Assembly: GCF_000695095.2 (NCBI RefSeq)
Contig: NZ_CP011454.1
Location: forward strand, 2,790,001 to 2,854,000
DNA from: Gemmatimonas phototrophica
GTDB lineage: Bacteria > Gemmatimonadota > Gemmatimonadetes > Gemmatimonadales > Gemmatimonadaceae
DNA: 64,000 nucleotides
Direction of reading: 5' to 3'
A program made the translations under genes and the position numbers. Below, one piece after another: positions 1-64,000 of the stretch (the stretch's first letter is position 1; the number at the start of each line of letters is the position of its first letter). The notes under the pieces are model-generated. The model saw only the letters and a list, made by a program, of their open reading frames with translations, made no database searches and was not told where the DNA came from.

Positions 1-1
1 T

Positions 2-1288
2 GCCGCTGCCGCGGTGTGGGCCGTTTCGGCGCCCGGCACGGTCATCTCCCAACTATCCCTCATGGTGACGTTGCTTGCCGGTGGACTGGCGCTACTCAGC
101 AACGCCAATCCCCTGCTGCCGTACGATGGCTACTTCGCGCTGAGCGATTGGCTGGAAATTCCCAATCTTCGCCAGCGCGCGCTGGGCTACTTCAACTGGT
201 TCTTCGCCACCACGATCCTCCGTCGCGAAGCCGAGGAGCCCGCCGTCACCGAACGAGAGCGCCGGATCTTTCTCTGGTACGGCGCGCTGGCGTCGCTGTA
301 TATCGCCATGGTCTACACCATTGCGCTGCGCTTCGTCGTTCGCTGGTCCTACCGGACGTTTGGTATCACCGTGGCAACCGCGCTGGTGGTGGTTCTCATG
401 ACATGGCAGCGCCATCGGTTGTTGGCCGCATGGACGGCTGTGCGCGCCGCCTGGCACGACTTCGCACGCCAGACGCTGCGCAGCCGCTTCGCGCTCATTC
501 CCGCCCCGCTTCGGGGATGGCGGGGCGGGGCGTTGGGCACGGCGCTGCTCATGCTGTTGCCATGGCCGCGCAATGTTGACGGCGAATGGAACGCGCGACC
601 GCTGGGCTATCGCGTCGTGACTGCCCAGACAGACGGTGTGATTACCGACGTACGCGTACGCGGCGGTGATATGGTGGTGGCCGGCGCCCCCATGCTGCAG
701 CTACTCAACCGCCAGACGGAACGCTCGCTCACACAAGCGACGTTCGATCGGGATTCGCTGCAGTTACAGGAGCAAGCCTCAGTGGCCGCACGCGCCGGCG
801 ACATCGCCACGCTGCAAGCGCGGTCACAAGCCGCCAGCGTACGTGCCGCCAACAGCCGGGCGGTTCAACGGCAATTGATCGTTCGCGCCACAACCACGGG
901 CACGGTACTCACGGAACAGCCAGCGTTGCTGATAGGCAAGCCGGTGACTGCCGGCACCCCCCTGCTTCACCTCGGCCGCAGCGATTCACTGGAAGTCCGG
1001 GTGCACTTTCGTGGTGCAGGTGCCGCTGCACTGCAACCTGGTCAACGCATCCGCCTGTATCTGGACGCGGATGCCGCGAGGCCCATCACCTCAACGGTGT
1101 CGCGGGTGAGCCTTGTTGGCACGCCCGAACATCCGGGGGCAACGGAAGCGCTTGTACACCTTCCGGCCTCAGGCGCCTGGCGCGCAGGCACGAATGGCCC
1201 CGCCAGGGTGCGCTTGCAAATGGGGACGATTGGTAGCGCGATGCTCTGGGCCATACGCAGCCGCCTGCGCCCCGACTTTCTGTTGTAG
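2..1288 (+). CDS. M50 (site-2) metalloprotease / HlyD-like fusion protein, 5'-truncated
   Basis: The frame is open from base 2, so the start lies off the window. The visible N-terminal part has membrane segments and the sequence NPLLPYDGY, which matches the NPxxxxDG motif that supplies the third zinc ligand of M50 peptidases; the HExxH motif would lie upstream. It continues LSDWLEIPNLRQRA, typical of 'putative peptide zinc metalloprotease' proteins of peptide-export systems. Further membrane segments follow, then from about residue 200 an HlyD-like barrel-sandwich half (GVITDVRVRGGDMVVAGAP) with a second half near residue 290. These proteins usually sit with ABC exporters or radical-SAM peptide clusters, but the relevant neighbours are off-window. 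The substrate is unknown. Family is fairly sure; role is inferred. Confidence 0.75.
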   Translation, partial: AAAAVWAVSAPGTVISQLSLMVTLLAGGLALLSNANPLLPYDGYFALSDWLEIPNLRQRALGYFNWFFATTILRREAEEPAVTERERRIFLWYGALASLYIAMVYTIALRFVVRWSYRTFGITVATALVVVLMTWQRHRLLAAWTAVRAAWHDFARQTLRSRFALIPAPLRGWRGGALGTALLMLLPWPRNVDGEWNARPLGYRVVTAQTDGVITDVRVRGGDMVVAGAPMLQLLNRQTERSLTQATFDRDSLQLQEQASVAARAGDIATLQARSQAASVRAANSRAVQRQLIVRATTTGTVLTEQPALLIGKPVTAGTPLLHLGRSDSLEVRVHFRGAGAAALQPGQRIRLYLDADAARPITSTVSRVSLVGTPEHPGATEALVHLPASGAWRAGTNGPARVRLQMGTIGSAMLWAIRSRLRPDFLL

Positions 1289-1299
1289 CGGCCGTCGAA

Positions 1300-1809
1300 T
1301 CAGAGGGCGTCGCGGCTGCTGTCGACCGTTTCTTCAAACACCCCGACGTTGCGATTCTTCGCCACGTTATCCGCAGTGAAGTACCGGCCGTTCATGGCGA
1401 TGTATACGCCCGGCGGCAACGTCTGCACGAAACTGAGAGCGCTGCCCAGGTTGAACAGCCCGTCAGAACTGCCAAAGGCATACGGCACCATGGCGCCGGT
1501 CAGCACAATCGTCTTGTCTGGCAGCTCCGCGGCCAGCACCCGGGCCGTGTCCACCATGGTATCGGTCCCGTGCGTGATCACGATCTGAGACTCGGTCGCC
1601 GCTTGGCACGCCTGCACGATCTGCAACCGGTGCGCCTCTTTCATTTCGAGGCTGTCGATCATCATCAGAACGTCCACGGACACATCAATCATGCAGCGCC
1701 CTCGACGCAGCATTTCCGGGAGATGTGTGGCGTCGAAGTGCAGCGTGCCGGTGAGTTCGTCGTACTCCTTGTCGAACGTGCCACCTGTCACGAAAACCCG
1801 TACGCTCAT
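1300..1809 (-). CDS. Short asparaginase-like protein (N-terminal domain only)
   Basis: A 169-residue protein with the hallmarks of the type I/II L-asparaginase N-terminal domain: TGGTFDK at residues 8-14, HGTDTM with the catalytic-type Thr-Asp, and TGAMVPYAFGSSDG. Full asparaginases are about 330 residues, so the C-terminal domain is absent. It ends naturally rather than by frameshift, and similar single-domain proteins are known in other bacteria. Its ATG overlaps the trmD stop by 4 bases, so it is probably co-translated as the last gene of the rpsP-rimM-trmD operon. Substrate and even catalytic competence are uncertain; family assignment is good. Confidence 0.8.
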   Translation of the reverse strand: MSVRVFVTGGTFDKEYDELTGTLHFDATHLPEMLRRGRCMIDVSVDVLMMIDSLEMKEAHRLQIVQACQAATESQIVITHGTDTMVDTARVLAAELPDKTIVLTGAMVPYAFGSSDGLFNLGSALSFVQTLPPGVYIAMNGRYFTADNVAKNRNVGVFEETVDSSRDAL

Positions 1810-2651
1810 GAGGCCTCCCCGGTCGTGCCGCTCTCGCGACGCGCGGCGGCCTCGGCCCGCGCCTTGGCCCGCGCCTTGGCGGCCTTTTCACGGGCCTTCT
1901 TTTCTGCCTTCTGCGTGGCGATCCGTTCCGCGGCAGCAATCACCGCCTCGCGTTCAGCAACCTGCGCTTCGCGTACCGCCCACTCCGCGCGATCGCGGGC
2001 TTCCGCGTCCCGGGTGCGCTGCAGACTCTCGGACTCGCGCCAGGCCGAAACCTTGGCATGGTCACCGCTCATGAGCACGTCGGGCACCGTATGCCCGCGA
2101 TACTCTGCCGGCCGCGTATAGCTGGGCGCGCTGATCCCGCGATCAAAGAACGAATCGGTGCGCGCACTCTCCAGATCGCTCATGGCCCCCGGCAACAGCC
2201 GAACCGTGGCGTCCACGATGGCCAGCGCGGCCGGCTCACCCCCACTCAGCACAAAATCGCCGAGCGACAACTCCTCGGTGGCCAAATGGGTGGCGACGCG
2301 CTCGTCGATATCCTTGTAGTGGCCACAGAGCAGCGTGAGTTCGGTGCCTGCGGCAAAGCGCATGGCATCGGCGTGCGCAAAGCGCCGCCCGCGCGGGGAG
2401 AGCAGCACGATGGGCGATGTGGCACCCACCGACTCCACGGCCTCGAAAAACGGGCCGGGCTTCATCACCATCCCTGGTCCACCACCGAACGGATAGTCAT
2501 CGACGGTGCGATGGCGATCGTACGTGAATGCCCGCAGGTCCACGAGATTGTACGTCACCCCCCCGGCCGCGGCGGCCTTGGCCGGAATACTCAGCGACAG
2601 GGGCCCCGCAAAAAACTCGGGGAAGATGGTGACGATGTTGATGCGCAGCAT
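1806..2651 (-). CDS. trmD: tRNA (guanine37-N1)-methyltransferase with C-terminal helical extension
   Basis: TrmD methylates G37 of tRNAs using S-adenosylmethionine and prevents frameshifting. The start at 2651 gives MLRINIVTIFPEFF, the standard TrmD N-terminus; an upstream in-frame start would overlap rimM. Family motifs are clear: YPFGGGPGMVMKP, SPRGRRF, LCGHYKDIDERV, and GDFVLSGGEPAAL in the knotted SAM-binding region. The usual family C-terminus is replaced from about residue 215 by some 60 residues rich in Ala, Lys, Arg and Glu, predicted as a long charged helix; total 281 residues versus about 240-255 in the family. It follows rimM by 31 bases, the conserved gene order. Confidence 0.95.
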   Translation of the reverse strand: MLRINIVTIFPEFFAGPLSLSIPAKAAAAGGVTYNLVDLRAFTYDRHRTVDDYPFGGGPGMVMKPGPFFEAVESVGATSPIVLLSPRGRRFAHADAMRFAAGTELTLLCGHYKDIDERVATHLATEELSLGDFVLSGGEPAALAIVDATVRLLPGAMSDLESARTDSFFDRGISAPSYTRPAEYRGHTVPDVLMSGDHAKVSAWRESESLQRTRDAEARDRAEWAVREAQVAEREAVIAAAERIATQKAEKKAREKAAKARAKARAEAAARRESGTTGEAS

Positions 2652-2682
2652 GCGCGTCCGGGTAAGATCGAAAGGGCGACGA

Positions 2683-3213
2683 TCAGTCAAACAGGCCGTC
2701 GAGCGGCGCAAAGACGATCGTGCGGGTCGTATCGTCTACAGAGAGCACGAGTTCGTCCGTCCAGGGGACCAGTGGCCGCCCCGTCGGGGTCTCCACCTCC
2801 AGAATGTACCCCTGTGGCGCGTCGTACACGTCGCGCACGTGCCCCACGAGCCCCTGCCCCTCCACTTCCACACGCATGCCGATGAGATCGCCAATGTAGA
2901 TCTCGTCGTCATCCGCTTCCGGCAACACACTGGGGTCCGCGAGGAGGTACCGGCCGCGCCAGCCGTCGGCGATATCGCGGTCGGTGAGTTCGCGGACGCG
3001 GACCAGCCACTCCTTGTTCATGGGGCGACCGTCTTCGACGTGCAGCGGTTGGGCCTCGCCACCGGCAACAAGGTTCCCTTCGCGGTCGCCGGGATAAAGC
3101 AGTGCGCCGGACGCGAAAACCGCGTCCGGCGCATCGGTCAGCGACTCGACGGCCCAGGCGCCGCGCACACCATGCGCGCGACGTACCCGGCCGACGACGA
3201 TGAACTCGGCCAG
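2683..3213 (-). CDS. rimM: Ribosome maturation factor RimM
   Basis: RimM binds S19 and assists maturation of the 30S head. The conserved N-terminus FIVVGRVRRAHGVRGAW and the C-terminal PRC-barrel with LIGMRVEVEGQ and PLVPWTDELVL are visible. No ATG or GTG lies at the expected start. A CTG at 3213, one base after the rpsP stop, would give L-AEFIVVG, the length expected for the family (176 residues). An ATG at 3279 would instead add about 22 residues from inside the rpsP frame. I chose the CTG, which would be translationally coupled to rpsP, but the start is uncertain. Confidence 0.88.
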   Translation of the reverse strand: MAEFIVVGRVRRAHGVRGAWAVESLTDAPDAVFASGALLYPGDREGNLVAGGEAQPLHVEDGRPMNKEWLVRVRELTDRDIADGWRGRYLLADPSVLPEADDDEIYIGDLIGMRVEVEGQGLVGHVRDVYDAPQGYILEVETPTGRPLVPWTDELVLSVDDTTRTIVFAPLDGLFD

Positions 3214-3214
3214 C

Positions 3215-3529
3215 TTAGGCCTCGCCGGTGGGCATGGCCACGGCGGCTGCCTGCAGCTTGCTGGCAAGACGCGCCTCATGACGGGCCTTGAGCACACCCG
3301 CGCGACGGAGCAGCGAACGGACCGTGTCCGTGGGCTGGGCGCCGACATTGAGCCAATAGTTCACGCGCTCAACCTGCAGGTTGATGGCGTTCTCGCCACC
3401 ACGCGGCTGGTACTGCCCGAGGATCTCGATAAAACGGCCGTCACGCGGCGCCTGCGAATCGGCAACCACGATACGGTACATGGGGGTCTTTTTACGGCCT
3501 TCACGGCGCAGGCGGATCTTTACGGCCAT
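3215..3529 (-). CDS. rpsP: 30S ribosomal protein S16
   Basis: A 104-residue protein with the S16 signature: [20 protein letters not shown] followed by [15 protein letters not shown] and LGQYQPR. It is first in the rpsP-rimM-trmD operon, whose promoter should lie in the roughly 230 bases shared with the divergent gamma-glutamyltransferase gene. The C-terminal 20 residues are an Ala-rich tail, common in S16. Confidence 0.97.
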
Positions 3530-3761
3530 TGGAGTCTCTTGAGCAGGTGGTTCAGCGCTGGCGTGGCGTTCCGGCTACCGCGCCTTCCGGGCTCATCGCA
3601 TAACCGGCGTTTCCGGCCTGCACCCAGGCGCCCCGATTGGGGCAGCCTTGGAAGATAACCACAGCAGGGGTTGGGATTCAAGCCGCCCTGTATCGCAGCG
3701 CCTCCCCACCACCAGGCGTACAATAAGCAGACCATCCGTACGTGGACCTCTGCCCAGCCCC

Positions 3762-5486
3762 ATGCCCGTCGCCTACCGCTCGAACCGCCTCTTTGCTGCC
3801 GCGCTGGCCACGGCGACCCTGCTTGTGCCCGCGCTGGGGGCCCAGCCCGCGCCCAAGCCCGCCAGCGCCGTTGAAAGCGCCAATGGCATGGTGGTCTCCG
3901 CCAGCACCATTGCCAGCCAGGTAGGCCGGGACGTGCTGGCCAATGGTGGCAATGCCGTGGACGCCGCCATTGCCACCGGATTCGCCCTGGCCGTGACATA
4001 CCCAACGGCGGGCAATATTGGCGGCGGCGGGTTCATGGTGATCCGCTTTCCCGACGGCCGGGCGACCACCATTGATTTCCGGGAGCGGGCGCCCGTAGCG
4101 GCCACTCCTTCCATGTTCACCGACAGCACCGGCAATTACTCGGCTCGCCTTCACCACGGGTCGCACAAGGCGGTGGGGGTGCCGGGCACCGTTGCCGGTT
4201 TCGACCTCGCACACCAGAAGTACGGCAAGGTGACCTGGGCCAAACTGGTGGATCCCGCAGCCCGCATGGCCGATACCGGATTCATGGTCCCTGTTGGACT
4301 CGCCGCCTCGCTGGGCAGCCCACGGTTACAGGAACGCCTCGCGGCGTATCCCGCCACCATGGCGGCGTACTATCGGGCCGGCAAACCGTACGCCGCCGGT
4401 GAGCGCATGGTGCTGTCAGACCTTGGCAACACCCTGAGCCGCATTCGCGACCTGCGCCGGGACGGGTTTTACAAAGGCACCACGGCGCATCTCATCACGG
4501 CCGAAATGCGGAAAAACGGGGGGCTCATAACGGAGCAGGATCTCCTCGCGTACGAAGCAAAGGAACGCGCGCCGGTTCGGGGTATTTTCAAGGGCTACGA
4601 CGTCATCACCATGCCTCCGCCAAGCAGCGGCGGCGTGGCCATGATTGAGATGCTCAACATCCTGGAAGGACTCGACCTGAAGGGAGCCGGCCACAATTCT
4701 CCGCAATACGTGCACTGGCTGGCCGAGAGCATGCGCCGCGCCTTCCGCGACCGAGCCATTCACCTGGGCGATCCGGATTTCACGAAGCCGCCCGTTGACC
4801 GGCTCACCAGCAAGGCCTACGGCACACGGCTCCGCAGCACCATCGACGCCAACAAGGCGTCGCCGTCGTCCCCTGCCGATGTGACCCAGGGCTACGAAAG
4901 CGACGAAACCACGCACTACTCCGTGGTGGACAAAGATGGGCTGGCCGTCTCGGTGACCTACACCCTCGAAGCCGGTTACGGACTTGGTGCGGTGGTGGAA
5001 GGGGCCGGTTTCCTGTTGAACAACGAGATGGGAGACTTCAACGGCAAACCCGGACTGACGGACAGCACGGGTCTCATTGGCACCGCCCCCAATGTGGCGT
5101 CTCCCGGTAAGCGGATGCTCTCCAGCATGTCGCCGACCATTGTGGCCAAAGACGGCAAGCTCGTGGCGGTCGTGGGGAGCCCCGGTGGGCGCACCATCAT
5201 CAATACCGTGTTGCAGGTGGTGCTCAATCTGATCGCGTTCGACATGCCGGCCCAACTGGCCGTGAACGCACCGCGCCTGCACCATCAGTGGCTCCCCAAT
5301 GCCATTACGGTGGAGCGCGAGGGATTTGACGCCGCCACCCTCGACGCCCTGCGCGCCAAGGGCCATGTGGTGCGAATAGGCTCCCAGCAGGGCACGGCCC
5401 ATTCCATCGTGATCGATGCGCGCACTGGCAAGAAACTGGGCGCTGCCGACCCCCGCGATCGTGATGCCGGGGCCATTGGGCACTGA
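3762..5486 (+). CDS. ggt: Gamma-glutamyltransferase (secreted)
   Basis: Cleaves or transfers the gamma-glutamyl group of glutathione and related compounds; an N-terminal nucleophile hydrolase that autoprocesses into two subunits. Starting at 3762 gives a signal peptide (MPVAYRSNRLFAAALATATL, ending around ALGAQP); the longer upstream frame is arginine-rich and unlikely. The family region GNAVDAAIATGFALAVTYP and GNIGGGGFMVI are present, and DETTHYSVVD holds the autocatalytic/nucleophilic Thr of the small subunit, with GSPGGRTI for the oxyanion region. 574 residues, normal length. Predicted periplasmic. It stands alone, with a bidirectional terminator after it. Confidence 0.95.
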   Translation: MPVAYRSNRLFAAALATATLLVPALGAQPAPKPASAVESANGMVVSASTIASQVGRDVLANGGNAVDAAIATGFALAVTYPTAGNIGGGGFMVIRFPDGRATTIDFRERAPVAATPSMFTDSTGNYSARLHHGSHKAVGVPGTVAGFDLAHQKYGKVTWAKLVDPAARMADTGFMVPVGLAASLGSPRLQERLAAYPATMAAYYRAGKPYAAGERMVLSDLGNTLSRIRDLRRDGFYKGTTAHLITAEMRKNGGLITEQDLLAYEAKERAPVRGIFKGYDVITMPPPSSGGVAMIEMLNILEGLDLKGAGHNSPQYVHWLAESMRRAFRDRAIHLGDPDFTKPPVDRLTSKAYGTRLRSTIDANKASPSSPADVTQGYESDETTHYSVVDKDGLAVSVTYTLEAGYGLGAVVEGAGFLLNNEMGDFNGKPGLTDSTGLIGTAPNVASPGKRMLSSMSPTIVAKDGKLVAVVGSPGGRTIINTVLQVVLNLIAFDMPAQLAVNAPRLHHQWLPNAITVEREGFDAATLDALRAKGHVVRIGSQQGTAHSIVIDARTGKKLGAADPRDRDAGAIGH

Positions 5487-5506
5487 ACGTCCGTACCGGA
5501 AAAGCA

Positions 5507-5539
5507 CAAAGGGCACGGGGATCTTTCCCGTGCCCTTTG
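5507..5539. terminator. Bidirectional intrinsic terminator between ggt and the DUF2911 gene
   Basis: A perfect 13-bp inverted repeat: CAAAGGGCACGGG at 5507-5519 pairs with 5527-5539 across a 7-base loop. Stem ends are A/T rich on both sides, so it can serve both convergent genes. Confidence 0.85.
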
Positions 5540-5572
5540 TCATGCATCACACTCGCAGTGCGAGTGCGCCAC

Positions 5573-6151
5573 TTACTTGGCGGTAAACGCCGCGGTGGCC
5601 TTGTACGTGTCCCACATCACCACGATCTCGCCGCCCTTCCCGGCCGGCTTGACCTGAATTTCCATCTTTTCCACGACCGCGTTGTTGCTCGTAACCGTCA
5701 TGGGAATGCGCAGCAGGTCCTGCTTGGCGTCATAGGCAGTGCCCCACTGCTTGGTCTGCTTGTTCACGATCAGTTCCCACTTGCCGTTCTCTTCGAGCTT
5801 CGTGAACAGCGTGTAGGTGCCGGCCGGAACGACCTTGCCACCAAAGTCGAGTGTCTTGCTTGTGGTGAAATGCGTGGCCTCGTTGGCACCCGTGCGCCAC
5901 ACCATGCCCCACTTCATGTCGCCAAGGCCGTTGAACAGCACGCGGCCGCGCTTGGACGGGCGGCCGTAGTTCACGTTGATCTCAGCGCCGGCAATCGTGG
6001 CCTTGACCGAGTCACGCGGCGAGGCCGGCGCCTTCTGGCCACCGCCCATTTGCATATTACCCATGGCGCCCTGTGCAGCGGCCGATACGGAGAACACCGA
6101 AACAGCAGCAAGCGCAGCGGCGCCGCGAACCAGCGAGCGGGAGATCGTCAT
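5573..6151 (-). CDS. DUF2911 domain secreted protein
   Basis: 192 residues with a signal peptide (MTISRSLVRGAAALAAVSVF, cleaved around SAAAQG). The body matches DUF2911: SPRDSVKATIAGAEINVNYGRPSKRGR, then GMVWRTGANEATHF, VPAGTYTLFT and WELIVNKQTKQWG. The family is common in Bacteroidota and Gemmatimonadota, exported, and has no established biochemical role. The reading frame sits between two hairpins and is likely monocistronic. Confidence 0.88.
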   Translation of the reverse strand: MTISRSLVRGAAALAAVSVFSVSAAAQGAMGNMQMGGGQKAPASPRDSVKATIAGAEINVNYGRPSKRGRVLFNGLGDMKWGMVWRTGANEATHFTTSKTLDFGGKVVPAGTYTLFTKLEENGKWELIVNKQTKQWGTAYDAKQDLLRIPMTVTSNNAVVEKMEIQVKPAGKGGEIVVMWDTYKATAAFTAK

Positions 6152-6184
6152 ATCTGAGGTCTTGGGTCTGGAAGGAAACAGGAC

Positions 6185-6209
6185 GGGCGGCGTCTGTTGG
6201 ACGCCGCCC
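6185..6209 (-). terminator. Hairpin downstream of the TerB-like gene
   Basis: Perfect 10-bp stem: GGGCGGCGTC at 6185-6194 pairs with 6200-6209 across a 5-base loop. It lies between the end of the TerB-like gene (6273) and the DUF2911 start (6151), so it probably ends minus-strand transcription from upstream. The T-tract is weak. Confidence 0.6.
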
Positions 6210-6272
6210 GAATTCTAGCACCACTGGCAAGCCGGAAGTTCCCGGCGCCCCTGCAGTCACCGGGCTCGCCGC

Positions 6273-6722
6273 CTACTCCACCTTCCGGCGCGCCTGCGAC
6301 AAAAATGCCGGTTCCAGCTCCAGCAGGTTGGCCAGCTTGCGGATCAGATACGCCTCCTGATCATCAAAATCCCCATCCGCCAACACGACCTGCCACATCA
6401 GTTCGGCGAGGACGATCCGCTGCGCGACGTCGTACTCCTTGACCACCTGGCGGGTGAAGACAAAGTGGTCCACCGCATCGCGGTTGGCGGCAGCGGCTTC
6501 GGCGAGCAGTACCTGCGCACCGGCCGCATCCACGCCGAAATGCCGTTGCAGAATGTCCACGATGCGGCGCTGTTCCGCATCCGAGAAGTTGCCGTCGGCA
6601 CAGGCCAGCTCCACCAGGAGGGCACAGGCGGCAATACGCACATCATGAGGATGTACCCGCGAATGCGCCCCCGGAGTCCCGGGGACGCTGTCGCTGACCA
6701 ACCGCCGTAACGTATCGAACAT
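6273..6722 (-). CDS. TerB-family protein
   Basis: 149-residue all-helical protein with the TerB/DjlA-like acidic metal-binding repeats: LACADGNFSDAEQRRI near residue 40 and VVLADGDFDDQEAYLI near residue 115. TerB-like domains bind divalent cations in tellurite-resistance and stress proteins, but isolated copies have no defined function. No signal peptide, so cytoplasmic. It starts 18 bases after the stop of the sortilin-like gene and is probably co-transcribed with it; the functional link is unclear. Confidence 0.8.
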   Translation of the reverse strand: MFDTLRRLVSDSVPGTPGAHSRVHPHDVRIAACALLVELACADGNFSDAEQRRIVDILQRHFGVDAAGAQVLLAEAAAANRDAVDHFVFTRQVVKEYDVAQRIVLAELMWQVVLADGDFDDQEAYLIRKLANLLELEPAFLSQARRKVE

Positions 6723-6740
6723 GTGTAAGGGTATGTGGTG

Positions 6741-9700
6741 TTACATGCGGCGCTGCGGCCCGATGGCCCGATCCAGCTTGGCCTTCACCGCTTCCAGTTC
6801 CTGTCGCAACACAGTGTACCGCTCCAGAGCATCCTGACCAACCTTCTGGTCAGCCCGGGCGGTCATGCCTGCTAGATAGGTAATGTGTGCCTGCAGCCCC
6901 GGCTTGCCGTACCGGATGGGCTGCGTGTTCACCACCTCACTCACTTCCTTCACCTGACGGGCCGTATCCGCTGCCGCACCAGTGGCGCCCTTGTACTTCT
7001 GCTCCGCCGTGCGCACGCGGGCCAGCAACGCGTTCACGTCGGCCACCATGTCGCGCATCTTCACGTTGTGTGCGAACTGCGCCTGCAGATCGGCTTCCGT
7101 GGTGCCATCGGCGGCGAGACGCGGGTCAATACGCACCCGCAGCGGTACACTCTGGGTCTGCCCCGCCACGGTAATGCGGGCCGTGTATTGTCCCGGAGGC
7201 GCGCCCAGTCCGTTCTGGTGCTGCACGTTCCACACGAACCGGTTCATCCCGACGTTCTTCGTGACCAGGTTGAGCGTTGGGCCCGACGCCATGGCCGCGA
7301 CACCGCCACGGCCCGCCATCATAGACTCATCCGGATCGTCATCAGCTCCGCGACGGCGCGGCGGCTGTACCGGGACCACGCCACTCTTGAAACTGTTGAC
7401 CGTCTTCCCGGCCGCATCGAGAATCTCAATGCGCACCGTGTCCGCCGGGGCACTGGACAGATAGTAATCCACGGTGGGGCCGAGGTACGACTGCCCAACA
7501 TTGGTCCGGTACCCGTCTCGCGGACGGAATACGGTGAGCGCAGCGCTCGCCGTGGTGGGGCCGATCTGCTGCAGCGGCGCAATGTTGTCCAGAATCCAGG
7601 CGGCACGTCCCTGCGTGGCAATGACCAGATCGCCCTTGTGTACCCGGATGTCGTTGATGGGAATGATGGGCATGTTCAGGTTGAACGGCTGCCAGTGCCC
7701 ACCATTATCGAACGACACGTACAAGCCGAATTCCGTGCCGGCATACAACAGCCCTTCCCGCACCGGATCTTCGCGAACGACACGCACCGGTACATCGGCG
7801 GCAATGCCATTCGTCCCGTCGGTCAGCAGCTTCCACGTCTTGCCGTAATCGTTGGTGAGATAGATGTACGGCTTGTAGTCACCCAGCAGGTAGCGGTAGG
7901 TGGCGTAGTACGCCGAACCCTTGCGATGCGGCGAGGCATCAATCCACGCCACGCGGCCACCATCACCCAGCCCCTTGGGCGTGATGCGCGTCCACGTCTT
8001 CCCATCGTCGCGCGTCACCGAGAAGGGGCCGTCATTCGAGCCCGTCCAGATCACGCCCTTTTCGAGCGACGACTCGGTAATGGCGTACAGCGTGCTGTAG
8101 AACTCTTCACCCGTCACGTCGCGCGTGATGGGCTGGCCGCTGCCGCCCTGGCAGCACTTGGGGAAGGCGGTCAGGTCGGGCGAAATCTTTTCCCACGACG
8201 CGCCGTTGTTGCGCGTGCGGTGCAGGTACTGCGACCCGTAGTACAGCACCTTGGGGTCATGCGGCGACGTCGCCATGGGCGTGGTGCGCTGCATGCGGAA
8301 AATGAGATCGCCGCCATCGTTGCCATACAGCGACTGCGCGCCAATCCAGTAATTCTTGGTCACGCCCGCCTTCATGTTCATAACGGCATACTGCCCCTTG
8401 CAGTTGCCATGCACGATGTTCTCGTCGCTCGGATGCGGAATGATCGGGCCCGTTTCACACCCCGGTCCCACCCGCACCGATGCCATGTTGAACACGTTGT
8501 TCAGACTCGGCACGATGTACGTGCTGTTGTCCTGCTGCGCCATGTACAGGTTGTACGGGAACGCATTGTCGAGCCACACCCCGTAGAACTCGGCCGTGGG
8601 CTGAATGTCCTGCGAGCTCCACGTCTTGCCGCCGTCAAACGACACGTTGGCGCCGCCGTCGTTCGACTGCACCATCGTGTTCGAATTGTTCGGATTGATC
8701 CAGATATCGTGATTGTCACCGTGCGGCGTACGGAACGGCGTGACCGTCTTGCCACCATCGGTGCTCTTGTAGAACGTTTCCGCACCCGCGAACACCACGT
8801 CGGCGTTGTTCGGGTCGGTGCCCAGCGAGGTGTAGTAGAACGGACGGGTAATGAGCCCCGGCGTGCTGTTCACCATCTGCCAGCTGGCGCCGGCGTCGTC
8901 GCTGCGATACAAGCCGCCCCCCGGCAGCGCTTCCACCAGCGCATACAAGCGGTTGGGGTTGGCAGCGGTCACGCCGATGTTGCCCTTGCCGATGAGTTCA
9001 TTCGGCAGGCCATTACCGCGCAGGTTCTGCCAGGTCTCGCCGCCGTCGGTGCTCTTGTAGAAGCCCCCTTCGCGCGATCCGGAAATGATCGACCACGGCT
9101 TGCGCTCAATGCGGTTCATCCAGGCAAAGACCACATTGGGGTTGCCCGGCTGGAGCTCCACGTCCATGGCGCCCGTGCTGTCGCTCACGTACAGCGTCTT
9201 CTTCCAGGTCTTGCCACCGTCGGTGGTCTTGAAAACGCCGCGGTCGTTGTTGGGCTTGAAGATGTCGCCATAGGCGGCCACCCACACGATGTCCGGATTG
9301 GTGGGGTGAATACGCACCGCGCCGATCTGGCCGGCGTTGTAGAGCCCGCGGAATTCCCAGCTCTTGCCCGCATCGCCGGAGCGGTAGATGCCACGACCGG
9401 TGGAGACATTGGAGCGGACACCGTCCGACCCGGTGCCCAGCCAGATCACATTGGGATCGCTGTCGGCCACGGCCACGGAGCCCATGGATCCAACCGGGAC
9501 CTTATGGTCCGTGATGGGTTCCCAGCTTTCCCCGCCGTTGGTGGTGCGCCACAGGCCACCGCTCGCCACGCCCATGTAGAACGTCTTGGGCTGTGACGGG
9601 ACGCCGGTCACCGTCGTGACTCGACCGCCCCTGGAGTGACCAACCAAGCGATACGACAGCCCCTGGAACTGGGCAGGATCAACCGACGCCATGAAGGGCG

Positions 9701-9815
9701 CCTTGGGGGCCGCCGCAGGGCGGGCAGCGCGAGCGGCGGTTCGGGGGGCCTGCGCCACCGCAATTGCGGGAGCAAGGCCAATCAGAACGAGAGATGCCGA
9801 AACGGTACGGCGCAT
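6741..9815 (-). CDS. Secreted sortilin/VPS10-like Asp-box beta-propeller protein
   Basis: 1024 residues with a signal peptide (MRRTVSASLVLIGLAPAIAV, cleaved around AQA). At least nine Asp-box motifs of the S/T-x-D-x-G-x-x-W kind occur through residues 90-770 (TTNGGESWEP, SGDAGKSWEF, TTDGGKTWKK, STDGGETWQN, SDDAGASWQM, SFDGGKTWSS, TNDYGKTWKL, SFDNGGHWQP and others), a ten-bladed sortilin-type propeller layout. A C-terminal region of about 200 residues holds a beta-sandwich-like part and ends in a helical stretch. Such proteins are often called 'glycosyl hydrolase BNR' without any shown hydrolase activity. A second member begins at 63361. Its role, perhaps peptide or glycan binding outside the cell, is inference. 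Confidence 0.87.
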   Translation of the reverse strand: MRRTVSASLVLIGLAPAIAVAQAPRTAARAARPAAAPKAPFMASVDPAQFQGLSYRLVGHSRGGRVTTVTGVPSQPKTFYMGVASGGLWRTTNGGESWEPITDHKVPVGSMGSVAVADSDPNVIWLGTGSDGVRSNVSTGRGIYRSGDAGKSWEFRGLYNAGQIGAVRIHPTNPDIVWVAAYGDIFKPNNDRGVFKTTDGGKTWKKTLYVSDSTGAMDVELQPGNPNVVFAWMNRIERKPWSIISGSREGGFYKSTDGGETWQNLRGNGLPNELIGKGNIGVTAANPNRLYALVEALPGGGLYRSDDAGASWQMVNSTPGLITRPFYYTSLGTDPNNADVVFAGAETFYKSTDGGKTVTPFRTPHGDNHDIWINPNNSNTMVQSNDGGANVSFDGGKTWSSQDIQPTAEFYGVWLDNAFPYNLYMAQQDNSTYIVPSLNNVFNMASVRVGPGCETGPIIPHPSDENIVHGNCKGQYAVMNMKAGVTKNYWIGAQSLYGNDGGDLIFRMQRTTPMATSPHDPKVLYYGSQYLHRTRNNGASWEKISPDLTAFPKCCQGGSGQPITRDVTGEEFYSTLYAITESSLEKGVIWTGSNDGPFSVTRDDGKTWTRITPKGLGDGGRVAWIDASPHRKGSAYYATYRYLLGDYKPYIYLTNDYGKTWKLLTDGTNGIAADVPVRVVREDPVREGLLYAGTEFGLYVSFDNGGHWQPFNLNMPIIPINDIRVHKGDLVIATQGRAAWILDNIAPLQQIGPTTASAALTVFRPRDGYRTNVGQSYLGPTVDYYLSSAPADTVRIEILDAAGKTVNSFKSGVVPVQPPRRRGADDDPDESMMAGRGGVAAMASGPTLNLVTKNVGMNRFVWNVQHQNGLGAPPGQYTARITVAGQTQSVPLRVRIDPRLAADGTTEADLQAQFAHNVKMRDMVADVNALLARVRTAEQKYKGATGAAADTARQVKEVSEVVNTQPIRYGKPGLQAHITYLAGMTARADQKVGQDALERYTVLRQELEAVKAKLDRAIGPQRRM

Positions 9816-9939
9816 GCGTCAGGGAGGGTTAAAGGTGCAGCCGAGGTGCGAGGCTTCTTGTAAGCATACGTACGTGCGGCCTTCGTGTTGAGCTTTCCGA
9901 CGATAGAAAGGCGCTGCGGCCAGATGGTCACACCGGCGG

Positions 9940-10956
9940 CTAGCGGGCGATGGCCCCCGCCTCGATGCCCTTGGCCAGGTCGAAAACCTGCCCCACCGCG
10001 CCCACCACACAGGTGGACCGGTCGAGCCCGAGCGTCCTGCGAAAGCGGTACACCACCTCCACGCCGGTACAGTGCGCGCCAATGAGCTGCCGCACGCCGG
10101 CCGCTTTGAGTCGTTGCTCTGTCCAGGCGAGGGTCTGCTCGGAGGCGTTGAACAAATGGATACCACCGATGAGCGCATGCACGTTCGCGGGACGCACACT
10201 CTCCCGCGCGTGATCGATGATGTTCACCACGCCGGCGTGACCACACCCCGTCAGCACCACCAGCCCCTGTTCCGTATCGAAGATCATCGACATGTCCTCG
10301 GGGACATTGTCTTCCAGCATGTCCGTTCCAACCTTCACCAATGCGGGGCGCGCCTGCGGATTGGACGAGCCCCAGTTGCGTTCGTTGTGCCGCCGCGGGA
10401 CCGGACCGGTAAGCCATACCCCTGGATACAATTCGGTGGGCTTGGCGTGCACCGTGAAATGCCCGCCCGTTTCCTCGTAGCGCGGGCGAAAACGATTCAT
10501 GGGATTGAGATCGTTGCTGTTGCCACTGCGTAGTCGCGGGGCGAAAATTCCCTCCCCCACATGTGCTGTCCCCAGGGCATCGGCGCGCTTGGACACGAGC
10601 TCCTTGCGGAGGGGGAGCAGACCAATCGTGTGATCGCCGTGATTGTGACTCAACACGACATCGGGCACGGTATCGAGGGCCACGTTCAGCTCACGCGCGT
10701 TGCGCGCCACCACGTCGTCGTGGGCGCCCGTGTCAAACAGCATGCGACGACCGTCCACCTCCACCAGCGCGGCAAATCCCCATTCGCCAATGCCGGCGTC
10801 GGCAAGCATGGTGGAGAGTATCGTGATACGCAGCTGACTCACCTTGCGGCGCGTCGTGGTGAACGGTGCGGCGGCACTCTGCAGCAACGACGGCATCACC
10901 GGCAACGACAAACCGGCGAGCGTCAGGTGGCGGATAAGTTCGCGACGTGATGTCAT
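9940..10956 (-). CDS. Exported metallo-beta-lactamase-fold hydrolase (COG1237-like)
   Basis: 338 residues from the ATG at 10956. The N-terminus MTSRRELIRHLTLAG carries a twin-arginine pair before a hydrophobic stretch, suggesting Tat export. The MBL metal motif is LSHNHGDHTIG (HxHxDH class), followed by GCGHAGVVNII and the late histidine in GAHCTGVE. This pattern fits the MBL group annotated with dihydropterin-aminobenzene phosphate synthases, where most members have unknown substrates. It lies 40 bases after the first D-aminoacylase-like gene and is probably the third gene of that operon. A hydrolase of a product of those enzymes is possible but unproven. Confidence 0.85.
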   Translation of the reverse strand: MTSRRELIRHLTLAGLSLPVMPSLLQSAAAPFTTTRRKVSQLRITILSTMLADAGIGEWGFAALVEVDGRRMLFDTGAHDDVVARNARELNVALDTVPDVVLSHNHGDHTIGLLPLRKELVSKRADALGTAHVGEGIFAPRLRSGNSNDLNPMNRFRPRYEETGGHFTVHAKPTELYPGVWLTGPVPRRHNERNWGSSNPQARPALVKVGTDMLEDNVPEDMSMIFDTEQGLVVLTGCGHAGVVNIIDHARESVRPANVHALIGGIHLFNASEQTLAWTEQRLKAAGVRQLIGAHCTGVEVVYRFRRTLGLDRSTCVVGAVGQVFDLAKGIEAGAIAR

Positions 10957-10996
10957 GTGATGTGGTTTGGAGAATCGTTCAGAGCTGTCGGCCGAG

Positions 10997-12631
10997 CTAC
11001 TGGGCGCGCAGGACCCGCCCCGGACTGGCGAGATGCTGACCATCGCGCACGGCCACCTCGCCGTTCACGATCACGGCACTAATCCCTTCCGGATACTGAA
11101 AGGGGTTCGCAAAGGTCGCCGTGTCCGCCACGGTCGCCGGATTCAACACCACCACGTCGCCAGCCATGCCCACCGCGAGTCGCCCCCGGTCGCGCAGGTG
11201 TACCCGATCAGCCGGACGTGCGGTCATCTTGTGGATCGCATCGGCAAAACTGAGCGCCTTGCGTTCGCGCACATATCTCGCCAACACGCGCGGCATCGAC
11301 CCCGCGCCGCGCGGATGCGGACTGCCACGCCGGGTCGGACCATCAACAGCAAAGGCGCCACCGTCAGAACAGACCATCGCGAAATCGTGCGCCAGCAACC
11401 GATCCAGATTGTCCTCGCTCATGGCGAACCCGAGCATACCCACTTCCAGCCGATTGCGTCGCAACAGCCCTACGGCTGCGACATAGGGATCCTCTCCGCG
11501 CGCCCCCGCCCACGCTCCCAAGCGCTTGCCTTCAGCGTCGCGGTCCACAGGGTTCTCGACCCGTGCGATTTGCACGTTGTCCCAACCGCCAATCACGTCA
11601 ACCTTCGCTAACGACTCGGTGCGAATGCGCGCAGCCGTGGCCGGATTGTCGAGCCGCGCGAGAAACGCCTCGGCACCGCCGTCGCGGGCCCAGACCGGAA
11701 ATAAATTGGTCAGGCCAGTGGAGTAGGCAATCCACGGATACACATCGAACCAGGCGTCGATGCCCGCGGCCCGTGCGTCCCGCAACCGGGCCAGAGACGC
11801 GTCGATCTTGGGCCAGTTGCGCGTGCCCTGCTGCTTGAGGTGTGAGACCTGCAACGGGCAGCGTGCGCCGCGGGACACCGCAATGGATTCATCGATCGCT
11901 TCCAGCAGCTGATCGTCTTCGTTGCGCATGTGCGTGGCGTACGGCAGCCCACGTGACGACAGCGGACGGCACAAGGCAATGAGCTCCTCCAGCGGCGCAA
12001 ACGCCCCGGGTGTGTATTCCAACCCCGTTGACGCGCCGCAAGCGCCTTCGGACAGCGCCCGCTCGACCAGCGCCGTCATCCGCGTCAACTCCGCAGCGGT
12101 CGCCTTGCGGTCCGCTTCACCAATGACCTTTGCCCGCACACTACCCAGCCCGATCATCGCCGCCACATTGATCGCGGGTTTCACACCGTTCAGCTGACGC
12201 TCCCAGTCGGCAAAGGAATCGCCGATCGCCCCGCTGAAGGAGGAGCTTCCATCCGCACCCGCGACAATGGTCGTGATGCCCTGACGGATCACCGATTCCG
12301 CGCGCGGATCCTCACGCAACGATCCATCACCGTGCGAATGGATGTCCACGAACCCGGGCGTCACCGCCAGCCCACGCGCGTCGATCTCTACGGTCCCGCG
12401 GGCGGCAAGCCGAGCACCCAATTCGCTGATGCGGCCGCCGCGAATTGCCACGTCCATTTCCCGGCCAGCGCCACCCAACCCATCAAACACGGTGCCGCCG
12501 CGCACCACCAGATCATGGGCCTGACGACCTGGCGCATGCACAAACGGCCCCATGGCTCCAAGCACCGGAATGGCGCCGAGGACGGTCGTACCCTGCTTCA
12601 CAAACTCGCGACGACTGTGTGGGCTGCTCAT
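10997..12631 (-). CDS. N-acyl-D-amino-acid deacylase family protein (Tat-exported)
   Basis: 544 residues with a twin-arginine signal (SRREFVKQG, then hydrophobic). Amidohydrolase-superfamily layout: DLVVRGGTVFDG small beta domain, then PGFVDIHSHGDG with the HxH pair at residues 98-100, THMRNEDDQL and VSHLKQQG supplying the later histidines, and MVCSDGGAF supplying the catalytic Asp. These match D-aminoacylase/dihydroorotase-like enzymes that remove acyl groups from D-amino acids. The Cys ligand of the classical enzymes is not obvious (the site reads VAGADGSS). It follows the paralogue by 11 bases. The exact substrate is unknown. Confidence 0.88.
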   Translation of the reverse strand: MSSPHSRREFVKQGTTVLGAIPVLGAMGPFVHAPGRQAHDLVVRGGTVFDGLGGAGREMDVAIRGGRISELGARLAARGTVEIDARGLAVTPGFVDIHSHGDGSLREDPRAESVIRQGITTIVAGADGSSSFSGAIGDSFADWERQLNGVKPAINVAAMIGLGSVRAKVIGEADRKATAAELTRMTALVERALSEGACGASTGLEYTPGAFAPLEELIALCRPLSSRGLPYATHMRNEDDQLLEAIDESIAVSRGARCPLQVSHLKQQGTRNWPKIDASLARLRDARAAGIDAWFDVYPWIAYSTGLTNLFPVWARDGGAEAFLARLDNPATAARIRTESLAKVDVIGGWDNVQIARVENPVDRDAEGKRLGAWAGARGEDPYVAAVGLLRRNRLEVGMLGFAMSEDNLDRLLAHDFAMVCSDGGAFAVDGPTRRGSPHPRGAGSMPRVLARYVRERKALSFADAIHKMTARPADRVHLRDRGRLAVGMAGDVVVLNPATVADTATFANPFQYPEGISAVIVNGEVAVRDGQHLASPGRVLRAQ

Positions 12632-12642
12632 GACTCGCTCCC

Positions 12643-14370
12643 CTATCGCTTGGCACCGGGGCCGAGCACCACCCGTCCCGGGGTCGCACCGGTGTGCTCA
12701 CCATTGCGCAGCACCGGCACACCATTCACAAACACGTCGCGGACTCCGGTGGCGTATTGGTGTGGCTGCTCGAACGTGGCGTTATCGCGAACGGTCGCGG
12801 GATCAAAGATCACGACATCACCATACGCGCCGGGCGTCAGTGTTCCGCGGCGCGTCAGGCGCAAATTGGTGGCCGGCAAGCTGGTCATGCGTCGCACAGC
12901 TTCCTGCAGGGTGATCACCTTGTCCTCCCGCACATACTTGCCGAGGACGCGGGCGAAGGTGCCGTAGGCGCGCGGGTGCGTATTGCTCTTGAGAAAATTC
13001 CCTTCGGGCGCCATGGATCCGGCATCCGATCCCACGCTGACCCAGGGCTTCTTCAACTGCGCGGCAATGTTGTCTTCGGTAATGATGAAATAGATCGTCC
13101 CCACCCGCGTCCCATCTTTGATCACCAGATCCATGGCCGTTTCTTCCGGACTGGTGCCGCGCAGCTTCGCGACCGCGGCCAGCGTCTTTCCGGTGTACTG
13201 TTTCAGTGAATCGGCCTTGAACCCCGACAGCACCACCCGATCCGGTGAACCTGACGCCAGCAGGAGACTCTCCCACTTGTCGGTCGGGGTCCGCATTTCC
13301 TCGGCGACCTTCCGCCGAATGGCGGGGTCCTGGAGTCGCCGCGCCCACGCGGCATACCCGCCTTCCTGCACCCAAGGCGGCATCGCGGCATCGAGACCGG
13401 TGGCGCCGGCGGTGTAGGGATAGATATCGGCAGTGATCTGCAGCCCCTGCGCGCGGACGCTGTCAATGCGGTTGAGCACCCGCGCCATCTTGGGCCAGTT
13501 GGCCTCGCCGGCAGCCTTGAGATGATAGATCTCGGCGCGAGCCCCACTTTCACGGGCAATGGTGATGAGCTCTTCGACGGCCTCCTCGAGCCGCGCCCCC
13601 TCGCTACGCATGTGTGAGATGTACATGCCGCCGTAGGGCGCTGCGGCCTTCATGAGCGCCACCAACTCATCCGTCTTGGCATAAAAGGCAGGCGCATAGA
13701 TGAGCGACGACCCCACGCCCAACGCCCCCTCCTCCATGGCCTGGCGGACTTCCTGCTGCATCGCCTCGAGCTCAACGGGGGTGGGGGCACGATCATCCCA
13801 GCCCACATGATTGATCCGCACCGTGGTGGCCCCGACGAACGACGCAATGTTCGTACTGATCCCCTTCTTCACGAGCGAATCCTGGTAACCGCGCAGCGTC
13901 CGCCAGGTGATCGGGAATTTGATATCCCCCTGTTCGGCCAGCATGTCTGCCCGCAGCGTGTCCGACAGCGGCCCCATGGAGGTGCCCTCCCCCATGACCT
14001 CGAGGGTCACGCCTTGCCGGATATCCCCCTGGCTGCGCCCGTCCTCAATGAGGGTCTCGGTGGCCCAGCTGAGCATGTTGATGAATCCGGGGGACACCGC
14101 CATTCCCGTGGCATCCACCTCCAGCGTTCCCTTCCCGGTCACCTCTCCTACCGCAACAATGGAATCGCCCCGTAGCGCCACGTCGGCCGCGACCGGGGAG
14201 TTGCCCGACCCGTCGTACACCGTACCGCCGCGGATCACCACATCGTACGCCGGGGGCGAACTGCAGCCCACGGCCAAGGCTAGAGAACAAGCCACGGAGT
14301 GAAGGACAGAACGCGCAAGCCGAGGCCTGAACGAACGCCGAAAAAGCCGAGGAAAAGGACGGCCGATCAT
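12643..14370 (-). CDS. D-aminoacylase-like lipoprotein lacking the HxH metal motif
   Basis: 575 residues from the ATG at 14370, with a lipobox LAVGC placing the lipidated Cys at residue 36. The fold matches the D-aminoacylase paralogue: YDVVIRGGTVYDGSGN, ISHMRSEG, YHLKAAGEANW and SVGSDAGSMAPEG. The usual PGFxDxHxH motif reads PGFINMLSW at residues 94-102, and the Cys that bridges zinc in studied D-aminoacylases aligns by eye with Glu128 (VMGEGTS). The two later histidines and the Asp remain, so it may bind one metal or have changed chemistry. First gene of the three-gene minus operon, divergent from sulP. Confidence 0.87.
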   Translation of the reverse strand: MIGRPFPRLFRRSFRPRLARSVLHSVACSLALAVGCSSPPAYDVVIRGGTVYDGSGNSPVAADVALRGDSIVAVGEVTGKGTLEVDATGMAVSPGFINMLSWATETLIEDGRSQGDIRQGVTLEVMGEGTSMGPLSDTLRADMLAEQGDIKFPITWRTLRGYQDSLVKKGISTNIASFVGATTVRINHVGWDDRAPTPVELEAMQQEVRQAMEEGALGVGSSLIYAPAFYAKTDELVALMKAAAPYGGMYISHMRSEGARLEEAVEELITIARESGARAEIYHLKAAGEANWPKMARVLNRIDSVRAQGLQITADIYPYTAGATGLDAAMPPWVQEGGYAAWARRLQDPAIRRKVAEEMRTPTDKWESLLLASGSPDRVVLSGFKADSLKQYTGKTLAAVAKLRGTSPEETAMDLVIKDGTRVGTIYFIITEDNIAAQLKKPWVSVGSDAGSMAPEGNFLKSNTHPRAYGTFARVLGKYVREDKVITLQEAVRRMTSLPATNLRLTRRGTLTPGAYGDVVIFDPATVRDNATFEQPHQYATGVRDVFVNGVPVLRNGEHTGATPGRVVLGPGAKR

Positions 14371-14513
14371 GTCGCGGCAGTTGGGAGTGAGGCATGGACC
14401 GCAGAACCCAGCACTTCCCAAACTTGGCACGTATGCGTCCCGTGCGTTAGGCTCTCTCGTACCTCCCTCGTGTTGCGCAGCTTCCTTTCGCAGCGCCTCC
14501 CCACGCCCCGCGC

Positions 14514-16091
14514 ATGACCACTCCTCTCCCGGCGACTCCCGCGCGTACCGCGCCCCCTCAGTTGTTTACCCATTGGCGGGACGACCTCCCCGCCTCATTG
14601 GTTGTGTTTCTGGTGGCGCTGCCGCTGTGTCTTGGCATAGCGCTCGCGTCGGGCGCCCCGCTGTTGTCGGGGGTCATTGCCGGCGTGGTCGGCGGTCTGG
14701 TGGTGGGCGCCGTGTCTGGTTCCGCCCTCATGGTGAGTGGTCCGGCCGCCGGTCTGACCGCCATCGTGCTGGCTGGCATCACGCAAGTGGGGGGCTTCCA
14801 GCGGTTTCTTCCGGCAGTCATTCTCGGCGGCGCCATTCAAGTCGCGCTGAGTGTGGCCAAGGCTGGCGTGATCGGCTACTACTTTCCGTCGGCGGTTATC
14901 AAAGGCATGCTGGCGGCAATCGGCCTGACGCTCATCCTCAAGCAGATCCCGCACGCCGTAGGCTACGACGACGACTATGAAGGCGACTTCGCCTTCATCA
15001 GTCCGTCTGGTGAGAACACCTTTGATGCCATCGGCCACGCCCTCGGTCAGGTGCAGCCCGGCGCAATTGCCGTCGCCCTCTTGGGTGTGGCCCTCATGGT
15101 CCTCTGGCCGAAGACGCCGTTCGCTCGTATCAAGCTGTTTCCAGCCCCGCTCGCGGCCGTTGCGGTCGGGGTAGGGCTGAATGAGTTGCTGTTGGCGCTC
15201 GAACCATCCTTCGCGATTCGCGGCACCCATCTCGTCTCGCTCCCCACGACGGGCTTCAGCGGCATTGCCTCACAGCTCACCCGTCCCGATTGGAGTGCGC
15301 TGGCCGACCAGCAAGTGTGGATGTTGGCCGCCACCTTGGGTATCGTGGCCAGCCTTGAGTCGCTGCTCAGTCTTGAGGCCACCAACAAGCTCGACCCCGA
15401 AAAGCGCGATGCGCCCGCCAACCGGGAACTGCTGGCGCAGGGGCTTGGCAACATGATCTCGGGTTTCTTTGGCGGACTGCCAGTCACCGGTGTCATTGTC
15501 CGCAGTTCCGCCAATGTGGATGCGGGTGCCAGGACACGACTTTCGGCGCTCGCGCACGGCGTGCTGCTGGTCCTCGCCGTTGTGGTGATTGCTCCGGTAC
15601 TCAACCGTATTCCGCTGGCCGCATTGGCCGCCGTGTTGCTGGTCACCGGCTTCAAGCTCACCGCACCCGCCCTCTGGAAGAGCGCGTGGCGTCTGGGAAC
15701 GGCTCACTTCGTGCCCTTCGCCGTTACCATTGTGGCAATTCTGTTTACCGACCTGCTCAAAGGCATCGCGGTCGGTCTGGTTGTTGGCCTTGGCTACATC
15801 CTCGCTGAACACATGCGCCGCCCCGTGCTGACCAAGGTCAGCCCGCCCGGTGCCGTGCTGACGCGATATTTGTTGCCGGACCAGCTCACGTTCCTCAGCA
15901 AAGCGAGCCTGATGAACGTACTCGACGCGTTGCCCGAAGGGACGCGTGTGGAGATTGATGGACGCAAGACATCACGCTTCGACTACGATGCGCTGGAGGC
16001 GCTGATCGGGTTCCGTGAGACAGCGCGCACCAAGAACATCGACTACCGGCTCGTGGGGATTCCCGAGACCGACCTCACGCCTGCGCACTAA
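14514..16091 (+). CDS. SulP-family anion transporter (likely bicarbonate)
   Basis: 525-residue polytopic membrane protein. It opens with HWRDDLPASLVVFLVALPLC and GIALASGAPLLSGVIAGVVG, the SulP first helices, and continues with many hydrophobic segments through about residue 440. The C-terminal cytosolic tail is short (about 85 residues) and only resembles a reduced STAS domain. SulP proteins move sulfate, bicarbonate or other anions. The beta-carbonic anhydrase starting 11 bases after its stop favours bicarbonate, because such sulP-can pairs are widespread; this is inference. First gene of a three-gene operon ending at a strong terminator. Confidence 0.9.
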   Translation: MTTPLPATPARTAPPQLFTHWRDDLPASLVVFLVALPLCLGIALASGAPLLSGVIAGVVGGLVVGAVSGSALMVSGPAAGLTAIVLAGITQVGGFQRFLPAVILGGAIQVALSVAKAGVIGYYFPSAVIKGMLAAIGLTLILKQIPHAVGYDDDYEGDFAFISPSGENTFDAIGHALGQVQPGAIAVALLGVALMVLWPKTPFARIKLFPAPLAAVAVGVGLNELLLALEPSFAIRGTHLVSLPTTGFSGIASQLTRPDWSALADQQVWMLAATLGIVASLESLLSLEATNKLDPEKRDAPANRELLAQGLGNMISGFFGGLPVTGVIVRSSANVDAGARTRLSALAHGVLLVLAVVVIAPVLNRIPLAALAAVLLVTGFKLTAPALWKSAWRLGTAHFVPFAVTIVAILFTDLLKGIAVGLVVGLGYILAEHMRRPVLTKVSPPGAVLTRYLLPDQLTFLSKASLMNVLDALPEGTRVEIDGRKTSRFDYDALEALIGFRETARTKNIDYRLVGIPETDLTPAH

Positions 16092-16102
16092 CCGGAGCCG
16101 CC

Positions 16103-16873
16103 ATGGAAAACTTCCGCAAGATCATTCAGCACAATCATGAGTGGGCCGCCGCCATGAAGGCCGCTGACCCGGACTTCTTCGAGAAGCGAGCCGGCAAACA
16201 GGAGCCCCAATTCCTGTACATTGGCTGCTCCGACAGTCGGGTACCTGCAGACGCCGTAACCGGAACAGAACCGGGCGAACTGTTCGTGCACCGCAACATC
16301 GCGAATGTCGTGCTGCCCAGTGATCTGAACGTCATGTGCGTGCTGCAGTACGCCGTCGAAGTGCTCGATGTGAAGCACGTGATTGTCACCGGCCACTACA
16401 ACTGCGGCGGCGTCAAGGCGGCGATGGGGACCGCCAGCTATGGATTGGTGGACCTGTGGCTACAACCCATCCGCAACGTGGTGCGCTGGAACAAGCCCGA
16501 ACTGGACCAGATTCAGGACGAACAGTCGCGATTTGACCGCGTGGTTGAGCTCAACGTACTGGAGCAACTGTACCATCTTTCGGAAACGCCCATCATCCAG
16601 AACGCCTGGGCCAAAGGGCGCCGGCCGCTGTTGCATGGTTTGGTGTACGACATTCACGAAGGGCTGCTGCGCGAGATTGCCACGGGCGTGGATTCTCAGG
16701 AGGCGGCTGATGGTCTCGCGCAGCGACGGCAATCCGGGGTACCGGCAGGGCCGCCTCCCATTATGGGACGCATTGGAGGGCCTGTCCTTGTGGGCGACGA
16801 ACTCGCCGATCAGATAGCCAAGCGCGTCATGGATCGCATGGCCGCAGGCGCGAAGGACGCCTCCAAGAAGTAG
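16103..16873 (+). CDS. can: Beta-carbonic anhydrase
   Basis: 256 residues. Interconverts CO2 and bicarbonate. Zinc ligands are visible: Cys42 in GCSDSRVPA with the Asp44-Arg46 dyad, and His98 and Cys101 in TGHYNCGGV. The internal ELFVHRNIANVV motif is typical of the clade. The C-terminus has an extra stretch (GVPAGPPPIMGRIGG) beyond the usual about 215 residues. A GGAG ribosome-binding site sits just before the ATG. No signal peptide, so cytoplasmic. It is coupled to the upstream SulP transporter, suggesting coordinated bicarbonate supply or pH control. Confidence 0.95.
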   Translation: MENFRKIIQHNHEWAAAMKAADPDFFEKRAGKQEPQFLYIGCSDSRVPADAVTGTEPGELFVHRNIANVVLPSDLNVMCVLQYAVEVLDVKHVIVTGHYNCGGVKAAMGTASYGLVDLWLQPIRNVVRWNKPELDQIQDEQSRFDRVVELNVLEQLYHLSETPIIQNAWAKGRRPLLHGLVYDIHEGLLREIATGVDSQEAADGLAQRRQSGVPAGPPPIMGRIGGPVLVGDELADQIAKRVMDRMAAGAKDASKK

Positions 16874-16882
16874 CTTACACCA

Positions 16883-17365
16883 ATGGCCAAGATTCTTTCT
16901 CCTTTCAAGTCGCTCCCGTTGGAGCGCCGTCAGTGGCTCGTGCTCGAGGCACTGGCGAAGCATAAGGGCGCGAAAGCGCTGTACGCCCAGCGTATTGCTG
17001 CCAAGGGCGGCGGCTTCCGCGCTGCGACTCTCGTCACCTGGCCGGCGGATAAGGTCGGAAAGGAAGCGCTCCGACTAGGGGCCCTTACGCCGCAGGATGA
17101 ACTGGAACTGCTGCAACTGCTCTACGTCGATCTGGAGCCCCAGTATCAGATCACGTTCCTCGATGCCATGGGTATCGGGCACGAGAACGGGGTGCTGCCG
17201 GAAGATCTCGAGGTGCCGTACGCCAGCGCCGAGGCGGTACAACAGGGAGCCGCGGCCGTTCTGACGTCGCATGGTGACCAGGGTCGTCATTACCTGCGCA
17301 CCCTGGTGGTATACAATCTTCCCGCGTGGCCTGGCCTCGACACCATCGTGCCGGCCGAAGGCTGA
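16883..17365 (+). CDS. Conserved-looking protein of unknown function, third gene of the sulP-can operon
   Basis: 160 residues, soluble, no signal peptide, no membrane segment. I do not recognise a domain. The N-terminus is basic (MAKILSPFKSLPLERRQWLV), followed by an acidic helical middle (TPQDELELLQLLYVDLEPQY) and a mixed C-terminal part ending in LPAWPGLDTIVPAEG. It starts 9 bases after the carbonic anhydrase stop and shares its terminator, so it is very likely co-expressed. A role with bicarbonate handling is only suggested by position. Confidence 0.75.
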   Translation: MAKILSPFKSLPLERRQWLVLEALAKHKGAKALYAQRIAAKGGGFRAATLVTWPADKVGKEALRLGALTPQDELELLQLLYVDLEPQYQITFLDAMGIGHENGVLPEDLEVPYASAEAVQQGAAAVLTSHGDQGRHYLRTLVVYNLPAWPGLDTIVPAEG

Positions 17366-17385
17366 CCAATAAAGACTGAATGCAA

Positions 17386-17420
17386 CAACGCGCGGGTCGG
17401 CTCTGCCGATCCGCGCGTTG
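17386..17420. terminator. Terminator between the sulP-can operon and ffh
   Basis: 15-bp stem with one G-T pair: CAACGCGCGGGTCGG at 17386-17400 against 17406-17420, loop CTCTG. It lies between convergent genes and can serve both. Confidence 0.85.
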
Positions 17421-17423
17421 TGA

Positions 17424-18782
17424 TTATCGCATGCCGAACATGCCGCCGCCGCCAAAGGGAATGCGAGGCATCCCCCCACCCTTCCCGCCGGCCCCACCGC
17501 CCATCTTCTTCATCATCTTCTGCATTTCGCGGAACTGATCAAGCAGGCGGTTCACTTCGTTCACCGGTCGGCCACATCCCTTCGCAATACGTGCCCGACG
17601 CGATCCATTGATGATGTCGGGCTTCTTGCGCTCCTGCGGCGTCATGGAGAGCACAATGGCCTCAATGTGCTTCATGCGTTTCGGATCCATCTTCACATCC
17701 TTCAGCATCTTCGGGTTCACACCCGGCAGCAGCTTGAGGAGGTTTTCGAAGGGGCCGAGCTTCTGCATCTGACGCATGGCCGACAGGAAGTCTTCGAGGT
17801 CCATGCCATCCTTGCGGACCTTCTTTTCGAGCTTCTTGGCTTCCGTCTCGTCAAAGGCTTCCTGCGCCTTCTCCACGAGGGACACAATGTCACCCATCTG
17901 GAGAATACGCCCCGCCATGCGCTCCGGATGGAACTCCTCCAGCGCATCGGGCTTTTCGCCAACGCCGATGTACTTGATGGGCTTCTTGAGCACCCCGTAA
18001 ATCGAGAGCGCCGCACCACCACGCGCGTCACCATCGAGCTTCGTGAGAATGACGCCGGTAATGTCGAGCGCCTCGTTGAAGCCCTGCGCAATCTTGACGG
18101 CTTCCTGACCCGTCATGCCGTCGGCCACGAACAGAATTTCGTCGGGCTTGATGGCCGCCTTGAGACGCGTCAGCTCGTCCATCATGTCGGCGTCGATCTG
18201 CAAACGACCGGCCGTGTCCACAATTACAACGCGGTCGCGATTGCGCACGCCTTGCTCGATACCGGCCTTGGCGATCTTCACCACGTCCTGCGTGGTGCGA
18301 TCAGCGTAGACCGGCACATCGAGGGCCTTGCCCAGCGTTTCCAGCTGATCAATGGCGGCTGGACGATACACGTCGGCCGCGACCAACCGGGTACTCTTGG
18401 CCTCGAGCTTGAGCCGCCGCGCCAACTTGCCCGCAGTCGTCGTCTTACCGGAACCTTGCAAGCCCACCATCATGATGATCGTCGGCGGGACCGAGCTCAT
18501 CTTGAGCCCTTCACGCCGCTCGCCAAGCATCGCCGTCAGCTCGTCATGGACAATCTTGACGAGCTGCTGTGCCGGCTGGATGGACTTGAGCTGCAGGACG
18601 CCCACCGCCTGCTTCTCCACCCGTTCCAGGAACTCACGGGTGAGGGCAAAGTTGACGTCGGCTTCGAGCAGGACGCGCCGAACCTCGCGCATCCCCTCCT
18701 TGATGTCGTTCTCGGTCAGAACGCCGCGACCGCGCAGCTTCGCGAAGACGTTACCGAGTTTGTCTGTGAGCTCGTCGAACAT
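17424..18782 (-). CDS. ffh: Signal recognition particle GTPase Ffh
   Basis: 452 residues from the ATG at 18782 (MFDELTDKLGNVFAKLRGRG), the canonical Ffh start; upstream residues of the longer frame are not conserved-looking. N domain, then the G domain with VGLQGSGKTTTAGKLA (G1), DVYRPAAIDQL, VIVDTAGR (G3) and TKLDGDARGG (G4), then the methionine-rich M domain with MTPQERKKPDIINGSRRARIAKG, which binds SRP RNA. The C-terminus is Gly/Met rich. It targets nascent membrane proteins to FtsY. The 4.5S RNA gene was not found in the window. Confidence 0.97.
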   Translation of the reverse strand: MFDELTDKLGNVFAKLRGRGVLTENDIKEGMREVRRVLLEADVNFALTREFLERVEKQAVGVLQLKSIQPAQQLVKIVHDELTAMLGERREGLKMSSVPPTIIMMVGLQGSGKTTTAGKLARRLKLEAKSTRLVAADVYRPAAIDQLETLGKALDVPVYADRTTQDVVKIAKAGIEQGVRNRDRVVIVDTAGRLQIDADMMDELTRLKAAIKPDEILFVADGMTGQEAVKIAQGFNEALDITGVILTKLDGDARGGAALSIYGVLKKPIKYIGVGEKPDALEEFHPERMAGRILQMGDIVSLVEKAQEAFDETEAKKLEKKVRKDGMDLEDFLSAMRQMQKLGPFENLLKLLPGVNPKMLKDVKMDPKRMKHIEAIVLSMTPQERKKPDIINGSRRARIAKGCGRPVNEVNRLLDQFREMQKMMKKMGGGAGGKGGGMPRIPFGGGGMFGMR

Positions 18783-19020
18783 AGGGAGGAAAGGTAATCG
18801 ATTGGCGGGGCCGCCACGGGTCGGCGGGCACTTTTCGTGACCCTGAACACCGGTTTTTTTCCCGGGGGGTGACGCTGAGGGCCACCCATGACGCAACTTG
18901 CGTCGGAATCACGCGTTGCTCCGGTTTCCGGTCCCCGTAGATTGCCGGGTACAGGATCACGCTGTCACACTCATTGCCAGCCACGTGTCGCCTCAGAATC
19001 CGCGTTTTCCCGCCATCCCG

Positions 19021-21471
19021 ATGCCCCGCGGCCAGCGGAAGGAAGAAATCCTCCGCGCGGAGCTCCCCCCAACGCTGCCCCTCATGGCGCTGCGTTCCAC
19101 GATCGTGTACCCCCTGGGGACCATCGCGGTGCAAATGGGGGCGCCTGAAAACCTCGCGCTGCTCCGGGCCCACGAGGAATCAGGGCTCGTGGTGGCGCTG
19201 GTCGTCGCCTCCGGCGACGGGGACGACGCCATCGACCCCCATCGGTTCATTGGGCGGGTCGGCGTGGCCGCCCGCGTGCACGAACGCATCAATCTGCCCG
19301 GCGAGACGGTCCAGATCACCCTGCAGGGGCTGCGACGCATCACCATCGACGCCGTCGATCAGGTGGAGCCGTTTGCCATTGCCCAGATCCAGGGCGCCCG
19401 CGAAACCCCGCCGGATGCAGCCGAACTGGATGAACTGGTGGCCCGCACCGTCACCGCCGCGGAAACGCTGGCGGAGCTGGTAGACCGCATTCCCAATGAG
19501 GTGCCGCAGATCCTCAAAATGAACGTCTCCGACCCGGGACGTTTTGCCGACCTCGCGGCCACCAATATGAACCTGCGCATCGCCGACAAGGAAGAGGTGC
19601 TTCAACGCCTCGACATCGGCCAGCGCATCCGCTTCATCCTCTCGCGCCTTGAGCGTGAAGTGGCGCGCGCGCGCGTCATGGACGACGTCAAGAAGCAGAC
19701 CGAAATCAAGATTGAACAACACCAGCGCGAGTTCTACCTCAGACAGCAGCTGCGGGCCATTCAATCGGAATTGGGCGAGGCCGACCCCAACGAAAAGGAG
19801 TCGGTCGATCTGCTGCGGCGCATTGAGGAAGCGCGCCTGCCGGAAAAAGTCGCCAGCGAAGCGCGCCGCGAAACCGAGCGTCTCCGCATGCTCTCGCCGG
19901 CCTCCAGCGAGTATCAGGTGCTCCGCACCTACCTCGACTGGGTGCTGGCCCTGCCCTGGCACAAGCGCAGCGGCGACGACGCCGAAATCGTCCTCGCGAA
20001 AGTCGAAGCCGCGCTCGAAGAACGGCACTACGGTCTCGACGAAGCCAAGGAGCGTATCGTGGAGTACCTCGCCGTGCGCAAGCTGCGCGGCGGTGACCCC
20101 ACCGGCCCCATTCTCTGCCTCGTCGGTCCGCCGGGCACCGGCAAGACCTCGCTCGGCGAGGCGATCGCCAAGAGCATTGGGCGAGAGTTCTATCGCATCT
20201 CCGTGGGCGGGGTGCGTGACGAAGCGGAAATCCGCGGACACCGCCGCACGTACGTCGGTGCCATGCCGGGGATGCTCATTCAGGCGCTGCGTCGGGTGGA
20301 AGTGCGCGACCCGGTCATCATGATCGATGAGATCGACAAGATGTCGAGCGGCGGCCCCTCAGGAGATCCCACTGCGGCCATGCTGGAAGTGCTCGATCCG
20401 TCGCAGAACACGACCTTCGTCGATCACTACCTCAACCTGCCGTTCGATCTGTCGAGCTGTTTGTTCATTTGCACGGCGAACAACCTGTTTGATATCCCGG
20501 GCCCGTTGCGTGACCGCATGGAGGTCATTCGCATCGCCGGCTATACCATCGAAGAAAAGGTGGAGATCGCGCAGCGCTACCTCATTCCGCGCCTGCTCGA
20601 CGACCACGGCCTCACCGATCAAGACCTGCATATTTCGGAGCAGGTGCTGGGGTTCATTACCAGCCGGTACTCGCGCGAAGCCGGGCTTCGCACCTTCGAG
20701 CGCTCCATTGCCACCCTCATGCGCAAACGCGCCCGCGCGAAAGCCGACGGCGACGAAAGCACGTGGGAAATCGGCGTGACACGTGCCGAGGATCTGCTGG
20801 GTCCGCCGCGCTTCTCTCAGGAGGAGGCGGAAAAAGAACCTGAGATCGGCGCGGTAACCGGGCTGGCCTGGACCAGCACCGGCGGTGAACTCATGACCAT
20901 CGAAGCCCTGCGTATGCCGGGCGTCGGCAAGCTGACGGTCACGGGGCAGTTGGGTGACGTCATGCGCGAGTCCACGGAGGCGGCCTATTCCTTCGTTCGA
21001 TCGCGCGCCGCCTCGCTGAGCATTGCCGACAGCGAATTCCGCGAATGCGACATGCATTTGCACTTCCCCGCCGGCGCCATTCCCAAGGATGGTCCATCGG
21101 CCGGCATTGCCGTGACCCTCGCCCTGGCGAGTGCGTTGTCACGCCGCCCCGTACGCCGCGATCTCGCCCTGACCGGCGAAGTCACGTTGCGCGGCAAGGT
21201 CCTGGAGATTGGCGGGGTGAAGGAAAAGGTGCTCGCTGCCTATCGGGCGGGGCTGCGCGAAGTCATTCTGCCCAAGGGCAATGAGAAGGACGTCCGCGAC
21301 GTGCCGCAGGAGGTTCGCGACAAGATGGCCTTCACTTTCGCCAGCACCATGGACGAAGTGCTGCACCTCGCCCTGCTGCCGCTGCCGGAGAAACACCCGG
21401 CGGACAAAGCCGAGGTACGCACCACACCATCGGGTAGGAAAAGCCGCGCCGTCTCCGCCGACTTGCGCTGA
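19021..21471 (+). CDS. lon: ATP-dependent Lon protease
   Basis: 816 residues from the ATG at 19021; a GTG at 18985 is an alternative start. N-terminal LON substrate-binding domain (LPLMALRSTIVYPLG), coiled coil around the QRALQS-like region (REFYLRQQLRAIQSELGE), AAA+ domain with Walker A GPPGTGKT near residues 369-376 and Walker B VIMIDEIDKM, and the protease domain with Ser693 in KDGPSAG and the Lys in GGVKEK. A soluble hexameric protease of misfolded and regulatory proteins. Its promoter is in the short divergent region with ffh; no clear heat-shock site was identified. Confidence 0.97.
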   Translation: MPRGQRKEEILRAELPPTLPLMALRSTIVYPLGTIAVQMGAPENLALLRAHEESGLVVALVVASGDGDDAIDPHRFIGRVGVAARVHERINLPGETVQITLQGLRRITIDAVDQVEPFAIAQIQGARETPPDAAELDELVARTVTAAETLAELVDRIPNEVPQILKMNVSDPGRFADLAATNMNLRIADKEEVLQRLDIGQRIRFILSRLEREVARARVMDDVKKQTEIKIEQHQREFYLRQQLRAIQSELGEADPNEKESVDLLRRIEEARLPEKVASEARRETERLRMLSPASSEYQVLRTYLDWVLALPWHKRSGDDAEIVLAKVEAALEERHYGLDEAKERIVEYLAVRKLRGGDPTGPILCLVGPPGTGKTSLGEAIAKSIGREFYRISVGGVRDEAEIRGHRRTYVGAMPGMLIQALRRVEVRDPVIMIDEIDKMSSGGPSGDPTAAMLEVLDPSQNTTFVDHYLNLPFDLSSCLFICTANNLFDIPGPLRDRMEVIRIAGYTIEEKVEIAQRYLIPRLLDDHGLTDQDLHISEQVLGFITSRYSREAGLRTFERSIATLMRKRARAKADGDESTWEIGVTRAEDLLGPPRFSQEEAEKEPEIGAVTGLAWTSTGGELMTIEALRMPGVGKLTVTGQLGDVMRESTEAAYSFVRSRAASLSIADSEFRECDMHLHFPAGAIPKDGPSAGIAVTLALASALSRRPVRRDLALTGEVTLRGKVLEIGGVKEKVLAAYRAGLREVILPKGNEKDVRDVPQEVRDKMAFTFASTMDEVLHLALLPLPEKHPADKAEVRTTPSGRKSRAVSADLR

Positions 21472-21474
21472 ACA

Positions 21475-21496
21475 GCCCCCCGTTCGGCCGGGGGGC
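21475..21496. terminator. GC-rich hairpin after lon
   Basis: 8-bp stem GCCCCCCG at 21475-21482 paired with 21489-21496 across a 6-base loop, 3 bases after the lon stop and just before the convergent DUF445 stop. There is no T-tract. Confidence 0.6.
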
Positions 21497-21499
21497 GGC

Positions 21500-22813
21500 C
21501 TACAGCAATAACCCCGCGCTGTAGAGCAGCAGCCCGACCAATCCGCCCACCAGCGTCCCGTTAATGCGGATGAACTGCAGATCGCGACCGATCTGCAGTT
21601 CGATTTTCCGGGAGGTGGCGTTCGCATCCCAGGCGCCAACCGTTGTGGCAATCAGCTTGGCCACTTCTTCGCGCGCTTGTTCCACCGAGTAGGTCACCAG
21701 TTCCACCACCCAGCCGTTGGCCTTGTCCGCCAATGACGGGTCAGCCAGTACCTTCTGGCCCAACCCCGCAAGCCACCGCTCCAGCTGATCGGGTTCCGCT
21801 TCCGTTTCGGTAGCCAGCTTCTCGGCGTATCCGGCCAGACGGGACTTCACGTCGCCCCACACTTCGCGCGAGAACTCCGCCACGCCCGGGTGATTCAGGA
21901 CGTCCAGCTTGATCTGCTCGGCGCGCGCTATGGTTTCCGGATTCTCCCGCAGGTTGGCGACGAACTTGTCCACCGCATCGTCGTAGCGCTTGCGCAGCGG
22001 ATGTTCAGGATCGGCGGCCACGGCGACCAGTGTGGCTTCCACCCCGCTTACAATCTTGTCACCCAGACGGTTCTCCACCGCACCTGGCACCCACCACGGA
22101 CTCTCCTTCTTGATCCGCTCCCGGATCATTTCTTCGTTCTCATCGAGAAATCGCGCGGCAAGGCGCAGGGCATCGTCCAGCAGCGCCTGATGACGCCCGT
22201 CGGCCGTGAGCAGTTCAAAGGTCTTGGCCGCCAACGGTGCGGCCTGCATTTGACGCAGCCGCGACACAATGCCGCGATCCACCAGTTCCTGCACATCTTC
22301 GTCGCGCATGACGCCAACGGCACCAGACAGGCCATGGGCCGCTGCCCGGGCCACACGCCGACTGTTCTCCGGCTGCGCGAGCCATTGGGCCGCCCGCTCG
22401 CCCAGCTTCATGTTGGTGAGCTTGCTTGCCACGACATCGCGGGTCAGGAAATTGCGCTGTACAAAATTGCCCAGCGCGGTGCCAATGCGATCCTTCCGCG
22501 ACGGCACAATGGCCGTATGCGGAATGGGAATGCCCAGTGGATGGCGGAACAGGGCGGTCACCGCAAACCAGTCGGCAATTCCGCCCACCATGGCGGCCTC
22601 GGCGAAGGCCCGCAGATAGCCAAGGCCCGGGTAACGAGACTCATAGATGCGCGCGACCAGAAACACGATGGCCACCACGACCAGCATGAGCGTGGCAATG
22701 CGCTTCATCTGCACCAGCCGTACCCGACGCATTTCATCGTCGGGGGTGATGCGCAACGCCGCCGGCAACGATTCGTCAGCCGACGGCATGGGTACGGGAG
22801 AATGATTCGTCAT
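21500..22813 (-). CDS. DUF445 family membrane protein
   Basis: 437 residues. After a short polar N-terminus there is one membrane segment (IATLMLVVVAIVFLVARIY), then the DUF445 signature AEAAMVGGIADWFAVTALFR followed by HPLGIPIPHTAIVPSRKDRI. The middle is long, charged and helical, and a second hydrophobic segment closes the C-terminus (GTLVGGLVGLLLYSAGLLL). This matches the YjiN/DUF445 layout, an inner-membrane protein of unknown function. It is the last gene of the minus operon with trmH-type, pilD and the lipoprotein protease genes, 32 bases after the latter. Confidence 0.88.
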   Translation of the reverse strand: MTNHSPVPMPSADESLPAALRITPDDEMRRVRLVQMKRIATLMLVVVAIVFLVARIYESRYPGLGYLRAFAEAAMVGGIADWFAVTALFRHPLGIPIPHTAIVPSRKDRIGTALGNFVQRNFLTRDVVASKLTNMKLGERAAQWLAQPENSRRVARAAAHGLSGAVGVMRDEDVQELVDRGIVSRLRQMQAAPLAAKTFELLTADGRHQALLDDALRLAARFLDENEEMIRERIKKESPWWVPGAVENRLGDKIVSGVEATLVAVAADPEHPLRKRYDDAVDKFVANLRENPETIARAEQIKLDVLNHPGVAEFSREVWGDVKSRLAGYAEKLATETEAEPDQLERWLAGLGQKVLADPSLADKANGWVVELVTYSVEQAREEVAKLIATTVGAWDANATSRKIELQIGRDLQFIRINGTLVGGLVGLLLYSAGLLL

Positions 22814-22845
22814 GAACGCGTCATGAGCGACAACGCCTCAGCGCC

Positions 22846-24174
22846 TCAACGCCCCGTTGCGGGAACGTTCAGCGTGATGCGCGCCACATCGATGGGAGCA
22901 GCCTGACCTGCCGGAAGATCCATGTAGATCACTACGGGCTTTCCGTCCAGCTGTTCCAGACTCAAGGTCACCAATCGAGCGGCACGCTTTGGCGTGGCCG
23001 GGGCTTCAATGCGACGGGTGGTGCTCCCCGGCGCCACGTTGGGCTTACCCAGTTCATATCGCCGCCGCGCGGCGTCGGCCATGATGTCCAGAAAATCCGC
23101 CGCGTCCACGGCCGAATCCCACACCGACGCCCATACCAGCGCGTTGCCCTGTGGCGTGTTCATCACGGCGAGCCGGTCGCCGTCCACACCGGTGGCGGCC
23201 CGTCTGGCCAGTTCCTCGTTCTTGATGTGCTGCACCAGCGCCAACCGCGTCTCAAATTCCCCGAAGGTATTGGAGTACAGGACGGTACCGGTACGTGGGG
23301 CCGGGAAAGTCACGGCAACCGGGAGATCACGGTTCGCTGCCGTACCCGAGAAGTACGCCGAATCGTTGAGGAGCTGCTTGGTGGAGACCGGCAGGTCACT
23401 CAGCAACTCCTTCTCCGGTCGCACGTTGATGAACCGCCGCACAAAATCGGCGCCGCCAAGGTACGGGAACAGCAATCCCTCGCGCACAGCTCGCGGAGCC
23501 GAAGCAAACACGGGCATTCCCACCGACCCGTCGCGAATCATGTCGCGAATGCGATCCCAGCCGCCGGGCATCTTGAGCATGGGCCCCGCGTTGGGGTCGA
23601 TCCGCATCTGCATGAACACGGCCTGCCCTTCCAGTACCGACTGGGCCGCGACCTGACGGTCCCCATCGTCCACGAGCCCCTGAATCGAATCGATCTTCAC
23701 ATACTGGTCCTGCAACGCATGCACCAGTTCGTGGGAGACCGTCTGCTTGAGCAGCATATCCGGGGCGCCATCCACGACGTAGAGCACCTTCGTCGTCGGG
23801 TCGTAATACCCAACGATCTGCTCCTCAAGCAGCTTTTGCAGCAAGACGGCCAGCTGCATGGTGTCGGGCACCATGCCAAGCAGCTTATAGACGGCTTCCT
23901 GACCGGCAATCTGCAGCTTGCCGCGCTCGCTCTCCAACTGCTTGCGGACAAAAACGGCGACCTCGTCGCGGCTACGCTTCTCCACCTTGGGCGGCGACTT
24001 GAACGGCAGCCCCATCTCGGCTTCGATCTTGGGCACATACTCCGCCACCAGATCGGCATAGGGACCATCGCCAGCGTTGGCGGGTTTGTCGCCGCAGGCG
24101 CTGAACAACACGCCACTCAAGATCAGCAGTGCCGCCGCAGCATTGGGCCGCGGCGAACGAAACGATATCGGCAT
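22846..24174 (-). CDS. Lipoprotein with zinc-metalloprotease motif
   Basis: 442 residues with a lipobox LFSAC (Cys27). Near residue 147 there is HELVHALQDQ, a gluzincin-type HExxH, preceded by EEQIVGYYDPTTKVLYVV and followed by a likely downstream Glu in VLEGQAVFMQM, the pattern expected for the third ligand. I do not recognise a named family beyond this; many genomes carry it as a hypothetical protein. Predicted to be tethered to the envelope. It starts 11 bases after pilD. Protease activity is inferred from the motif only. Confidence 0.82.
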   Translation of the reverse strand: MPISFRSPRPNAAAALLILSGVLFSACGDKPANAGDGPYADLVAEYVPKIEAEMGLPFKSPPKVEKRSRDEVAVFVRKQLESERGKLQIAGQEAVYKLLGMVPDTMQLAVLLQKLLEEQIVGYYDPTTKVLYVVDGAPDMLLKQTVSHELVHALQDQYVKIDSIQGLVDDGDRQVAAQSVLEGQAVFMQMRIDPNAGPMLKMPGGWDRIRDMIRDGSVGMPVFASAPRAVREGLLFPYLGGADFVRRFINVRPEKELLSDLPVSTKQLLNDSAYFSGTAANRDLPVAVTFPAPRTGTVLYSNTFGEFETRLALVQHIKNEELARRAATGVDGDRLAVMNTPQGNALVWASVWDSAVDAADFLDIMADAARRRYELGKPNVAPGSTTRRIEAPATPKRAARLVTLSLEQLDGKPVVIYMDLPAGQAAPIDVARITLNVPATGR

Positions 24175-24185
24175 GGGCAGACGAC

Positions 24186-25106
24186 TCAGGCGGAGAACGC
24201 GCGCTCGACGTACCAGGTGATCAGCGCATCACCCCAAAGCAAGGTGAGCAACGCAGCGGGCGCAAGGAACACGCCAAAGGGGACATCCGGGAAGGCAAAC
24301 GGCTCCCCGCGCTTGCTGGTACGGATCTTCACAATGGGGCCCACGATCAGCAGGAAGGTGACGGCCCCGACAAAGGCGCCAACCACAATCGTGAGCAGGG
24401 AGCGCTCGGCCCCGATCGCCGCCCCCACCACAGCCATCAGGGTGGTATCGCCAAACCCCATGGCCTCACGCTTGATGATGACTTCGGCCAGCCAGCCAAT
24501 GATCGTAATGGCGCCGGCGCCCACACAGGCCCCCAGAATGGCCGGCCACGGCGAGACGAAGTGCGACTTTTCGTCAATGAAGAAGTTCATGATGGCAAAG
24601 AGCAGCATCATGATGAGCCCCGAAACGGTGAAACCGTCCGGAATCAGATAGTGCTTGTAGTCGGTAACGGCGATCCCGAACAGCAAGGTGGCAAAGGCCG
24701 ATACCCGAACGGCCTCGAAGCTGAACCCCAGGAAGTAGAAGGCCGCAACCCACATGAGCCCAACCAGCAGCTCGACCGCCGGGTATTGCATGGAAATGGG
24801 CAGGGCGCACCCCGCACACTTTCCGCGCAACAGCAGCCAACTGAGAATGGGAATGTTTTCGTACGACTTGATGGGCCGCTCGCAGCGCGGGCACCGCGAC
24901 CGGGGCTTCACCACGCTCAATTCAAGCGGCCACCGGGAGATGCAGACGTTCAGGAAGGAGCCTATGGAGGCACCCACGACAAACACCGGGAGCAGCACCA
25001 GCAGGAGATCCGACCATGCCAGATGGCCGATCAGTCCCGAGGTCATGGCCCCGGTATACTCGACAGAGTCGAGGGCGGTCGTGTCGAATGGCAGCGGTGC
25101 TTGCAT
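24186..25106 (-). CDS. pilD: Prepilin peptidase / N-methyltransferase (A24)
   Basis: 306 residues. Cleaves and N-methylates type IV prepilin-like proteins. It carries the bifunctional signature: GSFLNVCISRWPLE, two Cys pairs (RCPRC and KCAGC) forming the zinc-binding insert of the methylating class, TDYKHYLIPDG with the first catalytic Asp, and MGFGDTTLMA with the second Asp (GxGD motif). About eight membrane segments. Start chosen at 25106, 4 bases after the upstream stop; an internal ATG at 25049 is possible. No pilin genes are adjacent, so substrates are elsewhere in the genome. Confidence 0.94.
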   Translation of the reverse strand: MQAPLPFDTTALDSVEYTGAMTSGLIGHLAWSDLLLVLLPVFVVGASIGSFLNVCISRWPLELSVVKPRSRCPRCERPIKSYENIPILSWLLLRGKCAGCALPISMQYPAVELLVGLMWVAAFYFLGFSFEAVRVSAFATLLFGIAVTDYKHYLIPDGFTVSGLIMMLLFAIMNFFIDEKSHFVSPWPAILGACVGAGAITIIGWLAEVIIKREAMGFGDTTLMAVVGAAIGAERSLLTIVVGAFVGAVTFLLIVGPIVKIRTSKRGEPFAFPDVPFGVFLAPAALLTLLWGDALITWYVERAFSA

Positions 25107-25110
25107 GCCG

Positions 25111-25896
25111 TCAGGACGACTGAGACGATGATGACGCCACGCGCAGGGCGTAGAGCAGAATGCCGGTAGCCACCGCTACGTTGAGCGATTCCACCTCGGG
25201 GGCCATCGGGATATGCACCGTGCGGGTAACGGCAGCGGCCACGTGAGGCGAGAGCCCCGCCCCCTCGTTGCTCACCACCATCCCCAACCGTTCTGGGCAG
25301 TCGGCGCTGCTGACCGACGGCAGCGGGACTCCAGCCAGGTCGGCCGCCCAGAGCTCCACCCCGGCGGTTTCGACAAAGCGCCCGAAGTCCTCCCACGACA
25401 TCATCACCACCGGGTGATGGAAGAGGGCCCCCATGCTGCCGCGCACCACTTTGGCATTCCAGACATCCACGGTGCCGGGCAGCGCCACGGTCGCAGTGAC
25501 CCCCATAGCCGCCGCGGTCCGGATCACCGTCCCCACGTTGCCGGGGTCCTGCAGGGCATCCAGCACGAGATAGCGGGCGGGCCCGCTCGGCGGTGCAAGC
25601 CGCCGCTCGGGAATGGCTGCCACGGCAAGCACCCCCTGCGGCGTCTCGGTGTCGGCGGCGCTGGCCAACTCGGCCTCGGAGACCTCGACCAAGGGCACCT
25701 CCCTGGCCTCAGCCATCGCCAGCAGGGCCCGCCCCCGGTCATCCTCCCGCAAACTGGCCGTGACCAGCAGACCGGCCACCTCAAGCGGCGAAGCCAGCAG
25801 CATCTCCACCGTGCGCAGTCCTTCCGCCACGAACCGGTATTGGCGTTCCCGCGCCTTCCGGCGCTGCAGGTCGCGGGCAAGTGTCAGTAGCTTCAC
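25111..25896 (-). CDS. TrmH/SpoU-family RNA 2'-O-methyltransferase
   Basis: 261 residues from a GTG start at 25896 (VKLLTLARDLQRRKARERQY); the longer upstream frame overlaps the divergent M48 gene and is Cys/Arg-rich, so it was discarded. N-terminal substrate-binding part with FVAEGLRTVEMLL, then SPOUT motifs: DPGNVGTVIRTAAAMGV (motif 1), VVSNEGAGLS (motif 2) and IPMAPEVESLNVAVATGILL (motif 3), which form the SAM-binding knot. This resembles 23S rRNA or tRNA ribose methyltransferases; the target nucleotide is not deducible. First gene of the minus operon reaching to DUF445. Confidence 0.9.
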   Translation of the reverse strand: MKLLTLARDLQRRKARERQYRFVAEGLRTVEMLLASPLEVAGLLVTASLREDDRGRALLAMAEAREVPLVEVSEAELASAADTETPQGVLAVAAIPERRLAPPSGPARYLVLDALQDPGNVGTVIRTAAAMGVTATVALPGTVDVWNAKVVRGSMGALFHHPVVMMSWEDFGRFVETAGVELWAADLAGVPLPSVSSADCPERLGMVVSNEGAGLSPHVAAAVTRTVHIPMAPEVESLNVAVATGILLYALRVASSSSQSS

Positions 25897-26005
25897 GGCA
25901 GTGGAGTCACTCGCGGGAATCGCGGGTACAAGATGGTCGGGACAGGAAACCGCGCGGCCGCGCCAGCACCGGGGCGACGCTCGCATGAACGATAGCGGAG
26001 GGAAT

Positions 26006-26833
26006 ATGGCGCGAATCAGTGGGCAACACAGCATGGTGAAGCGACTGGCACGGCTCAGTGTCGCCGGTCTTGTGGCCGCCTGCGTTCCCGGCACGGCCGA
26101 GGAAGTGCAGATGGGCAACCAGTATGCGCAGCAGATCGAGCAGCAGTTGCCCATGGTGCGCGACCCGGAGGTGGTGCGCTACATCAACGTGCTGGGCGAT
26201 TCCATTGCCCGCGTGGTAGACGACCGCAGCCTCACGTGGCGCTTCAATGTGGTGGATCAGGATGAGATCAACGCGTTCGCGGTGCCGGGAGGACACATTT
26301 ATGTGAACCGCGGCCTCATTGAGCGCACCACCAACATGTCCGAACTGGCGGGGGTGCTGGGACACGAGATTGCCCATGTCACGCAGCGCCACAGCATGAA
26401 GCAGATGGCTGCCGCGCAGCGCGCCAACGCCGGTCTGAGCATTGGCTGCATTCTGGCTCCATCGTTCTGCCAGGGATTGGCCGGTACGGGTGTCTCAGCG
26501 GTAGCCCAGCTCGGGTTCGCCAAATTCAGCCGCGACGACGAATCGGAGTCCGACAAGTTCGGCGTGCTCTATGTGTCGCGGGCCGGAATCGACCCGCGCG
26601 GCATGCCGAGCATGTTTCGCATTCTCCTGCGGGAGCGGGAGCGCAATCCGGGGTCCGTGGAGGCGTGGTTCGCCTCGCATCCGGTTGAGGAAAGCCGCAT
26701 TCGCATTACCGAGCAGGAGATCGCCAAGATCGACCCGGTGGTCCTGCGCTCTCTGACGCGTGATTCCCGCAGCTTCCAGACGTTCAAGACGCGCCTGGCG
26801 AGCTTACCGCGCAGCCAGCAACGGGCGCGGTAA
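26006..26833 (+). CDS. M48-family metalloprotease lipoprotein
   Basis: 275 residues from the ATG at 26006, chosen for the GGAGGG ribosome-binding site 3 bases upstream; an ATG at 26033 would also fit. A lipobox LVAAC follows a hydrophobic stretch. The M48 signature is GVLGHEIAHVTQRHSMKQM with the downstream Glu in DDESESDKFGVLYV. Similar to LoiP/YcaL-type envelope proteases that handle outer-membrane protein quality control, but lacking a TPR domain. It is monocistronic and convergent with the purine nucleoside phosphorylase gene. Confidence 0.92.
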   Translation: MARISGQHSMVKRLARLSVAGLVAACVPGTAEEVQMGNQYAQQIEQQLPMVRDPEVVRYINVLGDSIARVVDDRSLTWRFNVVDQDEINAFAVPGGHIYVNRGLIERTTNMSELAGVLGHEIAHVTQRHSMKQMAAAQRANAGLSIGCILAPSFCQGLAGTGVSAVAQLGFAKFSRDDESESDKFGVLYVSRAGIDPRGMPSMFRILLRERERNPGSVEAWFASHPVEESRIRITEQEIAKIDPVVLRSLTRDSRSFQTFKTRLASLPRSQQRAR

Positions 26834-26848
26834 GCACCGGTACGCGAC

Positions 26849-27685
26849 TCACACCCGTCGCACAAACTCCGTAATGAGTCCTTCAAAACGGGAAGCCACC
26901 GCCTTGCCGGCGTCCATGACTTCCTGATGACTCAGCTTGTCGTGTGAAAGGCCGGCAGCTTTGTTGGTAATGCACGACACGGCCACCGCCCGCATTCCAA
27001 TCGCCCGCGCCATGATGACCTCCGGTACGGTGGACATGCCCACGGCATCTGCGCCCAGACGTTCCAGCATGCGCACCTCGGCGGGCGTTTCGTAGGTTGG
27101 CCCAAGCAAGCCGCAGTACACCCCTTCGTGCAGGGGGACATTGACTGCCGTTGCCGCGTCTCGCATGAGCGCGCGCAGCGCGGGATCGTACGGGTCACTC
27201 ATGTCGGGAAACCGCTCGTCGCCGCTCTCCGTGGGGCCGACGAGCGGATTGCGGAACATGAGATTCATGTGGTCCGCGATCAGCATGAGATCACCGGCAG
27301 TGAAGGTCCGGCGCACCCCGCCCGCCGCATTGGACGCGATGTACACCGGGGCGCCGAGGGCGTGCAGCACCCGGACCGGGAAGGCCGCGAGCCCTGCGGC
27401 GTGTCCTTCGTACATGTGAAACCGACCAGCCAGCAGCACGACCGGGCGACTGGCGAGAGTTCCCACCATGAGTTGTCCGGCGTGCCCGGCAACCGTTGCC
27501 GTGGGGAAACCGGGGACATGGGAGAACGGGATGCGCACCGGCTGCTCAAGCCGATCGGCAAGGCCGCCCAGCCCGGAACCCAGCACGATCCCAGCAACGG
27601 GCGTCTGCCACGCGGTACCCACGCGCTGTCGGATGTACGCGGCGGCGGCGGCCGCCGCCGACCCACCGACCGCAGAGCCACTCAT
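26849..27685 (-). CDS. Purine nucleoside phosphorylase (trimeric type)
   Basis: 278 residues from the ATG at 27685, which overlaps the adenosine deaminase stop by 4 bases. Motifs: GIVLGSGLGGLAD (phosphate-binding), GRFHMYEGH, SNAAGGV, GPTYETPAEVRML, GMSTVPEVIMAR and SCITNKAAGL with the purine-site Asn. It phosphorolyses inosine and guanosine to free base and ribose 1-phosphate. Last gene of the purine-salvage operon; the product of adenosine deaminase is its substrate. Confidence 0.95.
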   Translation of the reverse strand: MSGSAVGGSAAAAAAAYIRQRVGTAWQTPVAGIVLGSGLGGLADRLEQPVRIPFSHVPGFPTATVAGHAGQLMVGTLASRPVVLLAGRFHMYEGHAAGLAAFPVRVLHALGAPVYIASNAAGGVRRTFTAGDLMLIADHMNLMFRNPLVGPTESGDERFPDMSDPYDPALRALMRDAATAVNVPLHEGVYCGLLGPTYETPAEVRMLERLGADAVGMSTVPEVIMARAIGMRAVAVSCITNKAAGLSHDKLSHQEVMDAGKAVASRFEGLITEFVRRV

Positions 27686-28788
27686 ACCGCAGCCTCGGCG
27701 CCGAGATACATGGGCGGAACGGCGGTGGCCAGTTGAGCAATCTCCCGGGCGGCCCGTTCCCGAAGTGCCACCCGTGCGGTATAGGGGAGAAATGCCGCAT
27801 CGAAGGCGTTCAGCGACACCCGGGCCAACGTGGAGAAATCCCACCCCAGATACTGCGCACAGGCGCTGTACTCTTCCGTCAATGTGACGCCACTCATCAT
27901 GGTGTTATCCGTGTTGATGGTCACCACAGCACCCAATGCCAGATAGCGCTGCATCGGGTGCTCCGCAAAGGACGGCACAGCATGCGTCTGGACATTGCTG
28001 GTGGGACACACTTCCAGCGGAATACGACGGTCCACGACATAGGCTTCCAGCGCCGCATCTTCCTGCAAGCGGGTCCCGTGTCCAAGGCGGTTGGCACCGC
28101 AACGGTGGAGGGCCTCATGAATGGAGCCCGCCCCATCGCCCTCCCCGGCATGCACCGTCACCGCGAGGTTGTTGTTCCGCGCGTACTCAAAGGCGGCAGC
28201 ATGTTCATGCGCGGGATTACCCAACTCACCACCTGCGAGGTCAAACGCCACCACGCCACGCTGCTGGTAGGCCACGGCCAATTCGGCCATTTCCATGCTG
28301 TGCGGCCACGGAAGACTGCGCAGCGCACACACAATGCAGCGGGCCACCGTTCCGGTTTCCTTCTCCCCGCGCATGAGGCCGTGCAGCACGGCGTTCATCA
28401 CGTCGTCGCCGGAAAGCCCCTCGCGCATGTTGAGCGACGGGCAAAAGCGTACCTCGAGATATCGCACGCCATCAAGTGCAGCGTCCAACACGAGTTCGTG
28501 CGCAATACGCTCCAGTTCTTCGGCCGTTTGCATCACGGCCAGCGTGATCTCAAAGCGCGCCAGATACTCCTCGAGGTTATGCGCATCGTCCACCCGCATC
28601 CATCGGGCCAGCGCGGCGGCATCGTGATGCGGGAGCGTAATGCCCCGGGCTTCCGACAGAGCCAGCAAAGTGCCAGGCCGCAGCGAGCCGTCGAGATGGC
28701 AATGCAACTCGGCCTTGGGCAACGCTTGCAAGACACTGATGAACGCCGGATTCAACACCCGCCCCTCCCCCTCGGTGGACAGGCTCAT
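27682..28788 (-). CDS. add: Adenosine deaminase
   Basis: 368 residues. Zinc-dependent conversion of adenosine to inosine. Catalytic motifs: ELHCHLDGSL (HxH), TVHAGEGDGAG, RLGHGTRL, CPTSNVQT and NTDNTMMSG with the metal-binding Asp. No signal peptide, so cytoplasmic. Its ATG overlaps the stop of the upstream 80-residue ORF by 4 bases and its stop overlaps the next start, so translation is coupled through the operon. Confidence 0.95.
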   Translation of the reverse strand: MSLSTEGEGRVLNPAFISVLQALPKAELHCHLDGSLRPGTLLALSEARGITLPHHDAAALARWMRVDDAHNLEEYLARFEITLAVMQTAEELERIAHELVLDAALDGVRYLEVRFCPSLNMREGLSGDDVMNAVLHGLMRGEKETGTVARCIVCALRSLPWPHSMEMAELAVAYQQRGVVAFDLAGGELGNPAHEHAAAFEYARNNNLAVTVHAGEGDGAGSIHEALHRCGANRLGHGTRLQEDAALEAYVVDRRIPLEVCPTSNVQTHAVPSFAEHPMQRYLALGAVVTINTDNTMMSGVTLTEEYSACAQYLGWDFSTLARVSLNAFDAAFLPYTARVALRERAAREIAQLATAVPPMYLGAEAAV

Positions 28789-29024
28789 GCGGAGGCATCC
28801 TCCAATCGCTCACGCGCGGTAACCACACGAAAAATGGCGCCGCCGCTCACGGGCGTATCGGCGGCCGTCGGCAAACCGCGGCTGTCGGTGAGGCGTAATC
28901 GACCCGCTTCAATGCCATCGGCATCCTCGGGAAACAGCGCACGCACCGCCGCCAGAGCGGTGGATCCGGCGGGGACACTGACCCCGCGCTCATTCACGAA
29001 CACGCGTATATCGGCGTGGCTCAT
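28785..29024 (-). CDS. Small protein of unknown function in the purine-salvage operon
   Basis: 79 residues from the ATG at 29024, which shares a base with the upstream stop (TGATG); a GTG at 29027 is also possible. The N-terminal half (IRVFVNERGVSVPAGSTALA) reads like a beta-grasp, ubiquitin-like start, but there is no C-terminal Gly-Gly and there are no cysteines. Both ends overlap neighbouring genes, so it is certainly part of the operon. Function unknown; a small regulator or partner of adenosine deaminase or the nucleotidase is conceivable. Confidence 0.7.
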   Translation of the reverse strand: MSHADIRVFVNERGVSVPAGSTALAAVRALFPEDADGIEAGRLRLTDSRGLPTAADTPVSGGAIFRVVTARERLEDASA

Positions 29025-32000
29025 CACAAACTCCCTGGAGGAATGCTGCGAATGCGAACGGTGTCGTCGCCACGCACCGGTTGCGGCTGTCGCCGGAGAA
29101 ACGCCGCGACGGCATCGATATCCTTGACCGTCAGAAACTCGGTGGCCACGGCACCCGCAAGCTGTTCGCGGAAGTCGTTTTCCACCATGAAATCGTTCAT
29201 GGCCACGGTGTACATGCGCGCAGGGTCAATAGCCCGGCCGGCAGCATCCGACGCGCTGACAATCCGCGCCCCCTGCGGACGCGCGGCATCATACACTACC
29301 ACCATCCCACTCACATGGGCGTCAGGTCGCCCGCGCTCCAACACCGATTCGAGAATCTGCAAGAGCGTGGTGCCGCGCACACGCACACGCGTGACCATGT
29401 TTGCAAATGGCGCGACGTAATGCACACCGCCGTACGTCAGTGGCCCGGCCGCCAGCTCGGCGCGAATGCCGCCGTTGTTCCACATGCCAATATCCGCTCC
29501 TGCCGCCGAGCGCATGGCGTCAGCAAGCAAATTGCCCACCGCGTTTTGCGCACCGCTTCGTCGCATGGGGGCCGCCAGGGTCGCCACCGGTTGCGACAGG
29601 CGCGATGCGACACTCGCTACCGCAGCCTGCACAATGGAATCCATTTGCACGTGGGCACCGGCCACGACAGTGCCGGATACCGGTACGATGGTGGCGACGG
29701 CCGTTCCGCCGCCCAGCGGAACGTCCACCACGATGATGCCGCGCCCACTGGAGGTCGGCTCCACCACCGGCATGCCGTCAAACTCCAGCGTCATGTTCAC
29801 GTGCGCATGTCCCATGACGTACACATCCGGCCGGTCGGCGCCGAGCGCCGCCACACGCTTCCCCACATCAATCCCTGATCCGGTGCACACCGTTGGCCGA
29901 TCGCGATCGCAGCGTCCCCCGTCATGAATAACCGCAATGACGACCTGCGCCCCGCTGGCCCGCAATGCCTTCACCCGCTCCGCGAACACCGGCACCGGGT
30001 CAAGAAATGTGAGGGCCCCTACCTTGCGGCGACTCGCCGTTTCCGTGGTGTGGGTTCCTGCGGCACCAACAATACCGATGCGCACGCCATGACGATCAAC
30101 GATAGTGTCGCTGCGCAACCACTCCGGACGACGACCGTCAGGGCCACGTACATTGGCGCCCAGTACCGCGTGCCGTAAACCGCGCAGGCGCGCGCGCAGC
30201 GTGTCCTGTCCAAAGTCAAACTCATGGTTGCCCAGGGCACCGGCGGTTACGTCAAGTCGGTTGACGACATCCACGGTTGGGCGGCCATCGTTCCAATCGG
30301 AGGCCGGCGTGCCGGTGAACAGATCGCCGGCGTCAATCACCACATGTTCGCAGGCCGGGGAGACACAGTCCGCCTGCGCGCGTCGAATGGCGGCCGACAA
30401 CGCCACCGCGCCGCCGACTGGTTGGTTTCCCTGATCAAACTGGGGACGCAGAGCGGCGTGAAAGTCGCTCATGGCAATAACACGAACCGTGCGCTGACCA
30501 GCCTTCGGAGCCGGCGCGGCGCCCATTGTCGCCGTAGTGCCGGCCGGCCTCCCGCCTCCAGGCTCGGCCGAACGCCCGCGGGTCTGCTCGGCGAACGCTT
30601 GCGCACGCGCCGTCGCGGGCTCCAGCGTCCAATTGCGTTGCGCGTACTGCGCCGGGTTGAGCGCTCCCGCCTTCCGCACCTCGTCAATGATCAACTGACG
30701 GATGTCGAGATCGCGGTTGTACACCACCGGCGCGCCGGCGAGCATAGCAAAGCCTCCGCCTCCACCCTGACGATAGTTGTTGACCGCCATCGTGAAACTG
30801 TCCGTCGGCTGAACGTCGCGCCCCTTGACCGACAGGCGAGTGATGCGTGCGCCCGCGGCTTGCCGCAGGTCAATGGTGTACTCGGCGCCACTCACCACAT
30901 CGAAGTTGAAGCCCGGTACCGAGGGATCAATAATCCCGTTGGGTGCCACGCCATCGTTGCCCACGGTGCGATAGTAGCGCGCCGAGTGCTCAAGGAACGC
31001 CCGAAGCTGCGTGCCGGAAATGCGTACCGCCCGCAGGGTGTTGTCGTACGGATACAGCCGTGACAGCTCGGCCTGGGTGACCGCGCCGATGTCCAGACCA
31101 GCGTCCAGCGAAAAGGCGGCGGTCGCTGACAGATCGGCCCCGCTTGTTCGGCGCATCACTTCGTTCACCAGATCGGTAATGGGCATGTCCGCCACGCGGG
31201 CACTGTCCCCGGGCCACGCCACTGTCGTGCGCCCAACCGGTGCATTCACCCAGGCAACCGTGGCCTCGTGCGTGCCACGGGAGGCCGCCAAGACTTCGGG
31301 GTGCTCCCGGTGTCCGGCCACGCGCACCGACCGCCCCTTGTGCTCCACCACCACCCAGCGACGTTTCCGGCGTTCCAGCGTGAGGGTGCCCAGTGCCACC
31401 GACCCCGCCCAGTTCCGGGGCTGCATGACGAGCGCACCGTTGATGGTGCTGTCCACCAGTTCGCGATGGGAATGGCCGTAGACCACAGCATCAATCCCGT
31501 CAATTTCGCGCGGAATACGCCCCGCCACGTTCTCCGACGGCAGACCGGTGCCGACGGTGTCGTAGCTCGCCGGCTCGGACAGCCCGGAGTGCAGCAGGAC
31601 GATCACGACGTCGGCGTTGCGACGACGAGCCTCCTGCACTCGCTGGCGAACGGCGGGAACAATATCGGTGACCGTGAGTCCGGCCGCCTTGAGATTTTCG
31701 CGGTCCCACACCATGGCCCCCGGTGTGGTCCCTCCCACAATCGCCACCCGGAGGCCACGACGGGTCACCATCGTCAGTGGTGCGACAAAGGGCCGCCCCT
31801 TCGCATCGACAACGTTCGCGGCCACGAACGGGAATCCGGCCTGGAAGATGGCCTTCTGGAGTAACGGCACGCCATAATTGAACTCGTGGTTCCCCAGAAC
31901 AGCGGCGTCGTACCGCATCACATTCATGGCCGCGATGACCGGATGCACCGGAGTGGGCCGTACCCGGGCCGCGACGTAGAGGAGCGGATTGCCCTGGAGA

Positions 32001-32299
32001 ATGTCCCCGCCCTCTACCAACACCACCCCATCCGGGTTGGCACGGCGCGCCGAGTCCACAATGGTGGCGGCGGCAGCCAGCGAATGGGCGGGATCGGCGG
32101 TACCGGTGAAATAGTCCCAGCCCCGGAGGCGCCCATGTACGTCTGTCGTAGCCGCGATCGTGAGCTCGACCCGGCGCGGCTGGGCGGAGGCCGGGCGAAC
32201 GAGGGGGGCGGCGACGCTGGTCAGCACGCCAAGGGGGAGCAGCGCCGCGCCGAACCGGCACGACCGCAGCTTCGAAGACAGATACGAATGACGTCCCAT
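29024..32299 (-). CDS. Secreted double 5'-nucleotidase (two complete calcineurin-like plus C-terminal modules)
   Basis: 1091 residues with an N-terminal hydrophobic signal. Two tandem 5'-nucleotidase modules. Module 1 (about 45-560): TTDVHGRLRGWDY, GGDILQGNPL, LGNHEFNYG, YGHSHRE, then the C-terminal substrate domain with NNYRQGGGGGF. A Pro/Gly/Ala-rich linker lies near 570-600. Module 2 (about 605-1090): MSDFHAALRPQ, DAGDLFTGTP, LGNHEFDFG, MGHAHVN, then a second C-terminal domain (NAVGNLLADAM, MWNNGGIRAEL). Metallophosphoesterase ligands look intact in both. It would release nucleosides and phosphate outside the cytoplasm, feeding the downstream deaminase and phosphorylase. A tandem arrangement is unusual. 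Confidence 0.92.
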   Translation of the reverse strand: MGRHSYLSSKLRSCRFGAALLPLGVLTSVAAPLVRPASAQPRRVELTIAATTDVHGRLRGWDYFTGTADPAHSLAAAATIVDSARRANPDGVVLVEGGDILQGNPLLYVAARVRPTPVHPVIAAMNVMRYDAAVLGNHEFNYGVPLLQKAIFQAGFPFVAANVVDAKGRPFVAPLTMVTRRGLRVAIVGGTTPGAMVWDRENLKAAGLTVTDIVPAVRQRVQEARRRNADVVIVLLHSGLSEPASYDTVGTGLPSENVAGRIPREIDGIDAVVYGHSHRELVDSTINGALVMQPRNWAGSVALGTLTLERRKRRWVVVEHKGRSVRVAGHREHPEVLAASRGTHEATVAWVNAPVGRTTVAWPGDSARVADMPITDLVNEVMRRTSGADLSATAAFSLDAGLDIGAVTQAELSRLYPYDNTLRAVRISGTQLRAFLEHSARYYRTVGNDGVAPNGIIDPSVPGFNFDVVSGAEYTIDLRQAAGARITRLSVKGRDVQPTDSFTMAVNNYRQGGGGGFAMLAGAPVVYNRDLDIRQLIIDEVRKAGALNPAQYAQRNWTLEPATARAQAFAEQTRGRSAEPGGGRPAGTTATMGAAPAPKAGQRTVRVIAMSDFHAALRPQFDQGNQPVGGAVALSAAIRRAQADCVSPACEHVVIDAGDLFTGTPASDWNDGRPTVDVVNRLDVTAGALGNHEFDFGQDTLRARLRGLRHAVLGANVRGPDGRRPEWLRSDTIVDRHGVRIGIVGAAGTHTTETASRRKVGALTFLDPVPVFAERVKALRASGAQVVIAVIHDGGRCDRDRPTVCTGSGIDVGKRVAALGADRPDVYVMGHAHVNMTLEFDGMPVVEPTSSGRGIIVVDVPLGGGTAVATIVPVSGTVVAGAHVQMDSIVQAAVASVASRLSQPVATLAAPMRRSGAQNAVGNLLADAMRSAAGADIGMWNNGGIRAELAAGPLTYGGVHYVAPFANMVTRVRVRGTTLLQILESVLERGRPDAHVSGMVVVYDAARPQGARIVSASDAAGRAIDPARMYTVAMNDFMVENDFREQLAGAVATEFLTVKDIDAVAAFLRRQPQPVRGDDTVRIRSIPPGSL

Positions 32300-32514
32300 C
32301 CGGGAATGCTAGTCGCTGCCGGGAAGGGTGTGGAGTGCCAGCGTCAGTCCTCATGCTCTCCTTGCCTGTCCCACCATACATCCGCGAAGTTCCGGCGGTA
32401 CCGTCCAAACGGCCCGATCGCCGATACCCATTCGTTACACCGCCGTAACAGATCGGAAACGACGGCGGATCAGCTTCATCACATCATCTCGTGGTCGAAC
32501 CGGAACAACCGCTC

Positions 32515-33189
32515 ATGAAACCGCTCATCATCGGCATCGCGGGCGGAACCGGCTCGGGAAAGTCTACCGTCGCTCGCAAGGTAGCCGAAGCGCTTCCCGA
32601 CGCCTCTGTGGCATTCCTCGAGATGGACGCGTATTACCGGGATTTCCGGCACCTCACGCTACAACAGTTGCATCACGTCAATTGGGATCATCCTGATGCC
32701 TTCGATGTGGAGTTGCTGAGCGCGCATCTGGAGGGGCTCAACCGCGGGGAAGCGGTGGACATGCCGGTGTACGAGTTCGCCACGCATTCCCGCAGCACCC
32801 GCACACGACGCATTGCTCCGGCCGACGTTGTGGTCATTGACGGCATTCTGCTGCTCTCTGATCCGAACGTGCGGGCCCAATGCGATGTGAAGGTGTTCGT
32901 GGACGCTGACCCGGATATTCGTCTCATTCGCCGCATCCGTCGTGACACCGCAGTCCGTGGCCGTACACTGGAGTCGGTACTCGATCAGTACCTGACCACC
33001 GTGCAGCCCATGCATCTGCAGTTCGTCGAACCGAGCAAGCGCTACGCCGACGTCATTGTGCCACGGGGAGGCAGTAACACGGTCGCGATCGAAATGATCG
33101 TGGCCAAAATTCAGCGTCGTCTGCAGGCGCGCGCGTCGTTGCGTGCGCAGCAGCCCGACGCCGTACCGGCCGACGCCGGAACCCTGTGA
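32515..33189 (+). CDS. udk: Uridine kinase
   Basis: 224 residues from the ATG at 32515; the GTG at 32491 is less likely. P-loop GGTGSGKSTVARK, then FLEMDAYYRDFRHL with the substrate Asp-Tyr, HPDAFD, and VVIDGILLL (Walker B-like) and RRIRRDTAVRGRT in the lid. Phosphorylates uridine/cytidine with ATP or GTP. It is divergent from the purine-salvage operon and sits directly before the PhoB-like gene (8-base gap), possibly co-transcribed. Confidence 0.93.
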   Translation: MKPLIIGIAGGTGSGKSTVARKVAEALPDASVAFLEMDAYYRDFRHLTLQQLHHVNWDHPDAFDVELLSAHLEGLNRGEAVDMPVYEFATHSRSTRTRRIAPADVVVIDGILLLSDPNVRAQCDVKVFVDADPDIRLIRRIRRDTAVRGRTLESVLDQYLTTVQPMHLQFVEPSKRYADVIVPRGGSNTVAIEMIVAKIQRRLQARASLRAQQPDAVPADAGTL

Positions 33190-33196
33190 CCACGGT

Positions 33197-33919
33197 ATGA
33201 TTTCCCCTGCCCCGACCACCACCGATCGCATTCTCGTTGTTGACGACGAGCCCGAGATCGTTGCGCTGGTGGCCTATCACCTGGCGAAGTCTGGATATCG
33301 GGTATCCACGGCCTCCTCGGGGCAGGACGCACTCGAACTGGCCCGTCGCGAGCGACCGGCGCTCGTGGTCCTCGACCTGATGCTGCCGGGGATGTCTGGC
33401 TTTGACGTACTGGAGCAGCTCCGTCTCGACGAATCCACCCGCGACATCGCCGTCATCATGCTCACCGCGCGCCGCGAAGAGCCCGACCGCATTCGCGGAT
33501 TGTCGCTGGGCGCCGATGACTACCTCACCAAGCCCTTTTCGCCGGCCGAACTGGTGCTCCGCGTGGCGGCCATTCTCCGCCGCACGGGTTCTCCGGTGCC
33601 AGCGGGCGCCGATGCGCTGGTCATTGGTCCACTGCACATCGACCGGGCGGCCATGTCCGTGAATGTGGGGGGACAGGCGGTCGACCTCACGCCAACGGAA
33701 TTCAAACTGCTGCTCACACTCGCCGAACGCCGGGGACGCGTGCAGGGGCGCGGGCATCTGCTGGAAACTGTCTGGGAAGCGGCCCCGGACATTCAGACGC
33801 GCACCGTGGACATGCACGTGCAGCGGTTGCGGACAAAGCTGGGGACGGCGGGCGACCTCATCGAGACCGTTCGCGGCTTCGGGTATCGGCTGCGCTCCAC
33901 GGCACCGCGCGGTTACTGA
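33197..33919 (+). CDS. phoB: PhoB-like response regulator
   Basis: 240 residues from 33197. Receiver domain with the acidic pair Asp16-Asp17, phosphoacceptor Asp60 in LVVLDLMLPG, Thr in MLTARRE and Lys in LTKPFSP. The C-terminal OmpR/PhoB winged helix has DLTPTEFKLLLTLAERRGR and TVDMHVQRLRTKLG. Paired with the histidine kinase 3 bases downstream. Assignment to phosphate sensing rests on similarity to PhoB and on the neighbourhood (PstS, Pit, PPK, Ppx), so the symbol is an inference. Confidence 0.88.
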   Translation: MISPAPTTTDRILVVDDEPEIVALVAYHLAKSGYRVSTASSGQDALELARRERPALVVLDLMLPGMSGFDVLEQLRLDESTRDIAVIMLTARREEPDRIRGLSLGADDYLTKPFSPAELVLRVAAILRRTGSPVPAGADALVIGPLHIDRAAMSVNVGGQAVDLTPTEFKLLLTLAERRGRVQGRGHLLETVWEAAPDIQTRTVDMHVQRLRTKLGTAGDLIETVRGFGYRLRSTAPRGY

Positions 33920-33922
33920 GCC

Positions 33923-35362
33923 GTGCGGCTCACGCAGCGCCTGCTGCTGCAGAGTGCCGTCATTGCCACCTTGCTGGTGGTCATCATTCTTGGCGCCGTG
34001 GAATGGCGCGTACGCCACCGGCTCGACCTCGCCAGCGCCACGCAGGCCACCAGCAGTGCCCCATTAGCAGAAGATGCTGCGAATGCCGCCCTGCTGGCGG
34101 CCATTCGGCATGATGTGGCGCTCGCCAGCGGGTTCGCGCTGGTCGTGGCCTTGTTGCTGGCTCGCTCGCTGGCCAAACAGGTCACCCGCCCCATGGAAGA
34201 GTTACGCGACATGGCGCGCGATCTCGCCGGTGGTGATCTCACCGCCCGTCCGCCGCGCTCCATCAGCGGTGGCGAGGTGGGCCAGCTGGCCGAGAGCCTG
34301 CGGCAGGTTGGGGAGCAGATGGAAACGCGACTCTGGGAGATGCAGTCCGAAGAAGCCCTGCTGGTGGCGCTGACAGAGTCGTTGAACGAAGGCATCGTGG
34401 CCGTTGACGCACGCAAGCGCGTCGTGCGGATCAACGAAACCGGACGCCAGCTGCTCAACCTTCGGCAGTCCCTCCCGTTTGCCGCCAGTGATTTGCCGCA
34501 GGAGGTGCAGCTGCAGGAAGCCCTGCAACTGGTGCTCTCCGGGGCGCCCCCCATCTTCCGCGAAATTCACCTCGATGGGCATACCGTGGCGCTGACGGTG
34601 CGCGCCTTGAGTGGCGGCGGCGCCGTGCTGGCCATGTACGATCTGACGCAGGTCCGCCGGCTCGAAACGGTGCGCAGTGACTTTGTGGCCAACGTGTCCC
34701 ACGAGTTGCGCACTCCGCTCACGATCATCGGTGGGTTCGTGGAAACCCTGCAGGACGATGACGTACCGCCCGAGTTGCGGCGGCAATTCCTCGGCATGAC
34801 GGAAGCGAATGTGCAGCGTATGCAGCGCATCGTGGATGATCTGCTGGACCTGTCGCGGATTGAATCCGGCGGCTGGCGCCCCGCCCCTACGCTGTTGGAT
34901 TTGCCGGATGTGGCGTTAGAGGTCTTTGCCCCCCTGGAGTTGCGGGCCAGTCAGAAGGGGGTCGCTTTACGTATCGAATTGGCACCGGATGCCACCCAGA
35001 TCCTGTGCGATCCCACCGCGGCAGGGCAGATCCTGTCGAATCTGGCGGAGAATGCGCTGCGCCACACCACGACCGGTGCCGTCGCCATTTATACGGAACG
35101 GGACGGCAACGGCGTGTGGATGGGCGTGCGCGACACCGGATCGGGCATTCCGCCTGAACACCTTCCCCGAATTTTCGAGCGCTTTTACCGGGCCGACCCG
35201 GGGCGCTCTCGGGAAGCTGGGGGCACCGGGCTGGGGCTGTCCATCGTCCGCCACCTCGCCGAAGCCCATGGCGGGAAGGTGAAGGCGGAAAGCACCGTAG
35301 GGGTGGGGACGACCATCGCGGTGTGGCTACCCGTACAAAAGGCTGCCGGGGCATCGGCATGA
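33923..35362 (+). CDS. phoR: PhoR-like sensor histidine kinase
   Basis: 479 residues starting with GTG at 33923. Two membrane segments (residues about 8-25 and 70-88) bracket a very short extracytoplasmic loop, as in PhoR kinases that sense through transporter partners. HAMP follows (RPMEELRDMARDLAGGDL), then a PAS-like region, HisKA with His260 in VSHELRTPL, and HATPase with NLAENALRH, DTGSGIP, FERFYR and GGTGLGLSIV. All catalytic boxes look intact. It likely phosphorylates the adjacent regulator. No PhoU is next to it; the DUF47 protein at 48 kb may be the relevant partner. Confidence 0.88.
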   Translation: MRLTQRLLLQSAVIATLLVVIILGAVEWRVRHRLDLASATQATSSAPLAEDAANAALLAAIRHDVALASGFALVVALLLARSLAKQVTRPMEELRDMARDLAGGDLTARPPRSISGGEVGQLAESLRQVGEQMETRLWEMQSEEALLVALTESLNEGIVAVDARKRVVRINETGRQLLNLRQSLPFAASDLPQEVQLQEALQLVLSGAPPIFREIHLDGHTVALTVRALSGGGAVLAMYDLTQVRRLETVRSDFVANVSHELRTPLTIIGGFVETLQDDDVPPELRRQFLGMTEANVQRMQRIVDDLLDLSRIESGGWRPAPTLLDLPDVALEVFAPLELRASQKGVALRIELAPDATQILCDPTAAGQILSNLAENALRHTTTGAVAIYTERDGNGVWMGVRDTGSGIPPEHLPRIFERFYRADPGRSREAGGTGLGLSIVRHLAEAHGGKVKAESTVGVGTTIAVWLPVQKAAGASA

Positions 35363-35436
35363 GCCACCGCGTTCCGGCCTAGCCTCGCCACGCCGCTGCC
35401 GGAGCCGGTCGACGGGATTCGCCGGTTCCGTACTCT

Positions 35437-36282
35437 CTAGCTGGACTCCGACTGCCGACGCGGACGGCGCCCGGCAAAGGCCTCGGCTATGAGCCGTGGC
35501 AGCATGACTCCGGCCGGTCCCTCAATGGGGAGGATGCTCGGCCCCTGCCGCTGCCCTTCCATGGTCGGGTTCACCACAATGACCGTGGCCCCATGCGTGG
35601 CCGAAATCCAGGGCAAGGAGGCCGCCGGCTCCACGATATTGGAGGTGCCGACAGACAGAAAGACGTCGCAGGCCACAGCCGCATTTCGTGCCGCCTCGAA
35701 CGGCGTCATGGGCAAGGGTTCCCCGAACCAGACCACATCGGGGCGCAGCAATGCCCCGCAACTGGGACAGGGTGGGACCTCCCCGTGCAGTTCGTCGGAC
35801 GGCAGGACACTTCCCGCGCACCCGGCGCTGCAGCGGGCGTGCACCAGTGACCCATGCAACCGCACGACATCCCGGCTCCCTGCCCGCTCGTGCAGGTCGT
35901 CCACGTTCTGGGTGACCAGCGTGCAGTGCGCCACCCGGCTGGCCAGGGTGACCAAGGCATGATGGGCCGGATTGGGTTGCGCCGCGCGTACCATGGCCCG
36001 ACGAGCCGCATACCATTGCCAGACGCGCTGGGGGTGGGTGGCAAAGGCCTCGGGGGTGGCCAGTTCCTGAGGCGAGAACTGGGCCCACATGCCCGTCTGC
36101 GCCTCACGGAAGGTCGGAATGCCGCTCTCGGCGGAGACACCGGCCCCCGTAAGCACGCACACATGTTCCGCCGACCGGAGCGCCTTGGCGGCCACGGTCA
36201 GCGCTTCGGCGCGGGTTTGCGGGTCGGTGGGGGGCGGGGACGCGACGCGTCGCCGCTGCAGGGTAGGATCTGATGGCACCAT
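35437..36282 (-). CDS. cobB: Sirtuin NAD-dependent protein deacylase
   Basis: 281 residues from the ATG at 36282; ATGs at 36303 and 36318 are possible. Rossmann motif VCVLTGAGVSAESGIPTFR, TQNVDDLHERAG with the NAD-site Asn-Asp, catalytic His in VRLHGSL, a zinc ribbon (CSAGC and CPSC) and RPDVVWFGE. Uses NAD+ to remove acyl groups from lysine. It lies between phoR and the receptor on the opposite strand and shares a 220-base divergent region with the TonB-dependent receptor gene. Its C-terminus is basic. Confidence 0.93.
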   Translation of the reverse strand: MVPSDPTLQRRRVASPPPTDPQTRAEALTVAAKALRSAEHVCVLTGAGVSAESGIPTFREAQTGMWAQFSPQELATPEAFATHPQRVWQWYAARRAMVRAAQPNPAHHALVTLASRVAHCTLVTQNVDDLHERAGSRDVVRLHGSLVHARCSAGCAGSVLPSDELHGEVPPCPSCGALLRPDVVWFGEPLPMTPFEAARNAAVACDVFLSVGTSNIVEPAASLPWISATHGATVIVVNPTMEGQRQGPSILPIEGPAGVMLPRLIAEAFAGRRPRRQSESS

Positions 36283-36502
36283 ACTGGCGCGACAATACAA
36301 CATCGTCACGAATCGCACCAGATAGGCGGCAGGGTCCGCCAGCCAATGAGGTCAAAATCGATGTGACGGGGACGGGGCGAAGGTCGTGACATGTTCGTTG
36401 CAAAACCGTAGGGGTTTCGAAACCTGGGTCACGGAGCTTCCACTGCATCCGGAAGGCACCCTCTGCCATCCGTGAGCTGTGTCCTCTTATCTCCGAACTC
36501 TC

Positions 36503-39286
36503 ATGCGGATTTCTGTCAACGAGCTTTTCCGTGCCGCGCGTCGTGTGATGCTGGCGACCACGGTGGCCGTCGTCCCCGCTCTCTTTTCCCAGACGGTGTC
36601 GGCGCAAGCGGCTCCGCTGGCTACCGGCAAGATCACCGGGCGCATCCTTGACGGCGCCTCCGGACAGCCCATCGCGGCCGCCCAGATTCAGGTCGTCGGC
36701 ACCACGCTCGGCGCGCAGTCCGGCGTCGATGGCCGCTACACCATTCTGCGCGTCCCGGCCGGGACGGTCACCCTGACCGTACGGCGTATTGGGTACGGCC
36801 CCAAGTCCATTACCGGCATCGTGCTCGAAGCCAGCGGCGCCGTGGAGCAGGACATCTCGCTCAAGAGCGCCGAGTTGCAGCTGGCCGCGATCAGCGTGAC
36901 GGCAAACAAGGAGAAGGGATCGGTCAACGATGCCCTCAACGCCCAGCGCAACGCCACCAACGTGGTGAATGCGATCACGGCCGAACAGATCGCCCGTAGT
37001 CCGGACGGCGATGCGGCGCAGGCGGCGCAGCGTGTCAGTGGTGTGACGGTCCAGGATGGGAAATACCTGCAGGTGCGCGGCTTGTCGGAGCGCTACACCA
37101 CGGCGTCGCTCAACGGCGCCCGTATTCCGAGCCCTGAGCCGGAGCGCAAGGTCGTACCGCTCGACCTGTTCCCGGCCAGTCTCATTCAGGACGTCACGAC
37201 CGCCAAGACGTTCACCCCGGACATGCCCGGTGACTTTGCCGGCGCCAACGTAAACATCCGCACCCGTGAGTTCCCGGCGCGCCGACAGGTGAACTACTCC
37301 ACCAGCTTTGGTTTTGGTGATCGCGTACTCGGCAACGCGCTGCCCTTCGCCCCGCGGGCGGGCGGCGAGCTTTTCGGCAATGCGGCCAGTAACCGCCAGA
37401 TCCCTCAGGCCATTTCGGGCGCCAATTTTCTCGGGTCGGTCACCCAGCAGCAGTACAACCAGATGGCGCGCCAGCAGCGCAACGTCTGGTCGCCGTCCGT
37501 TCGCAACGGCGGCGCCAATGGTTCCTTCGGTATGTCCACCGGAGGGAACACCATCCTTGGCAAGCGTGTCGGCTACGTGTTGAGCGGCAACTACGGCTAC
37601 TCGGAAGAAGTGCGTGCCGATGAGCGCTATGCCGTTGGCAACCAGGGCGCCAACAACACCGTCGTACCACTCACCGAACTCCGTGGCCAGACGGGCCGTA
37701 GCAGCGCCCAGTGGGGCGGTATTGCCAACTTGTCCACCATGGTGGGCAAGAATTCGCGCCTCGCCATCAACAGCACCATGACTCGCAGTGCGGACAACGA
37801 AGCGCGCACCGATCGTGGCTTTGACGAAAACCTGAACGACAGCATTCAGCGCACCACGCTGCGCTATGTGGAGCGTGGCGTTGCGACTGTTACGGGCCTC
37901 GGCGAGCACCAGCTCAGCGACCGCAACAAGACGGCCTGGTCCGTTTCCTACGGCAACACGGTGCGCCGTGAACCCGACCGCTCCGACGTCGTGTATGCCC
38001 GCACGCCGGAAGGTCCGTACCAGATCCTCGCGTCGCTCGACGGTGCGCGTCGTCTGTACTTCGACCTCCAGGAAGACAACCTCACTGGTCAGGTCGACCA
38101 CACGTTCAACCTTGGCAGCGTATCCAGCCAGAATACGCTCAAGGTGGGTGCCTACTATCGCTCCACGGAACGCACGTCCGACGCTCCGATCTTCGCGTTC
38201 ATCACGCGGGCCAACCAAAGTGTGGTGCAGCAGTCGCCTGACGTGATCTTTGGTGAAGCGCAGGCCTGTGAGACCTGCACCTCGATCAACGTGCAGCCCA
38301 TCGGGCAGGCCGGCTCGTACAGCGCGAGCGATCGCACGGGCGCTGGCTACCTGATGACCGACATTGGCCTCACCGACCGCATTCGCATCATTGCCGGCGC
38401 GCGTGTCGAGCAGGCTCGCATCACGGTGGCGGCCTCTACGCAGGGTGGCTTTACCACGACGTCTGAACTGGACAACACCGACGTGTTGCCGTCACTGCTG
38501 GTGAATTCGAAGCTCACTGAATCACAGAACCTGCGCTTTGGTATCACCCGCACGCTGGCGCGTCCGGAATACCGTGAGCTGGCGCCCGTCACCTTCCGCG
38601 ATGTGCTGGGCGGTGTGAGCGTCACCGGTAATTCCGATCTCGTGCGGTCGCTGATCGACAACGTGGACCTGCGGTGGGAAATGTTCCCCAACCCGGGAGA
38701 AGTGTTGAGCGTGGGCGTGTTTGCCAAACGCTTCGATCGGCCCATCGAGCGCCTCGAACAGGCAACCTCCGGCGCCTATCAGGCCCGCTTCCAGAATGCC
38801 ATCAGCGCCACCAACCTGGGTGTGGAACTCGAGGCGCGGAAGCAGCTGGGCTTCCTCGGTCGGTGGGCGGAGGCCTTTACCGGCTTCTCCAACCTCACCC
38901 TCATGCAGTCGTCGGTGGATCTCGACACGCTTGGTGGGCTGACCGTGACCGACCAAACGCGCCGCCTGGTGGGGCAAGCCCCGTATGTGGTTAACGCCGG
39001 GCTCACGTACTCCAACCTCAGCGGCAGTACCAACGCGACCCTTTTGTACAACGTGGTAGGCGAGCGCATCACCGCCGCCGGCGTGGTACCGCTGCCGAAC
39101 ATCGTTGAGAAGCCTCGCCAGTTGGTGGACCTGTCGCTGCGCTTCCCCGTACGCGGCAACCTGTCGGCCCGCCTCGACGCCCGCAATCTGCTCGATGCCC
39201 GCTACCGCTTTATGCAAGGGAACCTCGAGCGTGAGGGCTGGAACGCCGGCCGCACGCTCTCGATGGGGCTGAGCTGGAGACAGTAA
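36503..39286 (+). CDS. TonB-dependent outer-membrane receptor
   Basis: 927 residues from the ATG at 36503 (a GTG at 36479 adds 8). Signal peptide through about VSAQA, an N-terminal carboxypeptidase-regulatory-like domain (GKITGRILDGASGQPIAAAQ, residues about 42-120), a plug domain (LQVRGLSERYTTASLNGARI) and a 22-strand barrel to the C-terminus LSMGLSWRQ. The plug region follows the pattern of receptors for larger substrates rather than typical siderophore types. The next gene encodes a surface-type lipoprotein. Position beside phoBR and pstS suggests uptake of a phosphorus-containing nutrient, an inference. Confidence 0.9.
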   Translation: MRISVNELFRAARRVMLATTVAVVPALFSQTVSAQAAPLATGKITGRILDGASGQPIAAAQIQVVGTTLGAQSGVDGRYTILRVPAGTVTLTVRRIGYGPKSITGIVLEASGAVEQDISLKSAELQLAAISVTANKEKGSVNDALNAQRNATNVVNAITAEQIARSPDGDAAQAAQRVSGVTVQDGKYLQVRGLSERYTTASLNGARIPSPEPERKVVPLDLFPASLIQDVTTAKTFTPDMPGDFAGANVNIRTREFPARRQVNYSTSFGFGDRVLGNALPFAPRAGGELFGNAASNRQIPQAISGANFLGSVTQQQYNQMARQQRNVWSPSVRNGGANGSFGMSTGGNTILGKRVGYVLSGNYGYSEEVRADERYAVGNQGANNTVVPLTELRGQTGRSSAQWGGIANLSTMVGKNSRLAINSTMTRSADNEARTDRGFDENLNDSIQRTTLRYVERGVATVTGLGEHQLSDRNKTAWSVSYGNTVRREPDRSDVVYARTPEGPYQILASLDGARRLYFDLQEDNLTGQVDHTFNLGSVSSQNTLKVGAYYRSTERTSDAPIFAFITRANQSVVQQSPDVIFGEAQACETCTSINVQPIGQAGSYSASDRTGAGYLMTDIGLTDRIRIIAGARVEQARITVAASTQGGFTTTSELDNTDVLPSLLVNSKLTESQNLRFGITRTLARPEYRELAPVTFRDVLGGVSVTGNSDLVRSLIDNVDLRWEMFPNPGEVLSVGVFAKRFDRPIERLEQATSGAYQARFQNAISATNLGVELEARKQLGFLGRWAEAFTGFSNLTLMQSSVDLDTLGGLTVTDQTRRLVGQAPYVVNAGLTYSNLSGSTNATLLYNVVGERITAAGVVPLPNIVEKPRQLVDLSLRFPVRGNLSARLDARNLLDARYRFMQGNLEREGWNAGRTLSMGLSWRQ

Positions 39287-39311
39287 GGACGTTACACCGC
39301 AACATATTTTC

Positions 39312-39355
39312 GTGACGTTGGTGACATGGCCTGGCCTCGGTGACACAACCGTGAC
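39312..39355 (+). promoter_or_regulatory. Cluster of GTGAC direct repeats upstream of the lipoprotein gene (possible Pho-box-like site)
   Basis: GTGAC occurs at 39312, 39321, 39340 and 39351, within the 165 bases between the receptor and lipoprotein genes. The last pair is 11 bases apart, the period of PHO boxes. GTGAC also occurs at 36363 and 36386 before the receptor gene. Binding by the PhoB-like protein is speculative. Confidence 0.3.
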
Positions 39356-39451
39356 CGGGCCATAACACATTCACCACATAGAAACGCCTTTTTCTTATGG
39401 ACAGGTGCTGCACGACGCAGTGCCCGCCTCCCCCTAGACTCCAGGCTCCCG

Positions 39452-41185
39452 ATGACGAAGTTCGCGCGCATTCGCGCACTCGCGCTGGCGTCGTTCGCCA
39501 CGATGGCCCTTTCGGCTTGCGGTGGTGATGACGACCCCATTACACCGCCGACGGTGACCAATGGCTCCTTGGCCATCACCGTGTCCGGCCTTCCCACCGG
39601 CACCAACGCCGCGGTGACCGTTACCGGCCCCAACAGCTTTTCGCAGACGGCCACCGGTACCACGACCCTCAGCGTGGTTCCCGGCAGCTACACCGTGGCC
39701 GCCGCTCAGGTCACCAGCAACAACGTCCGCTACAACGCGACCATCACGGGTTCGCCCGCCACCGTCGCCTCCAGCCAGACGGCCACGGTGACGGTTGCCT
39801 ATGCGGTGACGGCAAACCCGACCGTTGTGCTCTCCGGGTCGATCCCCGCCAATCGTACGCTCACGCCCGATACGAACTATGTCCTGCGTGGGTTTGTGTA
39901 TGTGAACCAGGGCGCCACGCTCACCATCAACGCCGGCACGCGCATTGTCGGTGATACCACCGCACTCGGCTCGGCGCTGTTCGTCCTTCGTGGCGCGCGC
40001 ATTGTGGCCAACGGTACCGCCGCCGCCCCGATTGTGTTCACGTCGCAGCGTTCGGCCGGCAACCGCGCGCCCGGCGACTGGGGCGGTCTGGTCATTGTGG
40101 GCAACGCTCGCGCCAACCGGACCGGCAACGTGATCGTGGAAGGCTCCAACGGTTCCGTGTTGGGGGCCAACCCGGCCGGTGTCATCTACACCGGCGGCAC
40201 GGTCGACAATGACAACAGCGGGACGCTGCGCTATGTACGCGTGGAGTTTGCCGGCTACGCCACGTTGACCGACGCGGAGCTTAACTCGTTCACGTTCGGC
40301 GCGGTGGGCAGTGGCACGACGTTCGAGTACCTGCAGTCTCTGGCTGGCCTCGACGACAGCTTTGAGTGGTTCGGTGGTACGGTGAACGGCAAGTATCTCG
40401 TATCGTACGAAGCGGGCGACGACCACTTTGACGGTTCGGAGGGCTACCGTGGCCTCAACCAGTTCTTGATCGCCATGCAGAGCACGTACCTCACGCCGCG
40501 TCCCGGCACCGGAGCCGTGTCCACGGATCCGCAGGGACTCGAGATCGACGGGTGCAGCGGCGGCGGATGTGTTGCCCCGAGTGGTGCCAACGCGCAGAGC
40601 GCTGGTCGCGACGAAGGCCTGTACAACATGAACGTCTTTGCGAACTTCACGCTGGTTGGTGTTCCCACGGGCGGCGCCACGGTGCCCTCCAGTGGTGGTG
40701 TTGGCGCGGTCCTGCGTCGCGGAACGGGTGGCTACTACTTGAACGGTGTTGTGGCGCGTTGGCAGCGTGGCGCCATCTCGCTGCGCGACTCGACCTCCAA
40801 CAACCGTTTCCAGGCCGACTCCCTCATCGTGCGCAATCTGTACTTCGCCGAGAACGGCGGGACGGATGGCGGCTTTGATGGTACGTCCAACTTCGGTCAG
40901 GCGGCAGCATTCACGGCCAAGAATTCGAACATCGTCGTTGGCACCGGCGTGACGGCAACCAGCCTGTTCACGGCGCTCCCCACGACGCCGACCAACGCCG
41001 CCAGCCTCGACTGGTCGCCTGCCGCTGGCTCGCCAATCGCCACGGGTGGGTTGAATGCGTTCACCGCGGATCCGCGCATCGCGGCCCGCGTCGGTACGTT
41101 CATCACGCCGACCGCCTACCGCGGCGCCGCCGCCCCTGGCGGCACGAAGTGGTGGGAAGGCTGGACCAACTACGCGCGGAACTGA
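39452..41185 (+). CDS. Surface-type lipoprotein with beta-helix-like body, partner of the TonB receptor
   Basis: 577 residues with lipobox LSACG (Cys23). A PEGA-like beta domain follows (residues 35-125), then a Gly/Asn/Thr-rich region that reads like a parallel beta-helix (YVNQGATLTINAGTRIVGD, NGTAAAPIVFTSQRSAG, GDWGGLVIVGNA, DDSFEWFGGTVNGKYLVSYE). Similar proteins are found next to TonB-dependent receptors in Bacteroidota and Gemmatimonadota. No enzyme motif is recognised. It probably captures the ligand at the cell surface; followed by a strong terminator. Confidence 0.82.
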   Translation: MTKFARIRALALASFATMALSACGGDDDPITPPTVTNGSLAITVSGLPTGTNAAVTVTGPNSFSQTATGTTTLSVVPGSYTVAAAQVTSNNVRYNATITGSPATVASSQTATVTVAYAVTANPTVVLSGSIPANRTLTPDTNYVLRGFVYVNQGATLTINAGTRIVGDTTALGSALFVLRGARIVANGTAAAPIVFTSQRSAGNRAPGDWGGLVIVGNARANRTGNVIVEGSNGSVLGANPAGVIYTGGTVDNDNSGTLRYVRVEFAGYATLTDAELNSFTFGAVGSGTTFEYLQSLAGLDDSFEWFGGTVNGKYLVSYEAGDDHFDGSEGYRGLNQFLIAMQSTYLTPRPGTGAVSTDPQGLEIDGCSGGGCVAPSGANAQSAGRDEGLYNMNVFANFTLVGVPTGGATVPSSGGVGAVLRRGTGGYYLNGVVARWQRGAISLRDSTSNNRFQADSLIVRNLYFAENGGTDGGFDGTSNFGQAAAFTAKNSNIVVGTGVTATSLFTALPTTPTNAASLDWSPAAGSPIATGGLNAFTADPRIAARVGTFITPTAYRGAAAPGGTKWWEGWTNYARN

Positions 41186-41243
41186 CCATCGCCGCCAACG
41201 CGGAGTAGCTTTTCCGTTCCGCGCCAGTAGCTGGTGAATTAGA

Positions 41244-41273
41244 CGGCCAGGGTCGCGACTGCGACCCTGGCCG
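41244..41273 (+). terminator. Intrinsic terminator after the lipoprotein gene
   Basis: Perfect 13-bp stem: CGGCCAGGGTCGC at 41244-41256 with 41261-41273, 4-base loop, followed by TTTCACTT. It separates the receptor/lipoprotein unit from the pstS operon. Confidence 0.88.
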
Positions 41274-41296
41274 TTTCACTTCTCCCCTGTGTTTTC

Positions 41297-41917
41297 ATGC
41301 GACACTTTCTTGCCGCGGTACCTCTCCTGCTTGTCGGCGCCTGCTCAGATACGGCGCCACGAACGGCTGCCGATTCTCAGGCCGCACATGTTGCCGAAGT
41401 GGCAGCCGCTGGCGGAACGGTCGATAGCATCTTCCCCATTGCGGAGCAGCTACGGCGTTTCCGCGACGGTCTCCCTTCGGTAGACACCTTGCGGAACGCG
41501 GCGACGTCGCGTGATGCGCTGATACGGCAGTTTCTGCGAGCCGTGAGCGCCAGCGATACGCTGACGCTGAATCAACTGGTCCTCGACCGCTCAGAGTTCG
41601 CTTATCTGTATTACCCTCATGCAGCCATCAGTCAGCCGCCGTACGAGGCGCCACCACAGTTGCTCTGGGGGCAGATTCTGATGTCCACCAACGACGGATT
41701 ACCCCGTGTGCTCGCCCGGGCTGCCGGTCAATCTCTGGACCTGTCGCGGGTCACGTGTGCCGATTCGATCGCCACCGAAGGCCCAAACCGCCTGCATGAG
41801 AAGTGCGCACTTACGCTTCGCATTGGGAAGGGGTCGGCCATTGAGACCCGGTGGTTTGGCACCATCGTTGAACGGGACGGGCGGTTCAAATTTCTTGGCT
41901 ACGCGAACCCTCTATGA
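41297..41917 (+). CDS. Lipoprotein of unknown function preceding pstS
   Basis: 206 residues, lipobox LVGAC (Cys16). No recognised domain; the middle has an aromatic stretch (FAYLYYPHAAISQPPYEAPP) and two Cys (VTCADS and EKCALTL) that could form a disulfide. The C-terminal part, RWFGTIVERDGRFKFLGYAN, reads like a beta-hairpin. It overlaps pstS by 4 bases, so translation is coupled. A role in phosphate capture is suggested by position only. Confidence 0.75.
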   Translation: MRHFLAAVPLLLVGACSDTAPRTAADSQAAHVAEVAAAGGTVDSIFPIAEQLRRFRDGLPSVDTLRNAATSRDALIRQFLRAVSASDTLTLNQLVLDRSEFAYLYYPHAAISQPPYEAPPQLLWGQILMSTNDGLPRVLARAAGQSLDLSRVTCADSIATEGPNRLHEKCALTLRIGKGSAIETRWFGTIVERDGRFKFLGYANPL

Positions 41918-43068
41918 CGCAGCCACGTAAGGGAGGGTGGCGATTCAAACACGTCGCAGCAGCAATCGCGTGCATTGTCATTGGCAGTGCATGTGACCGC
42001 ACGAACGACGTGCGATTTGCGAAGCCGGATAGCGCCATGGCCGCCCTGCCCGACTCGCAGCGTGTACAACTCAGCGGAACCGGGGCCACGCTGCCGTTCC
42101 CGCTTTATGCCCAGTGGTTCAACGCCTACGGGGAGATGGCACCGGTACGTATCAATTACCGCTCCGAAGGATCGGCCAAAGGGCTCGAAGCCCTGCTGAC
42201 CAGCCAAGCGGACTTCGGGGCGACTGATGTGCCGGTCCCCGACAGTTTGTTGCCGCGTTCCCAGCAAGCCATTGTCCACGTGCCCATGGCCGTCGTGGCA
42301 GTTGCCGTGACGTACAATGTGCCCGGGTTGAACCGACCGCTGCGCCTTACGGCAAACGCCATTGCCGGCATTTTCCTTGGCCGCATTTCCCAATGGGATG
42401 ATCCGCAACTGGTTGCACTCAACCCTGCGGAAACACTACCAGCGCTCCCCATCACGGTCATTCGCCGTTCGGATGGCACGGGGACGTCGTACATCTTCCG
42501 TCGCTACCTCGAAACGGCGAGCTCGGTGTGGCGCAATACGCCAATGACGGACCGGGAACCGGCCGGGCAGCGCCTACGGGACGGCAGTGAAGCCGTGGCG
42601 TCGGAGGTCAAGGTCACCGAAGGTGCCATCGGCTACCTTGAGGTGGTGTATGCGCGACAGAATCGCCTCCCGGCCGCCCATGTGCAGAACCGCTCGGGGG
42701 AGTTTGTCGCAGCGATGCCCTTTGAAATCGCCTCGGCGGCGGTGAGTACGCTGGAGTCGCTCGAACCGCTGGATGACGAAGAAGCCAACGGGTTTCGGGT
42801 TTCCCTTTTGGATGCCCCCGGTCCACAAAGCTATCCCTTGGCCTCCTTTACCTGGTGGCTGCTCCGACCGAGTACGATGTCCGAGACATCTCGATTGGAG
42901 CTCTCCCGGTTTCTGCACTGGGCGTTGGAGGATGCAACCAATCTGACCTCAACGATGGGGTATGTCCCTCTCCCCTCCACCGTGGCCGGTCGTGTGCTCG
43001 ACCGCACCGACAAAGCGTTAGGGTGCGCACCTTGCGCACAGCGGCGTCTTTCCGGTACGGTTCGCTGA
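41914..43068 (+). CDS. pstS: Phosphate-binding lipoprotein PstS
   Basis: 384 residues with a lipobox-like Cys27 (VIGSAC). PBP-like phosphate-binding motifs: LSGTGATLPFPLYAQWF, INYRSEGSAKGLEALL, ADFGATDVPVP and VIRRSDGTGTSYIF, which hold the Ser/Thr/Asp/Arg phosphate contacts. Exports to the periplasmic face and would present phosphate to a PstCAB transporter, but no pstC, pstA or pstB is adjacent. Coupled to the upstream lipoprotein. The Cys pair near the C-terminus (GCAPCAQ) is unusual. Confidence 0.9.
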   Translation: MTQPRKGGWRFKHVAAAIACIVIGSACDRTNDVRFAKPDSAMAALPDSQRVQLSGTGATLPFPLYAQWFNAYGEMAPVRINYRSEGSAKGLEALLTSQADFGATDVPVPDSLLPRSQQAIVHVPMAVVAVAVTYNVPGLNRPLRLTANAIAGIFLGRISQWDDPQLVALNPAETLPALPITVIRRSDGTGTSYIFRRYLETASSVWRNTPMTDREPAGQRLRDGSEAVASEVKVTEGAIGYLEVVYARQNRLPAAHVQNRSGEFVAAMPFEIASAAVSTLESLEPLDDEEANGFRVSLLDAPGPQSYPLASFTWWLLRPSTMSETSRLELSRFLHWALEDATNLTSTMGYVPLPSTVAGRVLDRTDKALGCAPCAQRRLSGTVR

Positions 43069-43138
43069 CGCCTCGGGAATGCCCCGTGCGGCGCCCGGAC
43101 GCCTCTTGGGCGCCGGATCCCCGGTTGCTGGTCCGTTC

Positions 43139-44731
43139 ATGACACTGCCCACCTCGCATCAGGCCGATCTCCGCATCGCGGCCATCGACATCGGCTCCAA
43201 CAGTGTTCGGCAAATCATTGCCGACGTGTCGTCGGCGGGTGCCATCCGGGTGGTGGATGAGATGAAGGCCATGCCGCGGTTGGGCGACGGCCTCGAAAGC
43301 ACGGGGGCGCTGTCGCAGATCGCGGTCGATTCCGCCGTCGCCGCGGTGCAGCGTATGGTCATGCTGGCGCGACAGTTGGCTGCTGCCCGCATCGAGATTG
43401 TGGCGACCAGCGCAGTGCGTGACGCCAGTAATGCGGCGGTCTTTACGGCACAGGTCCTGGCGGCCACCGGGCACCCGGTACGGGTGCTCAGTGGAGAAGA
43501 AGAAGCCCTGCTCTGCTATCGCAGCGCCCTTGCACATTTTGAGCTCGGCGCTGGTCGTACCGTGGTCATGGACATCGGCGGCGGGTCACTCGAGTTGGTG
43601 CTGGCCAAGGACGGTCTCATTGAGCGCGTCGCCTCGCTGCCGTTTGGTGCGGTGCGGCTCACCGAAAAATTTCTGACCCCTGCCGTTCGCCCGCGTCGAG
43701 TGCGCGCCCTTCGTGAGCATGTACGCGAAGGACTCAAGAAGGCGGTTCCGGTCAAGGATTGGCGTGGCGCGCAGGTGATTGGCTCTGGTGGCACTTTTAC
43801 CAACCTCGCCGGCATCGTGCTCTCCCGGCAGCGTGTCTCGGTGCGTTCTCCCCATGGCACGCGCGTCACCCGGGCGGAGCTGGAACATGTGCTGGAGTGG
43901 TTGCAGCGCATGGAGTCGTACGAACGGCAGCAGGTGCCCGGTCTCAACCCCGCCCGGGCCGATATCATTGTGGCCGGGCTTGCCGTGGCGGCTGAAGTCC
44001 TTTCGCGCTTCGACCCCCGGGATCTGCTCACCTCGGCCTACGGAATTCGCGAAGGGCTGCTGCTGGAAGCAGCCAAGGTCACGCCCACGGTGGCCGACCC
44101 GGGCGTGGCACGCGAACGCTCCGTACGGGAGTTTGCCGAACGTTGTCATTACGAAGAGCCCCATGCACGACAGGTCATGGCATTGTCGCTGCAACTCTTC
44201 GATGCCGTGGCATCACGCCTCGACCTGACGGCCGCCGATCGACGGATCCTGGCGGATGCCGCGCTGCTGCACGATGTGGGATATCACATCAACTACGAGA
44301 AGCACCACAAACACTCGTTTCACCTGATCTCCCACGCGGATCTGCTGGGCATGTCCCCATCGGAGCAGATCATGATCGCGCACATTGCCCGCTATCATCG
44401 CGGCGCGGCGCCAAAGCTGAAGCACGAAGGCTTCGGTCACCTGGACAAACCGACGCGCGAACGCATTGTGAAGCTGTCGGCCATTCTGCGCTTTGCCGAC
44501 GGCATGGACCGCGGACATGTAAGTGCCGTGGGCACCATGGCGGTGAAATGGGCGGGAGACGCCCTGCGGGTCACGGTGCATGAGTCCGAGGGAGCCACCA
44601 ACGTGCGCCTCGAATGCTGGGGCGCCAGTCGCAAACGGAGCCTGCTGGAACAGGTGCTCGACCGGCCGGTGGTGGTCATGTTGCAGGACGGCACGGAAAT
44701 CAGCGCCGACGAAGAAGGCGACAGCGAGTAG
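43139..44731 (+). CDS. ppx: Ppx/GppA-family exopolyphosphatase with HD domain
   Basis: 530 residues from the ATG at 43139; an upstream ATG at 43079 would add 20 poorly conserved residues. ASKHA phosphatase motifs: AAIDIGSNSVRQIIAD, ATSAVRDASN, LSGEEEALL with the catalytic Glu, DIGGGSLELVL and GSGGTFTNLA. The C-terminal third has an HD-type region (LLHDVGYHINYEKHHKH). Degrades polyphosphate and/or pppGpp. Convergent with ppk1, the opposing activity, with only about 19 bases between stops. Confidence 0.92.
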   Translation: MTLPTSHQADLRIAAIDIGSNSVRQIIADVSSAGAIRVVDEMKAMPRLGDGLESTGALSQIAVDSAVAAVQRMVMLARQLAAARIEIVATSAVRDASNAAVFTAQVLAATGHPVRVLSGEEEALLCYRSALAHFELGAGRTVVMDIGGGSLELVLAKDGLIERVASLPFGAVRLTEKFLTPAVRPRRVRALREHVREGLKKAVPVKDWRGAQVIGSGGTFTNLAGIVLSRQRVSVRSPHGTRVTRAELEHVLEWLQRMESYERQQVPGLNPARADIIVAGLAVAAEVLSRFDPRDLLTSAYGIREGLLLEAAKVTPTVADPGVARERSVREFAERCHYEEPHARQVMALSLQLFDAVASRLDLTAADRRILADAALLHDVGYHINYEKHHKHSFHLISHADLLGMSPSEQIMIAHIARYHRGAAPKLKHEGFGHLDKPTRERIVKLSAILRFADGMDRGHVSAVGTMAVKWAGDALRVTVHESEGATNVRLECWGASRKRSLLEQVLDRPVVVMLQDGTEISADEEGDSE

Positions 44732-44750
44732 CTCGCCGCCGCCTTCGTTG

Positions 44751-46874
44751 TCATGGGTTGGCGCCCTTCTTCTTTCGCTTGGGAGGGCGACCGGCCTCGG
44801 TGCCCCACGGTTCCCGCATGAGGATCTGGTGCGTGGCGCGAATCGGGACGCCAGTGGCTGGCTTCTGCCGACGGTACTGACCGTCCGGACCAAGCTCCCA
44901 CGCCTGACGGTTGTCTTCGAGACAGGTTGCCAGCACCGCATCCAATCCCCTGTGGAGTGCGGGATCTTCGATCGGGGTCATGACTTCGACGCGTCGATCA
45001 AAGTTGCGGGGCATCCAGTCGGCGGAGCCAATGTAGTACTCGGGATTCCCGGCATTGGCGAAGTAGGAGAGTCGGGAGTGCTCAAGGAAGCGACCAATGA
45101 TGCTGACGACACGGATATTGTCGCTGATCCCCTTGAGTCCCGGCACCAGACAGCAGATGCCGCGCACAATGAGATCCACCGCGACTCCCGCCTGTGAAGC
45201 CCGGTAGAGCGCGGTGATGATTTCGGGGTCCACCAGGGCATTCATCTTGGCAATGATGCGACCACCACGGCCGCCCTGCGCATGGGCCGTCTCCCGATCG
45301 ATGAGCTCCATGAGACGCGCCCGCAGACCGACCGGGGCCACTGCGATGCGTCGATAGAACTTCTGGCGGGAAACGCCGGTCAGGGAGTTGAACAGATCCG
45401 ACAGATCGGCCCCCAACTCCTTCTGACAGCTGAACAATCCCACGTCGGTGTAGAGCCGTGCGGTCTTGCTGTTGTAGTTGCCCGTGCCAATGTGCACATA
45501 CCGTCGAATGCCATCGGCGTCCCGTCGCACCACCAGCACCGTCTTGGCGTGGGTCTTGAGTCCTGGCAACCCGTATGCCACGTGAATGCCGAAGCTTTCC
45601 ATGGTGCGGGCGAAGGTAATGTTGTTCGCCTCGTCGAATCGCGCCTGCAACTCAATCAGTACCGCGACCTGCTTGCCGGCCTCCGCGGCGTCGGTGAGTG
45701 CCCGCACAATGGCCGTATCGCCTGACGTGCGATACAACGTCAGCTTGATCGCCAGCACCTGCGGGTCGTTCGCCGCCGCTTCGAGAAAGGCTTCCACGGA
45801 CCCGGCGAACGATTCATACGGGTGATGCACCAGCACATCCCGTTCCCGTATCGCGTCAAAGATGTTGCGGACATCCTTGAAGGCCGACGGCACATGGGGG
45901 GTGTGCGCCGGGTCGCGCAGCTCCGGCAGATCAAGCATGGCGATCTGCATCAGATCGCCCATTTCGAGCAGATCATCGATATCGTGCACGTCCTGCGGCC
46001 CCAACGGCGCCACGAGTTGTGTTTCGCTTTCGCTCAACTCTTCAAGCAGCAGGCGACGAATGCCTTCGGGCATGTCCTTCTGCACCTCGAGGCGTACCAC
46101 TTCACCGAATCGACGTTGAAATACCTGCTGTTCAATGGTCTCCAGCAGATCTTCCGGCTGGTCCATCTGTCCAAGATCAAGATCGGAATACCGCGTGATC
46201 CGGAAGGTGTACCAGCGGCGCACGTCCATGCCGGGAAACAGCGCCCCAAGATGGGCCCCAATCACGTCTTCCAGCGGCACATAGCAGTGTCCACGCCCGA
46301 TGGGAACCCAGCGCGGGAGCGACCGCGGTACCTTGACGCGCGCGAAGTGATCCTTCCCCGTCACCGGATCCTTGATATCGACGGCCAGCGACAGCGAGAG
46401 ATTGGAGATGTACGGGAACGGATGGCCCGGATCGACGGCGAGCGGCGTCAGCACCGGGAACACCTGCGACTCGAAGAACTCGTGAATGAGGACCCGCTCG
46501 GAGTCGGTCAACGACGCCATGGTCACCAGTCGGATCTCATGGCGCGCGAGCGACGGAAACAGGTCCTGCTTGAGACACTCCCGCCGACGCTGAATGAGCT
46601 CCCGCACGCGCGTGCGAATGGCCTCCAGCTGTTCAATGGGCGCCAGCGGATCGGGCGCGTACTGGGCGGAACCGGCGTGCACCTTCCGGCGCAGCCCGGC
46701 CACCCGCACCATGTAAAACTCATCGAGATTCGTGCTGAAAATCGACATGAACTTCAGCCGTTCCAGCAGCGGCACGCGTTCGTCGAGCGCTTCCTCGAGT
46801 ACACGGGCATTGAAATCGAGCCACGAGAGTTCGCGATTCAGATAGGGCAGCGACAACGAGGTCACTGAAGACAT
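44751..46874 (-). CDS. ppk1: Polyphosphate kinase 1
   Basis: 707 residues from the ATG at 46874 (MSSVTSLSLPYLNRELSWLD). PPK1 layout: N domain with LDFNARVLEEA, FSTNLDEFYMVRV; head domain; and PLD-like C1/C2 domains holding VHHPYESF, ARFDEANNI, GLKTHAKTVLVVRR with the phosphohistidine, and IGTGNYNSKTARLYTD. Makes polyphosphate from ATP reversibly. C-terminal tail is Lys/Arg-rich. It lies 46 bases after pit, separated by a strong hairpin. Confidence 0.96.
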   Translation of the reverse strand: MSSVTSLSLPYLNRELSWLDFNARVLEEALDERVPLLERLKFMSIFSTNLDEFYMVRVAGLRRKVHAGSAQYAPDPLAPIEQLEAIRTRVRELIQRRRECLKQDLFPSLARHEIRLVTMASLTDSERVLIHEFFESQVFPVLTPLAVDPGHPFPYISNLSLSLAVDIKDPVTGKDHFARVKVPRSLPRWVPIGRGHCYVPLEDVIGAHLGALFPGMDVRRWYTFRITRYSDLDLGQMDQPEDLLETIEQQVFQRRFGEVVRLEVQKDMPEGIRRLLLEELSESETQLVAPLGPQDVHDIDDLLEMGDLMQIAMLDLPELRDPAHTPHVPSAFKDVRNIFDAIRERDVLVHHPYESFAGSVEAFLEAAANDPQVLAIKLTLYRTSGDTAIVRALTDAAEAGKQVAVLIELQARFDEANNITFARTMESFGIHVAYGLPGLKTHAKTVLVVRRDADGIRRYVHIGTGNYNSKTARLYTDVGLFSCQKELGADLSDLFNSLTGVSRQKFYRRIAVAPVGLRARLMELIDRETAHAQGGRGGRIIAKMNALVDPEIITALYRASQAGVAVDLIVRGICCLVPGLKGISDNIRVVSIIGRFLEHSRLSYFANAGNPEYYIGSADWMPRNFDRRVEVMTPIEDPALHRGLDAVLATCLEDNRQAWELGPDGQYRRQKPATGVPIRATHQILMREPWGTEAGRPPKRKKKGANP

Positions 46875-46882
46875 GCTCTGGC

Positions 46883-46912
46883 CGTTCAGCCGGCGCACAC
46901 GCCGGCTGAACG
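46883..46912 (-). promoter_or_regulatory. Strong hairpin between pit and ppk1
   Basis: Perfect 13-bp inverted repeat: CGTTCAGCCGGCG at 46883-46895 with 46900-46912, loop CACA. On the minus strand it ends about 8 bases before the ppk1 ATG. No T-tract follows, so it may be an attenuator, an RNA-stability element or an occluder of the ppk1 start rather than a simple terminator. Confidence 0.6.
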
Positions 46913-46920
46913 TCTCCTGA

Positions 46921-47958
46921 TCAGAGGGGATTGAAGGCCGCGAGCAACCAGTACGACAACGCCGCCATGGCCGCACTGGCGGGAATGGTGATCACCCACG
47001 CCCATACGATCCGACTTGCCAGCCCCCATCGCACGGCTGACAGGCGGTTCGTGGCCCCCACCCCGACAATGGCGCCAGTGATGGTGTGCGTCGTCGAAAC
47101 GGGAATGCCAAACCGCGAGGCCACGAGGATGACGAACGCTCCGCCGGTTTCGGCGCAGAAACCGCCCACCGGACGAAGTTTGGTGATACGCGTCCCCATG
47201 GTGTGCACGATGCGCCATCCACCAAACAGCGTCCCCATGGAAATGCAGGTGTACGCACTCAATTCCACCCACACTGGAATCTTGTCGAGCGAGGTCACGT
47301 AGAAATGCGACAGGATCCCCGTCTGGCTGGCAAACGCCGCCTGGGTTGCCACCAGCAGACCCACAATGATGCCCATGGTCTTCTGTGCATCATTGCCGCC
47401 ATGGGCCAAGGACAACAAGGCGGAGCTGGTGAGCTGTAGGACCCGGAATGCTTTTTCAGCCTTCGCGTTGGCCACATTCCGAAACAGGTTGAACACGATG
47501 ATCATGAGCAGAAAGCCCATGAGCGCGCCCAACGCGGGGGACAGGACGATGGCTGACAGCGTTTCGATCCACTTCTTGCCCCAGAGCAGGGCGACGAAGC
47601 CGGCTTTGGCCACCGCGGCACCCGCATACCCCCCAATCAGCGCGTGCGACGAGCTGGACGGGATGCCGAACCACCAGGTGATCAGGTTCCAGATGATCGC
47701 GCCCAGCAGTCCGCCCAAGATGACATTGGCGTCCACGACGTTCAGATCTATGAACCCAGAGGCCACCGACTTGGCAACGGCCGTCCCGACAAAGAAGAGT
47801 GCGGAAAAATTGAAGACAGCGGCCCAGATGACGGCCGCCAGCGGACTGAGGACCCGCGTACCAACAATCGTCGCGATTGAGTTGGCGGAGTCGTGAAAAC
47901 CGTTGATGAAGTCGAACGCCAGTGCGACGACGACGATGAAGATGACGAAAGAGACCAC
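46921..47958 (-). CDS. pit: Low-affinity inorganic phosphate transporter Pit
   Basis: 345 residues, about ten membrane segments. PiT signatures occur near both ends: FINGFHDSANSIATIV at the N-terminus and GIPVSTTHTITGAIVGVGA in the second repeat, with LAHGGNDAQKTMG between. A proton- or cation-coupled phosphate carrier. It follows the DUF47 gene by 15 bases, the well-known pit accessory pair. Confidence 0.94.
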   Translation of the reverse strand: MVSFVIFIVVVALAFDFINGFHDSANSIATIVGTRVLSPLAAVIWAAVFNFSALFFVGTAVAKSVASGFIDLNVVDANVILGGLLGAIIWNLITWWFGIPSSSSHALIGGYAGAAVAKAGFVALLWGKKWIETLSAIVLSPALGALMGFLLMIIVFNLFRNVANAKAEKAFRVLQLTSSALLSLAHGGNDAQKTMGIIVGLLVATQAAFASQTGILSHFYVTSLDKIPVWVELSAYTCISMGTLFGGWRIVHTMGTRITKLRPVGGFCAETGGAFVILVASRFGIPVSTTHTITGAIVGVGATNRLSAVRWGLASRIVWAWVITIPASAAMAALSYWLLAAFNPL

Positions 47959-47973
47959 AGGGCAGTCGGCTGA

Positions 47974-48585
47974 TCAGCTGTTCTTGAGCGCGATGCTTTC
48001 GAGCGTGTTCGACACGTCTTCGCACTCATCGATCGCTTCTTCCAGCGCGTCAAAGATCTCCTTCCACTTCAACACTTCAATCGCCGGCTCGTCCTTCTCG
48101 AACAGGGCCCCGACCGCCTGGGCATACAGCACATCGCCTTCTTCTTCCAGCATCTTGACCGCGCGGCCGTGCTCCATCATGCGCTGACGCTTGGAGATGT
48201 TGCCCACGGCCTGCAGAATCTCCTTGCCGGCACGCACCAGCACGTCCGCCATCTGCACACCACCATCTCGCGGCGCCGTGACACGGAACATGACCACGCG
48301 GCGCGACGCCCCATTGATCAGGTCGATCACGTTGTCCAATCGCTTGGCCAACATGTGAATGTCTTCGCGATCGAGCGGTGTAACGAAGCTGGTATCAATC
48401 CGCTGATTGATCAGGTGGACGATGGCATCACCATCCGTTTCCACCTTCTTGATCTGCACCGAAATCTGGGCCGCATTGGCCGGATTTTCGAACAGCGTAC
48501 GCAGCAACGTGGCGGCTTCGCTGATGTGCACCGCGAGTCCGCGGAAGTGATCGAAGAACGTTTCGTCTTTGGAAAAAAGCTTCAC
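47974..48585 (-). CDS. DUF47 (PhoU-like) Pit accessory protein
   Basis: 203 residues from a GTG at 48585 (VKLFSKDETFFDHFRGLAVH); the longer upstream frame is not family-like. All-helical PhoU fold with acidic metal-binding repeats: KKVETDGDAIVHLINQRID, LDREDIHMLAKRLDNVIDLI, and a C-terminal LEEEGDVLYAQAVGALF and EEAIDECEDVSNTLE. TIGR00153-type proteins act with Pit transporters. First gene of the DUF47-pit-ppk1 minus operon, so phosphate uptake and polyphosphate storage appear co-expressed. Confidence 0.9.
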   Translation of the reverse strand: MKLFSKDETFFDHFRGLAVHISEAATLLRTLFENPANAAQISVQIKKVETDGDAIVHLINQRIDTSFVTPLDREDIHMLAKRLDNVIDLINGASRRVVMFRVTAPRDGGVQMADVLVRAGKEILQAVGNISKRQRMMEHGRAVKMLEEEGDVLYAQAVGALFEKDEPAIEVLKWKEIFDALEEAIDECEDVSNTLESIALKNS

Positions 48586-48796
48586 GGCAGCGAGTGGGCT
48601 TGAGGAATGCCAAATCAGGTGCTCGCGGGAATGATACCACGCGCGGGGATCCGCGCCGTCAGCCTCATCCGGGGGGACCACGAGCCCTGTAACGAAAACG
48701 TCACCACGGGGTCTTCGCCATCCGCACAAGGAAACGTTTGGGGGATGTTACACGCGCGAGACAATGCCAAGACGTATTTGCCGACCGGGCGATAGT

Positions 48797-49567
48797 TCAG
48801 GACCAAACCACTTTCGCGTCAGAAACGACCCGACGGCGGCGGACCAGTTCCGGGTTCTCAAACAGCCGGGCCAGCAGCGCGCCTGCCACAAACCCGCCCA
48901 CGTGAGCCCAAACGGCCACCCCGCCCGAAATCTCACGGCGGAGGGGGGAAAGATCTGGCAGACCGGAAACGACTTGGCTCCCAAACCAAAGGATCAGCAC
49001 CAGCCACGCCGGGAACTGCAGAAAGAAAAATGGGGGAATGAAGGTGCGCACCCGCACCTTCGGGTACAGCACCAGATACGCCCCCATGATCCCCGAAATG
49101 GCCCCCGATGCCCCTACGGTCGGCACCGGTGATCCAGGGTCCACGGCCAGATGCGCCAGCGCCGCCGCCACCCCGGTAAGCAGGTAGAACGCCACGAAGC
49201 GCACCCGCCCCATACTGTCCTCCACGTTGTTGCCGAACACCCAGAGGTACAGGGAATTGCCAATGATGTGCCCCCAGCTGCCGTGCAGGAACATCGACAG
49301 GATCGGGGTCAGCCAATTGATCCGGTGATCGTCCACCACACAGGCCAGGGGCTGCCCATCCACGACCCCCAACGGCACCCCCAACCCCAGGGGAGCCCGC
49401 CCACTGACTTCACCGGGGACAAACCCCAGATCACACACGCTGATGGCCAGCGGCAGCGGCGTCCCCCCGCCCTGCACCCAGAACCACACTGCCCACGTGG
49501 CTACCAACACCACGATGGTCATCACGGGAGTCCGAAGCGTGGGATTGTCGTCCGAAATGGGAAACAC
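48797..49567 (-). CDS. Rhomboid family intramembrane serine protease
   Basis: 256 residues, about six or seven membrane segments. Catalytic Ser in PTVGASGAISGIMGAYL, preceded by FLHGSWGHIIGNSLYLWVFG and followed by WAHVGGFVAGALLA with the catalytic His. The loop between the first two membrane segments is long and has two Cys, possibly extracytoplasmic. Cleaves membrane substrates within the bilayer; substrates unknown. Divergent from dnaK. Confidence 0.93.
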   Translation of the reverse strand: MFPISDDNPTLRTPVMTIVVLVATWAVWFWVQGGGTPLPLAISVCDLGFVPGEVSGRAPLGLGVPLGVVDGQPLACVVDDHRINWLTPILSMFLHGSWGHIIGNSLYLWVFGNNVEDSMGRVRFVAFYLLTGVAAALAHLAVDPGSPVPTVGASGAISGIMGAYLVLYPKVRVRTFIPPFFFLQFPAWLVLILWFGSQVVSGLPDLSPLRREISGGVAVWAHVGGFVAGALLARLFENPELVRRRRVVSDAKVVWS

Positions 49568-49758
49568 GGCAGCACCCTCAGGTCAAAATGGCAGACTGCC
49601 GGAGAGACAGCCCTCATTCACTGGATTTGCCCACGAAATACGCCCATCCGGCAGGGGAATGACGGCCCGGCGCTTGCCTCTAACGGAGCAGAAGCATCAG
49701 TGGGTGCCGGCGCCTCCGCCTGCCCTACGCCAACATCTGGTACTCCAACGAGATCCCC

Positions 49759-51696
<1,938 letters not shown>

Positions 51697-51718
51697 CGCG
51701 CATCTGGCGTTGCGCCGA

Positions 51719-51744
51719 GCCCCGCCGGAAACTACCGGCGGGGC
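51719..51744 (+). terminator. Terminator after dnaK
   Basis: Perfect 10-bp stem GCCCCGCCGG at 51719-51728 with 51735-51744, 6-base loop, followed by TTCGGTGTCTT. Confidence 0.88.
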
Positions 51745-51807
51745 TTCGGTGTCTTACTGAGGACGTTTTGAACAGATAGGTCCCGTACCATCAACACCAA
51801 TCGAGCC

Positions 51808-53346
51808 ATGGCTGCACGATTCTCACGATTCCGCTTCGCTACTGCCGCCGTTGTCAGCTTCGCTGGCGGCGTGTTCTTCGCGTCCGGGATGGACTGGACG
51901 AAAATCAGTTGGGCCCAGAGCACCTCGGGGAACCGCCCGGTGGTCTCGGCCCGTGGTCCCATGAGCCCCGAGGGGACCGGGAGCTTTGCCGATATCGCCG
52001 AGCGGGTCACCCCCGGCGTCGTGGCCGTCAACACCACCCGCACCGTGCGCCCGCGTGGCAACCCGCGTGGCCGCGATCCGCAGGGCATGGAGGAGTTCCT
52101 CGAGCAGTTCGGGGGCCCTCAGCAGCGTCAGCAGCGTCAGCAGCGCGGTGAAGGCTCAGGCTTCATCATGAGCACTGACGGCTACATCGTGACCAACAAT
52201 CACGTGGTGGCCGATGCCGACCAAGTCTCCATTACGCTCAGCGACGGGCGTCAGTTCAAAGCCAAGGTCGTGGGCACCGACTCCACCACCGACGTGGCCG
52301 TCGTGAAGATCGATGCCAAGGGGCTCCCCACGCTCACGATCGGCAACGACGAAACCACGCGCATTGGCGAGTGGGTGCTGGCCGTTGGCAACCCGCTCGG
52401 TCTGGATTTCACCGTGACGGCGGGCATCATCTCTGCCAAGGGGCGTGGTTCGGAAATCAATCTGCCCAACGCCGGCAACTTCACCATTTCCGACTTCATC
52501 CAGACCGACGCCGCCATCAATCCCGGCAACTCGGGTGGGCCGCTCATCAACATGCGCGGCGAAGTCATTGGGCTGAACAGCGCCATCGCCAGCCAAACCG
52601 GCTTCTACTCCGGATACGGCTTTGCCATTCCCATAACGCTCGTCAAGAACGTTACCGACGATCTGATCAAGGAAGGCCGCGTACGGCTTCCCGTGATGGG
52701 CGTGTCCGTTACCCGCATTGAGCCGGAAGATGCCGGCATCAATGGCCTTGCACGGGTGGCTGGCGTGAAGGTGGCTGGCTTTAACCCGCCCGATGGCGGC
52801 CCCGCCAAGGCGGCCGGTATTGAAGTAGGCGACGTCATCATCACGGTAGACGGCAAGCCCGTCGATCGCGTGAGCTCGCTGCAGCGTATCGTGCGGATGC
52901 GAAAGGTGGGCGAACGCATCCCGGTGGAGGTCATGCGCTTTGGCACCAAGAAGCGCTTTGAAGTACGTCTGGTGGAAGCCGAAAACATCATGCGCCTCGC
53001 CAACAACACGGAAACACCGGGGGCAGCGGCCAACCCGTCGGCCGGCAAACTGGGACTTACCGTGGAGGCCCTGCCGGCCGACATCGCGACGCGTTTGCGC
53101 ACGAATGGACGTGGCGTACGCGTGGCCGAGGTCTCGGAAGATGGTCCGGCCCGCGACAAGATTGCCGCCGGCAGCGACGTGGTGTTGGCGGTGCTCTACC
53201 CCAAGCCGCAGCGCGACGTGCGCAGCGTGGCAGACCTGCAGGCCGCCATTGCCGCTCTCAAAGACGGTGACTACGTGAGCCTGCTGGTACAGTCGATGGA
53301 CCCTCGCCTGGGCCAGCGCGTGGTGAATCTGCGCATCGGCGGCTGA
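51808..53346 (+). CDS. HtrA/DegP-family periplasmic serine protease
   Basis: 512 residues with an N-terminal hydrophobic segment that may be a signal or anchor. Trypsin-like triad: His132 (TNNHVVAD), Asp162 (TTDVAVVKID) and Ser242 (NPGNSGGPL). Two PDZ domains follow: the first around residues 300-395 (AGIEVGDVIITVDGKPVDRV) and a second from about 410. A Gln/Arg-rich insert (PQQRQQRQQRGEGSG) precedes the catalytic domain. Envelope quality-control protease/chaperone. Placed just after dnaK, it makes a small stress neighbourhood. Confidence 0.94.
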   Translation: MAARFSRFRFATAAVVSFAGGVFFASGMDWTKISWAQSTSGNRPVVSARGPMSPEGTGSFADIAERVTPGVVAVNTTRTVRPRGNPRGRDPQGMEEFLEQFGGPQQRQQRQQRGEGSGFIMSTDGYIVTNNHVVADADQVSITLSDGRQFKAKVVGTDSTTDVAVVKIDAKGLPTLTIGNDETTRIGEWVLAVGNPLGLDFTVTAGIISAKGRGSEINLPNAGNFTISDFIQTDAAINPGNSGGPLINMRGEVIGLNSAIASQTGFYSGYGFAIPITLVKNVTDDLIKEGRVRLPVMGVSVTRIEPEDAGINGLARVAGVKVAGFNPPDGGPAKAAGIEVGDVIITVDGKPVDRVSSLQRIVRMRKVGERIPVEVMRFGTKKRFEVRLVEAENIMRLANNTETPGAAANPSAGKLGLTVEALPADIATRLRTNGRGVRVAEVSEDGPARDKIAAGSDVVLAVLYPKPQRDVRSVADLQAAIAALKDGDYVSLLVQSMDPRLGQRVVNLRIGG

Positions 53347-53387
53347 GCAGGAATCGCCCTCGGCGCAGTTGGCCAGAGCGGCTTGCG

Positions 53388-53427
53388 AAAGCGGGTGGGA
53401 TGATCTCTCGATCGTCCCACCCGCTTT
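53388..53427. terminator. Bidirectional terminator between htrA and the OMP gene
   Basis: 13-bp perfect stem AAAGCGGGTGGGA at 53388-53400 with 53415-53427, extended by a further few pairs towards the loop. Lies between convergent genes. Confidence 0.88.
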
Positions 53428-53463
53428 GCAATGCGGTGTCTCAGGTGTGTGTACTGATGCCGG

Positions 53464-54051
53464 TCAGCGGCTGAACAAATAGAGCGAGACTCCAGCCTGC
53501 ACGCGCGTGCCGGTGGACCGGAACGATTCGCGCGTCGCGTTCGACAGCTCACTCGCACGGGTCAGATTTCCGAACGTCCAGAGCGCTGTACCATTCAGCG
53601 CGATCTGTGGCGTGAGAAAGAGATGCACACCAGCACCACCGGTGGGTGCAATCCCTTCAAACTCCGTGCGTCCCGTCACGGCGCGCCCGGTGGCGCCAGC
53701 AGTGGCGAAAATACGCAGCGGCGAAGCGGGCCCGGGGAACAGATGCCAGCGCAGCAGCGCGTCATACTGCGAGAGCTTTACCTCGGCATCGCTGTCCGCA
53801 CCCGTCAGCACACTGCGGTCGAAGTTGACGAGCACCGACCACCGGTCGCTCAGCCCAATACCCGCGTGCAGCCCGAATCCATTGCCAAACTCAAGATCCT
53901 CAGCGGCCGACTTTACACTCACCGAGGCGCCGGCGTATTGAAGTCCGAGAAAAACTCCCTTGGTGGAGCCAGCCTGGGCGTGGCCACTGGTGGCGGCGGC
54001 ACACATCGCCATCAACGATGCCAAGGCGTGAGTGCGAAAGCGATGAATCAT
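53464..54051 (-). CDS. Small outer-membrane beta-barrel protein
   Basis: 195 residues with a signal peptide (cleaved around SGHAQA). The rest alternates hydrophobic and polar residues with aromatic strand ends (GVFLGLQYAGASVSVKSA, WSVLVNFDRSVLTG, YDALLRWHLFPG, GVHLFLTPQIALNGTALWTF) and ends RVQAGVSLYLFSR with a terminal aromatic/Arg typical of barrel proteins. Probably an 8-stranded OmpA/OmpW-like barrel. Third gene of the minus operon with the D-aminopeptidase. Confidence 0.82.
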   Translation of the reverse strand: MIHRFRTHALASLMAMCAAATSGHAQAGSTKGVFLGLQYAGASVSVKSAAEDLEFGNGFGLHAGIGLSDRWSVLVNFDRSVLTGADSDAEVKLSQYDALLRWHLFPGPASPLRIFATAGATGRAVTGRTEFEGIAPTGGAGVHLFLTPQIALNGTALWTFGNLTRASELSNATRESFRSTGTRVQAGVSLYLFSR

Positions 54052-54079
54052 GGAACCTCCCGGTACGAATGGCCGACCA

Positions 54080-54964
54080 TCAGTCGGTGTTGATGAAACG
54101 ATAGATCACTCGAATAAGCCGATAGGCGTCCGGCATGGATTCGCGGGTGAACTCCACGGTGGTAGGGTTCACCAAACGGATTTCGCGAAACGCTGACGCC
54201 ACTTCGGGAATCGTGGGATCACGCATTTCCATGCGTACCACGTAGCGAGCCAGTCGTTCCGGTGGCGCCTTGCGTGCAGCCGCCACGGTGGCCTTTGCCA
54301 CTTCCTGGATCTCTTTCCGCGTGTCCGCCAGCGGCCGCAATTCCACGGCGCGCGAGTTGATGGCCCGCTTCACGGTCACGCCACGCACCTGCGGGGTGGT
54401 TTCCTTCTGTTCCGCCACGGCGACATCGTCTCCGGTGATCATGATCACCGGAACACCGAACCATCGTGCCAGAAAGGCGTTCATCCCGCCTTCACCAACC
54501 GACTGGCCATTGATCTGCAGATCGCGCAGCACGCCCGATCCCGTATGGGCAAACACCCCCCGAGGGGAACCAGCCTTCGCGTGATAGCCTACGAAGATGA
54601 TGGCGTCGAACGTGGAGTCGAGCCCCTCCATCATGCCATGTCGCTTGAAGCTGTGGCTGATGAGATGCGCCCGCTGATCAAGATCTTCCGGCAGGATGTT
54701 GCGCTGACTGCCGTGTGAGTCATTCACGACGACCTGCATTGCGCCTCCTTCAAAGGCGCCGCGAATGGCCGCGTTGGCGTCTTCTACCATCAGCTTGCGG
54801 GCGCGTCCGTATTCAGCACCGGCAGCCGACGTCTGATTGTCGCTGTTCACTCCGCTGATGCCTTCCATATCGACGGAGATGTACACTTTGCGGGCCTGGG
54901 CGCGGGCGGGCGTGGAGAGCCCCACGATGGCAACAACTGCGAGCCACACTGGCGAGAATCGCAT
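54080..54964 (-). CDS. M55 D-aminopeptidase (DppA-like), secreted
   Basis: 294 residues with a signal peptide (MRFSPVWLAVVAIVGLSTPA, cleaved near RAQA). M55 signature: VYISVDMEGISGV with the zinc-binding Asp-x-Glu, VVVNDSHGSQRNI, AIIFVGYHAKAGSPRGVFAH and MITGDDVAVAEQKE. These enzymes cleave N-terminal D-amino acids such as D-Ala-D-Ala. Being exported, it might act on peptidoglycan-derived peptides. Flanked by an OMP gene (28 bases) and a secreted protein gene (36 bases), so operonic. Confidence 0.92.
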   Translation of the reverse strand: MRFSPVWLAVVAIVGLSTPARAQARKVYISVDMEGISGVNSDNQTSAAGAEYGRARKLMVEDANAAIRGAFEGGAMQVVVNDSHGSQRNILPEDLDQRAHLISHSFKRHGMMEGLDSTFDAIIFVGYHAKAGSPRGVFAHTGSGVLRDLQINGQSVGEGGMNAFLARWFGVPVIMITGDDVAVAEQKETTPQVRGVTVKRAINSRAVELRPLADTRKEIQEVAKATVAAARKAPPERLARYVVRMEMRDPTIPEVASAFREIRLVNPTTVEFTRESMPDAYRLIRVIYRFINTD

Positions 54965-55000
54965 GATTTCTGGCGTGAAGGGGGATGTATTGAACTGCCG

Positions 55001-56626
55001 TTAGCGGCAGCCGGGCATTCGGAATGCCCCGATGCGGGTGGAATAGGACGTGGCGCCGGCGCGCAGATAGTCGCCGACATACCAGATGGTGCAATCATCC
55101 ACCGGATCAACGGCGGTCTGGGTATAGTCTTCCCAGCGCAGCGTTGTCGTTTGCGGCGCGGCTCCGTTCACCAACGAGGTTTCACGAAGACCCAGCGTTC
55201 CCGGGTGCTGCTGCGGGGTACGGCCGGCAAAGCGCTGCCCCGGATAGGTGTGCTGGTCGCCCACGGAGTACCCCAGGCCAATGTTGCCAAACCGGTCCAT
55301 GGCGGCGCTGGGCAACCAGCGATAGAGACTGTCGGGTGCATACGTCCCCTGCTGGTGCACCGTAACATCCCCTGCCGACGACACGCGCAATTCATACCAG
55401 CGCACGCCGCCGGTTCCCTGCGCGGTATTGATGGAATGCACGGCGACCATCGCGTCGTGGGTACCCATGCGCCGATACACCAGCCGCGGCATGAGTTTGT
55501 CACCCTGCGAGTCCAACCGCCGCTCGGTGCCGGGCTGCGGAACGCAGTTGGTGAGTTGCCCACCGCACAGGTATCGATAGGGGGCCACGGGAATGGATTG
55601 CGGGCCACGCAGGGTGGTCTTGCTGGTATCGCGCCAATTCACCGAAAAACGCCACAGCTGCAACTCGGCACTTTCCACCACGCCACGCAGCTGTGTCCCA
55701 CCGGCGGCAAGAATCAGATGCGGCGAGCCCGGTGCGGGCACCCGACGACCATCCAGATCGGCCGTATTGAGAAAGTTCACGCCGGGGATAATGCGGCACA
55801 GTTCGCGCGCAGCGAGCCCTCGCAGCATGCGTCGGCGTTCGGCCACACAGAGATGCTTCTCCACCACTTCGTCGCCGGTGCTGGTGGGCACATAGTAGCC
55901 ATCGGGCCATACTGCGGGGCGCGGATAGTCGGGGAACAGCGGCCGGGTGAACTCATACCGGTGCCACGCTCCCAGCGGGTTACTGGTGGCACTCACGGCG
56001 TAGCACATGGCATAGTCGCCTTTCACGGTATCCGGGCTGCCGCGAGGCGGCAGCGGGCGAACGGCGGAGTCGGTGACTGCTGGGGGAATAACCAGCCGCG
56101 CCGTGCGCGGGCCGGGGGCGCCGGTTCGAGCGGCCACCCGGCGGAAGATGGGGAGCACCAACAGCCAGCGATCTGCCAACTGATCGTAGCGCACCACGGC
56201 GTCGCCGCTCAGCACCTCTTCGCAAGCCCCCCCGAACCCCTTGAACACCGCGTTGGTAGGGAGCGGGCCATATACCGGTGTGCCATCCTTTCGGAAGATG
56301 GCCCACTGACTGTTGACCGTCTGCACAATATGGGTGCGGCCAACGGCCAGCGAGTTGTCACTCGGATTGCGAAGCGCAACGGCGCCATGCGGCCCCACGA
56401 AGCCAGCCCCCAGGCCGTCAAAGGAACGTACCAGACGCACCCCGGCCTCGGCGCCCATGCGCCGCTGCTCCACCGAGTCCCCGCCAGCGGGGATGCCGGT
56501 GATCACGGTGCCCGGTGGGGGGGCCTGCGCCCTAATGGGCCGTGCTTGCATCGCAAACATGGTAATGGCTACGGCCCACACCACTGGCAGCCACGTACGT
56601 CGGATACGCTGGAGGAAGTCAGGCAT
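55001..56626 (-). CDS. Large secreted protein of unknown function
   Basis: 541 residues with a signal peptide (MPDFLQRIRRTWLPVVWAVA, cleaved near PIRAQA). No catalytic motif recognised. Repeated short blocks with aromatic and Gly-Asp turns (LAVGRTHIVQTVNSQWAIF, YDQLADRWLLVLPIF, WHRYEFTRPLFPDYPR, DCTIWYVGDYLRAG) suggest a beta-propeller. Several Cys could form disulfides. First gene of the operon with the D-aminopeptidase and OMP genes. Confidence 0.75.
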   Translation of the reverse strand: MPDFLQRIRRTWLPVVWAVAITMFAMQARPIRAQAPPPGTVITGIPAGGDSVEQRRMGAEAGVRLVRSFDGLGAGFVGPHGAVALRNPSDNSLAVGRTHIVQTVNSQWAIFRKDGTPVYGPLPTNAVFKGFGGACEEVLSGDAVVRYDQLADRWLLVLPIFRRVAARTGAPGPRTARLVIPPAVTDSAVRPLPPRGSPDTVKGDYAMCYAVSATSNPLGAWHRYEFTRPLFPDYPRPAVWPDGYYVPTSTGDEVVEKHLCVAERRRMLRGLAARELCRIIPGVNFLNTADLDGRRVPAPGSPHLILAAGGTQLRGVVESAELQLWRFSVNWRDTSKTTLRGPQSIPVAPYRYLCGGQLTNCVPQPGTERRLDSQGDKLMPRLVYRRMGTHDAMVAVHSINTAQGTGGVRWYELRVSSAGDVTVHQQGTYAPDSLYRWLPSAAMDRFGNIGLGYSVGDQHTYPGQRFAGRTPQQHPGTLGLRETSLVNGAAPQTTTLRWEDYTQTAVDPVDDCTIWYVGDYLRAGATSYSTRIGAFRMPGCR

Positions 56627-56671
56627 GGGCTACGTTACCACCGCCCCCCGCACGCTGCTACCTTCGGAGCT

Positions 56672-58105
56672 ATGACTGCACCGCTCCAACTTACCCGCGA
56701 CGAGATGCACGCTCTCGGCGCGCGCGCCCTCGGCATGGTGATCCACCATTTCGAGACCAATCGCGACAACCCCACCGCCACCACGCTCACCCGCGACGAG
56801 GCGGTGTCCCGGCTGCACACGCCGCTCCCGGAAGCGCCAACGCCCGTGTCGGAGCTCATGGACATCCTGGCGCAGGATGTCTTTCCCAATGCGTTCCACG
56901 CGGACCACCCGCGTTTCTATGCGTTCGTGCCCAGCCCCACCAACTTCGTGAGTGTGGTTGGCGATTTCCTCATGAGCGGGCACAACATCTTCGCGGGGCA
57001 TTGGCTCGCGTCTTCCGCGGCCTCGCAGATTGAGCTCACGGTGCTGGAGTGGTTGCGTGACGCCTGCGGCTTGCCGGCGACTGGTGGTGGCATTCTGGTA
57101 AGCGGTGGCTCCATGGCCAATCTGTCCGCCATCGTGGCCGCGCGTGAAGCACGCTTGGGTGGCCATGACATGCAGGCGGTGGTGTACTGCTCCGACCAGA
57201 CGCATTCGTCCATGTTCAAGGGGCTGCGTATCCTCGGCTTCGGCAAGCAGCAACGTCGCGCCGTGGCCACCGACGACCAGTATCGCTTGTCCGTGCCGGC
57301 GCTTGCCGCTGCCATCGCACAAGACCGCGCCAATGGCATGAAACCCTTTTGTGTGGTGGCCAACGCCGGCACGACCAACACGGGCGCCATCGATCCGCTG
57401 CACGAACTGGCCGACCTGTGCGAGCGTGAGGGACTGTGGCTGCATGTGGACGGCGCCTACGGTGCGGCCGCCGTGCTCACACCGCGCGGCAAGGCGCTGA
57501 TGGCGGGGTTGGAGCGGGCAGACTCCATTACCCTCGACCCGCACAAGTGGCTCTTTCAACCGTATGAACTGGGGTGCCTGCTGGTACGTGATGCGGCCAC
57601 GCTGCGGCACGCATTCCGGGTGGAGGAGGACGACCACGCCGATTACCTGGCTGATGTGTCGCGGCACATTCAGCAGGACGTGAACTTTTATGAGCGTGGC
57701 GTACAGCTCACGCGCGGCTTCAAGGCGCTCAAGCTGTGGCTCTCGTTACGCACCTTTGGCGCCGCAGAATTCCGTCGCGGCATAGACGTAGGCTTCGCTA
57801 TGGCCGAGGAGGCCGAACGGGTGCTGCGTGAAGATGCCCGCTGGGAGATCGTCACGCCGGCGGCCATGGGCATCGTCACGTTCCGCTGGTCGCCCGCGGG
57901 GCTCGGTGCTGCCGAGGCAGATGCCGTGATTGCCCGCACGGCCGACGCCATGCGGGCCGACGGTTATGCGCTGGTGATGTCCACCATGCTCAAGGGGCGA
58001 CCGGCGTTCCGGTTGTGTCCCATTCACCCGGCCACGACCGCCGAAGAGATCCGGGAAACAATCGTTCGACTGACCCGGTTTGCCGAGGAATCGACCACAG
58101 GGTGA
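56672..58105 (+). CDS. PLP-dependent amino-acid decarboxylase (group II, DDC-like)
   Basis: 477 residues from the ATG at 56672; the much longer frame upstream overlaps a minus-strand gene and is discarded. Group II decarboxylase motifs: DHPRFYAFVPSPTN, GILVSGGSMANLSAI, VVANAGTTNTGAID, LWLHVDGAYGAAA, and Lys292 in TLDPHKWLFQPYELG, which forms the PLP aldimine. Likely an aromatic L-amino acid decarboxylase relative; the substrate cannot be deduced. It ends 27 bases before the tRNA-Leu gene. Confidence 0.92.
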   Translation: MTAPLQLTRDEMHALGARALGMVIHHFETNRDNPTATTLTRDEAVSRLHTPLPEAPTPVSELMDILAQDVFPNAFHADHPRFYAFVPSPTNFVSVVGDFLMSGHNIFAGHWLASSAASQIELTVLEWLRDACGLPATGGGILVSGGSMANLSAIVAAREARLGGHDMQAVVYCSDQTHSSMFKGLRILGFGKQQRRAVATDDQYRLSVPALAAAIAQDRANGMKPFCVVANAGTTNTGAIDPLHELADLCEREGLWLHVDGAYGAAAVLTPRGKALMAGLERADSITLDPHKWLFQPYELGCLLVRDAATLRHAFRVEEDDHADYLADVSRHIQQDVNFYERGVQLTRGFKALKLWLSLRTFGAAEFRRGIDVGFAMAEEAERVLREDARWEIVTPAAMGIVTFRWSPAGLGAAEADAVIARTADAMRADGYALVMSTMLKGRPAFRLCPIHPATTAEEIRETIVRLTRFAEESTTG

Positions 58106-59451
58106 GACCCTGTTAAATTGGGAGAGCAGTACGCGGACGTGGCGAAATTGGTAGACGCACCAGCCTTAGGAGCTGGCGGGGCAACCCATGCCGGTTCGAG
58201 TCCGGCCGTTCGCATAGTGGCACCGAGTGGCATAGGGGAATCCAACTTGGCTTCAGAAGGCTTTGGCTTGCCGACCTTGCCTTCTTCGGCAACCGGTACT
58301 TCGCCGGATGTCGTCAAATCGGTCGTCGGTGAATTACCCCCGTTTCCGGTGAGAGCGCGACCATGCGCCCTCACCGTTCGCGCTATCTGGGGATCAAACT
58401 TTGTATAGATGTCCGCCGTCATCGCTGTTGATGCGTGCCCCAGCCACTCGCTGATTTGCCAGAGCGGATACCCCTCAAAAAGCGCCCTTACAGCGTAACT
58501 GTGGCGGGTATCGCGCAGCCAGTAATTGGAGAATCCAGCAGCAATCACGGCCCGCTTCCAACCTCGGGTCATCATGTCTGCCGAGACTCCCACAACCAAC
58601 AGATCATCGGGCTTCTTGTTCTGGATTGCGCTGCGTAATTGCGGCACAGCCCACGGCTCAATTCTCACACCGCGACGATTGCGATACTCGGTTTTGGTTC
58701 CAGAAATGTTGATCCGATGTTCAATCTCCTTAGCGGCATTGGGGACTTCTCCGAGTGGTAGAAGTTGAACGTCGGAAACTCTGAGTTTGAGTACGCTAGA
58801 CCTATCAGCACCAGTTGCCGCACAGATCGTAAGGGCAAGCTTAAGCTGGCCCGTTACGTGCGAGAGAATTTTTTGATCATCCTCAATGGTTTTCCACTGT
58901 TGCCGTTTGTTTGCCTTGGCGGGACGACGGACCTTCGCCTTGTCTGCTACCGGACTAGCAGGAAGTGCGCCCATGGCAACTGCGTAGTTGCAGAAGCTAG
59001 CGACGCTGTAGAGATAGTGGCGTCGTGTACCTTCGCTTCTCGCAAGCGAATTAAGGCGATTGCGAATCGCCCCAGCCGTGATCTCAGCGACCGACTCTAG
59101 CCCTTGCAGCATCCACTTTACGTGATGCTGCTGCTGATCCCACGACTTTGGCGCCCTAACTTTAGCGTCAGCCGTCCAACCTTCCCAAAGAGATTTGATT
59201 GAAACCGACGTAAGCTTGTCCCGCAATACATCCAACTGCTTCGCCGCGTAGGAATCCCAGAGTTCGCCAATTGTTATCCGATTAGAAGCAACTGCATCCA
59301 AGAGCGCGAAATCACGCTTGTCAGCTAACGCATCAAGCATTCTTTCGATTTGCTTAGCGAAAGCCCTATCAGTTGAGCCGGTAGAACGCTGAACACGGCC
59401 AGTAGAAGTGCGTACATAGACGCTATACGTCTTCCCTCGCTTGAATGCCAT
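58024..59451 (-). CDS. int: Tyrosine recombinase integrase, frame extends through attL
   Basis: 475 residues from the ATG at 59451. N-terminal AP2/SAM-like arm-binding region (KTYSVYVRTSTGRVQRSTGS), core-binding region, then catalytic domain with Arg in GADRSSVLKLRVSDVQ, box LRDTRHSYAVRAL and the nucleophile Tyr in MTADIYTKF. The first His of the usual HxxR box is replaced by Arg. The last about 110 residues are a low-conservation tail; the final part is antisense to the tRNA (LEPAWVAPPAPKA) and then host DNA. The ATG overlaps the xis stop by one base. Native stop is lost through integration. Confidence 0.93.
   Translation of the reverse strand: MAFKRGKTYSVYVRTSTGRVQRSTGSTDRAFAKQIERMLDALADKRDFALLDAVASNRITIGELWDSYAAKQLDVLRDKLTSVSIKSLWEGWTADAKVRAPKSWDQQQHHVKWMLQGLESVAEITAGAIRNRLNSLARSEGTRRHYLYSVASFCNYAVAMGALPASPVADKAKVRRPAKANKRQQWKTIEDDQKILSHVTGQLKLALTICAATGADRSSVLKLRVSDVQLLPLGEVPNAAKEIEHRINISGTKTEYRNRRGVRIEPWAVPQLRSAIQNKKPDDLLVVGVSADMMTRGWKRAVIAAGFSNYWLRDTRHSYAVRALFEGYPLWQISEWLGHASTAMTADIYTKFDPQIARTVRAHGRALTGNGGNSPTTDLTTSGEVPVAEEGKVGKPKPSEAKLDSPMPLGATMRTAGLEPAWVAPPAPKAGASTNFATSAYCSPNLTGSHPVVDSSANRVSRTIVSRISSAVVAG
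58133..58214 (+). tRNA. tRNA-Leu (anticodon UAG)
   Basis: Full cloverleaf: acceptor GCGGACG/CGTTCGC (one G-T pair), D-arm with AAATTGGTAGACGC, anticodon stem CCAGC/GCTGG with loop CTTAGGA (anticodon TAG at 58167-58169), long variable arm (CGGGGCAACCCAT) as in class II leucine tRNAs, and T-arm GCCGG-TTCGAGT-CCGGC. Discriminator A at 58214; CCA is not encoded. The part from the anticodon arm onward is attL of the integrated island, so this half was probably delivered by the element and regenerates a functional tRNA. Confidence 0.95.
58161..58215 (+). repeat. attL: direct repeat copy within tRNA-Leu
   Basis: 55-base repeat from the anticodon arm to just past the tRNA end, present again at 63196-63250 with two differences: G58190 versus C63225 and C58206 versus G63241. 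Confidence 0.93.
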
Positions 59452-59669
59452 TACGCCGCCCCCCCGATGCGATGGGTGAGATGCGCGCGCGCCCACGCCG
59501 CCACCTGCTTCGGATCATAAAGACGCTTCCTATTTATTCGCACGGTTGGACACGAACTCTTCCTCAGCCATGACTCGCTCGTCTTGAGGCGATCCGCCGC
59601 CTCCTCAAGTGTCCACAAGGTGAACGACATACAATCGTCTGCCGTCATTGTTTCAATGCCTTTCTTCAT
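59451..59669 (-). CDS. xis: Excisionase-like winged-helix DNA-binding protein
   Basis: 72 residues from the ATG at 59669, with AGAAAGG upstream. WTLEEAADRLKTSESWLRKS followed by VRINRKRLYDPKQVAAWARA is the MerR-like excisionase/AlpA helix-turn-helix pattern. Its stop (TAA) shares a base with the integrase ATG, so the two are translationally coupled. Likely directs excision by bending the arm sites, or regulates int. Confidence 0.85.
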   Translation of the reverse strand: MKKGIETMTADDCMSFTLWTLEEAADRLKTSESWLRKSSCPTVRINRKRLYDPKQVAAWARAHLTHRIGGAA

Positions 59670-59817
59670 AAACAACCTTTCTCCCTATTCTGCTCTCCGA
59701 TGCTGAAGAGATTTGTTTTGTGCGGGCTGATTTCACGTCCATGGAACGTGTGGGCGTTCCCGCTCTTACGCCGCATTGATTGGCCAAACACTCGACAGTT
59801 CGAGTGAAGGCTTCAGT

Positions 59818-60492
59818 TCACCTTCTCGTTGAAATCAACGAGAAAACTTGCGCAGGCGACCACTCACCTCCTCGCCGTGCCGGAATGTTCAAAGCATTGA
59901 GGATCCTAGACGCACCTGCATATGACCCTGACTCTTCGAATGCTTTTTGTACTGTCGGCAGAATGAGCGACCGCCACTCTTTTGACCGCTTTGTCCGAGA
60001 CTGCGCACTTGCAGTACGCCCCAGACTACGAATTTCTTCGGTCATCGGCTTTGGCGATCCGAGCTTGCGCCCCATCGCCTTCGCAGCCGCCAGCGCGGCC
60101 TTAGTTCTCGTAGAGATCATTTTTGCCTCCTCTTGGGCTACGACTGCCAGAATCCCTACGACCATTTCGGTCATATGCGGATTGTCAGCGGCAACGAAGC
60201 GAACCCCCGACTCCTGAAGGTTCATGAGGAAGACGGCACTACGCGACAGCCTATCGAGCTTCGCGACGACCAGCGTAGCGCCGTGAATCCGACAGGCGTC
60301 TATCGCCCGCTTTAGCTCGGGCCGAGACTCTTTTCGTCCGCTCTCGACCTCAACGAACTCGGCCACAAGCGTCCAATCGCCACCATTCAGGTAGCTGGCG
60401 ACCGCAGAACGCTGCGCCTCCAAACCAAGCCCAGACTGCCCCTGACGGGCGGTGCTCACTCGCAAGTAGCTAACAAATTTCCCAGATGCCAT
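59818..60492 (-). CDS. Serine recombinase (resolvase/invertase family)
   Basis: 224 residues from the ATG at 60492. Catalytic N-terminal domain: SYLRVSTARQGQSGLGLEAQ with the nucleophile Ser, VVAKLDRLSRS, FVAADNPHMTEMVVGI, EEAKMISTRTKAALAAAK and the helix-turn-helix-like C-terminus (AGASRILNALNIPARRGGEWS). Size fits a small resolvase/invertase, not a large serine integrase. Role may be dimer resolution or inversion within the element. Starts from a 800-base region of repeats that could be its recombination site. A perfect inverted repeat sits at its 3' end. Confidence 0.9.
   Translation of the reverse strand: MASGKFVSYLRVSTARQGQSGLGLEAQRSAVASYLNGGDWTLVAEFVEVESGRKESRPELKRAIDACRIHGATLVVAKLDRLSRSAVFLMNLQESGVRFVAADNPHMTEMVVGILAVVAQEEAKMISTRTKAALAAAKAMGRKLGSPKPMTEEIRSLGRTASAQSRTKRSKEWRSLILPTVQKAFEESGSYAGASRILNALNIPARRGGEWSPAQVFSLISTRR
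59823..59844. repeat. Perfect 10-bp inverted repeat in the resolvase 3' end
   Basis: TTCTCGTTGA at 59823-59832 and its complement at 59835-59844, separated by AA. It encodes the last residues of the recombinase and could be a terminator or a protein-binding palindrome. Confidence 0.6.
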
Positions 60493-61292
60493 TACACACC
60501 CTCCATTATTTTTGTTGTTACCACCGTTTCTACAAACGTAATGCCGAACACAACCAAAAACAAGGGGGGCGAGGGGGGGGCTTACTGAGAACACGATGAG
60601 CTACCCGTTCAACTAGGCCAGAACGTTCTGACGCCGAATTAGAAAGCCGCCAAGAACGACGGATTCTAGGCCGAATTAGACGAATTCCGAATTTTCCTGG
60701 AAATTCCCTGATATCTATGTAGGTCGCACTTGAGATAGACCCTCATCTACTTCAAGCGACACAGAAATCTGAGGTCCAATAAGGCGTTGATAACGAACCA
60801 GTCACTCCTACGAGTGGATACCGGCGATGAACCCGAAGGGACCAAAAGGCACAGGGGTTTCGGACACCGTTACTCCCCACCGCAGACGGCTAAGAGAATC
60901 TGACGGTAAATAACGGGATGGGAACGACTCACAGGATTTTGGCGCATTTACCTGACCGTACACAAATGCGAGGTGGTTCTGGATGGGACAATATCCGGAT
61001 AGCGATACCGAGGGCGATACTCCACCGTTGGACTTCCCAGCTTGCTGGGGGTTGATGCTGCGCAAGCAGTCTGTCGAATGAGTTGTTGTAGGACCGCTGC
61101 ACAATGTCGATTGCCGAACTCAATGTGCATTACCGTGGTCTTCGAAATGATTCTCTGATGTAACGTGTCGAGGCTATTATTTATTCGAACCAAACGCCTC
61201 CACTGTCATCAACCGTCCTAGCCCTCGGTGTATCCATGAGCGGACCTAGTGACGCGCACGACTCATATATACAGAGATCGAGGAGTCGACGA
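60493..61292. other. 800-base gene-poor region with repeats, upstream of recombinase and cargo
   Basis: No convincing coding region; the overlapping short minus frames at 60808-61193 look like chance. It holds two long G runs (60564-60569 and 60573-60580), an 11-base direct repeat GCCGAATTAGA at 60633 and 60670, a third CCGAATT at 60687, and a near-palindrome GAATTTTCCTGGAAATTC at 60689-60706. The region must contain divergent promoters for the recombinase and the cargo pair, and may contain the res site or arm-type integrase sites. Confidence 0.5.
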
Positions 61293-62225
61293 ATGCAATA
61301 CCAAATCGATTACACACTTCGCGTAGCACTCGAAAACGAGTACCGCTCTCTCTTCACGTGGTTCATTCAAGAGATCAGAGCTGACGGTGAACCGGCCAGC
61401 GATAAACTCATCCCATGGTTTCACAATCATTTTTTTGACCTTCAGGATGTTCGGTACCTAGTCTCTACTGAGAAAGACTACCCTAACCCGTTCAATGACC
61501 ACGATGCCGATTCGGCGGTCGACGACACAGCGGAGACCAGAAATGCAACATTCAATCGAAGAATCTTTGCTAAACTGGTGCCGACAGGGGGCATGACGTA
61601 CTCGATGCTCGGGACTGAACGAGCATTGAAAGAGCTCAGTTTGACCATCCAGCCAATCGCGTGCTCAACGGATAGAGTGGAGCAGATCCGGATAGCGGGC
61701 GGTGTGGGCCACACCTATGAAATCGACTTTCAAGATTCTGTCCAGCCAGATTGGCTGGGCGTCGATATCACGGTTGCAGACGACACGTTCGACGCCCTTG
61801 TGGAGCAGGTACTCGGCGGAAGGCACAATGGGTCTCTGCGACTGAGTGGAGCTGATGGTTTCTACTCTGAGTGGTCGCCAAGCATTTCGACCAACCGAGT
61901 AAAAATACTGAATCAGAAGGGCGATGCGTCTTGGATGGAGCCTGATCAGAGACTGATTTTCGAAGACACTTTCACATCGTCAGAGATTGAGCCACCACGT
62001 CTCGGTCGAGTAGACCGGTATTCGCTGGAGTTCGTAACAGCGCCAGTTGAGGCCGCAAAGCCGGATCTTTCGCAAGCTCCAGTTACCATGGAGGCAGCCT
62101 CAAAAGAATCTGGTCAGTTGGACATCGTCGGACACCACGCCATTGTGCAGAGCCAGCGATATGCCTTTTGGACCACGGTTGGCGTGTGGCTCTTGGTAGC
62201 GTTCAGTCTTTTTCGGACGTGTTAG
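61293..62225 (+). CDS. Cargo protein A: unknown, C-terminal membrane anchor
   Basis: 310 residues from the ATG at 61293, chosen for the AGGAG at 61281-61285; an ATG at 61236 would add 19. No domain recognised. N-terminal part is helical (IDYTLRVALENEYRSLFTWF), the middle is mixed alpha/beta and acidic, and the C-terminus has one hydrophobic segment (YAFWTTVGVWLLVAFSLF) six residues... near the end, giving a tail-anchored layout with most of the protein in the cytoplasm. More A/T rich than flanking genes. Eight bases before gene B. Could be an effector or a membrane-associated sensor; function unknown. Confidence 0.75.
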   Translation: MQYQIDYTLRVALENEYRSLFTWFIQEIRADGEPASDKLIPWFHNHFFDLQDVRYLVSTEKDYPNPFNDHDADSAVDDTAETRNATFNRRIFAKLVPTGGMTYSMLGTERALKELSLTIQPIACSTDRVEQIRIAGGVGHTYEIDFQDSVQPDWLGVDITVADDTFDALVEQVLGGRHNGSLRLSGADGFYSEWSPSISTNRVKILNQKGDASWMEPDQRLIFEDTFTSSEIEPPRLGRVDRYSLEFVTAPVEAAKPDLSQAPVTMEAASKESGQLDIVGHHAIVQSQRYAFWTTVGVWLLVAFSLFRTC

Positions 62226-62233
62226 GCTCTGAG

Positions 62234-62758
62234 ATGACCATTAAAATTCCCGCACCCTTTAGCTCTTTCGTCTCCGAATGGGAATATGAGCAGGAGCCGT
62301 CCCACCCCATTTACGCTACACTCGGAATAGTCGTATTTGAGTATGGACAGCTCGACCTGACGATTAGCCAAGTGCTCATGAGGCTGATGGATCAGGAAAA
62401 CGACACAGGGGAAACAGTAGTTTCGGCACTTAGCTTTGATAAGAAGATCGAGCTGATCCATGCTCTTGCGAAGCTACCCCAAGAGCAAGAACCCACATTC
62501 AAAGCACTTTTGGGGTACGCTACATTCTGCAACACAAGACGGAACACTTTCCTCCATTCCAGTTATCACAAGCGGAAAGAATCTGAAGGATTTGTTCGCA
62601 GAAAGGTGTCAGCAAGAAGAAAGCTCAAGAGGGATATCGAGTTGGTTGATAGCGCAGAATTGCGACGGTATGCTGCGTTCATGTATGAAACGTCCGCCGC
62701 TCTACAACAGATGTTTTATCTTGATGTCGTAGAAGTAGAGGATGAGATGGGAAAGTAG
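62234..62758 (+). CDS. Cargo protein B: HEPN-like protein
   Basis: 174 residues from the ATG at 62234; the longer frame overlaps gene A. All-helical. TLGIVVFEYGQLDLTISQVL and LSFDKKIELIHALAKL are followed by Arg103-Asn104-x3-His108 in RRNTFLHSSYH, which fits the Rx4-6H motif of HEPN ribonucleases with a polar residue after Arg. The overall arrangement (helix, K-I-E/D-L stretch, RN...H) matches small HEPN-type proteins in abortive-infection and toxin contexts. No antitoxin-like nucleotidyltransferase is adjacent. RNase activity is inference from motif. Confidence 0.75.
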   Translation: MTIKIPAPFSSFVSEWEYEQEPSHPIYATLGIVVFEYGQLDLTISQVLMRLMDQENDTGETVVSALSFDKKIELIHALAKLPQEQEPTFKALLGYATFCNTRRNTFLHSSYHKRKESEGFVRRKVSARRKLKRDIELVDSAELRRYAAFMYETSAALQQMFYLDVVEVEDEMGK

Positions 62759-63195
62759 AAGCTCGACTCAAAGTCAGCTTAGCCCATGATCAGAACACCT
62801 GATGACTGACTATCGCTTCACAATGAGCAACCAAGGCCCCGTGGAGACGAGTTAGTGAAATGACCCATTAACAGACTTCATCCCCATAGGATTATTTGGG
62901 TGCCGCCACCTGAAGGTGATTTTCGCCATTTCACGGAAATACGTTGTTTTCAGTTACGTGAAACATCCAAACGCTTCTTTGAATCAAGCGCGGTTTTACC
63001 GAGACAATTCGCAATTGTTCTCTCTGGCTTGGCTAGCGACCCATCGGTAACGCCGGAAGTTGGTCGGATTCAGGCTGCCGAGGAAGTTTCTGGCATGTCG
63101 TCGAAACGGTCGTACTCCAAAGGCATTTCCCTGCCTCCAGAGCCCGCTCAGTGCCTCTAGGGCTCTCTCGCCAATATCGCTAGGTCTTGCTGAAT
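62759..63195. other. Right end of the island, no convincing gene
   Basis: About 440 bases between the HEPN-like gene and attR. Contains a 7-bp inverted repeat TTTCACG/CGTGAAA at 62929-62935 and 62957-62963, and a weak hairpin near 62972-62990. Short frames here lack starts with ribosome-binding sites. On the minus strand, in the circular element this region would encode the last 66 codons of the integrase frame. Confidence 0.6.
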
Positions 63196-63250
63196 CAGCC
63201 TTAGGAGCTGGCGGGGCAACCCATCCCGGTTCGAGTCCGGGCGTTCGCAT
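63196..63250 (+). repeat. attR: displaced 3' half of tRNA-Leu
   Basis: 55-base copy of the tRNA-Leu anticodon-to-3'-end region, with T-arm CCCGG/CCGGG instead of GCCGG/CCGGC. It has no acceptor 5' strand or D-arm, so it is not a functional tRNA; it is most likely the original host 3' half. Confidence 0.93.
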
Positions 63251-63360
63251 GGTCGGGAATGCTGTATCGCAGGTAATGCATGGACCACACCCAGTGCTCG
63301 CCCCGACGCGCGGCGCAGCGCACATTTGGAGGGAACGTATTCGTCCCCTCCCCCGCCCCG

Positions 63361-64000
63361 ATGATCCGTCCTCTCTGCTTCCTGGTGGTCCTCGCGGCCA
63401 CCACGCCCACGCTCCTGGCGCAGAACGCGCAGCCCGCGGCGCCGTCCACCGATAGCATCTTCAAGCCACTCAAGTGGCGCTCCATCGGCCCATTCCGTGG
63501 CGGTCGCTCAAATACCTCCACAGGCGTCGTCAGTAACCCGCGCACCTATTACATGGGAACAACGGGTGGCGGCGTCTGGAAGACCGACAACATGGGGATC
63601 AGCTGGCGGAACATTTCTGACGGCTTCTTCACGACCGGTACCATCGGGGCCATTGCGGTGGCCCAGAGCGACCCGAATGTGGTGTATGTCGGCACGGGTG
63701 AACACGCCATTCGCGGCGTGATGAGTCACTCGGGTGACGGCGTCTATCGCTCCACCGATGCCGGCAAGACGTGGAAGAAGATTGGTCTCACGGACACGCG
63801 ACACATCTCGCGCATTGTGGTGCACCCCAACAATCCCGACGTGGTCTTCGTGGCCGCGCAGGGGACGCTCTACGGGCCGTCCGCTGAACGCGGCATCTTC
63901 AAGTCCACCGACGGCGGGGTGACCTGGAAAAAGGTGCTGTTCGTTGACCAGCGCACGGGCGCCGCCGAACTGTCCATGGATGCGACCAACCCGCGCATTA
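63361..64000 (+). CDS. Sortilin/VPS10-like Asp-box propeller protein, 3'-truncated by the window
   Basis: Frame open from the ATG at 63361 to the window end (213 codons). Signal peptide [20 protein letters not shown], then the same layout as the 6741-9815 protein: [59 protein letters not shown] and [17 protein letters not shown] Asp-boxes. It begins 110 bases after attR, so the island separates it from the tRNA gene. No promoter was identified with confidence. Confidence 0.85.

Follow-up and report, generated by a model that had tools for sequence, protein, structure and literature searches.

An HxH-less D-aminoacylase-like protein of the Gemmatimonas group and its putative one-metal Glu/His/His site

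Can a D-aminoacylase-like protein that lacks the paired histidines (HxH) of its family still hold a metal and act as a hydrolase? The question is raised by P0001, a 575-amino-acid protein encoded on the minus strand at 12643..14370 of the window (the whole stretch of 64,000 nucleotides that we analyzed), with an alternative GTG start at 14430. The protein matches PF07969 (E 5.1e-16; Amidohydro_3, 59.6 bits, above the gathering score of 29.7) and solved D-aminoacylase relatives; its 238.7 bits against the NCBIfam model PRK09061 (NF006560) lie below the curated cut-off of 340. Scans for promoters and terminators found no signal stronger than in shuffled sequence. The genome of the window is a single contig of 4,716,552 bases, and those of its closest relatives that bear a name carry the label Gemmatimonas or Gemmatimonadetes.

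In the minus-strand frame, residues 94-102 (...AVSPGFINMLSWATE..., 14065..14091) read PGFINMLSW in place of PGFxDxHxH, as the first-pass annotation had pointed out, and Leu100 and Trp102 stand opposite His67 and His69 of AfDam (PDB 1m7j, 1rjp, 1v4y), which we take to be the D-aminoacylase of Alcaligenes faecalis. That annotation had also put a glutamate at the position of the "zinc-bridging Cys" of studied D-aminoacylases. Glu128 (13987..13989, minus strand) does lie in the Cys-bearing loop (...TLEVMGEGTSMGP...; the segment holding it is LEVMGEGTSMGP), but HMMER and MAFFT align it with Asn95 of AfDam: the sequence G-N-C-G becomes G-E-gap-G, leaving the loop one residue shorter, and to speak of a Cys swapped for Glu is loose wording, because the Glu aligns at Asn95 and Cys96 is deleted. 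The loop was placed by HMMER with a single sequence, by HMMER with a 69-sequence profile, and by MAFFT alignment of the relatives. Nor did the word "bridging" hold, since in PpOngB, a related deacetylase, the Cys is a ligand of a single beta-site zinc (PMC12017989, in excerpt). The later His and Asp residues are retained, as had been claimed: His253 (13612..13614) and His283 (13522..13524) are equivalent to the AfDam metal ligands His220 and His250, and Asp449 (13024..13026) to the catalytic Asp366. Also present, and on the minus strand like all of these, are the residues of the carboxylate clamp, namely Lys285 (13516..13518), Tyr317 (13420..13422), and Arg467 (12970..12972), which correspond to AfDam Lys252, Tyr283, and Arg377. 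Tyr225 (13696..13698) matches Tyr192 of AfDam and Tyr194 of PpOngB, a residue in contact with the substrate carbonyl according to the excerpt of PMC12017989.

Relatives were collected by a scan with one genome per species, which confirmed 187, and conservation was counted over the covered columns in P0001 plus the best 80 of the 187. In this set, His253, Lys285, Tyr317, Asp449, Arg467, and Tyr225 are each found in 81/81 sequences and His283 in 80/81; Asn98 and Glu128 each occur in 79/79, which argues that the motif change did not arise by chance. Position 100 holds Leu, Met, or Ile in 79/79, and position 102 is occupied by Trp (70 sequences), His (8), or Gln (1). The best 80 of the 187 carry labels from at least six phyla (Gemmatimonadota, Bacteroidota, Acidobacteriota, Planctomycetota, Verrucomicrobiota, Pseudomonadota, and others) and are mostly metagenome bins, whose individual taxon labels may be wrong. 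A match to P0001 with E 1e-130 or better is present in 129 of 200 Gemmatimonadota genomes. At 56% identity or more there are 51 matches in 50 of these 200 genomes, the next ones reaching only about 48%, and N-x-L-S-W is found in 29/29 motifs read out of the 50 such matches besides P0001. Matches extend to 40/99 sampled genomes of the phylum of locus L023 (labelled Acidobacteria) at 1e-100 and to 20/99 of that of L037 (labelled Cyclobacteriaceae) at 1e-95. Single in-frame stop codons lie within some matches (L096, L174, L180, and L232). All 20 relatives fetched at 41-48% identity have the Glu loop together with the His, His, Lys, Asp, Arg, Tyr, and Tyr residues; their strand-1 motifs include DMLGQ, DIQGQ, DMLGW, DIQSH, DIQAQ, DMLGH, DIQSG, DIQDQ, and DILGQ, with an intact DLHSH in 1 of the 20. 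Judged from these sequences, P0001 belongs to a large, well-preserved bacterial group in which HxH loss and the Glu loop go together.

We considered whether P0001 might be a degenerate copy or an assembly error, which is ruled out by the recurrence of the motif in relatives from many genomes and by the constraint on the gene. Nei-Gojobori estimates, rough since dS is 1 or more, gave a dN/dS of 0.06-0.09 for P0001 against eight distinct Gemmatimonas-group loci (430 codons; ten loci were run, two being repeats) and of 0.10-0.16 for its neighbour with an HSH motif against six distinct loci (402 codons; two neighbour genes were not found by the search pattern). The P0001 gene is under purifying selection, and from these values the HxH-less gene appears to be the more constrained of the pair.

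An AlphaFold2 model of P0001, built on a 69-row alignment, has a mean pLDDT of 94.4. By our own count, its strands 1, 2, 5, 6, and 8 end at residues 98, 126, 253, 281, and 446, and Glu128, His253, His283, and Asp449 lie at or just beyond the ends of strands 2, 5, 6, and 8, respectively; Glu128, just past barrel strand 2 (121-126), is our proposed third metal ligand, given its conservation and this modelled secondary structure. The best solved matches among those listed are nine D-aminoacylase-type entries (TM to target 0.87-0.93, Z 55.0-56.1), with rmsd values of 1.8-2.8 over 466-473 aligned residues. The model resembles AfDam over 468 residues (Z about 56, rmsd 1.8-1.9, 35% identity) and, with Z 55-56 each, the N-acyl-D-glutamate deacylase of Bordetella bronchiseptica (3gip) and the GlcNAc1A deacetylase PpOngB (9kb1, 9kb3). 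Dihydroorotase, the next fold match listed, follows far below at Z 34.2, and NagA is absent from the sequence and fold matches listed for P0001. By its fold, two His ligands, catalytic Asp, and carboxylate and acyl anchors, P0001 fits the D-aminoacylase family (subtype V, beta-mononuclear), from which it departs in the Cys ligand and in HxH.

What do these relatives imply for a site without HxH? AfDam and P0001 have in common the two His ligands, the catalytic Asp, and the Lys/Tyr/Arg clamp, whereas AfDam has HxH and a GNCG loop with its Cys ligand where P0001 has LxW and the shorter G-E-G. In the available part of PMC12017989, PpOngB is described as proven beta-mononuclear and active with one zinc on Cys97, His222, and His252, while Lys254, Tyr285, and Arg379 bind the carboxylate, Tyr194 the carbonyl, and Asp368 serves as catalytic acid/base; P0001 has an equivalent for each of these residues except the Cys. 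According to earlier work cited in the same excerpt, AfDam is less active when a second metal occupies the alpha (HxH) site, and the title of entry 1v4y says likewise. Changing His68 or His70 in the HxH of PpOngB to Ala nevertheless abolished activity, though no metal is bound there (PMC12017989, in excerpt). Precedent for a site without HxH comes from NagA, as far as the excerpted sources go: the E. coli enzyme has QxN instead of HxH and one beta-site metal (PMC3880350, PMC6016474), and His143 is proposed as the compensating residue in one-metal NagAs (PMC3880350); the CE9 site consists of Glu/His/His, plus HxH where it is binuclear (PMC12017989); the metal-coordinating residues of K. pneumoniae NagA are E131, H143, H195, and H216 (PMC12409433); and a mycobacterial NagA tolerates a change to QxN, at the price of a sevenfold rise in Km, but is inactive as AxA (PMC6016474). 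A one-metal beta site, Glu/His/His ligands, and a replaced HxH thus come together in E. coli-type NagA (CE9, subtype IV), and the sequence of P0001 contains a Glu and two His residues that may serve likewise. The two differ in that NagA belongs to another branch of the superfamily and takes its metal-ligand Glu from strand 3, whereas in the P0001 model the Glu comes from the end of strand 2. P0001 would then have reached a NagA-like site on a different scaffold. A residue compensating for HxH in the manner of NagA His143 was sought among 30 group-specific positions, and none was clear.

Among the relatives, loop type and the state of HxH go together. In a set of 237 rows with a readable strand-1 motif (including two solved D-aminoacylases, some overlapping pieces of one gene, and the window's neighbour three times), HxH is intact in 17/17 Cys-type and 42/42 Asp-type rows and in 4/177 Glu-type rows; one row with HxH, L085, has no assigned loop type. 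Of the 177 Glu-type rows, 149 have neither His, 24 only the second, none only the first, and 4 both. The Fisher value for this contrast, 2e-51, treats related and partly repeated rows as independent; like the other Fisher value given below, it describes a contrast and not its cause, because the rows are non-independent and the tree shows a single origin of the Glu loop. A thinned set of 144 proteins, which includes Glu-type rows with HxH added from a motif search, agrees, with HxH intact in 16/16 Cys-type, 32/32 Asp-type, and 7/95 Glu-type rows. Gathering relatives by their similarity to P0001 biases the set towards the Glu type, so sampling by DNA motif was added. Across 61 Gemmatimonadota genomes it gave 87 hits, 61 of them family-like, with HxH in 55 and without it in 6. 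The loop could be read in 16 of the 55 and was Asp-type in all, the others only fitting the pattern, and the 6 HxH-less hits, which matched via GEGG, were all Glu-type. Across the Glu type, the two HxH positions hold Leu, Gln, Met, or Ile and Trp, Gln, His, Gly, Ser, or Asp, respectively. A search of 200 genomes for the Glu loop together with HxH found six places in five genomes, and in 6/6 the Glu loop lies within a long open frame. Rare natural intermediates of this kind are L138, L194, L208, L193, L250, and L246. The last, with L247, L248, and L251, comes from a group in one Gemmatimonadota genus that has a GES loop, HTH, and a later His motif HLFHFK; the usual HMR-like pattern was not found in this group.

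In a tree of the 144 proteins, made by a quick search with the columns of both motifs left out, 95/95 Glu-type rows form one clade with an SH-aLRT support of 93, and in an earlier tree of 136 proteins 92/92 did so with a support of 89. Since 6/7 of the HxH-keeping Glu rows branch near the base of this clade, albeit with weak support between branches (23-80), the sequences suggest that the Glu loop probably arose first and that HxH was lost afterwards; loss of the first His before the second would be the simplest order. Among these basal rows sits one without HxH, L189, and the seventh HxH-keeping row, L138, is nested within the clade, where it may represent a regain of HxH or a misplacing. In total, HxH changes state 0 times among Cys- and Asp-type rows and 8 times among Glu-type rows, a count in which two Glu rows and L085 were still untyped.

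Taken together, it seems likely that P0001 is an exported, probably lipid-anchored, and active amidohydrolase of the D-aminoacylase branch with a remodelled one-metal Glu/His/His site, whose substrate would be an N-acylated D-amino acid or a D-residue peptide. A single divalent metal, probably zinc, would occupy the beta site, held by Glu128 past strand 2, His253 in strand 5, and His283 past strand 6, and the alpha site would be gone. Asp449, past strand 8, would activate the water and protonate the leaving amine, while Lys285, Tyr317, and Arg467 would grip the alpha-carboxylate of the substrate and Tyr225 would contact its carbonyl; it is this clamp and carbonyl contact that point to an N-acylated D-amino acid or a peptide containing a D residue. 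What was directly observed is conservation, the joint occurrence of the Glu loop and HxH loss, the predicted fold, the phylogeny, and purifying selection; that Glu128 binds the metal, how many metals there are, and which reaction and substrate are involved is inferred. The placing of Glu128 at AfDam Asn95, and not at the Cys, in the linear alignment counts against this reading, and so do the inactive HxH variants of PpOngB and of mycobacterial NagA and the lack of a clear counterpart of NagA His143. Of the two options in the first-pass annotation, a changed single-metal site gains indirect support from clade-wide conservation, the coupling, and the NagA precedent; nothing speaks positively for a different reaction, as P0001 retains the residues that in studied relatives hold the acyl group and the alpha-carboxylate.

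A second reading overlaps with the first, keeping the one-metal site and changing only the substrate class, for instance to an N-acylated amino sugar acid, to a D-residue dipeptide, or to a peptidoglycan fragment. We regard it as possible, if tentative. PpOngB, close in fold, acts on GlcNAc1A (PMC12017989, in excerpt), the side-chain pocket of P0001 differs from that of AfDam (Phe191 to Ile224, Met254 to Ala287), and the gene product appears to be exported. However, the acetamido and carboxylate anchors are the same as in the studied relatives, which makes it probable that P0001 cleaves the same kind of bond, and specificity is not readable from sequence.

Could P0001 instead have given up catalysis and serve the active paralogue next door? 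This HSH paralogue (10997..12631, minus strand), whose ATG lies 11 bases past the P0001 stop, is possibly on the same transcript. It is of the same family (36-38% identity) with the same His/Lys/Asp/Arg set and differs from P0001 in keeping HxH and in its Asp-type GADG loop and SRREFV signal. The first-pass description of this neighbour as retaining HSH thus holds (PGFVDIHSHG), but it too is without the Cys and has Asp there. In 19/80 loci (best 80 of 187) the flank contains another member of the family, always on the same strand: directly downstream in 12 Gemmatimonas-group loci, L071, and L038, and upstream by about 1.5 kb in L041, L043, and L056 and by about 2.4 kb in L052; the L079 flank has a weak partial match, perhaps a portion of the gene itself. 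On the tree, the partners in Gemmatimonas, L038, and L041 belong to separate Asp-type groups (support 50 for the L041 group), a hint of repeated pairing between P0001-like and Asp-type genes that is not proof of a partnership. These nearby paralogues, together with the essential HxH of PpOngB in the excerpt of PMC12017989, would favour a pseudoenzyme that lost hydrolysis with HxH and now acts as a binder of acylated D-amino acids or of partner molecules and as a regulator of the HSH paralogue; loss of HxH could mean lost hydrolysis because both the His-to-Ala variants of PpOngB and the AxA variant of mycobacterial NagA are inactive in those excerpted sources. On the other hand, each of the remaining catalytic and ligand positions is conserved in 80 or 81 of 81 sequences (P0001 plus the best 80 of 187), dN/dS is below that of the HSH neighbour, and 61/80 loci (best 80 of 187) have no paralogue in the available flank, many flanks being short. 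On balance, we judge a pseudoenzyme unlikely.

Beyond the family, we found no conserved operon: the top neighbour cluster reaches at most 12/81 neighbourhoods (P0001 plus the best 80 of 187) and consists of antisense frames over the genes themselves, and clusters shared with the window come mostly from Gemmatimonas-group loci. Directly following the HSH paralogue on the minus strand is a metallo-beta-lactamase-fold protein (9940-10956, PF00753) with a Tat-like start, SRRELIRHL, and next on the same strand a 1024-amino-acid Sortilin-Vps10/BNR-repeat protein (6741-9815). Sortilin-like genes form a cluster in 7/81 neighbourhoods (P0001 plus the best 80 of 187), including the window and two Bacteroidota-labelled loci. 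On the plus strand are a gamma-glutamyltranspeptidase (3648-5486, PF01019), some kilobases from both D-aminoacylase-like genes, and what is presumably a SulP-type transporter-like ORF (14514-16873), followed 11 bases on by a presumed beta-carbonic-anhydrase-like ORF. Elsewhere on the chromosome are at least five further paralogues, all five with HxH (G000:C1 at 1632125, 2857177, 404737, 3973004, and 4424061).

A rebuilt two-metal site, in which Glu128 forms the bridge and an alpha metal is bound by Asp449 together with Asn98 or some other residue, would fit the invariance of Asn98, which replaces the usual Asp in the NMLSW clade (79/79, P0001 plus the best 80 of 187), and the second His kept in 24/177 Glu-type rows, but both HxH positions vary across the Glu type, unlike a metal site, and Asn98 is not common to the rest of the Glu clade, so that we consider it improbable. 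A metallo bile salt hydrolase is ruled out, since those have HxH and a proposed carboxylated Lys in the excerpt of PMC13081902.

The route of export provides a further contrast between the loop types. Export of P0001 is supported by its N-terminal sequence, where a hydrophobic stretch is followed by a lipobox-like Cys36 (ALAVG-C-SS, 14263..14265, minus strand); the lipobox is not of the strictest form because its -3 residue is Ala, and only a looser pattern accepts it. The N terminus also reads RRSFRP, an RRxF that fails the strict Tat form only. With patterns rather than a trained predictor, and with strict Tat defined as an RRxF that precedes the domain and is followed by a fitting residue, the strict Tat motif occurs in 12/15 Cys-type, 22/42 Asp-type, 0/4 Glu-type rows with HxH, and 2/173 other Glu-type rows, and the strict lipobox in 2/15, 5/42, 1/4, and 76/173, respectively. 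In the thinned set, strict Tat is found in 11/14, 13/32, 0/7, and 2/88 of the same classes, RRxF alone in 5/88 other Glu-type rows, and a loose RR in 12/14, 20/32, 2/7, and 22/88; an earlier loose count had 49 RR motifs in 168 exported-looking Glu rows. The looser RR patterns and the RRSF of P0001 itself weaken the Tat contrast between types, whose Fisher value, 3e-23, again ignores that rows are related and in part repeated. Proteins exported by Tat travel folded and already loaded with metal, whereas Sec-exported ones acquire it outside the cell, a setting that endangers a Cys ligand. The contrast in the Glu clade fits such a metal-loading reading, although counting cannot test it because it reflects a single evolutionary event. 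A simpler scheme, in which Cys-type proteins are cytoplasmic and exported ones changed their Cys, was not supported, as the sampled Cys-type relatives mostly have export-like N termini too.

It is tempting to speculate, and doubtful enough to be offered only as a working idea, that the Glu-type clade, spanning many phyla, evolved a one-metal Glu/His/His site once, by deletion of the Cys in the strand-2 loop. HxH, essential elsewhere, would then have become expendable and eroded, starting with its first His, with export moving alongside from Tat to Sec/lipoprotein. Most Glu-type proteins are presumably annotated as ordinary D-aminoacylases or amidohydrolases. Among the matches listed from the open PMC literature (titles and abstract openings), no description of a Glu-type, HxH-less D-aminoacylase group was found; the NMLSW-type motif itself gave nothing there, and for Gemmatimonas deacylases there was one listed match, a comparative-genomics paper (PMC11596202). 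Such silence, which covers mostly open-access papers and the matches listed, is weak evidence of novelty. If the idea is true, the Glu type would constitute a separate metal-site subtype that is convergent with NagA. It would also bear on the puzzle posed by PpOngB, in which HxH is essential although the one zinc needed sits at the other site (PMC12017989, in excerpt). The clade and its relatives offer natural stages with HxH and Cys, HxH and Asp, HxH and Glu, one His and Glu, and no His and Glu, and both the role of HxH and the stepwise rebuilding of a metal site are therefore open to direct test.
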